From Coffea arabica (taxonomy: Eukaryota > Streptophyta > Magnoliopsida > Gentianales > Rubiaceae): 64,000 nt of DNA. Location: assembly GCF_036785885.1 (NCBI RefSeq), contig NC_092320.1:16617557-16681556 (forward strand), read 5' to 3'. Within the stretch, counting starts at the first letter, position 1. Each line of letters starts with the position of its first letter. Both the position numbers and the translations under genes were made by a program. Below, in pieces: positions 1 to 64,000 of this stretch. The notes under the pieces were generated by a model. It did no database searches. It was given only the letters and a program-made list of their open reading frames with translations, and was not told the origin of the DNA.

Positions 1-345
1 TAATAGTAGAGTTTAAAACCAATAAATATGTCCATCTTAAAAATTCATACTCTCCTATGGTAAATATACTTTTTTTTAATTTAAATTGCGCTTAAAATTT
101 ATAGTGAAAATTACCTTTGAATTAACATTTTTGGTAAGTCTAACACTCTTGTGAAGGGTGATGATTATAATTTTTTAATTATTTTTGGGAGCTATGTATG
201 ATAGGAAAGGGATTTTTTAAAATTTTAGAAGGGCAAATAAGTAACGATATTAGAAATTTCTGAACTTTCTAAGCTTAAAACATAATTTTCTCAAAATTGA
301 GGGGGTGCAATTGTTCTCCCTCAACTATATGTGGCTCCACCGCTG
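1..345. mobile_element. Small hAT-type MITE, right part (unit 1)
   Basis: Right part of the element described in full at 8913-9309. It ends in the inverted terminus reading GTGGCTCCACCGCTG, followed by the target duplication AAACATGC. The left end lies outside the window. Confidence 0.65.
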
Positions 346-1452
346 AAACATGCAAGTGCGACCGCGGTTACTAAGGCCGACTTGCAAGGACTAGAGCAGC
401 AAAATGTCACGCAGAGAGTGAATTAAGTACCGAACTTTATTTTAGTTTTAGTCTATTTGAGTAAATTCCTAGGGTTGAAAGAGAAATGAAATTACTTGAT
501 TCTCAAAATCATCTCCATGAGAAAAGAGTTTGGTTTGCTAACTAATCAAGTTAATTATAAATAGTATTTTGTGCTCAGTAAAATTTTAAATTTAACTTGA
601 ACTTGATTCAATCAGCATAAAACTTGAAATTTATGTGTAAAAAAACTCAAGTTACTATAAATTGATTCAAGCTTGACTTGATTAAAGGTTATTTTAGTTC
701 AATTTTTTGATAAGCAAATATGCCAAATTTGAACGTATTGCTGAACACATTAAAATAAATAAACAAAATTAAACACTGAAGTGTTTGGGTTGAGTAGACT
801 CATTTACACTTGTATAAATGATGCCATTAGTAATCCTTGAAATTAAGTTCCTCGTGCTCTTAGTTAAATCCTCAACTTTTGAATGTGTCATCCTGGCTCT
901 AATCTTTTCAATTTTCAAGCCAAATTCAAGTTTTTTTTCCATTTTAATTGCCTTCCTTGGGTTTGACTTGATGTCAATTTAGAAAGTAGGCAAACATTTT
1001 TGCTGCCTCTTATGGTTTTATTTAAATTAATTAGTGTTTAAGGTACATAATATATGCGTGCCGGTGATTAAAATTATGATCACTTGTAAATATTTGTCAC
1101 AAAAAATGTTTTTCACTTGGAAAATATTTATGGTGAGGGTTTCTTGTATTGTGTTCACTTATTTATTTGGTAGTTGCTAACGTAATTAAAATCTCTACAT
1201 TAAGCTCTTAAAAATAGGAGGCTGGGGAAGCAATCAATTCACTAAATTACCCTTGAAATTATTATTTCTGTATGTGTAGAAAAGGTAAATACTCTTACTA
1301 GTGAAGATATTACAAGAAGTTTAAAAAATGGCAAATATGTACTGGCACCACATAGTGGACTCCTCCTTTGTGTATTGTGTAGACTAGGTTAGTCTAACTG
1401 TGGAAGTCACAGCCGAAAATTTTATTTTAATTCATACTCTCTTGCATAATTG
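346..1452. other. Gene-free spacer of the duplicon
   Basis: AT-rich DNA with no convincing coding region. Positions 430-745 are specific to the young units. 745-1290 is shared with the older copy at 28140-28700 and is therefore ancestral spacer DNA. Equivalent spacers lie at 9310-10416 and 18245-19351. Confidence 0.7.
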
Positions 1453-1532
1453 CAATGTTTCTAAACTCGGACTGGCCAGTGAATCGGAGAAGGGAGCAGT
1501 TCACGGTCCGACCGACCGATTTATCGGTTCAT

Positions 1533-1534
<2 letters not shown>

Positions 1535-1616
<82 letters not shown>
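1535..1616. repeat. (TA)n microsatellite, 41 repeats
   Basis: Pure AT dinucleotide run inside hAT element A. It is the main difference between the young units (41, 27 and 21 repeats). The long Tyr-Ile frame across it is meaningless. Confidence 0.97.
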
Positions 1617-1619
<3 letters not shown>

Positions 1620-2474
1620 GCTTGCAACTTCAGTACTAAGCACTCACAGTCACAGGTCGTCACTCTACACTTGAACTTGACGACTCATGCACAATCCAAC
1701 ATAGTTATTGATAACTTAAGTCCTTAAAATGCATTCATCAACACAATTTAAAACTAAATTTAAGTTGAGATAATAATAAAATTTCTAAAATATATACATG
1801 AAATGGAATGATAAACATAACCAAAATTTCTAAACCAAGTTGGACTGTCTGCATCAATTAAAAAAAAAAACCACCTATTTTGTACTTGTACTCCCCCAAC
1901 AAAGCAAAAAGGGTACAAACCAGAGATTTTTAAAAAAAAAAAATCGAAGAAAGAAATAATAGTTATAAAATGAAACTAAAATTAAAAAAAAAAACTAATG
2001 GAATAAATTCATACCTTGAAGACCTTCACTGGATTGGTCAATGGCACTGCCAACAAAACAAACCCCAGTCAATGATGATTGCCTGGCTTCGAGTTATCTT
2101 TATCTATAAACAAAAATAGACAAAAAAGGACGAATTCATGTAAAAAAATAAAATAAAATAAAAAAGAAACTAGATTACTAGATTAGTGCTTCTTTAGATT
2201 TCCTTCAAAATTTACCTGTGCATTACACGAACTGCAACTCTGCAACTGAGCCAAAGAAATCATACAAAAATAGTTCAATTCATGGCCGAAAGGCTAAAAG
2301 GAGAAGAGGGAAAAGAAGATAGAGGAGGATGAGCCGATGAGGAAGTAAAGCAAAACAAAGAAATAAGAGCCGACGTGTCTTAGTCGCTAGTGCTGGGGTT
2401 TCTCTTTTTTAATTTAATTTTTAGTTTTTCACTAAATAAGTTAAGTAGATTTATACACAAAATACGTTTGTCCT

Positions 2475-2534
2475 GTGGTTGTAGTCTAACGGTAAGAAAT
2501 CCTTCTTGTTGCCTTAAGGATTACGGTTCAAATC
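2475..2534 (+). promoter_or_regulatory. tRNA-like (Pol III A/B box) module in hAT element A
   Basis: GTGGTTGTAGTCTAACGGTAAG resembles a tRNA 5' half with a box A. A B box reading GGTTCAAATC follows at 2525-2534. The B-box part is repeated by the 87-bp duplication at about 2612-2621. No tRNA fold can be completed, so this looks like a captured SINE or tRNA relic. It recurs in units 2 and 3. Confidence 0.45.
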
Positions 2535-3194
2535 TTAGTGGTTGCATTCTTGAAATTGTTTTCATTTGAAAATTTTTAAAACTGCCGGTTCACTGTCTAA
2601 ACGAGGATTAGGGTTCAAATCTTAGTGGTTGCATTCTTGAAATTGTTTTCATTTGAAAATTTTCAAAACCGCCGGTTCATTGTCTAAACGATTTTTCACA
2701 GTTTGTCCAGTTCACTTGGTTTCTAACGATTTTTCATTAATCTCCGGTTTTAGCATTAGACCGGACCGTTGAAATGTCCGGTTTGCAGTGCAGTCCAATT
2801 CTGAAAACATTGCATGATTGTGGTACCAATTAGCTGAAAACAACCGATTTGAGGAACACTTATGGAGATAATTTTACACAATGAATTGTAAGGTAACGGA
2901 AGAAAATCAAAGACTCAAAATCTTAACCCCTTAACTAGTCTCCATTATTACGTTGGCAGATCCATAACATATTGTAACTGTAACTACTTGGCTAACTAAA
3001 TCAAGACTGTCGGGCATACTCTCCAAGCCCAGACAACTAGATGTAATCGAGAGTTTGCTAAAAATGCTTAAAAACTATAATTTTTTTTCTTGTTATCAAA
3101 TACATTTGAATATGTTAATATCTAAATTCATTAACTTTAAATGCTAAATTGGGGTTTTCAAAAAAGGCCTAAGTTTTTTTTATGTACTATCAGT

Positions 3195-5012
3195 CAGTGT
3201 TTTCAGAACCGGACCGGACCGGCCGGTTCAACCGGTTGGACCGCGAACCGGACAGGCCAACGGTCCGGTCTAGAGCTAAACCCGGAGAGTAGTCAAGAAC
3301 CGCTGGAAACCGGATGACTCGGACGAACCGGAAAAACCCGCTTAGACCGTGAACCGGCGGTTTTTGAAACTTTTCAAAATGAAATTCCAAATTGTAGCTG
3401 CCAAGAGTCAAACACCAAACCTTGTGTTTGTTATAAGAAGCCCTTACCACTGAGCCATAGGCAGCGGACATGATTATTTTGTGCAAATATCTACTTAACT
3501 TATTAAATGAAAAACTAAAAACACCCTAAACCTAAGATACATCAAACTTATTTCTTTGTATATAAAACATATATAAATGCAAAGATAGTAATAATTGTTA
3601 GTATATGTATATATATAATAAATTAGGTGTATTAAATGTGTTAGGACAACCGTTAAAAAAATCCTTTAATAAAATAGCTTTTTCAAATTATTTTTTAAAT
3701 TTTTGTAGAAAATGTACGACAACGATTTAATATGTGTAGAATAAAAATAATCAAGAAATAAATTTGTGAAAAAATAAAAAATTAAAAAAAATGACAATCT
3801 AATTTGGTAACTAAATTGAATTGTTTAGATAAGTTATTGTTTTCAAAAATTTTAATTACATCAAAAACACTTGTGCTTTACATCACAAATATATTGTTGG
3901 TATATCTATGTTTGTTAATGTACTCCCCTTGATTATTAATGTAATCCCCTTGATTTTTTAATTTGTGAAAATAAATAAAAATACTTAGACTTTTAATTTC
4001 AGTTACAATCTCACAATAAAATAATGGTTGAAATGCAATAATAGATAGAAAGATTGAGTAGGGATATTCTTGCTCAATTGACATTGTAGACAAGTATTTA
4101 GGAAAAAAATTGATAAGTAATTATTATTTTAAAAAATATTTATAATTACATTGTACACATTCGTACTTTACATCATGACTCCTTGATTTTTTTTTTTAAT
4201 TTGTGTGAATAAACAAAATACTTAAAAATTTTAATTTCAATTACAATCTCAAAACAATATCGTAGGTAGTAACATTGAATAAGGATATTGTTACCTAACT
4301 GACTGGTAAATAAATATTAAATAAGGGAACATTGATAAATAATTGGGCGCTAATAACAATTTTCTAGTGGACAAAAAATGTGAATATGGAGAATTTTTTT
4401 TCTTTCCAATGAATATGGACTGAGTGAGAAAGTCAAATGGCCGAATTGAAAACACAAATTTGAAAAAAGTTAAAAAAGAATTATTTTTTTAACCCAAATT
4501 ATTTAATGCTACAACCACTCACTTTTATCTCATTTTTTGTTTCTTATCAAGTTTGCATTTCTATTTTCGATTCTCTTGACTTCCTTCGAACTCCAAACTT
4601 TCTTTTTTAAATTGCAATCTCTAAATCCCAGAGGCATAAATTTAAAATTTAAGTTTACAATGTCAAATCCTCATAGACGTGAATTTTGTATAATTTCAAA
4701 ATATTGTGATATTTTTTGGATAGATTTAAGATTATTTTGGTAGATATAATTGAAATTGAAATGAAATTTATTTGTTTTAACTTATAATTTAAAAAATTTA
4801 TTTTTGAAAATCCAAGTTATTCAAAAATAGTAAACTTTTCATCATATAAAGTTTTAAATTAGTCTATTGCATGTCTTATTTTGTGCATATATATATTTAT
4901 ATAAATTATTTTTAAAAAAATTCATTGAACCGAGGTTGAACCGGTCCGACCGGTTGAACCTCGACCCTTTCACTTCGCCGGTTCAATTGACGGTCCGGGT
5001 TTTAAAACATTG
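3195..5012. mobile_element. Non-autonomous hAT element B (unit 1)
   Basis: The left end starts CAGTGTTTTCAGAACCGGAC. The right end, read on the minus strand, starts CAATGTTTTAAAACCCGGAC. The perfect 8-bp target duplication CTATCAGT lies at 3187-3194 and 5013-5020. The subterminal regions are rich in short inverted motifs around ACCGGT and CCGGTTC. There is no transposase. A diverged internal direct repeat pairs about 3870-4100 with 4155-4325. The element interrupts the minisatellite that follows and is related to element A by its termini. Confidence 0.85.
3405..3457 (-). promoter_or_regulatory. tRNA-like module in hAT element B
   Basis: On the minus strand a near-perfect box A, TGGCTCAGTGG (3447-3457), is followed by a weak B-box-like GTTTGACTC (3405-3413). 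The position next to the CCGGTTC-rich subterminal region is the same as in element A, so the module was probably present in their common ancestor. It recurs in units 2 and 3. Confidence 0.45.
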
Positions 5013-5605
5013 CTATCAGTGTGTATTTTTTATTTTTTTTTACATTAATAGGTTTACCCTTCTTGCTAATTTTTTTTCTTAAGGTAGGGGAAAAATTCAA
5101 AAACATATTAGTTAAAGAGTAAGTTTTTATACATTGAATCTTAAACCTCATCCTTCTTGCTAATTTTTTCAAAGGCAAGGAAAAATTCAAGAAAATATTA
5201 GTTAAAGAGTAAGTTTTTTATACACTATCAGTGAACAATTTTTTTTTCTTTTTACACTAGAAGATTCACCCTTCTTGCTAATTTTTTTAAGGTAGGGAAA
5301 AAACTCAAGTTACATATTAGTTACAAAGTAAGTTTTTTGATGCAATGCATTGTCAGTATATAATTTTTTTTTTTTTTACACTAGAAGATTCACCCTTCTT
5401 GCTACTTTATCTCAGGGCAAGGAAAAATTCAATAGCATATTAGTTAAAGGGTAAGTTTTTAATACATTGTTAGTGTACAAATTTTTTCATAATAGCATAT
5501 TCACCTTTCTTCCTAATTTTTTTGTCAAGGCAAGGAAAACTTCAACAACATATTAGTTAAAGAGTAAATTTTTTATATACTGTCAGTGAACATTTTTTTT
5601 ACACT
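5013..5605. repeat. Minisatellite, about 5 units of 95-123 bp (unit 1)
   Basis: Each unit contains a conserved core, CACCCTTCTTGCTAATTTTT, then a GGCAAGGAAAAATTCAA block, TATTAGTTAAAGAGTAAG, and a TATACACTGTCAGTGAAC block ending in a T run. Cores lie near 5057, 5152, 5268, 5391 and 5501. hAT element B is inserted in a CTATCAGT of this repeat, and related DNA continues left of the element (about 3165-3194). Confidence 0.85.
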
Positions 5606-6484
5606 AGCATATTTAGATCATGCCATATAATATAAATTCAAATTTGGGATTCAAATCATTCACATATGTGATGCATTTATAACTACTAGTGTTTAAAAAA
5701 TCACTACACACATGTGATGCACTTAAGAAGTTTATGAGGAATTTATCTGTGTGGTTGTTTTCTTAAGCACCGACTCTAGTGAATTATATGGAGAGGGCTA
5801 GTGCAGTCAGGTACAGTTCAGTCCGGTTATTGTATTTATTATATTATTTGATGCGTAATTACATTACATTATTGTATTCAAGATAAAATTAATATATATG
5901 AATAAAATATTCAACATAGTACAATATTATGATGTATGTGTACACTACAAATTTAAACATGTACACTGAACGGACCAAACCGTACAAAAACACAATTGTA
6001 TTGAGTCATTGTCCAAATTTATATATACGCGAGCAACACGATATTTATCAAGGTATTTTGTTAGGATAGTCTAGCGAGTTCTTATGCACCAACTCTTCTG
6101 ACTTGCGCGATTATTGGTTACTCAAGAATTCTTTCCCGTTATTATGAATTCTTCCTTTCCAGTTAGACTGGTAATATTTCTTTTCTCAGCATATATGGGC
6201 AGCACCAAAAAAAAAAAAAAAGACTATTCCTCCAAAAAAAAAATAATAAATAAAGAAGAAGATCATACTTCACTAAAGAGACCAAACACCATTTATTCAG
6301 GCAAAAACAAGAAACAATACATGTTAAGCTGATAAAGGCTATATGAGATACGTAATAAAAGGCACTGCATCACAAGACAAGATGCTAGTTTCATGCTTAT
6401 AACATCAGACCGTGATATATAGAAAAAGCAGAATTGCTTTCTAATTAATGAAGCACCAGCAATTATTTCAACATTTAAACTATT
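5606..6484. other. Gene-free DNA and 3' flank of the protease gene
   Basis: AT-rich with no coding region. The right part (about 6290-6484) should be the 3' untranslated region of the minus-strand protease gene. A minus-strand AATAAA lies at 6292-6297, about 190 bp past the stop codon. Two imperfect direct repeats, TTCTTAAGCACCGACTC (near 5760) and TTCTTATGCACCAACTC (near 6079), bracket about 300 bp that could be an unrecognised insertion. Confidence 0.5.
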
Positions 6485-7605
6485 CTAAGCAGTGGGATAA
6501 GAAGCCTGGCTGGCGATGCCACAAAGGCCTTCTGGAGCACCAGTGTCTCTCTGAAGGCGCATGTACCCATCCTCACCCCAGCTAGTTCCCCAGGAATTCT
6601 TAACCAACCAATACTTGGTTCCATCCTCACTTGTACCGTATCCAACTAGTGTCACGGCATGGTCCAAGTTATTCCCACAATCGCCGGAGAAAACGCCGCT
6701 TTGATAGTTTTTGAAGTCCATGCCGCTGCCTTCAATGCCAACTGATACGGGTTGTTTAGACACGGCCTGCAGAAGAGCATCCTCGTTATTCTGAGGGACA
6801 TCTTCATAACTTGTGATCCGGACAGCTCCTTGGTCGTTATTGCAAGTGCCATCAGCTCCTTGATATGGGTACTCGGATTCAGTGGCGAGGCCATTGCTAG
6901 CAATGAAATTAAATGCTTCATCCATGCGACCTCCACTGCAGCCATGATTACTACTGGTATCACAGTCAACAAGCTGTTGCTCAGACAGCGAGGTTAGCTG
7001 ACCGGCTTTGAGTTTATGAATTCCTTCTACGGCTGCAACAGCTGAAAATGCCCAACAACATCCTGCATTTTCATTATCCAAAGGGGTTTTTCATCCTAAT
7101 TAGCCCAACTTCATATAGACATTTTGGCATGGAAAGCATATACTAATGGTGGTCAAATATTGGACTTACCACAAGCTGCCTGGTCCTTGACTCCAGTGAC
7201 AGCACCTTTCTGTCTCCAGTCCGTGGAAGGCGGAGCGTCACTGACATCTGCATACCTGAATGAAGTTCCTTGAGATACGTCTTTCCTTGGTTTGTAGTTG
7301 TACCCAGTGCTGGCTGATAGGAACTCTTCGTTTGTCAGGTCAGCAAATCGGTTAATGCCCAACACGTAAGACTTGTTCCCAGCCTTGTTGAAGGCCTCAA
7401 TGTACTCCACAGTTTCCTTGAAAATCTTGAATCGCTTTGCCTTCTCTGCCTCATCCTTGTAAACCCGTCCGTGTTCAACCATCCACTGCTCGTGCTTTTC
7501 AGTCAATGAGGCTTCATCCAAGCTGCGGGCCGTAGCTTGAGAAGCCAACATCGCCAGCAGTAAGAATGCGGCAGTAACCAGCATAGAATTGAATGTCCAA
7601 GCCAT
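6485..7605 (-). CDS. SAG12-like papain-family cysteine protease (unit 1 copy)
   Basis: Two exons, 7605-7170 and 7062-6485, with a 107-bp GT-AG intron splitting a Gly codon give 337 residues, normal for this family. Residues 1-26 form a hydrophobic signal peptide. An I29 inhibitory propeptide (about 36-93) has the ERFNIN-like helix and the GINRFADLTNEEF segment. The mature peptidase C1A domain starts about residue 125. All catalytic residues are present: Gln142, Cys148 in CGCCWAFS, His280 in LDHAVT and Asn301 in KNSWGTSWG. The CCWAF variant is typical of SAG12-type enzymes. The product is expected to enter the secretory pathway and be activated by propeptide removal in vacuole or apoplast, degrading protein in senescence or defence; that role is inferred from the family. 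The start is the only Met ahead of the signal peptide. Confidence 0.92.
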
Positions 7606-7727
7606 TGTTTGATTAAGAGCTCAAAGAAACAAGTGAATGGAAGAATCTGAGAGTATAAAGCCAATAAATTATGGTGCAAAAGATTTGAATGGGAAGCCAC
7701 ACTGCTTCCATTCAGAATACCAGCTAG

Positions 7728-7736
7728 CTATTTATA
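7728..7736 (-). promoter_or_regulatory. TATA box of protease gene, unit 1
   Basis: TATAAATAG on the minus strand, 123 bp upstream of the ATG, implying a leader of roughly 90 nt. It is conserved at the same distance in all three young units. Confidence 0.6.
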
Positions 7737-7739
7737 GAT

Positions 7740-8448
7740 TTCAGTTCGGAAAGCTGAGTTAATTATGACCAAATTTCCATCGTTTTGGTCCTAGAAACTC
7801 TGGCAAAATTATGCCCTAGATTGATGGGCAATCAGAAGCTCGGTTGGCATGCGTGAGCGTTGGTTTTGGGGCAGACGTAGGAAGTATTTGTGATACTCTT
7901 TATCAAACTATTAAGAATTAGTTATATGTGATACTCTTTAGTGAATGGTCTATTTAGAAACAACTTTATTCCCCTTTTCTTCTAATGAAACCTATCCTGA
8001 AATTATGCACTATTTCTTACTTAGACATTTGTACCTTATGCTCTTGCAGTTTATCTTATATTTAAGTAATTGAAGAAATATGAAACTAAAAAATAATATA
8101 ATATATTGAAAAGCGGTGAGGTGTCTTAAAATAAAAAATGTTTGCATCTTTCACATTTGGAAACATCTATATATGACTACACTAATATCAAATCAGGTGA
8201 TGCAATGTATCCAAAAATTGGAGTTTTGAATGCAACGTTCAAAATAAACACGAGTTAAGGGTATAATTCAACTTGATTTTTTTAGGTAAATAATAAAGAA
8301 AAGTACAACAGATGGGGATGGCAAACCCGTCTATTGTCCTCATCAAAAGCAAAGGATACTTCACGGGGACATGATTCAATAAACACAAAGTATCTATCCA
8401 GATTACATCCCAGTATAGCTAGTGGTGCATCAGCACATCCCAGAATCA
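7740..8448. other. Protease promoter and spacer, no gene seen
   Basis: Upstream region of the minus-strand protease gene. It contains a short direct repeat of GTGATACTCTTTA (near 7889 and 7928). No coding region is supported. The equivalent in unit 2 is 16675-17383. Confidence 0.5.
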
Positions 8449-8912
8449 CTTTAGTTGAACAAGAAGATGCCATCGAAGTCTATGCAGCAAGTCCAGTCGG
8501 AGAAGTTGATAAACTGCCGGAGTTCATTCTTCCCCGTCGAACACTCTTGTGCTCCGCGATTGGTAAGGGTAAGGACAAAAATTGATGGCTGTTCAAGACC
8601 TGTAATGAGCAAGACCTCAGTAATTTGTAAACCAAGAAGCTGATTCGCTAATGAAGTCTATGCGGCAAGTCTTGCAGAAGAAGTTGATGAAGTTTCGATC
8701 GGAGTTCAATCTGCCCCGCGGAACATTCAAGTGCCGCCGCAATTTGTGTAAGGATTAGGACAGCAGAAGTTGATGGCTGTTAAAGAAATGTAAAGACCGG
8801 GACCTCAAGTAATTTACTGCAGTGTAACGGCGAAGACCTCGAAATTCATGTCCCATGCAGCAATTTCTGTGGAATTGATAAAGTCTCCATTAGAGTTCCG
8901 TTCGGAACATGC
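8449..8912. repeat. Degenerate tandem repeats, about 180 bp, 2.5 units (unit 1)
   Basis: Units start near 8458, 8635 and 8830. They share GAAGTCTATGCAGCAAGTC, GAGAAGTTGATAAA, GGAGTTCATTCTTCCCCG, a GGAACATTCAAGTGC-like block and GGCTGTTCAAGACCTGTAA. The first unit gives an 83-codon open frame (8334-8585), but later units are closed in that frame, so coding status is unlikely today. The last unit runs into the hAT MITE at the duplicon edge. I do not recognise the sequence. Confidence 0.7.
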
Positions 8913-9309
8913 CAATGGCGGAGTCAGGACCCTAGAGTTAGGGCGTCAATTTACGATAGCACGATAATAGTAGAGTTTAAAACCAATAAATATGTCCATC
9001 TTAAAAATTCATACTCTCCTATGGTAAATATACTTTTTTTTAATTTAAATTGCGCTTAAAATTTATAGTGAAAATTACCTTTGAATTAACATTTTTGGTA
9101 AGTCTAACACTCTTGTGAAGGGTGATGATTATAATTTTTTAATTATTTTTGGGAGCTATGTATGATAGGAAAGGGATTTTTTAAAATTTTAGAAGGGCAA
9201 ATAAGTAACGATATTAGAAATTTCTGAACTTTCTAAGCTTAAAACATAATTTTCTCAAAATTGAGGGGGTGCAATTGTTCTCCCTCAACTATATGTGGCT
9301 CCACCGCTG
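8913..9309. mobile_element. Small hAT-type MITE C at the unit 1/unit 2 junction
   Basis: The left end reads CAATGGCGGAGTCAG. The right end, on the minus strand, reads CAGCGGTGGAGCCAC. The flanks are GAACATGC (8905-8912) and AAACATGC (9310-9317), an 8-bp target duplication with one mismatch. The element is 397 bp and non-coding. It is present in all four copies, so it inserted before the oldest duplication. Confidence 0.8.
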
Positions 9310-10416
9310 AAACATGCAAGTGCGACCGCGGTTACTAAGGCCGACTTGCAAGGACTAGAGCAGCAAAATGTCACGCAGAGAGTGAATTAAGTACCGAACT
9401 TTATTTTAGTTTTAGTCTATTTGAGTAAATTCCTAGGGTTGAAAGAGAAATGAAATTACTTGATTCTCAAAATCATCTCCATGAGAAAAGAGTTTGGTTT
9501 GCTAACTAATCAAGTTAATTATAAATAGTATTTTGTGCTCAGTAAAATTTTAAATTTAACTTGAACTTGATTCAATCAGCATAAAACTTGAAATTTATGT
9601 GTAAAAAAACTCAAGTTACTATAAATTGATTCAAGCTTGACTTGATTAAAGGTTATTTTAGTTCAATTTTTTGATAAGCAAATATGCCAAATTTGAACGT
9701 ATTGCTGAACACATTAAAATAAATAAACAAAATTAAACACTGAAGTGTTTGGGTTGAGTAGACTCATTTACACTTGTATAAATGATGCCATTAGTAATCC
9801 TTGAAATTAAGTTCCTCGTGCTCTTAGTTAAATCCTCAACTTTTGAATGTGTCATCCTGGCTCTAATCTTTTCAATTTTCAAGCCAAATTCAAGTTTTTT
9901 TTCCATTTTAATTGCCTTCCTTGGGTTTGACTTGATGTCAATTTAGAAAGTAGGCAAACATTTTTGCTGCCTCTTATGGTTTTATTTAAATTAATTAGTG
10001 TTTAAGGTACATAATATATGCGTGCCGGTGATTAAAATTATGATCACTTGTAAATATTTGTCACAAAAAATGTTTTTCACTTGGAAAATATTTATGGTGA
10101 GGGTTTCTTGTATTGTGTTCACTTATTTATTTGGTAGTTGCTAACGTAATTAAAATCTCTACATTAAGCTCTTAAAAATAGGAGGCTGGGGAAGCAATCA
10201 ATTCACTAAATTACCCTTGAAATTATTATTTCTGTATGTGTAGAAAAGGTAAATACTCTTACTAGTGAAGATATTACAAGAAGTTTAAAAAATGGCAAAT
10301 ATGTACTGGCACCACATAGTGGACTCCTCCTTTGTGTATTGTGTAGACTAGGTTAGTCTAACTGTGGAAGTCACAGCCGAAAATTTTATTTTAATTCATA
10401 CTCTCTTGCATAATTG

Positions 10417-10496
10417 CAATGTTTCTAAACTCGGACTGGCCAGTGAATCGGAGAAGGGAGCAGTTCACGGTCCGACCGACCGATTTATCGGTTCAT

Positions 10497-10555
<59 letters not shown>

Positions 10556-11747
10556 GCTTGCAACTTCAGTACTAAGCACTCACAGTCACAGGTCGTCACT
10601 CTACACTTGAACTTGACGACTCATGCACAATCCAACATAGTTATTGATAACTTAAGTCCTTAAAATGCATTCATCAACACAATTTAAAACTAAATTTAAG
10701 TTGAGATAATAATAAAATTTCTAAAATATATACATGAAATGGAATGATAAACATAACCAAAATTTCTAAACCAAGTTGGACTGTCTGCATCAATTAAAAA
10801 AAAAACCACCTATTTTGTACTTGTACTCCCCCAACAAAGCAAAAAGGGTACAAACCAGAGATTTTTAAAAAAAAAAAATCGAAGAAAGAAATAATAGTTA
10901 TAAAATGAAACTAAAATTAAAAAAAAAAACTAATGGAATAAATTCATACCTTGAAGACCTTCACTGGATTGGTCAATGGCACTGCCAACAAAACAAACCC
11001 CAGTCAATGATGATTGCCTGGCTTCGAGTTATCTTTATCTATAAACAAAAATAGACAAAAAAGGACGAATTCATGTAAAAAAATAAAATAAAATAAAAAA
11101 GAAACTAGATTACTAGATTAGTGCTTCTTTAGATTTCCTTCAAAATTTACCTGTGCATTACACGAACTGCAACTCTGCAACTGAGCCAAAGAAATCATAC
11201 AAAAATAGTTCAATTCATGGCCGAAAGGCTAAAAGGAGAAGAGGGAAAAGAAGATAGAGGAGGATGAGCCGATGAGGAAGTAAAGCAAAACAAAGAAATA
11301 AGAGCCGACGTGTCTTAGTCGCTAGTGCTGGGGTTTCTCTTTTTTAATTTAATTTTTAGTTTTTCACTAAATAAGTTAAGTAGATTTATACACAAAATAC
11401 GTTTGTCCTGTGGTTGTAGTCTAACGGTAAGAAATCCTTCTTGTTGCCTTAAGGATTACGGTTCAAATCTTAGTGGTTGCATTCTTGAAATTGTTTTCAT
11501 TTGAAAATTTTTAAAACTGCCGGTTCACTGTCTAAACGAGGATTAGGGTTCAAATCTTAGTGGTTGCATTCTTGAAATTGTTTTCATTTGAAAATTTTCA
11601 AAACCGCCGGTTCATTGTCTAAACGATTTTTCACAGTTTGTCCAGTTCACTTGGTTTCTAACGATTTTTCATTAATCTCCGGTTTTAGCATTAGACCGGA
11701 CCGTTGAAATGTCCGGTTTGCAGTGCAGTCCAATTCTGAAAACATTG
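10417..11747. mobile_element. hAT element A (unit 2)
   Basis: Same element as 1453-2812 with the same flanking 8-bp duplication. It is shorter only because its TA tract has 27 repeats and one poly-A run lacks a base. Confidence 0.8.
10499..10552. repeat. (TA)n microsatellite, 27 repeats
   Basis: Counterpart of the 82-bp tract in unit 1, here 54 bp. Confidence 0.97.
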
Positions 11748-12129
11748 CATGATTGTGGTACCAATTAGCTGAAAACAACCGATTTGAGGAACACTTATGG
11801 AGATAATTTTACACAATGAATTGTAAGGTAACGGAAGAAAATCAAAGACTCAAAATCTTAACCCCTTAACTAGTCTCCATTATTACGTTGGCAGATCCAT
11901 AACATATTGTAACTGTAACTACTTGGCTAACTAAATCAAGACTGTCGGGCATACTCTCCAAGCCCAGACAACTAGATGTAATCGAGAGTTTGCTAAAAAT
12001 GCTTAAAAACTATAATTTTTTTTCTTGTTATCAAATACATTTGAATATGTTAATATCTAAATTCATTAACTTTAAATGCTAAATTGGGGTTTTCAAAAAA
12101 GGCCTAAGTTTTTTTTATGTACTATCAGT

Positions 12130-13947
12130 CAGTGTTTTCAGAACCGGACCGGACCGGCCGGTTCAACCGGTTGGACCGCGAACCGGACAGGCCAACGGTC
12201 CGGTCTAGAGCTAAACCCGGAGAGTAGTCAAGAACCGCTGGAAACCGGATGACTCGGACGAACCGGAAAAACCCGCTTAGACCGTGAACCGGCGGTTTTT
12301 GAAACTTTTCAAAATGAAATTCCAAATTGTAGCTGCCAAGAGTCAAACACCAAACCTTGTGTTTGTTATAAGAAGCCCTTACCACTGAGCCATAGGCAGC
12401 GGACATGATTATTTTGTGCAAATATCTACTTAACTTATTAAATGAAAAACTAAAAACACCCTAAACCTAAGATACATCAAACTTATTTCTTTGTATATAA
12501 AACATATATAAATGCAAAGATAGTAATAATTGTTAGTATATGTATATATATAATAAATTAGGTGTATTAAATGTGTTAGGACAACCGTTAAAAAAATCCT
12601 TTAATAAAATAGCTTTTTCAAATTATTTTTTAAATTTTTGTAGAAAATGTACGACAACGATTTAATATGTGTAGAATAAAAATAATCAAGAAATAAATTT
12701 GTGAAAAAATAAAAAATTAAAAAAAATGACAATCTAATTTGGTAACTAAATTGAATTGTTTAGATAAGTTATTGTTTTCAAAAATTTTAATTACATCAAA
12801 AACACTTGTGCTTTACATCACAAATATATTGTTGGTATATCTATGTTTGTTAATGTACTCCCCTTGATTATTAATGTAATCCCCTTGATTTTTTAATTTG
12901 TGAAAATAAATAAAAATACTTAGACTTTTAATTTCAGTTACAATCTCACAATAAAATAATGGTTGAAATGCAATAATAGATAGAAAGATTGAGTAGGGAT
13001 ATTCTTGCTCAATTGACATTGTAGACAAGTATTTAGGAAAAAAATTGATAAGTAATTATTATTTTAAAAAATATTTATAATTACATTGTACACATTCGTA
13101 CTTTACATCATGACTCCTTGATTTTTTTTTTTAATTTGTGTGAATAAACAAAATACTTAAAAATTTTAATTTCAATTACAATCTCAAAACAATATCGTAG
13201 GTAGTAACATTGAATAAGGATATTGTTACCTAACTGACTGGTAAATAAATATTAAATAAGGGAACATTGATAAATAATTGGGCGCTAATAACAATTTTCT
13301 AGTGGACAAAAAATGTGAATATGGAGAATTTTTTTTCTTTCCAATGAATATGGACTGAGTGAGAAAGTCAAATGGCCGAATTGAAAACACAAATTTGAAA
13401 AAAGTTAAAAAAGAATTATTTTTTTAACCCAAATTATTTAATGCTACAACCACTCACTTTTATCTCATTTTTTGTTTCTTATCAAGTTTGCATTTCTATT
13501 TTCGATTCTCTTGACTTCCTTCGAACTCCAAACTTTCTTTTTTAAATTGCAATCTCTAAATCCCAGAGGCATAAATTTAAAATTTAAGTTTACAATGTCA
13601 AATCCTCATAGACGTGAATTTTGTATAATTTCAAAATATTGTGATATTTTTTGGATAGATTTAAGATTATTTTGGTAGATATAATTGAAATTGAAATGAA
13701 ATTTATTTGTTTTAACTTATAATTTAAAAAATTTATTTTTGAAAATCCAAGTTATTCAAAAATAGTAAACTTTTCATCATATAAAGTTTTAAATTAGTCT
13801 ATTGCATGTCTTATTTTGTGCATATATATATTTATATAAATTATTTTTAAAAAAATTCATTGAACCGAGGTTGAACCGGTCCGACCGGTTGAACCTCGAC
13901 CCTTTCACTTCGCCGGTTCAATTGACGGTCCGGGTTTTAAAACATTG
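12130..13947. mobile_element. hAT element B (unit 2)
   Basis: Exact positional counterpart of 3195-5012 at +8935, with the CTATCAGT duplication on both sides. Confidence 0.85.
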
Positions 13948-14540
13948 CTATCAGTGTGTATTTTTTATTTTTTTTTACATTAATAGGTTTACCCTTCTTG
14001 CTAATTTTTTTTCTTAAGGTAGGGGAAAAATTCAAAAACATATTAGTTAAAGAGTAAGTTTTTATACATTGAATCTTAAACCTCATCCTTCTTGCTAATT
14101 TTTTCAAAGGCAAGGAAAAATTCAAGAAAATATTAGTTAAAGAGTAAGTTTTTTATACACTATCAGTGAACAATTTTTTTTTCTTTTTACACTAGAAGAT
14201 TCACCCTTCTTGCTAATTTTTTTAAGGTAGGGAAAAAACTCAAGTTACATATTAGTTACAAAGTAAGTTTTTTGATGCAATGCATTGTCAGTATATAATT
14301 TTTTTTTTTTTTACACTAGAAGATTCACCCTTCTTGCTACTTTATCTCAGGGCAAGGAAAAATTCAATAGCATATTAGTTAAAGGGTAAGTTTTTAATAC
14401 ATTGTTAGTGTACAAATTTTTTCATAATAGCATATTCACCTTTCTTCCTAATTTTTTTGTCAAGGCAAGGAAAACTTCAACAACATATTAGTTAAAGAGT
14501 AAATTTTTTATATACTGTCAGTGAACATTTTTTTTACACT
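13948..14540. repeat. Minisatellite (unit 2)
   Basis: Counterpart of 5013-5605 with the same five units and order. Confidence 0.85.
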
Positions 14541-15419
14541 AGCATATTTAGATCATGCCATATAATATAAATTCAAATTTGGGATTCAAATCATTCACAT
14601 ATGTGATGCATTTATAACTACTAGTGTTTAAAAAATCACTACACACATGTGATGCACTTAAGAAGTTTATGAGGAATTTATCTGTGTGGTTGTTTTCTTA
14701 AGCACCGACTCTAGTGAATTATATGGAGAGGGCTAGTGCAGTCAGGTACAGTTCAGTCCGGTTATTGTATTTATTATATTATTTGATGCGTAATTACATT
14801 ACATTATTGTATTCAAGATAAAATTAATATATATGAATAAAATATTCAACATAGTACAATATTATGATGTATGTGTACACTACAAATTTAAACATGTACA
14901 CTGAACGGACCAAACCGTACAAAAACACAATTGTATTGAGTCATTGTCCAAATTTATATATACGCGAGCAACACGATATTTATCAAGGTATTTTGTTAGG
15001 ATAGTCTAGCGAGTTCTTATGCACCAACTCTTCTGACTTGCGCGATTATTGGTTACTCAAGAATTCTTTCCCGTTATTATGAATTCTTCCTTTCCAGTTA
15101 GACTGGTAATATTTCTTTTCTCAGCATATATGGGCAGCACCAAAAAAAAAAAAAAAGACTATTCCTCCAAAAAAAAAATAATAAATAAAGAAGAAGATCA
15201 TACTTCACTAAAGAGACCAAACACCATTTATTCAGGCAAAAACAAGAAACAATACATGTTAAGCTGATAAAGGCTATATGAGATACGTAATAAAAGGCAC
15301 TGCATCACAAGACAAGATGCTAGTTTCATGCTTATAACATCAGACCGTGATATATAGAAAAAGCAGAATTGCTTTCTAATTAATGAAGCACCAGCAATTA
15401 TTTCAACATTTAAACTATT

Positions 15420-16540
15420 CTAAGCAGTGGGATAAGAAGCCTGGCTGGCGATGCCACAAAGGCCTTCTGGAGCACCAGTGTCTCTCTGAAGGCGCATGTA
15501 CCCATCCTCACCCCAGCTAGTTCCCCAGGAATTCTTAACCAACCAATACTTGGTTCCATCCTCACTTGTACCGTATCCAACTAGTGTCACGGCATGGTCC
15601 AAGTTATTCCCACAATCGCCGGAGAAAACGCCGCTTTGATAGTTTTTGAAGTCCATGCCGCTGCCTTCAATGCCAACTGATACGGGTTGTTTAGACACGG
15701 CCTGCAGAAGAGCATCCTCGTTATTCTGAGGGACATCTTCATAACTTGTGATCCGGACAGCTCCTTGGTCGTTATTGCAAGTGCCATCAGCTCCTTGATA
15801 TGGGTACTCGGATTCAGTGGCGAGGCCATTGCTAGCAATGAAATTAAATGCTTCATCCATGCGACCTCCACTGCAGCCATGATTACTACTGGTATCACAG
15901 TCAACAAGCTGTTGCTCAGACAGCGAGGTTAGCTGACCGGCTTTGAGTTTATGAATTCCTTCTACGGCTGCAACAGCTGAAAATGCCCAACAACATCCTG
16001 CATTTTCATTATCCAAAGGGGTTTTTCATCCTAATTAGCCCAACTTCATATAGACATTTTGGCATGGAAAGCATATACTAATGGTGGTCAAATATTGGAC
16101 TTACCACAAGCTGCCTGGTCCTTGACTCCAGTGACAGCACCTTTCTGTCTCCAGTCCGTGGAAGGCGGAGCGTCACTGACATCTGCATACCTGAATGAAG
16201 TTCCTTGAGATACGTCTTTCCTTGGTTTGTAGTTGTACCCAGTGCTGGCTGATAGGAACTCTTCGTTTGTCAGGTCAGCAAATCGGTTAATGCCCAACAC
16301 GTAAGACTTGTTCCCAGCCTTGTTGAAGGCCTCAATGTACTCCACAGTTTCCTTGAAAATCTTGAATCGCTTTGCCTTCTCTGCCTCATCCTTGTAAACC
16401 CGTCCGTGTTCAACCATCCACTGCTCGTGCTTTTCAGTCAATGAGGCTTCATCCAAGCTGCGGGCCGTAGCTTGAGAAGCCAACATCGCCAGCAGTAAGA
16501 ATGCGGCAGTAACCAGCATAGAATTGAATGTCCAAGCCAT
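15420..16540 (-). CDS. SAG12-like cysteine protease (unit 2 copy)
   Basis: Exons 16540-16105 and 15997-15420 encode a 337-residue protein identical to the unit 1 product, including Gln142, Cys148, His280 and Asn301. Identity extends through the intron and both flanks, so regulation should be the same and short reads could not tell the two genes apart. A minus-strand AATAAA follows about 190 bp after the stop codon. Confidence 0.92.
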
Positions 16541-16662
16541 TGTTTGATTAAGAGCTCAAAGAAACAAGTGAATGGAAGAATCTGAGAGTATAAAGCCAAT
16601 AAATTATGGTGCAAAAGATTTGAATGGGAAGCCACACTGCTTCCATTCAGAATACCAGCTAG

Positions 16663-16671
16663 CTATTTATA
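16663..16671 (-). promoter_or_regulatory. TATA box of protease gene, unit 2
   Basis: TATAAATAG on the minus strand, at the same 123-bp distance from the ATG as in unit 1. Confidence 0.6.
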
Positions 16672-17383
16672 GATTTCAGTTCGGAAAGCTGAGTTAATTA
16701 TGACCAAATTTCCATCGTTTTGGTCCTAGAAACTCTGGCAAAATTATGCCCTAGATTGATGGGCAATCAGAAGCTCGGTTGGCATGCGTGAGCGTTGGTT
16801 TTGGGGCAGACGTAGGAAGTATTTGTGATACTCTTTATCAAACTATTAAGAATTAGTTATATGTGATACTCTTTAGTGAATGGTCTATTTAGAAACAACT
16901 TTATTCCCCTTTTCTTCTAATGAAACCTATCCTGAAATTATGCACTATTTCTTACTTAGACATTTGTACCTTATGCTCTTGCAGTTTATCTTATATTTAA
17001 GTAATTGAAGAAATATGAAACTAAAAAATAATATAATATATTGAAAAGCGGTGAGGTGTCTTAAAATAAAAAATGTTTGCATCTTTCACATTTGGAAACA
17101 TCTATATATGACTACACTAATATCAAATCAGGTGATGCAATGTATCCAAAAATTGGAGTTTTGAATGCAACGTTCAAAATAAACACGAGTTAAGGGTATA
17201 ATTCAACTTGATTTTTTTAGGTAAATAATAAAGAAAAGTACAACAGATGGGGATGGCAAACCCGTCTATTGTCCTCATCAAAAGCAAAGGATACTTCACG
17301 GGGACATGATTCAATAAACACAAAGTATCTATCCAGATTACATCCCAGTATAGCTAGTGGTGCATCAGCACATCCCAGAATCA

Positions 17384-17847
17384 CTTTAGTTGAACAAGAA
17401 GATGCCATCGAAGTCTATGCAGCAAGTCCAGTCGGAGAAGTTGATAAACTGCCGGAGTTCATTCTTCCCCGTCGAACACTCTTGTGCTCCGCGATTGGTA
17501 AGGGTAAGGACAAAAATTGATGGCTGTTCAAGACCTGTAATGAGCAAGACCTCAGTAATTTGTAAACCAAGAAGCTGATTCGCTAATGAAGTCTATGCGG
17601 CAAGTCTTGCAGAAGAAGTTGATGAAGTTTCGATCGGAGTTCAATCTGCCCCGCGGAACATTCAAGTGCCGCCGCAATTTGTGTAAGGATTAGGACAGCA
17701 GAAGTTGATGGCTGTTAAAGAAATGTAAAGACCGGGACCTCAAGTAATTTACTGCAGTGTAACGGCGAAGACCTCGAAATTCATGTCCCATGCAGCAATT
17801 TCTGTGGAATTGATAAAGTCTCCATTAGAGTTCCGTTCGGAACATGC
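17384..17847. repeat. Degenerate 180-bp repeats (unit 2)
   Basis: Counterpart of 8449-8912; no difference seen by eye. Confidence 0.7.
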
Positions 17848-18244
17848 CAATGGCGGAGTCAGGACCCTAGAGTTAGGGCGTCAATTTACGATAGCACGAT
17901 AATAGTAGAGTTTAAAACCAATAAATATGTCCATCTTAAAAATTCATACTCTCCTATGGTAAATATACTTTTTTTTAATTTAAATTGCGCTTAAAATTTA
18001 TAGTGAAAATTACCTTTGAATTAACATTTTTGGTAAGTCTAACACTCTTGTGAAGGGTGATGATTATAATTTTTTAATTATTTTTGGGAGCTATGTATGA
18101 TAGGAAAGGGATTTTTTAAAATTTTAGAAGGGCAAATAAGTAACGATATTAGAAATTTCTGAACTTTCTAAGCTTAAAACATAATTTTCTCAAAATTGAG
18201 GGGGTGCAATTGTTCTCCCTCAACTATATGTGGCTCCACCGCTG
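17848..18244. mobile_element. hAT-type MITE C at the unit 2/unit 3 junction
   Basis: Counterpart of 8913-9309, with GAACATGC and AAACATGC flanks. Confidence 0.8.
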
Positions 18245-19351
18245 AAACATGCAAGTGCGACCGCGGTTACTAAGGCCGACTTGCAAGGACTAGAGCAGCA
18301 AAATGTCACGCAGAGAGTGAATTAAGTACCGAACTTTATTTTAGTTTTAGTCTATTTGAGTAAATTCCTAGGGTTGAAAGAGAAATGAAATTACTTGATT
18401 CTCAAAATCATCTCCATGAGAAAAGAGTTTGGTTTGCTAACTAATCAAGTTAATTATAAATAGTATTTTGTGCTCAGTAAAATTTTAAATTTAACTTGAA
18501 CTTGATTCAATCAGCATAAAACTTGAAATTTATGTGTAAAAAAACTCAAGTTACTATAAATTGATTCAAGCTTGACTTGATTAAAGGTTATTTTAGTTCA
18601 ATTTTTTGATAAGCAAATATGCCAAATTTGAACGTATTGCTGAACACATTAAAATAAATAAACAAAATTAAACACTGAAGTGTTTGGGTTGAGTAGACTC
18701 ATTTACACTTGTATAAATGATGCCATTAGTAATCCTTGAAATTAAGTTCCTCGTGCTCTTAGTTAAATCCTCAACTTTTGAATGTGTCATCCTGGCTCTA
18801 ATCTTTTCAATTTTCAAGCCAAATTCAAGTTTTTTTTCCATTTTAATTGCCTTCCTTGGGTTTGACTTGATGTCAATTTAGAAAGTAGGCAAACATTTTT
18901 GCTGCCTCTTATGGTTTTATTTAAATTAATTAGTGTTTAAGGTACATAATATATGCGTGCCGGTGATTAAAATTATGATCACTTGTAAATATTTGTCACA
19001 AAAAATGTTTTTCACTTGGAAAATATTTATGGTGAGGGTTTCTTGTATTGTGTTCACTTATTTATTTGGTAGTTGCTAACGTAATTAAAATCTCTACATT
19101 AAGCTCTTAAAAATAGGAGGCTGGGGAAGCAATCAATTCACTAAATTACCCTTGAAATTATTATTTCTGTATGTGTAGAAAAGGTAAATACTCTTACTAG
19201 TGAAGATATTACAAGAAGTTTAAAAAATGGCAAATATGTACTGGCACCACATAGTGGACTCCTCCTTTGTGTATTGTGTAGACTAGGTTAGTCTAACTGT
19301 GGAAGTCACAGCCGAAAATTTTATTTTAATTCATACTCTCTTGCATAATTG

Positions 19352-19431
19352 CAATGTTTCTAAACTCGGACTGGCCAGTGAATCGGAGAAGGGAGCAGTT
19401 CACGGTCCGACCGACCGATTTATCGGTTCAT

Positions 19432-19478
<47 letters not shown>

Positions 19479-20671
19479 GCTTGCAACTTCAGTACTAAGC
19501 ACTCACAGTCACAGGTCGTCACTCTACACTTGAACTTGACGACTCATGCACAATCCAACATAGTTATTGATAACTTAAGTCCTTAAAATGCATTCATCAA
19601 CACAATTTAAAACTAAATTTAAGTTGAGATAATAATAAAATTTCTAAAATATATACATGAAATGGAATGATAAACATAACCAAAATTTCTAAACCAAGTT
19701 GGACTGTCTGCATCAATTAAAAAAAAAAACCACCTATTTTGTACTTGTACTCCCCCAACAAAGCAAAAAGGGTACAAACCAGAGATTTTTAAAAAAAAAA
19801 AATCGAAGAAAGAAATAATAGTTATAAAATGAAACTAAAATTAAAAAAAAAAACTAATGGAATAAATTCATACCTTGAAGACCTTCACTGGATTGGTCAA
19901 TGGCACTGCCAACAAAACAAACCCCAGTCAATGATGATTGCCTGGCTTCGAGTTATCTTTATCTATAAACAAAAATAGACAAAAAAGGACGAATTCATGT
20001 AAAAAAATAAAATAAAATAAAAAAGAAACTAGATTACTAGATTAGTGCTTCTTTAGATTTCCTTCAAAATTTACCTGTGCATTACACGAACTGCAACTCT
20101 GCAACTGAGCCAAAGAAATCATACAAAAATAGTTCAATTCATGGCCGAAAGGCTAAAAGGAGAAGAGGGAAAAGAAGATAGAGGAGGATGAGCCGATGAG
20201 GAAGTAAAGCAAAACAAAGAAATAAGAGCCGACGTGTCTTAGTCGCTAGTGCTGGGGTTTCTCTTTTTTAATTTAATTTTTAGTTTTTCACTAAATAAGT
20301 TAAGTAGATTTATACACAAAATACGTTTGTCCTGTGGTTGTAGTCTAACGGTAAGAAATCCTTCTTGTTGCCTTAAGGATTACGGTTCAAATCTTAGTGG
20401 TTGCATTCTTGAAATTGTTTTCATTTGAAAATTTTTAAAACTGCCGGTTCACTGTCTAAACGAGGATTAGGGTTCAAATCTTAGTGGTTGCATTCTTGAA
20501 ATTGTTTTCATTTGAAAATTTTCAAAACCGCCGGTTCATTGTCTAAACGATTTTTCACAGTTTGTCCAGTTCACTTGGTTTCTAACGATTTTTCATTAAT
20601 CTCCGGTTTTAGCATTAGACCGGACCGTTGAAATGTCCGGTTTGCAGTGCAGTCCAATTCTGAAAACATTG
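19352..20671. mobile_element. hAT element A (unit 3)
   Basis: Same element as in units 1 and 2 with the shortest TA tract (21 repeats). The flanking 8-bp duplication is retained. Confidence 0.8.
19434..19475. repeat. (TA)n microsatellite, 21 repeats
   Basis: 42 bp, the shortest of the three tracts. Confidence 0.97.
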
Positions 20672-21053
20672 CATGATTGTGGTACCAATTAGCTGAAAAC
20701 AACCGATTTGAGGAACACTTATGGAGATAATTTTACACAATGAATTGTAAGGTAACGGAAGAAAATCAAAGACTCAAAATCTTAACCCCTTAACTAGTCT
20801 CCATTATTACGTTGGCAGATCCATAACATATTGTAACTGTAACTACTTGGCTAACTAAATCAAGACTGTCGGGCATACTCTCCAAGCCCAGACAACTAGA
20901 TGTAATCGAGAGTTTGCTAAAAATGCTTAAAAACTATAATTTTTTTTCTTGTTATCAAATACATTTGAATATGTTAATATCTAAATTCATTAACTTTAAA
21001 TGCTAAATTGGGGTTTTCAAAAAAGGCCTAAGTTTTTTTTATGTACTATCAGT

Positions 21054-22871
21054 CAGTGTTTTCAGAACCGGACCGGACCGGCCGGTTCAACCGGTTGGAC
21101 CGCGAACCGGACAGGCCAACGGTCCGGTCTAGAGCTAAACCCGGAGAGTAGTCAAGAACCGCTGGAAACCGGATGACTCGGACGAACCGGAAAAACCCGC
21201 TTAGACCGTGAACCGGCGGTTTTTGAAACTTTTCAAAATGAAATTCCAAATTGTAGCTGCCAAGAGTCAAACACCAAACCTTGTGTTTGTTATAAGAAGC
21301 CCTTACCACTGAGCCATAGGCAGCGGACATGATTATTTTGTGCAAATATCTACTTAACTTATTAAATGAAAAACTAAAAACACCCTAAACCTAAGATACA
21401 TCAAACTTATTTCTTTGTATATAAAACATATATAAATGCAAAGATAGTAATAATTGTTAGTATATGTATATATATAATAAATTAGGTGTATTAAATGTGT
21501 TAGGACAACCGTTAAAAAAATCCTTTAATAAAATAGCTTTTTCAAATTATTTTTTAAATTTTTGTAGAAAATGTACGACAACGATTTAATATGTGTAGAA
21601 TAAAAATAATCAAGAAATAAATTTGTGAAAAAATAAAAAATTAAAAAAAATGACAATCTAATTTGGTAACTAAATTGAATTGTTTAGATAAGTTATTGTT
21701 TTCAAAAATTTTAATTACATCAAAAACACTTGTGCTTTACATCACAAATATATTGTTGGTATATCTATGTTTGTTAATGTACTCCCCTTGATTATTAATG
21801 TAATCCCCTTGATTTTTTAATTTGTGAAAATAAATAAAAATACTTAGACTTTTAATTTCAGTTACAATCTCACAATAAAATAATGGTTGAAATGCAATAA
21901 TAGATAGAAAGATTGAGTAGGGATATTCTTGCTCAATTGACATTGTAGACAAGTATTTAGGAAAAAAATTGATAAGTAATTATTATTTTAAAAAATATTT
22001 ATAATTACATTGTACACATTCGTACTTTACATCATGACTCCTTGATTTTTTTTTTTAATTTGTGTGAATAAACAAAATACTTAAAAATTTTAATTTCAAT
22101 TACAATCTCAAAACAATATCGTAGGTAGTAACATTGAATAAGGATATTGTTACCTAACTGACTGGTAAATAAATATTAAATAAGGGAACATTGATAAATA
22201 ATTGGGCGCTAATAACAATTTTCTAGTGGACAAAAAATGTGAATATGGAGAATTTTTTTTCTTTCCAATGAATATGGACTGAGTGAGAAAGTCAAATGGC
22301 CGAATTGAAAACACAAATTTGAAAAAAGTTAAAAAAGAATTATTTTTTTAACCCAAATTATTTAATGCTACAACCACTCACTTTTATCTCATTTTTTGTT
22401 TCTTATCAAGTTTGCATTTCTATTTTCGATTCTCTTGACTTCCTTCGAACTCCAAACTTTCTTTTTTAAATTGCAATCTCTAAATCCCAGAGGCATAAAT
22501 TTAAAATTTAAGTTTACAATGTCAAATCCTCATAGACGTGAATTTTGTATAATTTCAAAATATTGTGATATTTTTTGGATAGATTTAAGATTATTTTGGT
22601 AGATATAATTGAAATTGAAATGAAATTTATTTGTTTTAACTTATAATTTAAAAAATTTATTTTTGAAAATCCAAGTTATTCAAAAATAGTAAACTTTTCA
22701 TCATATAAAGTTTTAAATTAGTCTATTGCATGTCTTATTTTGTGCATATATATATTTATATAAATTATTTTTAAAAAAATTCATTGAACCGAGGTTGAAC
22801 CGGTCCGACCGGTTGAACCTCGACCCTTTCACTTCGCCGGTTCAATTGACGGTCCGGGTTTTAAAACATTG
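21054..22871. mobile_element. hAT element B (unit 3)
   Basis: Counterpart of 12130-13947 at +8924, with the CTATCAGT duplication intact. Confidence 0.85.
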
Positions 22872-23464
22872 CTATCAGTGTGTATTTTTTATTTTTTTTT
22901 ACATTAATAGGTTTACCCTTCTTGCTAATTTTTTTTCTTAAGGTAGGGGAAAAATTCAAAAACATATTAGTTAAAGAGTAAGTTTTTATACATTGAATCT
23001 TAAACCTCATCCTTCTTGCTAATTTTTTCAAAGGCAAGGAAAAATTCAAGAAAATATTAGTTAAAGAGTAAGTTTTTTATACACTATCAGTGAACAATTT
23101 TTTTTTCTTTTTACACTAGAAGATTCACCCTTCTTGCTAATTTTTTTAAGGTAGGGAAAAAACTCAAGTTACATATTAGTTACAAAGTAAGTTTTTTGAT
23201 GCAATGCATTGTCAGTATATAATTTTTTTTTTTTTTACACTAGAAGATTCACCCTTCTTGCTACTTTATCTCAGGGCAAGGAAAAATTCAATAGCATATT
23301 AGTTAAAGGGTAAGTTTTTAATACATTGTTAGTGTACAAATTTTTTCATAATAGCATATTCACCTTTCTTCCTAATTTTTTTGTCAAGGCAAGGAAAACT
23401 TCAACAACATATTAGTTAAAGAGTAAATTTTTTATATACTGTCAGTGAACATTTTTTTTACACT
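22872..23464. repeat. Minisatellite (unit 3)
   Basis: Counterpart of 5013-5605. Confidence 0.85.
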
Positions 23465-24343
23465 AGCATATTTAGATCATGCCATATAATATAAATTCAA
23501 ATTTGGGATTCAAATCATTCACATATGTGATGCATTTATAACTACTAGTGTTTAAAAAATCACTACACACATGTGATGCACTTAAGAAGTTTATGAGGAA
23601 TTTATCTGTGTGGTTGTTTTCTTAAGCACCGACTCTAGTGAATTATATGGAGAGGGCTAGTGCAGTCAGGTACAGTTCAGTCCGGTTATTGTATTTATTA
23701 TATTATTTGATGCGTAATTACATTACATTATTGTATTCAAGATAAAATTAATATATATGAATAAAATATTCAACATAGTACAATATTATGATGTATGTGT
23801 ACACTACAAATTTAAACATGTACACTGAACGGACCAAACCGTACAAAAACACAATTGTATTGAGTCATTGTCCAAATTTATATATACGCGAGCAACACGA
23901 TATTTATCAAGGTATTTTGTTAGGATAGTCTAGCGAGTTCTTATGCACCAACTCTTCTGACTTGCGCGATTATTGGTTACTCAAGAATTCTTTCCCGTTA
24001 TTATGAATTCTTCCTTTCCAGTTAGACTGGTAATATTTCTTTTCTCAGCATATATGGGCAGCACCAAAAAAAAAAAAAAAGACTATTCCTCCAAAAAAAA
24101 AATAATAAATAAAGAAGAAGATCATACTTCACTAAAGAGACCAAACACCATTTATTCAGGCAAAAACAAGAAACAATACATGTTAAGCTGATAAAGGCTA
24201 TATGAGATACGTAATAAAAGGCACTGCATCACAAGACAAGATGCTAGTTTCATGCTTATAACATCAGACCGTGATATATAGAAAAAGCAGAATTGCTTTC
24301 TAATTAATGAAGCACCAGCAATTATTTCAACATTTAAACTATT

Positions 24344-24895
24344 CTAAGCAGTGGGATAAGAAGCCTGGCTGGCGATGCCACAAAGGCCTTCTGGAGCACC
24401 AGTGTCTCTCTGAAGGCGCATGTACCCATCCTCACCCCAGCTAGTTCCCCAGGACTTACCACAAGCTGCCTGGTCCTTGACTCCAGTGACAGCACCTTTC
24501 TGTCTCCAGTCCGTGGAAGGCGGAGCGTCACTGACATCTGCATACCTGAATGAAGTTCCTTGAGATACGTCTTTCCTTGGTTTGTAGTTGTACCCAGTGC
24601 TGGCTGATAGGAACTCTTCGTTTGTCAGGTCAGCAAATCGGTTAATGCCCAACACGTAAGACTTGTTCCCAGCCTTGTTGAAGGCCTCAATGTACTCCAC
24701 AGTTTCCTTGAAAATCTTGAATCGCTTTGCCTTCTCTGCCTCATCCTTGTAAACCCGTCCGTGTTCAACCATCCACTGCTCGTGCTTTTCAGTCAATGAG
24801 GCTTCATACAAGCTCCGGGCGGTAGCCTGAGAAGCCAACATCGCCAGCAGTAAGAATGCGGCAGTAATCAGCATAGAATTGAATGTCCAAGCCAT
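24344..24895 (-). pseudogene. Protease gene with internal deletion: propeptide-only open frame (unit 3)
   Basis: The gene starts and stops like its neighbours but lacks 569 bp corresponding to 6596-7164 of unit 1: the 5' splice site side of the intron, the acceptor and about 80 percent of exon 2. Both break points share GGA, so one GGA remains (microhomology joining). The result is an unbroken 183-codon frame: signal peptide, complete I29 propeptide, about 20 residues of the mature N-terminus, then the last 36 residues starting SWGTSWG. Cys148, His280 and Asn301 are all absent, so it cannot be a protease. The old donor GTAAGT is now read as coding (Gly-Lys-Ser), with no acceptor nearby. Val10 is Ile and Asp30 is Tyr compared with units 1 and 2. 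TATA box and 3' flank are kept, so it may be transcribed. It is either a young pseudogene or a source of free propeptide. Confidence 0.9.
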
Positions 24896-25017
24896 TGTTT
24901 GATTAAGAGCTCAAAGAAACAAGTGAATGAAAGAATCTGAGAGTATAAAGCCAATAAATTATGGTGCAAAAGATGTTAATGGGAAGCCACACTGCTTCCC
25001 TTCAGAATACCAGCTAG

Positions 25018-25026
25018 CTATTTATA
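25018..25026 (-). promoter_or_regulatory. TATA box of truncated protease gene, unit 3
   Basis: TATAAATAG on the minus strand, 123 bp from the ATG. It is conserved although the surrounding promoter differs from units 1 and 2 by scattered substitutions. Confidence 0.55.
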
Positions 25027-25181
25027 GATTTCAGTTCGGAAAGGTGAGTTAATTATGACTGAATTCCCATCATTTTGGTCCTAGAAACTCTGGGAAAATT
25101 ATGCCCAAGATTGACGGGCAATCAGAAGATCGGTTGGCATGCGTGAGCGTTGGTTTTGGGGCAGACGTAGGAAGTATTTGT

Positions 25182-25974
25182 CTAAGCAGAAGAATATATT
25201 GAACTAAAAGTCGACCGATCCAGAAGAACGTTAAAAAAAGGGCAGTTCATCTTTCTGGCTAAATTAATGAAGCATTATGACAGATACATTAACTAAAATT
25301 AGGCACGGGAACTTAAAAAACTGTTTTACAGTGATATTTTGATTAAACCATCCATCTTTTAAGTTTTCTATGGACTAATTTCATTTTAGACCTATGATTG
25401 ATTCTCAATTTGCATCCTCATTTCGATTTTGGACACATTCTTGCATATACTTTCAGGGTGATCATATTTTAGTCAAATTGTTAACATTGTTTAGGGATTA
25501 TTTCGTAGGCACTACGCACTGATTAGTCAGTTGATCAAATTTCACTTTGTACCCCTAACTCATTATTTAAATTCACGTTGCAACTTTAAACTCTAATTTT
25601 TGGACACATTGCGCTTCCATTCTAATTTTGTAATATGCTGCTAGTGGTGCAACAGCACATCCCAGAATCACTTTAGTTTAGCTGGTGAATCACTTTAGTT
25701 GGTGATCATTGAAGTGAAACTAAACTTGCTATCGAAATAAATAAAAGCATGTGCAGGTAGGCCTTGATGTATATTATCATAAATTTTCCAAAGAAGAGGC
25801 CTGTAATTTAGTCAAAATTTTTAGCAATGATTAGGTCAAATTGAAATAATTACCAGAAATAACCTAAGAAAAGCAAGCATAACAATTGCAGGTTTCTAAA
25901 TTAATTCTATACCATCAGGCATTGCTCAAATTTGTAGATCAGAAAATAATCTTCCGGTTTGCCTGATTAAATTG
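25182..25974. other. Unit 3-specific spacer, no gene seen
   Basis: Homology to the promoter side of units 1 and 2 stops at 25181. Only 25640-25680 (GCTAGTGGTGCAACAGCACA and following) matches 8418-8455. The rest is AT-rich DNA without a recognised element. Confidence 0.6.
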
Positions 25975-26653
25975 ATGGGTGTCCAGGGCCTATAAAGACA
26001 CAAGACCTCAGGTAAACGTTGTGCGTAACCAAGAAGATTCGCCATTGGAGTCTATGCAGCGAGTCCAGTCGAAGAATTTGATAAACTCTCGGAGATCATT
26101 CTTCCCGGCGGGAACCTGCAAGTTCCCCACTATTGGTATCTAGAACAGCAGAAATTGGCAGCTGCTGTAGACCTGTAAATATCACGACATCAAGTAAACT
26201 TAGTGTTAAACAAGAAGATGCCATCAAAGTCTACGCAGCAAGTCTAGTCGGAGAAGTTGATAAACTGTCGGAGTTCATTCTTCCGCGTGGAACATTCATG
26301 TGCTCAGCGATTGGCAAGGGTAAGGACAAAAATTGAAGGCTGTTCAAGACCTCCGGTAGTGTAAACCAAGAAGCTGATTCGCCAATGAAGTCTATGCGGC
26401 AAGTCTTGCAGAAGAAGTTGATGAAGTTTGGTTCGGAGTTCAATCTTCCCCGCCGAACATGCAAGTGCCGCCGCAATTTGTGTATGGATTAGGACAGCAG
26501 AAGTTGCGGGCTGTTAAAGACCTGTAAAGAGTAAAGACCGAGCCCTCAAGTAATTAACTGTAGTGTAACGACGAAGATCTCGAAATTCATGTCCCATGCA
26601 GCAATTTCTGCGGAGTTGATAAAGCCTCTATTAGAGTTCCGTTTGGAACATGC
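25975..26653. repeat. Degenerate 180-bp repeats, about 3.5 units (unit 3)
   Basis: Units start near 26030, 26210, 26366 and 26545. The cluster has one more unit than 8449-8912 and differs from it at roughly one base in ten. It is the older version of the cluster. Confidence 0.7.
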
Positions 26654-27297
26654 CAATGGTGGAGCCAGGACCCTAGAGTTAGGGCGTCAACTTCCGATAG
26701 CACGATAATAGTGGAAATGGGGCAGGAACGGTTGTCTCTGACAACCGTTTCTGAAAGTTCACGGTCACGATGTGGCCTCAAACTTTTGTGCGATTCAAAT
26801 TACAGCATATAACTCGATTTTCACGTCATGTGTGGGGCCCACAAAAAATTGTTCTAAAGTTATTTCATGTGTAAAAAAAGTTATGCGATGTGCAAAAAAT
26901 GTTACGCGCTGTTGGAAAATGCACAAATCGGCACAAACGGTTGTCCGATAATAGTGGAGTTTAAAACCAATAAATATGTCCATCTTAAAACTTCATGCTT
27001 TCCTATGGTACATAAGCTTTTTAATTTAAATTGTGCTTAAAATTTGTAGTGAAAATTAACATCTATGTTTAATTTTTGGCAGGTCTAACACCCTTATGAA
27101 CGGTAATGATTATAATTTTTTAATTATTTTGGGAGCCAGGTTATGTACGATAGGAAAGAGAATTTTTAAATTTTAGAATGGGCAAATAAGGAACGATATT
27201 AGAAATTTCTGAACTTTCTAAGCTTAAAACATAATTTTCTCAAAATTGAGGGGGTGCAATTGTTCTCCCTTAACTACTACACGTGGCTCCACCACTG
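26654..27297. mobile_element. hAT-type MITE C in the old copy, split by a nested insertion
   Basis: The termini CAATGGTGGAGCCAG and, on the minus strand, CAGTGGTGGAGCCAC are flanked by GAACATGC (26646-26653) and AAACATGC (27298-27305). Removing the 231-bp insert and its 12-bp duplication leaves about 401 bp, matching the 397-bp copies elsewhere. Confidence 0.75.
26715..26945. mobile_element. Nested 231-bp insertion of unknown class
   Basis: It is bracketed by a 12-bp direct duplication, CGATAATAGTGG (26703-26714 and 26946-26957), and is absent from the three other copies of this MITE. Near its left end AACGGTTGTC and GACAACCGTT face each other as a hairpin, and its right end is again AACGGTTGTC. 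It has no poly-A tail and no clear terminal inverted repeat. Confidence 0.65.
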
Positions 27298-27394
27298 AAA
27301 CATGCAAGTGCGACGGCGGCTACTATGGCCGACTTGCAAGGGCTAGGACAGCAAAATGTCACGCAGAGAGTGAAGTACCTAACTTTCAACCAAG

Positions 27395-27701
27395 GAGGCT
27401 TTTTTTGGCAAGACCATTAATATGCTCAAGCAGAGTGCAGAAATTTGTTACAAAAAGATAGAGGAGATACCCTGCATTAGTTGCCCTTCTAAAGCTGAAG
27501 GATCAATGGCTCTAATGGTAAGTGATTGACAAATTTGTAAAGCCTGCAACCTAGGCAATAGAAATTTGCATCTTTTTCAGTTGATTTTATTTCCTTGGAG
27601 AATGTAGGTGAAACTTAATCTGTCCTTACTGAAAGACATTAGTGACGACATGGACTTCTGCTTTAAGCTGGCCAAAGAGAAGTCTGTCATCATCCTTCCA
27701 G
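27395..27701 (+). pseudogene. Tyrosine aminotransferase gene fragment (two exons)
   Basis: Two in-phase exon remnants, 27395-27517 and 27608-27701, keep splice signals (acceptor AG before each; donors GTAAGTG and GTAAGCA). Conceptual residues include FFGKTINMLKQSAEICY, KIEEIPCISCPSKAEGSM, then [20 protein letters not shown] and EKSVIILPG. This is the C-terminal part of plant tyrosine/nicotianamine aminotransferases (PLP fold type I), recalled from family sequences. The first two thirds, with the PLP Lys, and the last exon are absent. It lies where the old copy differs from the young units, so it probably arrived as a captured or duplicated fragment. It cannot encode an enzyme. Confidence 0.8.
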
Positions 27702-28843
27702 GTAAGCAGATAAACAAGTTCGTGCTTCCTAGAATATGGAAATAAGTAAATATGAAATGCAGTTAGTTAAATGAAGAAAAGCCCCTGGTCCAAGTGCTTT
27801 TGTATTTTATTTATGTTGGAAAAAACTTGAACGTAGTTCACTTAGTGCGCACTTCTTTTAGTGAAAACAAGGGTTTTTTTTACTATAATTTTAGGGGAAA
27901 AGGTAAAAAGGGGTACTTTTGCTTTCAATCCGGAATGAAGTATGTTTTTTGGTTTTGCCCTTAAAAATATGCCCACGTGAAAGAGACGTGCTATTTTAAG
28001 TCTAGAAAATGAGCAAATATGAGCATTAGAACCAAAATGAATCATAATTTATATGTTAGGGACGATTCTGACTGATTTTAAATGTTAGGAAGTAAAAAAG
28101 TTTTTTGTGAAAATATTAGGGACCAATTTGACAAACTTTCCTAAAATAAATAAACAAAATTAAACACTGAAGTGTTTGGGTTGAGTAGACTCGTTTACAC
28201 TTCTATAAATGATGCCATTAGTTGTCCTTGAAATTAAGTTCCTCGTGTTCTTAGTTAATCCTCAACTTTTGAAAGTGTCATCTTGGCTCTAATCTTATCA
28301 ATTTGGTTTAAGTGCTACTTTCAAGCCAAATTCAAGTTTTTTTTTTTTCATGTTAATTGCCTTCCTTGGGTTTGACTTGATGTCAATTTCGAAAGTAGGC
28401 AAACACTTTTGCTGCCTCTTATGGTTTTATTTAAATTAATTAGTGTTTAAGGTACACCCTATATGTTTGCCGGTAATTAAATTATAATCACTTGTAACAA
28501 TATTTTTCACAAAAAATGGTTTTACACTTTGAAAATATTTATGGCGAGGGTTTCTTGTATTTTATTTACTTATTTATTTGGTAGTTGCTAACGAAATTAA
28601 AATTTCTACATTAAGCTCTTAAAAATAGGAGGCTGGGGAAGCAATCAATTCACTAAATTACCCTTGAAATTATTAATTCTGTATGTGTAGAAATGGTAAA
28701 TGTTTGCACAGAGCTGTTGTCTACATATATATACTGCAATCAATTACAATATCAGAACACACAGAGCTGTTGTCTACAGACAAAGCATAGCTCTTGTACA
28801 AGGGTAGCTTCATCAATCGTTTCACCAATTAATTGAGCTGTAA
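27702..28843. other. Spacer of the old copy, no intact gene
   Basis: 27702-28139 is AT-rich DNA without recognised features. 28140-28700 is the diverged counterpart of 745-1290. Just after it, CACAGAGCTGTTGTCTACA occurs twice (near 28706 and 28761), inside the probable 3' flank of the protease pseudogene. Confidence 0.55.
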
Positions 28844-29632
28844 TTAAGAAGTAGGGTAAGAAGCTTGCATCGCAATGCCACAGAGGCCTTCTTTAGCTTC
28901 AATATCTCTTTGCATCAGGATGTATCCCTTCTCACCCCAGCCAGTTCCCCAAGAATTCTTAACCAACCAATATTTGGTTCCATCAGAGCTTGTACCGTAC
29001 CCAACGGCTGTCACACCGTGGTCTAATTCAGTCCCACAATCACCAGCGAAAACGCCGCTTGAATAGAATTGGAAGCCATTGCCACTAGCATCAATGGCAA
29101 CTGAAACAGGTTGATTGGCCACAGCCTTCAAAAGTGCAGCCTCATTGTTTGCAGGGACATCTTCATATCCGGTGATCTTTGCAGCATGATTAGCCTCCTT
29201 GTTGCTATTGCAAGTTCCATCAACGGCTTGGTACGGGTAATTAGCTTCAGTAGTAAGGCCGTTGTTGTTAATAATGAAGGTGAATGCATCGTCCATGAGG
29301 CCTCCATTGCAGCCTTCATCTTCCCCAGCAGTGTCGCAGTCAACAAGTTCTTGCTCAGACAACGAGATCAGCTTACCAGTTTTCAGCTGATGGATTCCTT
29401 CCATGGCTGCGACTGCTGAAAATGCCCAGCAACAACCTAATATTCATGTTCAAGAGGGTTAGCTAGGGAAACTGCTGAAATGTTTAATGGTGCGTGAGTA
29501 ATTCGAAAAATGATGTCTATTCTAGCTTACCACATTGGCCTTGGTCCTTAATCCCTGTGACCGCACCCTTCTTTCTCCAGTCCATGGAAGCTGGAACTGC
29601 ACTAACATTTTCATAATTTCTTTTGTCATATG
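28844..29632 (-). pseudogene. SAG12-like cysteine protease, exon 1 truncated (old copy)
   Basis: Exon 2 (29436-28844) is fully open. It carries CCWAFSAV after splicing, [11 protein letters not shown] with the catalytic His, KNSWGTGWG with the Asn, and the usual end at SYPTS. A 94-bp intron with donor GTAAGC precedes it. Exon 1 survives only from about 29632 to 29531 ([20 protein letters not shown] and KDQGQCG). Signal peptide and nearly all of the propeptide are missing, and no match was seen in the next 1.5 kb upstream. Its motifs are closer to standard SAG12 than those of the young genes (DQGQCG versus DQAACG). It is a probable pseudogene unless a distant upstream exon exists. Confidence 0.82.
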
Positions 29633-29636
29633 ATAG

Positions 29637-30917
29637 TTTGGACGGCAATGAACTAGCTTATATGCGCTAAAACTTAGATTACTGGATTCTATATTGGTAT
29701 GATCTATCCTCTACCTTTAGCAGTATATTCATACGAAATTCCAAGAATCAAGGTCTTAGGATGGATTCGGAGATGTTGGGTTGAAGTCTTCCTTTCCCTT
29801 TTCTTGCTCCTTAAATTTCACCATCTCCTCGCTGAAAATAATTTTAATAAAAATTCCAAAAATCAAGCGGGATATTGCTTTTGAAGAACGAGGAAAAAAA
29901 ATTGGATATTGGATAGTATAAATGATTGTATAATTTTATTGCCTTTTGCACTGATAGAGTTCAAACCCTTTCTTTGAAAAAAAATTTTTTTTTGGTGAGA
30001 TTTAAGAGATTCAATAGATCGAAGAAACCAAATCTGAAATTTCTTATGTGTCAAAAATAATTGTCATTTCCCATTACCTCACTTTATACACTTCACTTTC
30101 CCATAAAAATTTCTCTATATTCAAACCAAGCATTTAGGGCTGCCAATGAGGCTCTGTTCTAATACAGCTAAGGGTGAGACCCACCCCATAATTTAAAGGT
30201 CATAAAAACAAATCTCACTATGTTTGAGTTTTTTGGCCTTACCACATGCTACTAGTATTTGTCCCACCATTTGATGCCAATTTATAATATTAGAGAGTTG
30301 TAATTTGTTGATATTGATGTTGCCATAAATGTTTCCATTTGGGTTTAGATTAATTACATTAGAAATCCTGAATTTTCATCATAATCGTATTTGGTCACCC
30401 AACTTTTAATTTGTTTAATGGAGGCCTAAATTTATGCAAGTTGATTTAGTCTTAGTCATCATGAGTTTATTCACAAATCAATTGATTCAATTCACCAATA
30501 CCTTAACAATAGACATCTAAGATATATGGCTACAAAAATATGATTAGAAAACCCCATAAACTACATTTATGGATCAAATAGAATGTGGAATTTGCTTCAC
30601 AAACTTTTTTTTAAATCAGTATCTCTATTCACATAAGATCCTTGATGAGTTTATAAATTCTTTCACAGTTTAGAAACCTATCTGGTCATTTACCAACAGC
30701 TTAGGATTGTACTTTAAGCCCTCATTTCATGACTTTCGAGGGAATCAACGGCTAGATGCAGACAGGGGCTGAACTGTGAAGGTGGTCCAGCACAAATGGC
30801 AAGATTGCCTCTTTGATTTGGATTAAGAAACAAAACATTGATACAGATGAAAATGAATTACTTACGATGGGCACTTCTGGCCTGTTCCTATTTGCCGTGA
30901 AACTTTGTAAGACTTGA
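29637..30917. other. Intergenic DNA, nothing recognised
   Basis: AT-rich sequence in the place where exon 1 and the promoter of the old protease copy should be. No coding region, terminal repeat or target duplication was found. Confidence 0.5.
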
Positions 30918-30926
30918 TTATAAAAA

Positions 30927-31445
30927 GGGAAAATAGCCAATTTCATCTCCAAACTTTTCACTAGCGCTGATTTAGTCCCTAATTTTTATTCCTAACCAAT
31001 CTGATATGTGAACTTATTTTGCAGTTCCAATTAAGGACTTCAATGGCGGCTTCACCACCTAAAACTAATCTAGTTCTTAATTGACCAACTAAATAATGGT
31101 ATTTTGGGAACATCACTCATGGGATTATAATAAATCAAGTAAATTGTGTAAAAAAAAAATCACAATATTAAACTTTAAAAAGTTTTACATGGTGATTTTT
31201 TACACGCTTTAAAAGTTTCATTTGGTGATTTTTTATACGGTTTACTTGTTTTATTACGGTCTCGTGATAATATCCCTGTTTAATTAGTCAATTAGAAGCC
31301 AGATTAGTTTTAGGTAGTGGTGCCACCACAGAGGTCCTTAATTGAAACTGCGAAATAAGTTCAAGTATCAAATTAGTCAGAAATAAAAGTTATGGACTAA
31401 ATCGGCACTAACAAAAAATTTGGGGACGAAATTGGCCATTTTTCC
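30927..31445. mobile_element. MULE-type foldback MITE (519 bp)
   Basis: A perfect 9-bp target duplication, TTATAAAAA, lies at 30918-30926 and 31446-31454. The termini start GGGAAAATAGCCAATTTCAT and, on the minus strand, GGAAAAATGGCCAATTTCGT. Pairing continues through almost the whole element (arms about 240 bp with mismatches), leaving a short loop near 31170-31200. The 9-bp duplication and long inverted arms point to the Mutator superfamily. It is non-coding. Confidence 0.85.
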
Positions 31446-31872
31446 TTATAAAAATAATTATCAAGAAAAAAAAAATTCAAGATTTTATTTTTATTTTGTT
31501 CTTAAAAAATGTCTAAATTTTAGATTCAAAACAAATGAAAATTTTTTTAAAAATTGATTATCTAGAATCAAAAAATTAAATATAATTAAACAAGAATAGC
31601 CTCTTTATACAACTCCGGACTCTTCCGACCTCTCTCATTTTGTGAGGTTTCTATCTTTACACGTAATTACTTGAGTAGTTTTAATGTTCTAAGTTTTTCT
31701 AGTTACAAATACACACAAAATTAGTTTCATTTTCCTTTTTCTTAATTTTGTAATCCTTTACTTTCCATATATGGCATTTTTTTTCCTTTTCATTTAAAGC
31801 CTAAGTATCATTACGCACTTTTAGAAAATCAGCGGAGCCATGATGTGGGGTTTGCGAAATGCGTAATCTAAG

Positions 31873-32044
31873 TGTGTTTGGATAGGAGATTATTTGAAAT
31901 ATTATTTAGAATATTTATTGTAACACTTTTTATGATGTGATGCATGTGAGATGAAAAGGTGATTAGAAAGATAAAATATTAATTAAAAATCGTGTTTATA
32001 ATGCAAACAAATAATTTTTTACAAAAATGTGATATCCAAACAAA
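31873..32044. mobile_element. Small MITE (GTTTGGATA family), copy 1
   Basis: Starts GTGTTTGGATA and ends TATCCAAACAAA. Its inside shares GATTATTTGAAATATTATTT and a GTGATGTGATGCATGTGAGAT block with 62186-62350. The end structure suggests a hAT-like MITE, but I could not fix a target duplication. Confidence 0.6.
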
Positions 32045-32100
32045 ATGATTGCCCAATACACATAGGGCATTTGGTCTAAGAAAGTATTATATCCAGAAGC

Positions 32101-32305
32101 CCCCACAGGGTTGGTCCAGTGGTAACAGCAGTTCTTTGGGACACAAAAGGTCTTTAAATCGAAACTACTCCCTGGAGCACCCTGTGACTCGCTCGGAAAA
32201 ACGTTGTGTGGGGCTGCAGCGTTTCCCTCCGATTTGGTGTACCGACTCGGGTCTAAAGCGATGGGGTCAGGGCATGTTCCGGATTTCCAAAAAAAAAAAA
32301 AAAAA
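32101..32305 (+). mobile_element. tRNA-derived SINE
   Basis: It is flanked by AGTATTATATCCAGAAGC (32083-32100) and AGTATTAGATCCAGAAGC (32306-32323), an 18-bp target duplication with one mismatch. Near the start is a box A-like GGTTGGTCCAGTGGTAAC, then a B-box-like GGTCTTTAAATCGAAAC, and a pure A tail of 17 or more bases just before the right duplication. It has every hallmark of a recent Pol III-driven, LINE-mobilised SINE. It is non-coding. Confidence 0.88.
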
Positions 32306-32323
32306 AGTATTAGATCCAGAAGC

Positions 32324-35235
32324 ATTTCTCCATACGCTTCTCTGTATCATTCTTTTCCAATTAATCATATTATTTTTTTTCTGAACTAATAATGCCATTA
32401 TTACTACTTCTGCTTTTATATGTATGTTGTTATCTGATAGGCAATGTTGTTATTATTATTATTAGTGTTCTCCTTTTCCCCTTCATAGCAAAAATCATGG
32501 TGGATTGTGAACAAGAATGAATGCTTTAAACAAAAGCCGAATTTTGTACTTTTGAATGAAAACATGACGACAATGTTGAAAATACAGTGAACAAATTGAG
32601 GCGTATGTTTTATATACGAGGAAATTTTGAAGAAAAAAAAAATAGAAGGGTCATGATGCAGTAAGATGTGTAAATCACTTGATCCTTTAATTACAAAGCA
32701 AAAATAGACCACAGTTAGTAACCAAGAACCCATTGTCCGGTTGAAAAGCAATAAATCAAGCCAGGGATGATACAGAAACATATTCTCAAATGGAGAAGAA
32801 TGTCAGAAGTATACTTGTAGTTTTTATAAAGAGGAAAACCGAAAGAGAAGTGTACTTGTGGACGTGATTATCCACCGCGGATGAAAGGATAAGAAATAAA
32901 CGGTAGTTTGGAATGGTTGAAATACAGTACATATTAGCGCGGTGCGGTCTTCGCATGCAGCAAACCAAGTGTAACAAGGAAGCGGAAATAAGAACTCTTG
33001 ATCGATCAGAGGCAGCGCATTTTCGTAAGGCTTCTTTAAAAGATAAGAACCTAGGAAGGTAGCTCAAAAAGATAGACAGCTGCGAAGGATGTCGACTTCA
33101 TCCGATGCCTATATTTTCAGTAGAAGATGGCATGCAATGCAATCCCTCGTACGGATATAGATACCTTCCACAAAGGAAAAACCTAGTACGATTGATAGAG
33201 AGTAAATTTGACCTATTATGATCACGGAACTGCGGATGACCGATGGAGAAATCAAAGCAACCACACCACGTAGGGAGTGAGATTATTCTAACTTTTCAAT
33301 GAATTAATTGTGACCATTTTGCTTTTAATTGTCAGTGTGAAATTGATATAATGTAATAGAGAATTGTAATAGTGATCACAATGTGAAATGGGAACCCATT
33401 TGAATATGCTAAAGCGAAAGGAGATTAAGAGAAAGGGATGCAAATCAAAGATTTATGCCTTTCAGTGCACATAATAAAAAAGGGTTAATTCTTATAAACT
33501 CCTTCAGAAAATGCTTCTTACTCACATCGTCGCCTCCTTGAAGTTTTAATTGAATCTATTCAAATTTTGTATTATTGTAATTTTTCCAATTAGGCACATA
33601 ATTGGATCGCATAGCCCAATTTCTTCAGGCTAAATTTAGTGTGTGTAACACATATGGTTTTGGAAGTTGACCAAATTAACACCAGATTCTTAATTACCAA
33701 ATTTTTTTTTCCATTACTCACTCTCAATGAAGGATTTTTCAAAAAAAAAAAAAAAAAACCTAGTTAATCCCTATATCACTACAAATTCTACTTTTATGCA
33801 ACTTTTGGTTAATAGGAATTTAATTTAATTTCAATGATGAAAATTTTTTCAAAATAATTTAACTATTCCCAATATTGCTATAAATTCTAATTTTGAGCAG
33901 CTTTTTGGTTAATCGTAATTGCATTTAATTTTTCTAATTATTAGCTTATGGCTACTATTTTTTGTACGTACCTTTTTTTATAATTGCAAAATGTATAACA
34001 AAATATAATTTTTAAGTAAATGCGCTCTCTATCTTTCATAATTTCAAAAGTTTTTTACAATAACTGTAATATTCACATTACGTCTTAATTTATTTTATTA
34101 GTTCAAGAATTCGTTTAAAACTTTTTTGTAAAACCCTTATACAGCATGGGGAGGGCACGTAGGTTAGCCAACTCACAGAATCATAAACGTTACACATGCC
34201 AAATCCAAGTCGAAATTCAACCCAAAGGGACAATGTGAGGAAGAGGCAGTTTGTGAGGAGGTTTATTAGAATCAACCCTTAACAAAATACCATGTAATTA
34301 ACATAAAGATTAATTTTTCCTTTACTCACAATCACAATGCATACACTAGTCCTATATATGGGTTGGATGCATGAATATTAATTTCAATTTGAATTTGAAT
34401 TTTAAATTTTACATATGTAACATGCATCTATAATTGCTCATGTATACAATATTAATTAGTGTTAAAAAGATTAATTCTTACATTAATTATAGATTCTTTA
34501 TTGGACCGATAACGAATCAAAAAGAAGAAAACCTTGGTCGGAAGTTGGAACCTAGAACTAGAATTCCTCAGCCAATTGGAAAAATTAAACTCACAAATGT
34601 CAAACAACGATCTCTTTTATTTCTATTTTCAGTTAATTGCAATATATATCTCTTCTAAATTGGAATTATTCACTAGACCATTAATTATCATGCTTTAATA
34701 CATAAAATATGAATTTCTAACAAATGATAAATTTTAATTTTAAGCGATTGATTTTCAGAGTTATTTATGCAAATGTTCCACAAATTGAAGGCATGAACTC
34801 TATAGGGTACTCTAGTTTACGATAAATGGCTCAGGGGTCGAACTGCAAGTTGGTGATAGTTCAGGGACCAAATTGCACTGACCAACTTATGTTTCCTTTT
34901 TTATAAAGAGTTTCTATTCAGAACGAAACAAAAAAAGGACTGCATTTCGAAAGTCAGTTAACAGCAACGGTCAAAGGACCTTTCCGGAATAAAAAATAAT
35001 TCTGCTAATTCTCAATATGCTGTTGCATTGCTTCATACATCCAGCTGTTTCAACGGCTCTAATTTAAAAAAAATTCGGATTAAAACATTCCATGTTATTA
35101 TGCTAGGCGTCCCACGTTTGTCATTATACAAGATAACATGTACCCAATTTTCAATGTTTCCAATGATTAATTGTCCGGCCGGACGTATTTTATAAAGATC
35201 AATAGCTAAATACATATGTAAAAAAGAAAATCTCA
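32324..35235. other. Intergenic DNA left of the EFR3-like gene
   Basis: No coding region is supported; the open frames here are short and of low complexity. A degenerate direct duplication lies near 33765-33950. The last few hundred bases should include the promoter of the EFR3-like gene. Confidence 0.5.
33765..33950. repeat. Degenerate direct duplication, about 101-bp offset
   Basis: The segment with ATCACTACAAATTCTACTTT and TTTGGTTAAT near 33771 recurs, altered, near 33872 (ATTGCTATAAATTCTAATTT, TTTGGTTAAT). Age and origin are unknown. Confidence 0.45.
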
Positions 35236-35239
35236 TAAA

Positions 35240-35869
35240 TTAGTTTGTAAGAGAGAGAAAAAAAAGGGAAGGAAGGAAGGAAAAAATGGAAGGCAGTTAT
35301 AGAAAGAGAAGGACACAAGTTTCGGGTTATAGGGGGACTGAAAGAATGCTGGAGATTCGGTACATTGTTGAAAATCTTTGATGGGCTACCAGCCTTCTTG
35401 TCTGCTCTTTTCTGGAATTGATCTGGAGGTAAAAATTTTTGGACCCTTTTAAGCTTTCTCGTTATAACTATTGTCACGTTTTAATTATCTTGATGCCTGT
35501 TTGATCTTAGTTTCTTGAGGAATTGAAGGAGCTTAGATTGGTTTTTGGGATAATTTGGAAGGAACACTTTTGTTTGATTTTTTTTTTTTTTTTTTTTTTT
35601 TGAGGTTTTGATGTAAGTTGGCCTTCAATTTTCTTGATAATGCGATGTAGGCTGGTACCAGAATTTTCTTGAAAGTACCCTCATTTGTTCCTGCAGAAAG
35701 AGCTTTGCTTTGATTTCCCTTCTGGAATCCTTGTTTGGGTTTTGAAGAATATTGAAATTTGGTTCACGATAAAGAAGGGAAAGAAAGCATTCACATTGTG
35801 GGGAAACAGGAATTTTGGAAGACAATTTCGTTCTTTTGATCTGGAAAGAGCTCCATTTAGGATCTAATA
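35240..35869 (+). other. 5' untranslated region of the EFR3-like gene, with intron
   Basis: A purine-rich leader region (GAGAGAGA, GGAAGGAAGG) precedes a likely non-coding exon ending at 35428 (GGAG before GTAAAA). The intron is 35429-35696, with a long T run and acceptor TTCCTGCAG. The second leader exon runs 35697-35869 into the ATG at 35870. The transcription start is a guess. Confidence 0.5.
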
Positions 35870-38800
35870 ATGAGTGTTGTTTCTGGTGTAATCTCAAGGC
35901 AAGTATTGCCAGCATGTGGCAGCCTTTGTTTCTTTTGCCCAGCGATGCGGGCTAGGTCTCGCCAACCTGTTAAAAGATACAAGAAGTTGATCTCAGATAT
36001 ATTCCCGCGGTCCCAGGTGAGCTCTGTAGATCTTATCTTACTGCATCAGATTAATTCCATGATGTTGAGTGCCTAATCTTGACTTCTGCAACATTAATTC
36101 TGTGCTGCGTTTGAGATTGGTGCATTAGCGCTGTGATTTAATGATTACCAATGGTGTGTGTGTGTATGTTTGTAGAAGATCAGCTAAGTATATCTCCCCT
36201 TTCGCATAACTGTTGCTGAAATGTGATTTTGTTATTTTTTTTCTCCTTGCATGATGTAGTTAAATTTGAAGTGCTACTTTGACATAGATAAATAGCTACA
36301 TAACTTATGAGCATAGGAAATTTATCTCCTGTTACTTTTCAGGAAGAAGAACCAAATGAGCGGAAGATTAGCAAACTGTGTGAGTATGCAGCAAAAAATC
36401 CTTTGCGCATCCCTAAGGTACTACTACTTTGTATAGTGATTTGAGGTGATATATGCAGTTTTGTTGACTTAACAACAATTCATATGTGTTAGGACTAGTA
36501 CATTGATCTATTCATTCTAGTCAATCTCATAAATTGATTGCATTTCACCTCTCATGTTTTTTGGTAGCAAAAAATGAATTAGCTATGGTTAGAAGCTAAT
36601 GCAATCATCATCATCACAAACCTCTCTCAGGATTTTACTGTTTACTAAAGAGTTTAGGAAAGGTCAAACATACAACTTAATTCTGGTTGTTAAACAGCAA
36701 AACAATTTAGTAGGTAATAGGTCGCTTGTGTTCCCATCTAAACCAATTCATCATAAATCTCCATGAGGAGGACAAATGCAAAAGGCTTCTTGTACTCATT
36801 GTACTTTGACTTTGACATCTTATCGAGGGGAATCAGTTCATGTCAAGATCCTATGCCAACCCATCATAGGTTTCCATGAAACTCATCATTGTTCAATTGC
36901 TCTTTCTTCTTCTTTTCTAGCAAAAGTTCCTTCTTGTTTTGTCAGAAGAGTTGGTGACTGGTATCTGAGCTATTGATTCTTGTGAGATTTACTTAGCAAA
37001 CATGTTAATCTTGGATGATGTCTCAAATAGACCACTCCTTTGTGTAGTCAGTTATTTATTATGCTGAAAGTCTATTTTTCATATATTTCATTGATCTATT
37101 TATACAAGTAACTAGGTTAAATGGTCAGCCATGTACAGCTGTATATAGTCTGTAATTACAGACTATATACAGCTGTGTTCTTAGACTAATTACAGCAGCT
37201 ATCTTAGACTAATAGCTGTGTTCTTGGACTAATTACAGCAGCTGTCTTAGACTAATTACATAGCTGTATTCTTAGACTAATTACAGCTAATTCCTACCAA
37301 CTTAGTCTATATCTTTTTAGGAAAAAGCTGGTTATAGATTACTTTCTGCATTCAGAAGAAGTTCTCAAATTCAAGTATAGGTCTCTATAGAATAGCACAA
37401 ATTTTGAAATTAGTTGTTTGATCTCTTATGACCAGATAACAACTTCGCTCGAGCAAAGATGTTACAAGGAAATAAGAAACGAGAATTTTCGGTCTGTGAA
37501 AATAGTCATGTCTATATACAGGAAGTTATTGATTTCCTGCAAGGAGCAAATGTAAGTAATTTGTACACTTTTACTTTTACGGGTTTGTCCTTGTAATATT
37601 TCTCTATGGTGATTGATAAACCTGTTCATTTCCTGTTGAAGAGTTGTTCCCTTGTAATTTGCCTTGATCTAAGTTAGTGTTCATTCTTTCTGTATGTAGA
37701 ATTGCTGCATCTAAAATTGCACTGAACTTCTCATTGTTAAGTTGGACAGGGATTCAATGATGTTTTACTTAACTTGAACCTAAAGCATGAAACTTTTTGC
37801 ATTTACATTCATGCAAAACATTGTCAATTTGGCTAACAATTATTCTGGTCCTTTAATTCACCTGCATCTATAGCTAATTCCCTTAATAATCTGCAAGTTT
37901 CATGCATGCTGTTATTTCAACTTTAAAGTCATAGTGGAGTGCTTCATGTCGTTCATCTGAATAATCTCTATTGTCTCAATTGTGTTCTGTTATAGTATAT
38001 TAATCTTAGTTGTTCTAGAGGCATTCTTGTCATCTGAGCAGGTGAAACATGAAGGATATTTCACGTGATTGCAAGTAAAACCTGGGCAGTGGGTGATAAC
38101 TGGAGAAAGGAGCGTGTAAGAACTGAGGGGGGGAGGGGGAAGACAAGATATTTATTTTGCTAGATATCAGATATTCACCTCCAGAAGTTAGAATATCTTA
38201 TCAGATTGCTCTTTCTTGAGTGTTTTATTTTTGATAATGCCTTCTATAAAATTATACCATGATTACAAGAATCACTTTGTTTCATATTATTTGAGGCTTT
38301 TTTTTCCCTTTTTTAAATTTCCATTGTCTATGCTACAGTTTAGTTTTGGCTTAATACATGAGCTATGAGTATAGCTTATGAAGAAACTTGGTCTATTCTT
38401 CAGGATTTAGAGGTCCTGGGTTCAAATCCTTTTGCCCCCTCCCCGCTTCTTAAATCCCAACCCTCCCCTGCCAGAAAAAAAAATTATAGAAGAAAGATGC
38501 TTTGAGCTATTTATGTTTGCTGAATTTAAAGAAAAGCTTCAATTTATGAATATGTAATCTTTTGACAGGCCTCTTTTTGCAAATAGTTTATTAAGCATAA
38601 TTCACACTCTGCTGGAGCAGACACGCCAGGATGACATACTGATCACAGGATGCCAGTCTCTCTTTGATTTTGTAAATAACCAGGTTGTTTTTTTTTTTAT
38701 GAGTAAGCTTTTGTTATCACGACGATTATTGGATGACTCATGCCAAGTATCTTTTGGCCTAATAAAATTTGCATAATTTTTTGCTCTTTTTGACAGAAAG

Positions 38801-41800
38801 ATGGGACTTACATGTTTAACTTAGAAGGGTTCATTCCTAAGCTTTGTCAATTTGCTCAAGAAGTTGGAGATGATGAGAGAGCAAAGCATCTCCGTGCAGC
38901 TGGGCTCCAATCACTTGCCGCCCTGGTATTCTATTGATATATCCATTATGTTGCTAATTCAGCTTTCAACTGACAGTCATAGCATTCCACATGTATGGGC
39001 TTTTGTAAAAATATTTCTGGGAACAATAACCTCAAGTTACTTTGGAAGAGGCAGATAATATTCATGGAAATAAGAGTTCTTGCATTTGATTGCCTCAACA
39101 ATTCAAATGAGCCATCTATTCTGACCAGCATTAAGTGTTTATTACCCTTGTAGCAGGTGTTCATAGAAAATTGATGGTGTTCTAGACAGTGGTAGAGCAG
39201 CAGCCTGTGCACTCTTTGGGTAGATAAATATGTCTACCAAATATACAGAGAATACTCAGCAATTTTCATTTTCTCTTTCTTCATGATTAATATACCTCTC
39301 ACAAATTACTTCTCCATATTCATTAATTGTTAACTCTTGCAGTTTGAAATCTACTTGGTTGTTTGAGATCACAAGATTAAATCATGGATTGGAGATATAA
39401 TTATTTAACATAGTCTAAAGGAACAAGAAAAGTTCTCAAGGACTAACTTAAAATTTATTAGGTATAAAAACTTTAACTTGGTTTGTAAGTTACATTTGTG
39501 TTTAGCCAATCCCTAGATGATATGATAGTTTTCATGTGATCAGGTTCCAATTCACTTGTACATTGTCTATTTCAAACACTTGACATCATCAGAATATTAA
39601 TTTATGCCTTATAAAGTTACTTGAAATGAAGGAGTCCCATGTAGGAAAGCAGATCCTGCCCAAATTTTTCTGAGAACTAACATTTTTATGTACATGCATA
39701 TTTGTAAGTTCTGATGAACACCCAAAGCTTAATATCTGCATCTAAGTTCTATTGTCTACCTTGTCACATCATTTGTTGTTGTACAGGTCTGGTTCATGGG
39801 TGAATATTGCCATATTTCAGCAGAGTTTGACAATGTAAGCAGATTCTTCTGACATACTTCTTACCTCTGTCTCTCACTCACTCACTCACTCAGAATTGTT
39901 GACTGTCAGGTTTTCAATTCTTCTAGCTCTCATGGTTGTTGAGAGTATAACATACTATCTTATGCCCCTAAAATAAGTTTTACAATTTTTTTGTTTATGT
40001 TTACAAAATAAAGCAAGAAAATTAGTTTGTGCTTATTTGCCTCCTCATTCCACAGATTAAATAAGAGCACCAGTAAGTTAAATCAGAAATCACACATTTT
40101 AACTTTTCAGAAAGCTTAATCTGATGTGACATTTTTGTTACTTTACGTATCTTAAGGTATGAGTATCCATTAACTGATGCTTGGCATATACCTATAAACT
40201 TCAGAGGGCTTTGGGTATTTTTATTATGTTTAACAAGCACTGCTACATACAAAACTTCCTTTAGAAAATTGGGTGATTTATCAATATGAATGGAAGAGGC
40301 AATTTAATAATTTTAGCTTTACAAAGATTAATTTGCATCCACTAGTTCACTAGTTTAGTAAGGCTCTTCCCAAGAAAAAAAAAAAAAAGGGCTACTATGA
40401 GAGTCCTACTTCAATCTTGCTTTGGATTTCACCAATGGTGTGTGAAATTAGAAGTGTATGTGAGGCCATCATTCTCCTTCTACTATGAGAGGCCATCATT
40501 CTCCTGAAAGCTAGCTCCATCATTCTCCTTCTACTATGAGAGGCCATCATTCTCCTGAAAGCTAGCTACCCATGTTTTCTTTTTTGCAGTTAGGTTATGT
40601 GTTTTCAACCATGGAAACAACATTTATATTACAGAATTCGCCAATTTGCAGCTAATATGAAGTCAAATTGTTATGTGAATTGTATCTTCTGTATTGCCTG
40701 ATCCAGTTTACTAAACTTTTTACTGTAAAGTTGGAGCTGGACATTTTACTATTTTAATCTGCAATAGATACACTAACAACTTTTAGTAATCAGATTGTTT
40801 CAGTTGTCTTGGAAAATTATGGAGCACCATGTAAGGAGGAGCTGCAGGACCCTAACCAGAATAAGTGGGTGCAAGAAGTACGTAAGGGTGAGGGCCATGT
40901 TTCGCCTTCACCGGACCTTCTGACAAAGGTTCCGTCTTGGCGGATGATTGTGAATGACAAAGGCATAGCAAATGTCCCAATGTATATCTTTCAGATGACA
41001 AACTCTGGCTGAACTTACTCTCTTTCTGATAATTTTCTTAATTATGGTGGATATTTTCTGTTTTTCACGGTATCCTCACTGTGCTGGTTTGCCTTTTTAT
41101 ATAGGGAAGATGCACAGGATCCCTGCTTTTGGTCTCGGGTGTGCCTTCATAACATGGCCAAGATAGGCAAGGAGGCTACAACAATGCGACGTGTTCTTGA
41201 GTCTTTATTTCGCTATTTTGATAATGGAAATCTATGGGAATCTGGATATGGGATTGCTTTTCCTGTTTTAAAGGACATGCAGCTAATAATGGATGGTTCA
41301 GGTACTAATGTTTATTTTTAACCATTGTTCAGATCAATTATCACTTACCCGTGGCTAAAAAGACATTAATGAGCACTTTTTTCTGTATTTTTATAACACA
41401 GGGCAGAATACACACTTTCTCCTCTCGATATTAGTCAAGCATCTTGATCATAAAAATGTTCTTAAACAACCTGATATGCAGCTTGACATTGTTAAGGTTG
41501 CCACCTCCCTTGCTCAAGACACAAAGACTCTGGGTTCAGTAGCTATTATTGGGGCAGTAACTGATATTATGAGGCATCTTAGAAAAAGCATACATTATTC
41601 ACTTGATGATGCAAATCTGGGCGCTGACTTAATCAAGTGGAACAGAGAATTTAGAGAGGCAGTAGATGAGTGCCTTGTACAGTTATCATGCAAGGTGAGA
41701 CTGCCATCAATAATGGATAAGTATCACTCACTACAGATATTCAACTGTTAAAAGATTTGTTTCTTTGCAAAAATAGCTTATGATTTGTGAGAGAAGCGCC

Positions 41801-44800
41801 ACACTGACGCTCATAGTGTGAATATGCTCACAATTTTTTGCTGAATTCAATTCTAACTTAATGGAGATTTTCAATGAAAAAAGCTCAATTGAGTTTTGTC
41901 GTTGAGCTGGACTTTCCAAAGTTTAACGTTTGTTTCCTACATCTGTAAAACAGGTTGGTGATGCAGGCCCTATCCTTGATGCCATGGCTGTCATGTTAGA
42001 AAACATCTCAACCATTACAGTCATAGCAAGAACTACTATTGCAGCAGTTTATCGGACAGCACAAGTTGTAGCTACAATGCCAAATTCGTCTTACCAAAAT
42101 AAAGTAAGGAAAATATAAGGCAGAGTCTCTTCAAAATCAAAATTATATGTCTTCTTTTTCTTATTTTATTTTACACAAAGCTCCATTCTTTTATTTTTTT
42201 CTCCTCAGGCATTTCCTGAGTCTCTATTTCATCAGTTACTCCCTGCCATGGTTCATCCAGATCATGAAACACGGGTTGGAGCCCACCGAATCTTTTCAGT
42301 AGTGCTTGTGCCATCTTCAGTTTGCCCGTACACAGGCTCGGCAGAGCCTGAGTCAAAGAAGCCTACAGATCTTCAAAGAACACTTTCAAGAACTGTTTCT
42401 GTTTTTTCGTCTTCAGCTGCTCTTTTTGAAAAGCTGAAAACCAGAAGCTCTTCACGAGAAAGTGTGGTTCAGGAGGTCAAGGAGAAGCCTACTGGTGATG
42501 AAGTACAAAGTAGAGTCAACGAAGGCATGCTAAGCAGAATTAGATCAACATATAGTAGAGCCTATAGCTTCAAAAATCCACCTGCAGATGCAGATTCCAA
42601 AAACAAGACATCAGTGGTTAGCCTATCAGATATTTTTCCTATCTAATTATTCTGGACATCTTAATCTTTTGCAGCATGGTTAACCTAGGCTTTTATTTCC
42701 TCTGTTTTTCTCTTCAATTCAAGTTGGAAGGCCCAGTATTTGCTAGCTTTCTAAGTTCTTTACTGCATGAGATATGTTGAGTCACACACTCTTTATTTAT
42801 ATTTGGGAAACTGAAATTGGATCCCCTTATGCCAATAGCTCATTTGCATAGTAGCTTTAGTGTTAATTTGAGAAGTGACTCTCTTTATCCATAGACAAAT
42901 CAATGTATTTGGTTCATCAAGTACTATGACTTACATCCTCCTTTGTATTTCAGGACCCTATTTCTCTTCGTTTAAGTAGCCACCAGATCAGTCTGTTGCT
43001 TTCATCAATATGGGCACAGTCCATATCTCCTGCAAATATGCCTGAAAACTATGAAGCTATTGCTCACACATATTGCCTAGTTTTGTTGTTCTCTCGTGCC
43101 AAGGTAATTTCTTTCCTTTGGCCTGTTGGTTTTGATTTTATTGTATTCATTATGATATTTTTATACTTCGAAAAATAAATGTTTTTCTCATACAATTTCT
43201 ATCCTGTAAGTTCTGTTCAACTTAAAGTAACACCAATGACTGTGTCCTTGCCTCAACCTGATTCACACTTCTGTTAGCTTCTGTAACTTAAGTAGCTTGC
43301 TTTGCTTTGTACTTTTAAAATGAGTTCTCCTTTCCCCTTTGTTCGGATGTTGCCATTAATTATTCACTTCCAACTTCTGGAGAACAGTGGTCTCTCAAGT
43401 TTTTCTTGTTGAATTAACAGACTCTGGACACTTCTTTCTTATATTATTTTCTCTCTCATTTAATCTGGTATAATTAATATGGTGAAATTACAGGAATACA
43501 TTAATCCTCAATGCTATGATGATTTGCAATATAACAGATCTGATTTAAAGTTTGTATATGACACCACGGTTTCCTCAGAGTTGTTGCAAGTTAGACTGGA
43601 TCCAACAGATTCTGGCTCTGCCTCTTTATTTATATTTACAAATTTTTAAGCATTGCTCTTGGAAAGAGAATTCCTTTTCAATTTTTTCCATCTTAAACAT
43701 TGAACTTTACTACTCATATTTTTACTAGTAGCCTGATTTCACATTTTGATTTCTTCAATTAGTGAGTCTCTCTACTTCCTTTGTTTCACATGTTTGGACA
43801 ACAATATTGCCTCCAAGGAGAAATGCCAATAATGCTTTTTAAATCATGCTTATCCTTAATAGGTAACAATGGAAGAGACATAATAGATTTTGAAATTAAT
43901 CTTTCTTTAACCACTGGGAGAACTAGGACTCCAAGGTAAAGAAGGTGACTGCTTCAGTGCACATACATTATCACCAAAGGAAAAATCTAACTATGCAATA
44001 AATAATAGTATAGGAAATATGATAACTAGTACGATGGTTGTTTCAACATTTTCTAAACTATAAAGAGTTTCACAGACAAAAATAATGTGAAGCAATGATA
44101 TGATCAATGATTTGTGCAGTAGACAACTATCTTTCCTGGAAAATGAACTTAGATGAAGATCATTCATTAATTTTTATGTACCGAAAGTTCTAAAATACTT
44201 ATTTTGTTTTCAACTAATGTCTTATTTATCATTTTGAATGTGTTCATGTTTAAAGTAGGGGATAAATATAATTACTATGTAAAGGTCAAAAGGAAATTTG
44301 AGAAATATCAGGGGTGTAAATGTAAGACAAAATTAAAATTTTTAATGTTTTTCAAGCCAACTTTAGGAATTTTTCAAAGTTAACGGGCCAATTGCCCATC
44401 CTCATTTCAGCATGGCTCACCCTTGTTTTAACTTTACATGTAGCTACACATCTGTAATGGGATGCTTTTTGTTTTGGCAGTTATTTATGCTACTAACTAT
44501 TCAAAATGCAACAAAATAAATTCTTGCAGAATTTGCTGGTTATTGGTGTTCAGCTTTGAGTTACATATCTTATTCCACTTGATGTTTCTTGCAGAATTCA
44601 TCTCGAGACCATCTAGTTCAAAGCTTTCAACTCGCGTTCTCATTGCGTCACTATTCTCTGGCTCAAGGAGGTAAACCTGCAAGCTTAAATGTACCCACAT
44701 CTGTTGACTAAGTAGGAAAGGATTGAATTTTCTAAACCACTTTTTTGAGATTACTGTTGTGGTGTATAGGAAGTCGGGATACTGACTACCTCAACTGCAC

Positions 44801-47800
44801 TAGAACACAAATAGAATATCAAACATGCATTTGCCATTTTTACATTAATTCTTCTGGAAGTTACTCACACTGGGGCCAAATCAAGTGTTTTCTGAATTAG
44901 CTGAGAAAGTTGTATCATTTGAATGACTGGAATGGTAGAAAATTTGGGTTTCAAGCTCTACTGAATTAATAGCTCTAGTCACGCATAAAATTCATTTGGA
45001 ATTAACTATACTAGTTTGTCTGAGATCTTCTAACTTTGATGGATGGTAACTGATAATTATGTATAACCATCATAACCTTTCCATTCTGTATAGTACACAA
45101 CACTCTTAACAATTTAATTATTGCAATGGTCTAAGTTGATTGAACGTGTATTGAAATTCATGGTGTTGAAAATATGAACACCAGTGTAGGTTGCTCATGT
45201 CTTTTGAACTTGATATGTTGCTTTGAGAAAATTTGACATCCAAAGTTAAGCTCAGGTTTCATCCATTATGTTTGCAGGGCCTGTGCCACCATCAAGACGC
45301 AGATCTCTTTTTGTTTTGGCAACCTCTATGATTGTTTTTTCATCAAAAGCTTACAGCATTATTCCCCTTGTTCCATGTGCCAAGGCTGTATTTTCAAAGA
45401 AAGTGGTATGTGACTTACTGCTAATTAGATATTCTTCGTATCTGCATGTTGCCCTGTTTCTCTATTGATGGGTCTCAAATTTGAAATTAATCTCATACTC
45501 TAATAATGAATCAAAATGATAGAATATGCCAAGGCTGTATTTTCAAAGAAAGTGGTATGTGACTTACTGCTAATTCGATCTTCTTCGTATCTGCAGGTTG
45601 CCCTGTTTCTCTATTGATGGGTCTCAAAGTTGAAATTAATCTCATACTCTAATAATGAATCAAAATGATAAAATATGTTGAAAGGCATTTATCTGGTTCC
45701 ACTACCCATAAAAGTTAATCTTAATTGCAAATTTCATGAGCAAAAGGTGACAAATGCCTTAACTATTGTTGCAGATTGATCCATTTCTGTCCTTAGTTGG
45801 AGACTCGAAGTTACAGGTAGTAGATACTGGATCCAGGCTTGGGAATGTCGATTATGGATCCAAGGAAGATGACAGTTCTGCTATGAAATGTCTTTCGGAG
45901 ATTGAAATTACAAAGGATCAGACCAGGGAACACATGGTTTCCATTATAGTGAAGAGTTTGGACAATTTGCTAGATGTAAATGTCCACTTAAATTCTTTTG
46001 AATCAATGAATTTCCTTTATTTTCTAATTAATGAGACAATTTTACCATAATTCTGTCTTTTGCAGGGAGAGGTTTCCAACATAAGAGAGCTGTTGCTGAG
46101 TAACTTTTTGCCTGACTATGTTTGTCCACTGGGATCCCAGTTTCTTACTGAAACTTCAGAAAATGCACATCAGTCTAATGAGAAAAATGATGAAAATCAG
46201 GAGAAGGTAGTGGTTATTAATGGGAATCTGAATGTTTAATATGTCAAGTTTTTAACATGCCTTTGTTTCTGATTGTGCAGGCTGGTCCAATTTTCACATT
46301 AGAAGATGATCCTGTTTCAGATACATCTGAAATCATTTCAAAACAAAATCCAGAATTAGCTATTGAAATTCCTGACCTATTGAGTGTCAATCAGCTTTTG
46401 GAATCTGTAAGTTTCTTTTGCATGTACTTCAGCTGAGAGCTATCATTTTATGAATAGTAAAAATACAACTAGGGGATTTTAACCTGGCATGTCAATTTTA
46501 TCTTTTTATGTTGTATCTGAGGAATATGTCAACTAAATCTGCTGTTCCTCTAGTGCTTTTTGTTGTTTATAAGGACCACAGCCGGCAGACTAAGCTTTTA
46601 GTTTCCATCTGCGGAAGCATTTAAACCAGATGGGTTATTGGTGTCAATGTCCAAAGTTTTTTCAGTGATTGACACAAAATATGGAATTTGATTGTATGAA
46701 ACTCAAGCTGACAATTTGTCTTGAATATTATTAGGAATAAACTGATGAGCCGGGCTTGTGAACATGTTTATCTTGCTGTATATAAAATGAGATTACCCTA
46801 ATAACCTAATAACTTTTGGTGTCTCCATAATGTTTTACTGACAAGTTGCTGGTGTAAGGAAAAAACTCTTCTACTCCGGACACCCTTTGCCGGTGTCTCC
46901 TTGATGTTTCACTGTAAGATCAACATGATTCTAATGTCTCATAATGTGCTTAGTAAATTTTTTCTGGATCCTCCTTCAATGCATATCCACATTTACTGAC
47001 CTCATGCAAGTGGTAAACGTGAATATGTTTATGCACGTTTGCGTGCCTGGGTTTAATTTGGAAAATATTAGAAGCAGATCATGTTTCTGGAACACCTTCT
47101 AATGTTTACTGACAAGCTAATCCCGCACACACCCACCCACCGCCAACATACAGACAAGGTTTTTATACCCCATTATATTTATGTCTTGCTAGTTTTGGAA
47201 TGCATCAGAGTAACAGTTACCTAAGCATTGGATTTAATTTCATCAAGCTTCTTAAATGTCATTTTAAATCTTCTATTCCTTAGCCTGTTTCCTAAGGATT
47301 GGATTTAATTTCATCAAGTTGCTTAAATGTCATGTTAAATCTTTTACTCCTTGGCCTAGAAGTTCTTTTATTTCATTAAGAAATAGAATAAAGAGAGCTG
47401 TATTGGGTGCCTAATCTCAGACAAGGAAAGCTAATTGGATATAAACAGAAAAAATGTTGTGATTTATGGTTATATTCTTCACTAAAACCTAAAACCTTTT
47501 CTGATAAATGCGAACAGGTGTTGGAAACTGCACATCAAGTGGGAAGACTATCAGTGAGCACAGCATCTGACGTCCCTTATAAGGAAATGGCCCATCACTG
47601 TGAGGCACTCCTGATGGGAAAGCAGCAGAAAATGTCCTACTTGATGAACAACCAACAGAGACAGGAAAGTTTGTTGATCAGAGTTTCTCAGCACTCTGAT
47701 GAAAATGATAGAGGAATGGTTTCGCATGTACATACTGATATAAGTTTAAAACTGGTAATTTCTTTTTCATCTTCTCTGGTGCAGCATAGATTGATTTCAT

Positions 47801-48752
47801 TTGCCTGTTCATTGGTTGGTGTGATAATCTGACTATAAATCTACTCTTCTGGCCTATGGTGTCATTTGCCTATTCATATATGAATAGGGCTGGGTCACAT
47901 GATCTGTACATTTCCTTTTTCGCATTAACTGGTGGATGTTATCTACTAATTAAATGAAGGTTCCGGAGTTCAATATTGTTATCTGGACCAGCATCTTTTC
48001 TGGTCTTTTTTTTTTTTTACTTTTTTGATATTTAAGTTGAAGTCAATTTCTGACTTTAAAGTTGATTTTTAGGTAATCAACTCCCTTTCTGGTCTTTATA
48101 GCCCATACAGATATACATGTTTTGATGTTATCTTTTAATTTTTGGTTGATATCGTCGACCATTAAAGCATTGCAAGTTTAATGTGCTCAGGCAGTTTGTC
48201 CAACAGTACTTTATCTTCATATGCAAAAAGAATGGTTTTTTTTTTTGTCTATTCGTATTTATTTCGCTTTCAGCATTACAAATCCATGTGTTCTTCGGCA
48301 ATCTAGCAATGGGCTGCAAATTTGACTACATAAGCGAGATGATAAGACTGTCTTAACATATCAGCATTTGACAAGCTTGCTCTTATTTTTGTATGTGACA
48401 ACTAACATTGAAATGGGTCCAGCATTGTGCTGCATGACTTGATATGCCTCACAAAGTCCAACCTAAACAACATTAATGCAAAGCAAAACCAGTGTGAACA
48501 GGCTCCTGATCTTGTCCCACACACTCACTGCAAGATCTTACAAGGGACTGTTTTACTGTAAATTGCTTAATATTTTTTGCATAACTTTTGCAGGTAACAA
48601 ATCCATTCTTGGACATGGATACTTTTGGGATGGCAAGCAAACCACCAGTTGTACCCTTGTTGTGTGCATCTGAATACCAACATCGTCCTCAGTCTTTCAA
48701 GCTACCAGCATCAAGCCCATATGATCACTTTTTAAAAGCTGCTGGATGCTGA
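35870..48752 (+). CDS. EFR3-like ARM/HEAT-repeat protein (SRL2/EFOP type)
   Basis: Nineteen coding exons were joined by consensus splice sites and consistent phase: 35870-36016, 36343-36417, 37436-37551, 38569-38683, 38797-38925, 39787-39834, 40794-40981, 41105-41301, 41402-41694, 41954-42103, 42209-42616, 42954-43103, 44595-44670, 45278-45405, 45775-45975, 46066-46206, 46281-46406, 47518-47754, 48594-48752. They total 3084 nt, or 1027 residues, the usual size for plant EFR3 homologues. The N-terminus has a cysteine cluster (Cys16, 20, 23) next to a basic stretch (RARSRQPVKRYKK), fitting palmitoyl and electrostatic membrane anchoring. The rest is helical ARM/HEAT-like, ending SSPYDHFLKAAGC. 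In eukaryotes EFR3 tethers the PI4-kinase III alpha complex to the plasma membrane; rice SRL2 affects leaf rolling (family knowledge). The 42616 donor has an in-frame alternative at 42613. Confidence 0.9.
37135..37176. repeat. Perfect 42-bp palindrome in an intron
   Basis: Each 21-base arm reads ACAGCTGTATATAGTCTGTA plus one A, with no spacer; the second arm is its exact reverse complement. It lies in the second intron between coding exons of the EFR3-like gene and could extrude as a cruciform or fold as a hairpin in RNA. Confidence 0.95.
37165..37300. repeat. Short tandem repeats next to the palindrome
   Basis: The motif AGCTGTGTTCTTAGACTAAT and ATTACAG recurs about four to five times with deletions, starting from the right arm of the palindrome. 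This is probably replication slippage seeded by the hairpin. Confidence 0.8.
38387..38483 (+). mobile_element. Short SINE-like insertion in an intron
   Basis: A B-box-like GGGTTCAAATCC is preceded by a weak A-box region, and an A run ends at 38483. The flanks TTATGAAGAAA (38376-38386) and TTATAGAAGAAA (38484-38495) look like a target duplication with one inserted base. It is only 97 bp and lies in the intron before the exon at 38569. Confidence 0.5.
40466..40567. repeat. Two perfect 51-bp tandem copies (intron)
   Basis: 40466-40516 and 40517-40567 are identical; each also contains CCATCATTCTCC twice. Intron of the EFR3-like gene. Confidence 0.95.
45379..45676. repeat. 149-bp tandem duplication covering an exon end and donor
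   Basis: 45379-45527 and 45528-45676 differ at only a few positions. The first copy includes the last 27 bases of the exon ending at 45405 plus its donor GTATGT. The second copy places the same exon tail and donor inside the intron, without an acceptor just before it. Confidence 0.9.
47222..47362. repeat. About 71-bp diverged tandem duplication (intron)
   Basis: The block CCTAAGCATTGGATTTAATT through TCCTTAGCCT is followed directly by a second copy, CCTAAGGATTGGATTTAATT through TCCTTGGCCT. Intron before the exon at 47518. Confidence 0.8.
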
Positions 48753-50700
48753 GAAGAGAAGGTATTATGTATATTAATCGAATCAATCAAGGCGTCCGCG
48801 ATACTCTAAAAAGTGGATTAAATTGGATGCTAAGATGCTCCACAGTGAAGCTCTTCCTGTTTCTGAGTGTCTGCAGATCTGATATACACAGCATTCGGCA
48901 TAAAGGCAGCCAGCACCCGATCTTGAAATCGACTGAGCTTGTTTCTTGTCCCGGTAAATTCATTCTTTTGTTCTTTTTCTCTCGTGTGGTTCGAGACATG
49001 TATAGTTCTTGTGCAAGGCATGGAGGAGCCAACGTCCAGATTTTGTCTTCCGTGATAAAGAAATGCGGCAACATTTGAGGAATGACCATACTAGTTCAGT
49101 CACTGGTATGCTATGTATAAAAGCAATTTCAACTTGAGGTTGATCTTTGGACCTTCGGATTGTAGAGGAAAGGGGCTACTCTCCTCCTTCCTCAGTTGGT
49201 CGCTAGATGGCCATTTTGTAATTACCATCAATCTTGAAAAAAAAAATATGTTTATTAGACGAACCACATTTGTTAACCTACCTCTTGCTGCATCTTTCAC
49301 TATGTGCAAAACTTGTGGGATCAAGATTGGCTTCAATGCTAAACAGTACAATGCTTGCATGGTAAAGATTCATTGACTCCCTAACAAGTAAGATGTGGAG
49401 GTTTCTACTTTCCACTAGTAGCAGTAGGTACATCTTATTTCATTCTTTATTTCGGTAGGTTCAAATGAAATCACAAAAGTGCATGACTATAATGAATCGA
49501 ATTTGTCATCTTAATTGTCAAATGTAGCTTAACCATACCAGTTAGATGAAATGCATGAATGATGCAATTCCCAACTCCAACTTCCATCTAGTTGCTGGAT
49601 TGCTGCAGCTGAAAATTATTGGTGAGCAAGTTCTAATTTGGAGAAATGTATTTTACATTCTTTTTTCATGTTTAGACTCAAAAAAAAAAAAAAAGACTCT
49701 AACTTGGCCAATGCACATAAAACATTGTACAAAATAAAATTATCCTAAATTTAAGAATCCTTTATTTCAACTGGACCCAATGCGTGTGCGTTTTAGAAAC
49801 AATTATTAGTTTTTGTGAATACATTATTAATTTTTTTATACAATTGCATTTTATATAAATTCTTCAACACAAAAACCGCAATTCATGTAGTAATTTTTTA
49901 TATTTGATACGATTACGGTTAATCTGTAACTTATAGATAACTATATTAACAAATTTAACAAACCCTTTATTAACTAAATGGCCACACTACCCAAACCCTT
50001 TGTTAACAAATTTAACAAACCCTAAACCATAAACCCTTTAATAATAAACCATAAATCCTAAACCTTGAAACTTAATAAAAACCCAAAACGTTAACAAAAC
50101 TTAACCCACCCTACACTTTTTTCCAAAACATTTTCCGTCACTCCAATTTTTTTTTTTTTTATATATCTTTCTGACCCGTCGCCTAATCTTTAACTAACTT
50201 CTCATTTAAGTGATTCTCTTAAACGTGAATATTTTATATTTTTTCATGGTCCAACAAAGCCATCTTGGTCGCTATTGCAATGTATCTTGGCTTGTCCTTT
50301 TCCTTTTCTGTAGTAGATGTTGAAAAAATTGAAATCATCAAATGTACTATTTTGTGCAATATAATTAGATTGTTTTTTTTTGGGCCGTCGCGTCATTACT
50401 TTTCAAAAAAAATTAGTTTTGGATCGTTTTGGCCTAAACCCATTAGGGATTTTTAAAAATTTGTTGGCCCGTTGTGCCATGTCATAGATAGAGACACCAA
50501 CTCTAAACATCAATATTTGACTGATTTTTTTTCCAAATAAATTCTAAGGAATTTGCCCCTAAGTATTGGATTTCTACAAATCTTAAATACAGTAGTAGAC
50601 CTAAACCTTTTAGAAGCCCAATTTGGGTCCAAGTAAAAAACTCCTCGTTTCACAATTCTCAGAAGCCCCTGGCCCTTTTTTTTTTAATGATAAAAGCAAA
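48753..50700. other. 3' end of the EFR3-like gene and intergenic DNA
   Basis: The 3' untranslated region probably runs to about 49240. Beyond it no coding region is supported. 49980-50110 has a degenerate run of telomere-like AAACCCTA words. Confidence 0.5.
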
Positions 50701-50769
50701 GCATCTTTAGGCGCCGAAACGGCGCAGTTTCACTGTAATCGACCCAACAAGTTTCACACCTTCTACGCA

Positions 50770-52479
50770 GAAATCTTGTATTAGTATCATTCAACAGCTC
50801 GCCCTTTTCTCTCCCTCTCCCTCAGTTTCGTCCCAGAATTCATAGCAGTAAGTTTCTGTTACACACACACACATTTATCCATAAATGGTTGAATCTGGTT
50901 ATGGCTTTTATGATATGTCTTTAATTTTGAGCGATTAGGGTCTTCATTTCCTGAAGTATTTGCGGCCTACGATTCAAATATTGCCCTTTTTCCTGTATGT
51001 GGTATCAAGATCTGTTCAAGTGTTTAGGGCTATAGCAGAAACGTATTGATTTCTTTTAGTTTTGATTTTCTTGGTGTTTTTGGGGATTTATCTATTTCTA
51101 CTTGGGAGAGGGTTAGTTGTGAATCTGGTAAAGTTTAAAAGAATTGGTCTTTCAATAGACATTATTGGGGAATACTGGAATTATTGTTTTTGGCTTGGCG
51201 TTGGGGATTACTGCTTTAGGTTTCATAGTTTACCGGGGTGCTGATTTTTTCATCAAGAGACTTACTTTAGCTTTCATGGGCCTTTTACCTTTTCTGTAAC
51301 TGATCTTTATGTATCCTTGTGGCTCGTCCCGGTGGATTATTTAAGGGATGAGGATGTTGAAAGATAGCATTTTTGTACGCGCTGTCTTTGGGTTTTTTGG
51401 TGGGTGGAAATTCTTGTTCGTTTGGGTATGGAACGTGCTGTCCCATTCAATTTCATCGGTCTATTTTGCATGATTTGGGTACAAGATCATCATAATATGT
51501 GTTTTATCCCCCAAGCCAAATGTAAAATGAGTATACATGTGCTGGGATTAAAAGGACGGAGGGAGGATTGGTATATGCGAAGCAAGCTACGGCTATTTTG
51601 TGCAGGGGAAGTCATCCCTGCCTCCTTAGGAAAAGTAGAAGTGCTGAAATTTTCTTTAACCCCATAATAGAGTTCAAATGGTTCTGTTAGAGTCCCTTTC
51701 TTGGCCCCTGTCCTACACACTGACCTTAACACTATAAATTTGGCCACTCCTAGCTTATGCTTAACTGTTATCTTATTTCTGCTGCTCAAATACTTCTGCA
51801 CTTGATCTTCGAACAATTCTATGTAAGTTTGACTGTATTTTAATTTGAGATGTTATTAATGTGGGTTCTGTGCCTCTTTTAGCAGTCATTCATGTTCACG
51901 CCTAAGAGAACTCTGGTTATTATGACCATTGTAATGGTGATAAACTTTCTGCAATGGCTTCTTAGTTAGAAATTAAGGCCAGTCGAAAGATATGAAAACA
52001 GGAAATGATTGAATTGATATTGTAAAAATGTTTTGGCATTGGGTGTTATATCGAGTTGCATTTTGCTAGACCTGCATACTTGTAGACTTTGTGGAATCTA
52101 AAGATCTACGTAATGCAATCACGGTGCTGTCATATCTACTGGAACATTTGCAGTCATCACATGTAACAATTTACTTGATTTTCTGGACCTTCTGATTACA
52201 TCATTGGCCATGAAAGTGACAATTATATCTTTATTAATGTTTTTGTTGATTCATTATCCTTTCTTTTTGTTTCTTGATCAGTTCTGTTATCAAAATTATC
52301 ATTTATTCATGTAATTATTTTGTAATACATGTCCGCTCTTTTTCCTTTCTTTCTTGTGTTATGCTTCTTTGAATGCTTTTTAGTAAAGACGTTTACTGGA
52401 TGGAACTGGATTTTAAGGTCCTGGATTATTGCACCTAACTGGGAGTTTGGTTTATCGTGTCAGTTGTTGATTTTTGAAG
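50770..52479 (+). other. 5' untranslated region with a 1.6-kb intron, small membrane protein gene
   Basis: A pyrimidine-rich leader (CTCTCCCTCTCCCTCAG) ends at 50847 before GTAAGT. A likely acceptor TGTCAG at 52458-52463 leads to 16 leader bases before the ATG. Leader introns of this size are common in plant housekeeping genes. A GC-rich GGCGCCGAAACGGCGC lies near 50711 in the core promoter region. Confidence 0.5.
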
Positions 52480-52802
52480 ATGTCTGCTAAGTACATACTT
52501 TCTGGTTTGGTGGGATCATTTGCAATTGCATATGTTTGTGATCATTTAATTGCCGATAAAAAGATTTTTGGAGGTAAGTTTATAGGCATTTTATCCTTAC
52601 TTTGGCTTTGATTCGCCTCTGTTTTTTATATCATTTCTGTCATTTTCAATTAGGTAAGACTCCACCAACTGTTGAAAACAAGGAGTGGTGGGAAGAGACT
52701 GACAAGAAGTTTCAGGCATGGCCTCGCACTGCTGGTCCTCCAGTGGTCATGAACCCCATCAGCCGCCAAAACTTTATTGTGAAGAACCGTATTGACCAGT
52801 GA
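52480..52802 (+). CDS. Small single-span protein, likely mitochondrial, conserved in plants
   Basis: Exons 52480-52573 and 52654-52802 with an 80-bp intron splitting a Gly codon give 80 residues. A hydrophobic segment (about residues 5-20, ILSGLVGSFAIAYVC) near the N-terminus looks like one membrane span. A polar tail follows with KEWWEETDKKFQAWPRTAGP and PISRQNFIVK. I recognise the tail as that of small plant proteins found with mitochondrial respiratory complex I in proteomic lists; this is from memory and the exact subunit name is uncertain. The ATG is preceded by an in-frame stop (TGA at 52468-52470), which supports this start. Its length fits the family. The two exons were required to see it, as neither is long. 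Confidence 0.75.
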
Positions 52803-54246
52803 AGCTCCACCCAATGGCCTTTTTGTTTCTAATATCATCTTTATGGAAGATTACAATTTTTACTCTGAAGTAATGGTTAGCATGGATGTAAATGCAGAAA
52901 CAGTCTCTCTTTTCCTATTTCAGCCTTAGGGCTTTCTTTCTGCCATCGCTTTTCAGCATGTGGTCATTCTGCAATTAGACATTATTAATAATTTCAGTCC
53001 AAAAGCGTGAAGTGTTGGATATAATTTTCACACAAGCCTCTTGATTCATCTGTTGTCTTTTCTAATCTATGTGTAATTTGCTTGATGGCTTATGAATTCT
53101 TTCTATAGGGTTTTCCTTGCTAGATATAGCATTTTGTCATTTAGGTGCATATTATGCATAAGATATATGGAAGTCTACTTTTGAAAGGAAGAATTGAAGT
53201 TCCTTTGGTTTTTTTTTTTTTTTTGGGTGGGGGTGGAAGAACTTGGATTGCATGGTGTTTGGGGACTGATGTTTTATGTTTCTTCAGCCCTGGTTGCTTG
53301 AGGCATTTCTCTTTTAAACAGCCATTACAAGTACCCTTTTGAAGTCTGATTGTAGCATTTCTTTCACCTATGTCAAGGAACAGTTGTTTATGAACACATC
53401 CGGTGGCCAGGGCTGGGTGAGGTTGTAGTGTATATGGGTTATGGTGTCAGTTTCATGCATACTTGCTGGAGTCAATCAGTATAGCATTTGCATGCATTAG
53501 AACAGAAATGCCTAATGCAGAAGGGGAAATTGAGTTCCTCGATTCAATCACGGGCCAACCTGTCATCTTTTTTTTTTTTTCGAGTGATGACATGAAATGT
53601 TAGATGTGGAGTTGGTTGAGCCATTCGTTAGCTTTTGTTCGACGGAAAGAAGTTGAAGTTCTATCCAAAGGAATGGACCATTGAGAGAAGCAAATTCTAG
53701 TGTCTCTCTGTGATTCGGTTTGAAGTCCTATCATTTTCCGTCTCTTGCAGTAATGACGTTATTAAGCTAAGATCTTACTGTTTATCTCAACTTCTCATCC
53801 GAATGACATCTTTATTGTCACGTCTTATGTGTTCAAATACCGTTGAGTTGAAGATTACCACGAATAAAACTATAAGATGTTTAGTCCATTCTTGACCTGA
53901 ACAGACATTTTGCAAGAAAATCAGGAATCATATTCGTGCGAACAAGTTAGCTAGCATATTATTGACCCGCAAAAGAGATTAAAACGCAGGAAAAGTACGT
54001 ATGCATACCAACTGCATATATTCCTTTGGCACTAGGCATATACTCCTTGTACATTGAAAAGGCTTAGTTGTCAACTTCCAGCAGTTACTGCTACCAGCAG
54101 CTCCATTTTGAACTAATACGTCAGCATTATGTGATTTCCGCTACCCGTACACCTTATGAACAGCATAAAGAAGACTCCTGAGATAATAAAAAAAAAAATG
54201 CAAAAGCTAACAGCCATGTCGACTTTGAATAAGATGCATAATCATT
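52803..54246. other. Convergent intergenic region
   Basis: 3' flanks of the small membrane protein gene (+) and the bS6m gene (-). No coding region is supported. Poly-T runs lie near 53210 and 53570. Confidence 0.5.
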
Positions 54247-56379
54247 TTAGCCTTCCTTTTTCTCTCCTTGGTCCGCCTCGTACTCATCCTCATCATCATC
54301 ATCACCATCATCATCCTCATCATCATCATTCCCATCATTATCATGCCCTTGGTCGGCATCATACTCATCATCATCATCCTCATCCTCACTGTCATCCTTG
54401 TCATCCTCATTGTCAAACAAACTGCTCCCATATCTTCTTAAGTTAGGATCATCTTCACCCAGAAAGTCCAGCCCATATTTCATGTCACGATGTTTGACCA
54501 GAAGCCAGCGAAGCAATCGGTCTTCCTTGTTAAGGTAATGCAGCTCTTCATTAAAACTGGGCGGTGTCATCATTGTCATTTGCATCAGTAGGCCCTATAC
54601 AAGACCAGTATGTCATTTGTTTGGAGAAAGGGAATGCACTTCTTCATGGAAGATGCACAATAATGCTCTTCAAAAGCGTAGAAACAAGACTACCAGATAT
54701 CATGATGAAACAGATAGCAAGTTACATTTAGTAAAGAGGGCATAAACAGCTAACCATGTTGGCTGTTAAGCGCATTCTTAATGTGTGATACCTACTAGCA
54801 GTCACCATAATAGATACCTAGCTATTTTGGATCATTACTTGGTCTAAGATTGTTTTCCTTTGATCATTCACTTTATTCCACCAGTAGTTGTGCGCCTTGC
54901 ACTCAGAATTTAGAATTTATTTTGATATCATGTTGGTGGTATCGACCTTTGTAAAATTTAATATACTCTTAAAATGAAGATCTTATCTTTCACCAACAGG
55001 AGAAGGAGGGGACTGGTTTTCTGTGTTTCTTTTTGGGGGAAGGAGGAAGCGAGAGAATTTTGGATCTTGCAGATAGGGTCCAAAAACATTACATAGTGTT
55101 TAAAATCAAAACAGAATTCCTAGAACTATATCAACTGTACTTTAAGGGACAGGCCAAATCAGCATTTAAATTTGATTTCTAATGGTCAATCTCCAATTTT
55201 AACAAAAGCTACCAGAATATCATTTGATCTCCTTGCTTTATCTATATTTTACCATTAATAGGTACGCAATCCCACCTCCCTTATTTCAAACTAATAGGGG
55301 AAAATGACTAAGTTATCCATCAAAACAAATTTAGGTTTGTATTGACACTTGACATTTCCTCTTTTTTTTTTTTTTTTAAAAAAAGCACATATGAAATATA
55401 CAAGACAGTTGAGATTCTATGTTATATTTTGAATTGAGTACTTTTTCCATGCATTAACTAATTAAATTCCTCGGTGCATGACTAAAAGAAGCCAGCTTAT
55501 AAAATTTCAGAGGATAATTAGAATTCTAGCTAATAATATCGGCGGCATAGTCAGGAAAACATAATAAAAAATAACCAAGTATAATACATCCAGAAGTTGA
55601 GTGTATCAGATAAATATGACAAAAATTTAGTCGACTAGAATGATACAAGGATGTTGTGACCTTCTATCAGAGTAAGATGCTGTCCATCTTGTATTTTCAA
55701 TCCTCCACAGCAGCTAAGAGTTCATGCATCACAGCTCGCTTAGGTTATTCCACACCCAATTTTCAGACATATGACTTAGCATGTGCTAACTATTTCCTTG
55801 TGGTTAATTTGCTTCATAAATTTACAAGCATTACAAGAAACCTCAACTGGAGATGTTACAAGGTAAACAAAATCCTATGGCTACTTTCTGGCAAAACTTT
55901 TTCCTGGGGAAAAAAAGAGCAGCTGGAGTAGATATGCAGAGATATCAAAGTTGAACCTAAAATGAACCCTAATTCTTAAGACTGACGAAGCTAAGAAATT
56001 CATTATGCGTTGGCTGATCTGTAAAGAAATTCAATGGCAAACAGACTTCAAATTCAAACATGCACTCAAAGCATGAATGAAAACTTTACGATCGCTCCCA
56101 AACAAGTAAAATTTAATAGTGGAAGCAACTGAACTTAAATCATATAAGGAAGAAGAAAAACGAAGGTGAAGTGGAGTGCCACATCAGTACACCAACCTGA
56201 TAGTACCTCCCATCAAGTTTCCTGATGCCATAACCCAATTGAACTTGTCCAAATGACTTGACACCAGTAAGAACCCCATTTCTTCTGTAAACATGTTTCC
56301 CAACTTTAGCAGCCAAGTCCATCAATGCCTCCTTCTTTACATGGGGTTTCAACAAAAGCATGCAGTCATAAAGAGGCAT
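54247..56379 (-). CDS. Mitochondrial ribosomal protein bS6m
   Basis: Exons 56379-56197 and 54594-54247, joined in phase at TATCAG/GGCCTA across a 1602-bp intron, give 176 residues. Residues 1-100 are the S6 fold: MPLYDCMLLLKPHV strand, ALMDLAAKVGKHVY helix, LGYGIRKLDGRYYQ, and LNKEDRLLRWLLVKHRD near the end. The family binds 16S-type rRNA in the small ribosomal subunit; the plant form with this start is mitochondrial. Residues from about 122 to 170 are an acidic Asp/Glu tail encoded by GAT/GAG-rich near-repeats, longer than bacterial S6. No obvious cleavable presequence is seen, as in plant homologues recalled. The donor is GTTGGT, a weak site; an upstream GT (GTACTA) would break the conserved YYQ. 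Confidence 0.88.
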
Positions 56380-57250
56380 CTTGTCCGTTCCCTTTCTCTT
56401 GGCTCAACCAACTTTCTTCTTAAGATCTACAGAAAAATAAAGCATTTAGAAACATGAACCAAGAATATGCAACAATCCCTTTTTGCACTCAGCGCTAATC
56501 AATTCAAACCCTTTAAGCTCCTCACAACATTTGTCCATCATCCAGGAAAAATGAGGTAAACATCAACTATCAAGGCACTTATCACAAGCTCGACATACTT
56601 TTAACTTCCATTAATACTTAACTACATTGGACTTCTCAAGAATTATCTCCTGTTCACCTTCTTGACCAATCTCTTTTCAATTAGAAAGGAAATTACGTAA
56701 ACCAAACTAGATTACGACGTCAAAATCTTCAAATGCATTAAACATCAATTGATCTTATTAAAAAGGAAACATACATCAATTGATTCAAGTATAAACAAAC
56801 GAAATTAGATGGTTGAAACTCGAAATCCTAATGTATGAATAACTATGAAACTGAAAGGTATTCAGGCAGACAATTTTACAAACAGGTAGAAGGCAACCAG
56901 AAGCCCAACTAAATCATACCTGTATTCACGGAGCAAATAACCAAAGATCAAGAATCAATTGACCCTTTGTTCCTGAGCTTCCATTGAGTGCGCAATTCAA
57001 GAAAACACGTTAAAAGCATGAAAATGACAAATCTAGTGACATTAACATTTATCTCGCCAAAAAAGGAAACAAAAAAAGAGCTGAAAAACTAATTCCTTAG
57101 AGATGAAAAAACAGAGAAGAAGGAAGAGAAAAGCTTGCATACGGAGAAGAAAATTGCAGAGGCAACGGAGTCTGTAACCCACTTACCTGGGATCAAGGAA
57201 TTCACCCTAGGAGAAGACTCTTCAACTCCGGGGGATGAACGCAACAGGGT
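56380..57250 (-). other. 5' untranslated region of bS6m with intron
   Basis: The leader directly before the ATG extends to an acceptor CTGTAG near 56428. An upstream non-coding exon ends at 57187 (CCCAG before GTAAGT) and starts near 57250. The intron is about 760 bp. Inferred from splice signals only. Confidence 0.5.
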
Positions 57251-58443
57251 TAAGTGAAAACTAGAAGCAAAATGTTTTTCCGCGGGGTTCAGGGTTTAAG
57301 ATGTAGAAATGTGTATTTTGCTTCCAGGGAGAATCGAAACCCAAACTCCAACAATCTTTCTTTCTTTTTTTTTCGCGGATTCAAATTTATTTTTATTTTT
57401 TTAAAACTTGGGTACTATTTGAAGGCATTAATCAGCATGTACTAATAACATTTTGGAGTTGAATTTATGATTTGTATGTAGTGAATTGCTTATAAATCTT
57501 GTTTTAAGTAATTGCTTATAGTTTAATTTTGGAGTTTAATTTACGCTCGAATTAAGTAAATAAATCAAAGTTTTGGCAAGAACATGGGTAGGGATTAAAT
57601 GGTAATTGGGAAGAATAATGAACAAAATAAATTAAGGGGCCGTTTGGCATATGGCTTTTTTGCAGTTGGGTATGGGTGTGAAATAGGATGATACAGATAT
57701 TGGACTGATGGTAGGATTGGCAGGCAAAGGTAACAACTGACAAGCCTTTCATCATTTCTTGAACGTAATAAAAACTCCATTGCCTCCAAAGCACTTTTAT
57801 CATCCCAATGAGAATCCTCTTCATACTTCACCTATAATGGAAAATTATGCAATTGACACTTGTAGCATCTCAACAAGAACATTTTTAAGTCTTAGTGCAT
57901 TCGCAAATTACATTCTTTCTCAACGAGAAGATAGAAGCTAAAGAAAGGTATCATCACCAAGATTATACAGAAGAATGACTTCTTTTAAGAGGGGAAGAGT
58001 GATAACTGAATACTGCTAACCATGCAGAGATACAGTTCTCTGGACAGAAATGAAGAGCATCTTCGAACAAAGATCTCATCCATGTGATTGAACACCTGAT
58101 ACATGATAGAGTACAAAACTACCATAATTGGAGTGGAGGAAGGCTTTTGGTTTTATCCTCCATCTAATTCTTCTGCAGGCTTTTACTTTTCTCCTCGATG
58201 TGGATAAGGTTACATAGCTGAGTTCCTCTTCAGCCCTTCAATACTAGACAGAGGAGTAGATTACCATTAACAGAAGCTACACCAACACATGTACAGAATC
58301 TCTCCCCTTCTCCAGTGATGATAAATTTCAAATGGCAGATAATATTTCGCGTGGTGTCTTTTCAAATGTCACTCGAGGATTCCTGATTTAGAGGGAAGAG
58401 ACGAAAAACCATTTCTGAATAAACAGAATTCTGTGCTGTGCAG
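57251..58443. other. Intergenic DNA with an exon-like fragment
   Basis: On the minus strand near 57827-57730, an acceptor (TATAG) is followed by an open stretch reading VKYEEDSHWDDKSALEAMEF and LLRSRNDERL, which looks like a real exon but belongs to no gene I can name. Just below it, GGGGCCGTTTGGCATATGG (near 57636) resembles a transposon terminus without a partner. The right end is the 3' flank of the LRR kinase gene. Confidence 0.4.
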
Positions 58444-61217
58444 TTATTCTGTTATTTCTCGAAGCATTTCAACCACCTTCTTCATCTTTGGTCGTTTCGC
58501 TGGCGTACTGTCTGTACAGAGCAAAGCAACTTTCAATGCTGCAAGCATTTCTTTTCTCCAAGCAAATGAGACGGTACTAAGCTTTGCATCAAGTATCTGC
58601 TCTGGTGTTTCACCTCTTAAAGGTGCTCCCTGAACCCACTTCACCAAATCTACACCTTCACCAAATTCTTCGTCTACTGGTAATCGGGTAGTAAGGATCT
58701 CAAGCAAAACTACCCCATAGCTGTAAACATTTCCAGGTGCTGTAACTTGCATGGTATATGCATATTCTGTGTCAAAAGGAACGAGAGGAAAGATTTAAAT
58801 TTTCAGAAAGAAAGAACATAACTTGGTCATAAAGCATCAGTGAGTGGAGAGAGTAAATATGAGAGTTACTAACCTGGGGGAATATATCCAAATGAACCTG
58901 CAACAGCACTGATGCTTGCGGTCCCTCTTGATGGGTCTAAGAGCTTTGATATTTCGATTTCACCAACCAACGGGTTAAAATTGGAATCTAAGAGAACATT
59001 ACCTGAAGAAATGTCAAGGTGAATAATTGCGACATGATGCAAAAATGCTAAGCCTTCTGCTACTCCAATGGCAATGGAGAGTCTTGTTGGCCAGTCAGGT
59101 TTATATTCATGTTTCTTAGAAGATTCATGCAGAAACTCTGCCAATGTCCCATTCGGGTAGTATTGATGTAGCAGAAGTGCAACGTCTTCATAGATTATGA
59201 ACCCAATAGGCCTTATCAGATTGGCGTGAGTGAGTTTACTCAGCCTTTCAACCTCTCTAATCATTTTGCTCTGGTGATGAATCAACGTTCTGTCCATTGA
59301 TCTCAACTTCTTAACAGACAGAATCATTCCAGATGGCATGTCTGCTCTGTAAACGGTGCTAAAAGTGCCAATGCTAAGTTTATTTGATTCTTTCAGGGTC
59401 GCCTTCACTGCTGCATCAAAATCTATGGCTTGCCTAAGGTTTTCAATGAAAACATTCCCTGCTATTATGACTGGTTTGCCAGTGGTTTCATCATCAGCAG
59501 TTACACCACCTTTGGCAGCTTCCTCTTGCCTCTCCCTCATCATATAGAGCAATACAACAACGGTCACAGATGCAAAAACAGCCAAACCAGAACCAATAAC
59601 AGCCAATATGATCCTGTAAGAAACCTTGTGATGATAATTCACATTACCAGACCCATTCGGATTTCCACAGGAAGGACTCAACGGCTCGCCACAGAGACCT
59701 TTGTTCCCAAAAAAGCTTGAATTTGGGCTTTTTTGAAATGGCACAAAGGTCGGTATTGGTCCAGTCAGCTGATTGTTTGAAAAATCAACCTCTATCAAAC
59801 TCAGCATGCCCTTCAGTGCAGCTGGAATATTCCCGGAAAGCTGATTATTTGAAAGATCCAGAGCCACCAGCTTGTCGAGTCTTCCCAACTCTTGGGGCAA
59901 CAATCCACGAAGATGATTGAAGCTCAAATTCAACGCAATCTGCAAGTTCTTCATGTGACCGATCTCAGGAGGAATACTTCCAGTCATATAGTTACTGCCC
60001 ATCTGCAATTCAAGCAGCTTAATGCAATTTCCAATCTCATGAGGTATCTCCCCTCTAACAAAATTCTGACTCAGTAGCAAGTATTGCAGCCTGGAAGTAC
60101 TGCAGATCTCTTGTGGTATAGTGCCATTAAGTCTGTTGCTGCTTAAGTCAAGCTTGTTCAGATTCTTGCAACTTAGAACAGTTATCGGAATCTCTCCAAA
60201 TAGGCTATTTCCAGAGAGAATCAACTCCTGCAAATTGCTAAGTTGACCAAATTCTGGAGGGATGATACCACTAAAACCATTTGAGGCCAAATTAAGGAGA
60301 GTGAGATTAGAGCATTGTGCAAATTCAGAAACTATCTCTCCAGAGAGATTATTATTATCAGCTTCAAAGTATGTAAGGCCAGTAATATTACCAATCTCTC
60401 TGGGAATGTTACCTATTAACTCATTATTCCCAATTCTAATACTAGAAAGGCCTTTGCAATTGCCAACTGATGGAGGAATACTGCCAGTCAGCTTGTTTTG
60501 TGTCAAAACCAAAACCTCCAATTTTTCCATAGCAAAAATGCTCTCAGGTATGGGCCCTTCTAGCTGATTAGAGTGAAGGTTCAACAGCTGAAGTTCTGAA
60601 ACTGAGCCCAAATTATCTGGAATATTACCACTTAATCCATTCTCATAAGCAGTAAAAGATCTCAAATTGGTTAAATTTCCAACCCACCGAGGGATGGAAC
60701 CATTCAGCCTGTTAGTATATATCTGAAACTCTTGCAGCTTTTCCAACCCCTCAAGCTCATCAGGTATGACCCCGCTTAAATAATTATTTGACAAGTTCAA
60801 TGACCTAAGGTTCTTGAGCCTGCCCAGTTCTACAGGAACTGAGCTCTCAAACTTGTTAAATGATAAATCAAGAACTTCAAGCAGCGATAAATTCCCAAAT
60901 GCTTGTGGGATTGATCCATGGAAATTATTAGAAGACAGGTCAAGCCATTTCAATGCTCTAAGCTCAGAAATTAGAGTCACATTACCTTGCAACCCATGGC
61001 GAGAAAGATCAAGCCTCTCCACCATAGATTGGTTAGAGCTGCAACCAACACCAGGCCAAGAACAGAAATCTGACTGGTTTACATTCCAGGAAGACAAACT
61101 AAACTCTTTTGCAATTTCTAGCAAAATGGCATGATCATCAACAACTTGAGCAGTTACGAGTCGGAAACTTAATAGCAACCCAAAAAGTATAGCAGTTACT
61201 AGAGTTAAAAATTCCAT
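58444..61217 (-). CDS. PXC3: LRR receptor-like kinase, PXC3 type
   Basis: Exons 61217-58874 and 58766-58444, with a 107-bp intron splitting the Glu codon of PPEYAYTM, give 888 residues, matching the roughly 890 of Arabidopsis PXC3 (At2g41820). In order: signal peptide (1-23), cysteine-capped LRR N-terminus (DFCSWPGVGC), about 18-20 plant LRRs of the GxIPxxxGxLxxLxxLxLSxNxL type, membrane span (about 535-560), and kinase domain (about 612-885). The kinase has Lys636/637 but SIGTFSTVY as glycine loop, HLD (733-735) instead of HRD, and GEI (752-754) where DFG is expected. Metal-coordinating Asp is thus missing, so weak or no phosphotransfer is likely. Family knowledge places PXC proteins near PXY/TDR-type vascular signalling; the ligand is unknown. 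It sits at the plasma membrane. Confidence 0.93.
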
Positions 61218-62180
61218 TTTCGGCTGCCAGGAGCAACAGAAATATCTCTTTCTTCAGTCCCGCTCAGGAACCAAATAAAGAACTAAGAGAACAAAATGAA
61301 TAATCAAGAAACCATGAGTCCAAGAGGAGAAAAATTCAAACTTTCCTCAAATTTTTACAACAATAACTGCTCTACTCCACCCCATTGACAGTAATGAGTG
61401 TTTGAAGCCAAAAAAGACTAAAACTTTTTAAATCCACAAGGAAATGCACTTTTAAACAAAGCCCATTTCAGAAATCCACCAATTTAAGGGGAAAAAAATG
61501 AACTTTACCATTTAAACACAATACAGGATTGTATCACTAGAACCAAAGAAACAGAGCTCAAGAAAAGGCTTATGAATGTGGGGTAAGAGTGAAAAAAAGA
61601 CAAAAGTTGAGAGAAGGGGAGTAATTTTTGTTGCAAAGAATGTGCAGAAAAGTCAAGTGAGAGTGGTTGTAGAATGAAGAAGAAAGAAGAATGAAAGAGT
61701 TTTGTTGTATCGCTTGTGTGAGAAAGTGATTTGAGTGATGAAAGAAGTATGGTTTGTACAATGTTTTAGGTAACTGCTTTCACGGGTCAGGTGTTTTTTC
61801 CTGTTAGAACTCAGAACTGAGAGAAGGAAGAAGAGTTGAGGAGTTAATAAGTTTTTCGGGGGGAAAAATGGTTCAGCAAAATAGATGGCCTCACGAGAAA
61901 TGAGCAGTCATGAGTCAATGAAACCGTACGGATGAATAGAATGCAATTGTTGTTTTCCCTTGCTCTTGCTGATCTGCTGATAAATAGTGCTCTACTGCAG
62001 CTCTTGCATTCTTCCAAGTAGGAGGACTTTTTTTTTCTTTGTTTTTTCTTTACTTTATTGTTGCCCTTTTTACAGGAGAAAAAAAATAGAAAGGAAAACG
62101 AGAACTTTTTATTTACAGAAAGGATTTATATTCCTAACCCAAATTTACATCATCTTGACAGTTACTAAAAAAATCAAGAA
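61218..62180. other. Leader and promoter region of the PXC3-like gene
   Basis: Minus-strand CT-rich leader sequence lies between about 61600 and 61217 (for example TCTTCTTTCTTCTTCATTCT near 61690). No competing coding region is seen. Transcription start not identified. Confidence 0.45.
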
Positions 62181-62185
62181 GTTAT

Positions 62186-62350
62186 GGGTTTGTTTGGATA
62201 GTGTATTATTTGAAATATTATTTGGAATAATTACTGTAGCACTTTTTGTGATGTGATGTATGTGAGATAAAAAGGTGATTGGGAATATAAAAAGGTGGGT
62301 TGAGAAATGTGTTTATGATGTAAGTGAAATATTATTTGGGATAAAAGCAC
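62186..62350. mobile_element. Small MITE (GTTTGGATA family), copy 2
   Basis: It starts GGGTTTGTTTGGATAG and shares ATTATTTGAAATATTATTTG and GTGATGTGATGTATGTGAGA with 31873-32044. The right terminus is not recognisable, so it may be truncated near 62350. Confidence 0.55.
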
Positions 62351-62706
62351 TATATATGATTTTGTTTGTCCGCCCGAAGGAATATTGCAATTGATAAAAG
62401 TGCTAATACTATTCATGAAATTGCATTGGTTCGTTAAATATTAGTACCTCGTTGGATTTTCTTTCAAAGATTAGTCTAAGTTGGTAAGAATTGTTCTTAT
62501 TGTGTTATAGAACATGAGGTTTTTAGCTAGCCTTTCCAATCTATTAAGTATTTTATTTTGAATGACCTTCTCATTGATGCCATAATCCAATGGAGTCTCA
62601 TAATTTTCTATAGAAGGCTTCATTTTGTGAATATGAAACCAAAAAAAAAATAATAATTTGTGATACTAGTAGATATTTTAAAACTAAGTTACCTTATTAA
62701 TTATAA

Positions 62707-63843
62707 GAGAAAATCATCTGAAACGTCCCTCACATTTTGTAAAATGACTTTTTTCATCCCTCATTTTTAAAAGTATAATTGTATGTCCCTTACATATTCA
62801 CATCGGACAAATTTAGTCCCTAACTAAGTTTCCGATTATTTTTTGGCCGGAATCCATCATGTGCAAGGCACGTGATCATTTTTGAAAGGTAAATTTGTCA
62901 AATTATATTTTACATAATCTCATCTATAGTTCTCCACATTTTATAAAATAAATTTTTTCGTTCCTCACATTTTATAAAATGATTTTTTTCATCCCTTACA
63001 TTTCAAAAAATGAATTTCTCCATCCCTCGCATTTCAAAAAATGAATATTTCCATCCCTCACTAATTATATATGTGAGGGAAATCCTAAAAAAAATGTGTG
63101 TGAATACAGTTTGTTTAAACACATGTATATGTCTATTTGATTTTGTTTAATAATACGAATAGCATAAATATATGTATGTGTCTATTTGATTTCACTTAAC
63201 AATACGAATACCATATATTATACGTGATTATTTGATTTCATCTGGTATTAGCTAGTAAATAATCTTGCATTCATTGTCAAGTTAGCCAATAAAGCTATTT
63301 TCGGTCAAAATACAATAAGAATATACAAATTAAGGTTCTATTAGTAAATATTAGTCATAATCATACAAAAAGAGAAGATAGCCCACAAGTTAGGGCCAAT
63401 TACATACATATATTTATGCTATTATTATTAAGTAAAATCGAATAGACATATATATGTGTTTAAAAAAAATGTATTCATACACATAATTAGTGAGAAATGA
63501 AAATTTCATTTTTTTGAAATGTGAGGGATGGAGAAATTCATTTTTTGAAATGTGAGGGATGAAAAAAATCATTTTATAAAATGTGAGGAACGAAAAAATT
63601 TATTTTATAAAATGTGGAGAACTATAGATGAGATTATGTAAAATATAATTTGACAAATTTACCTTTAAAAAATGATCACGTGCCTTGCACATGATGGATT
63701 CCGGCCAAAAAACAATCGGAAACTTAGTTAGGGACTAAATTTGTCTGATGTGAATATGTAAGGGATATAAAATTACACTTTAAAAGTGAGGGACGGAAAA
63801 AGTTATTTTACAAAATGTGAGGGACATTTTGGACGATTTTTCC
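62707..63843. mobile_element. MULE-type foldback element (1137 bp)
   Basis: A perfect 9-bp target duplication, TAATTATAA, lies at 62698-62706 and 63844-63852. The termini start GAGAAAATCATCTGAAACGT and, on the minus strand, GGAAAAATCGTCCAAAATGT. The arms pair over roughly 450 bp with few gaps. Within the arms a ACATTTTATAAAATGA-like segment repeats several times (CCCTCACATTT words). The 230-bp centre is unpaired and has no open frame. Confidence 0.85.
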
Positions 63844-64000
63844 TAATTATAATGTTGTCTGGTTATCAATACTTTAGCAGACAAACAAAAAAAAATTTAG
63901 CTGGCGCTAACATATTAAAGTTGTTTGTTATGCTTAGATGGTACATTGGTATTGGAACAACAATTTTTTGAAGTTTTAGAAAAGAATAAAGAAATAAGTT

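Follow-up and report, generated by a model that had tools for sequence, protein, structure and literature searches.

Copy B, an open frame in a protease gene cluster on contig C11, is very probably an allele of a papain-type cysteine protease gene that a recent deletion has deprived of its function; it lies at the margin of an unstable tandem array. It carries the marks of a pseudogene: intact parents are nearby, the active-site residues have been removed, and the recent lesion is not shared by its counterpart on contig C12. A sequence-only reading of the same DNA had described the frame as the propeptide-only product of a microhomology deletion, and had offered two interpretations, namely an inhibitor of its own paralogues or a neutral, fresh pseudogene. 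The window (that is, the whole stretch of 64,000 nucleotides that was analyzed) corresponds to C11:16617557-16681556 (G000) in a 1.198-Gb assembly of 131 contigs. Positions given below without a contig name are those of the window, and features are listed in Table 1.

Table 1. Positions of the features discussed (window coordinates unless a contig is named)
Feature	Position	Strand	Description
Copy B	24344..24895	minus	183-aa open frame: signal-peptide-like N-terminus, I29 propeptide, about 24 mature N-terminal residues, 36 C-terminal codons, native stop
I29 inhibitor domain of copy B	24611..24784	minus	Residues 38-95, complete; Pfam PF08246, 76.7 bits
C-terminal catalytic-domain remnant of copy B	24344..24454	minus	Identical to copy A
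Deletion junction in copy B	24452..24454		3 bp common to both sides; 569 bp of copy A absent
Former 5' splice donor GTAAG in copy B	24455..24459	minus	Now coding; acceptor of intact copies lies within the deleted stretch
Mosaic-switch interval of copy B	24653..24815		Between coding offsets 80 and 243 from ATG; 5' side C12-like, junction side C11-array-like
TATAAATA, TATA-like box	25019..25026	minus	-131 from ATG; match to a consensus only
Intact sister copy A	15420..16540	minus	337 aa after excision of a 107-bp intron
Second intact sister copy in the window	6485..7605	minus	Identical to copy A over the gene
Gene C, older neighbor	28844..29615	minus	68.5% protein identity to copy A in exon 2; exon 1 mostly unmatched on C11
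Truncated copy	C11:16529158-16530051		Exon 1 short by its first 227 nt; nothing upstream retained
Truncated copy	C11:16569831-16571231		42 bp of coding sequence retained, together with upstream DNA
Truncated copy	C11:16589383-16590755		About 14 bp of coding sequence retained, together with upstream DNA

The deletion is evident from comparison with the intact sister copy A. From start to stop codon, copy B measures 552 nt and copy A 1121 nt, a difference of 569. The left block of homology stops at 24454 and the right block starts at 24452, leaving an overlap that reads GGA on the plus strand and TCC on the coding strand. Beyond the junction, the frame of copy B continues through the former splice donor into the final 36 codons. 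The stretches CCWAF, LDHAV and KNSWG of copy A, which we take to hold the active-site Cys, His and Asn, are missing. The I29 profile PF08246 is covered from position 1 to 59 of 59 (cut-off 24.4 bits). Peptidase_C1 also scores above its cut-off (49.3 against 20.7 bits), with two matched stretches, the best of which covers profile positions 189-220 of 220. The earlier description of the lesion thus holds in its deletion length, its microhomology, its in-frame passage through the old donor, its loss of the three catalytic residues and its entire I29 domain. The term "propeptide-only" fits the complete I29 and the absent catalytic residues, but not the mature N-terminal residues and C-terminal codons that remain. 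The number of mature N-terminal residues was judged from where mature cathepsin L chains start matching.

When up to three mismatches were permitted, the junction pattern occurred once in the genome, and a reversed control pattern did not occur. The alignment break at 24454 was also considered as the border of a repeat unit, and this was rejected, because identity to copy A runs for 356 bp from 24452.

In simulation, 126,217 deletions of copy A gave an overlap of 3 bp or more in 5.4% of cases, and therefore the 3-bp microhomology is weak evidence for any repair pathway. The native stop was reached in frame, unspliced, in 7.3% of the same simulations. These odds are modest for one deletion that was chosen for its open frame. 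All simulated breakpoints were set after codon 125, so the open prepro frame is present in every case by construction and is not evidence. In the intact copies, the intron lies just before the catalytic Cys, and the unspliced frame runs on for four codons beyond the exon; it stops after 150 aa and ends in KSNI or KSDI in the five intact copies compared, one of which is identical over the gene to ten others. Because intact unspliced copies also have a prepro-only frame, that of copy B is a by-product of gene structure and no innovation, and any lesion downstream of the propeptide leaves such a frame open.

The two intact sister genes that the sequence-only reading had placed beside copy B are indeed present in the window, but they belong to a set of 12 intact copies on C11. 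Eleven of these are identical over the whole gene. Three more intact copies are on C12, which was read in part; the genome-wide searches list three full copies there. In the stretches read, 16 genes were located by their first 26 and last 15 bases; 15 of these are intact, and copy B is the one with the deletion. In all 15 intact copies, removal of an intron of 106 or 107 bp gives a protease precursor of 337 aa that carries CGCCWAF at its active site, where the acceptor chosen is the one that yields ACGCCWAF. We take the parent protease family to be SAG12-type. The presence of 11 identical copies on C11 versus three on C12 reflects either a very recent amplification or an effect of assembly.

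The array on C11 consists of units of about 8.9 kb in both orientations and with internal breakpoints. It spans C11:16519904-16642010 (window 1-24454), and full units differ from the unit compared by 0 to 2 mismatches and at most 29 gap positions. Direct repeats, imperfect and about 70-100 bp long, lie 90-242 bp apart in 22887-23472 and occur also at matching places of the window's other two units.

Copy B is not the only damaged member of the cluster. Three further C11 copies are truncated at differing breakpoints, as would be expected from an unstable array. Gene C on C11 and C12:15772111 have a catalytic part without an I29 match upstream. Because loss of either gene end is common in the cluster, the open prepro frame of copy B is one outcome among several. 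As described in the excerpt of PMC5293227 available to us, SAG12-type tandem arrays of Hevea, Jatropha and Ricinus resemble the C11 array in their single intron and their expansion by tandem duplication, and a tandem-duplicated pseudogene reported there for castor bean parallels copy B. The C11 array differs from the arrays of that excerpt in having 11 identical copies and one with an internal in-frame deletion.

The history of copy B is more involved than the deletion. Its upstream region and first 81 nt of coding sequence differ from those of copy A, and therefore it is not simply copy A minus 569 bp. Exon 1 has five sites that differ from copy A, of which three (coding offsets 27, 68 and 80) are shared with the C12 copies, as are many upstream sites. 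The other two are private: a synonymous change at offset 74, and a change from Asp or His to Tyr at offset 87. Additional private sites lie upstream (-177, -171, -149 and -105). At offsets 243, 261, 382 and 384, copy B instead agrees with the C11 copies. The mosaic is not perfectly clean, because at five upstream sites (-221, -151, -118, -73 and -46) copy B agrees with copy A against the C12 copies.

Around the junction, copies A and B are indistinguishable. There are no mismatches over 356 bp to the right and 4735 bp to the left, and the whole 6.6-kb unit to the left of copy B has no mismatches and 13 gap positions. A substitution rate of 7e-9 per site and year was assumed. For two lineages and 5088 bp, this rate predicts a single difference in some 14,000 years, and zero differences are compatible at the 95% level with up to about 42,000 years. 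A greater age could be hidden by gene conversion. The deletion thus appears to be recent or recently homogenized. A comparison of substitution patterns in the propeptide had been suggested as a check on function; it proved indecisive, because from codon 31 to the junction copy B has no substitution relative to copy A that could reveal selection on the propeptide.

A second haplotype provides a comparison. Matches to the family occur at paired places on C11 and C12, C3 and C4, C9 and C10, and further pairs of contigs. The large contigs are probably the two haplotypes of a diploid plant, and the assembly looks haplotype-resolved. The positional counterpart of copy B on C12 (15775939-15777059) is an intact gene for the 337-aa protein. 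Window positions 24453-26243 match C12 15776617-15778289 in pieces of 80-95% identity; then, after 8.6 kb unique to C12, 26239-29615 match in pieces of 86-92% identity up to 15789510. For the other two C12 copies, matches to the region upstream of copy B stop at 25356. The array copies have matches of their own to these C12 stretches (16001-16826 at 96.7% and 17414-19189 at 93-95%); therefore, assignment of the counterpart rests on 25182-26243, which copy A does not share, and on the common neighbor, gene C. Because the counterpart is intact, only one of the two haplotypes is seen to carry the deletion.

Gene C has an open catalytic exon and no I29 match on C11, and its own C12 counterpart retains I29 positions 18-59. 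Separately, the coding sequence of copy A compared with that of the C12 counterpart of copy B gives a dN of 0.020 and a dS of 0.023 overall. For codons 126-337, dN is 0.026 and dS 0.015, and for codons 1-125 they are 0.010 and 0.037. Between haplotypes, amino-acid change per site exceeds silent change in the mature protease and falls below it in the prepro part, and the counts are too small to claim selection.

We therefore favor a simple course of events for the loss-of-function allele. Recombination would have joined an array-type gene body to an older edge promoter and signal-peptide end. Then, if this order is correct, an intragenic deletion of 569 bp whose ends overlap by 3 bp would have taken out the intron and the active-site region. 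The leftover frame would be open by virtue of the position of the lesion downstream of the propeptide, and not through selection. The single junction, the intact C12 counterpart, the lack of nearby mismatches to the array and the other truncated copies all lend support to the suggestion of a neutral, fresh pseudogene. Two haplotypes were compared, and freshness of the deletion is no proof of neutrality.

Such an allele need not be silent. The I29 domain is intact, the TATA-like box is at an equal position in copy A and in the C12 counterpart, and over about 0.9 kb the region upstream resembles that of the intact counterpart (93.6% identity across 24453-25787). For these reasons, copy B may well be transcribed. 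If so, an intronless mRNA with the native stop would result, and a secreted fragment could be made. The product would most likely be neutral, or be cleared by ER quality control or proteolysis. That copy B has a signal peptide and is transcribed, and that its product is secreted and folds, are all predictions from the nucleotide sequence. Single-sequence structure prediction of the 183-aa product gave a mean pLDDT of 49.3, with residues 76-183 below 50, and was set aside.

One alternative is that copy B is expressed, and that a secreted or vacuolar I29 protein inhibits the sister proteases in trans, as do CTLA-2, BCPI and crammer in animals. We consider this unlikely. In I29 inhibition, a globular propeptide docks on the enzyme and an extended part crosses the active-site cleft. 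The I29 domain of copy B is complete, and one matched stretch spans, by the tabulated ranges, residues 34-152 in papain zymogens and 35-152 in procaricain of solved structure. However, the deletion is on only one of two haplotypes, and no substitutions indicate selection. The catalytic remnants retain two cysteines whose usual disulfide partners, presumably paired as in papain, were deleted, so that folding may suffer. Also, nearly the same propeptide is already present in every intact copy.

Published precedents show that the chemistry is reasonable. In barley, recombinant propeptides bind tightly to, and competitively inhibit, both their cognate proteases and others from the same plant, although not every propeptide inhibits every L-like enzyme (PMC3355106, in excerpt). 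A recombinant propeptide from Calotropis acts on human cathepsin L with a Ki of 2.3 nM (PMC6010012, likewise in excerpt). By the part of PMC4089206 consulted, CTLA-2alpha, crammer and BCPI, all of them free I29 proteins, differ in their mechanisms of inhibition. Like copy B, they combine an I29 domain with the lack of a functional catalytic domain, although in copy B Peptidase_C1 is still matched above its cut-off. The genes of these inhibitors are established and their inhibition has been measured; in contrast, copy B is seen on one haplotype, carries catalytic remnants and is known from sequence alone. A free I29 inhibitor would be expected to persist as a separate gene, whereas the C12 counterpart of copy B, in the one other haplotype compared, is a full protease gene. 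A plant precedent for a free propeptide-like inhibitor is the subtilisin propeptide-like inhibitor SPI-1 of Arabidopsis, which differs in both protease and inhibitor family (I9; PMC7017114, in excerpt). No naturally free plant I29 gene was met among the titles and abstract openings searched, and we make no claim of absence. Inhibition of its own paralogues, as had been proposed for copy B, is thus chemically possible to judge from barley propeptides in vitro (PMC3355106), but nothing was found in favor of expression, maintenance or selection.

Of 65 I29 matches across the genome, 62 are followed within 3 kb downstream by an N-terminal part of Peptidase_C1 (profile start at most 30). The three others are copy B, C11:16515790 and C7:47847520, and such absences are soft, because the Peptidase_C1 search scored 150 of 235 candidates. 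The comparison used 73 of 140 listed Peptidase_C1 matches; the 67 left out are mainly later-exon and weaker matches, and include N-terminal ones at C19:47966775, C3:26493019, C4:26924664, C3:26483002 and C4:26914720. One of the 67, C11:16516642 (profile positions 180-220), is near C11:16515790, and none is within 3 kb of copy B or C7:47847520. We rejected C11:16515790 as an orphan I29, because Peptidase_C1 is matched from profile position 41 on just downstream, which indicates a damaged or unmatched protease gene. For C7:47847520, no Peptidase_C1 part is within 3 kb among the matches listed. The surrounding C7:47847349-47847933 (minus strand; L022) is apparently a protease exon 1 with I29, presumably RD21-like by resemblance, and its frame stops four codons after KDQGSCG. 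Among the matches listed, there is no I29 match at the paired place on C8.

A more specific form of the inhibitor proposal is that copy B is a newborn free I29 inhibitor on one haplotype, in which a transcript from the edge promoter yields a secreted propeptide that inhibits the 12 intact sisters, making a dominant-negative allele in one step. We regard this version as distinctly improbable.

An assembly error at the place where near-identical array units meet unique flanking DNA could in principle create an apparent deletion. The identity of 11 of the 12 intact C11 copies and the arrangement of the units, with both orientations and internal breakpoints, make a hard target for an assembler. 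However, the junction is clean, with its 3-bp overlap, and copy B has private differences (offsets 74 and 87 and several upstream) and a right flank that is common to C12 and not to copy A, which shows that it is not a collapsed array unit. An artifact is therefore very improbable. The idea that the whole array makes an inhibitory propeptide through intron retention in intact copies, and that copy B only fixes this in one copy, accords with the placement of the intron, but the unspliced frame is an expected consequence of gene structure and retained, stable, translated forms are hypothetical, so we give it almost no credence.

As it stands, copy B, the probable loss-of-function allele, illustrates the shedding of truncated copies by tandem protease arrays. 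If its product were made and active, it would show how a free propeptide inhibitor can begin to emerge from a protease gene, with the parent gene still adjacent and an undeleted counterpart in the same plant to serve as a control.
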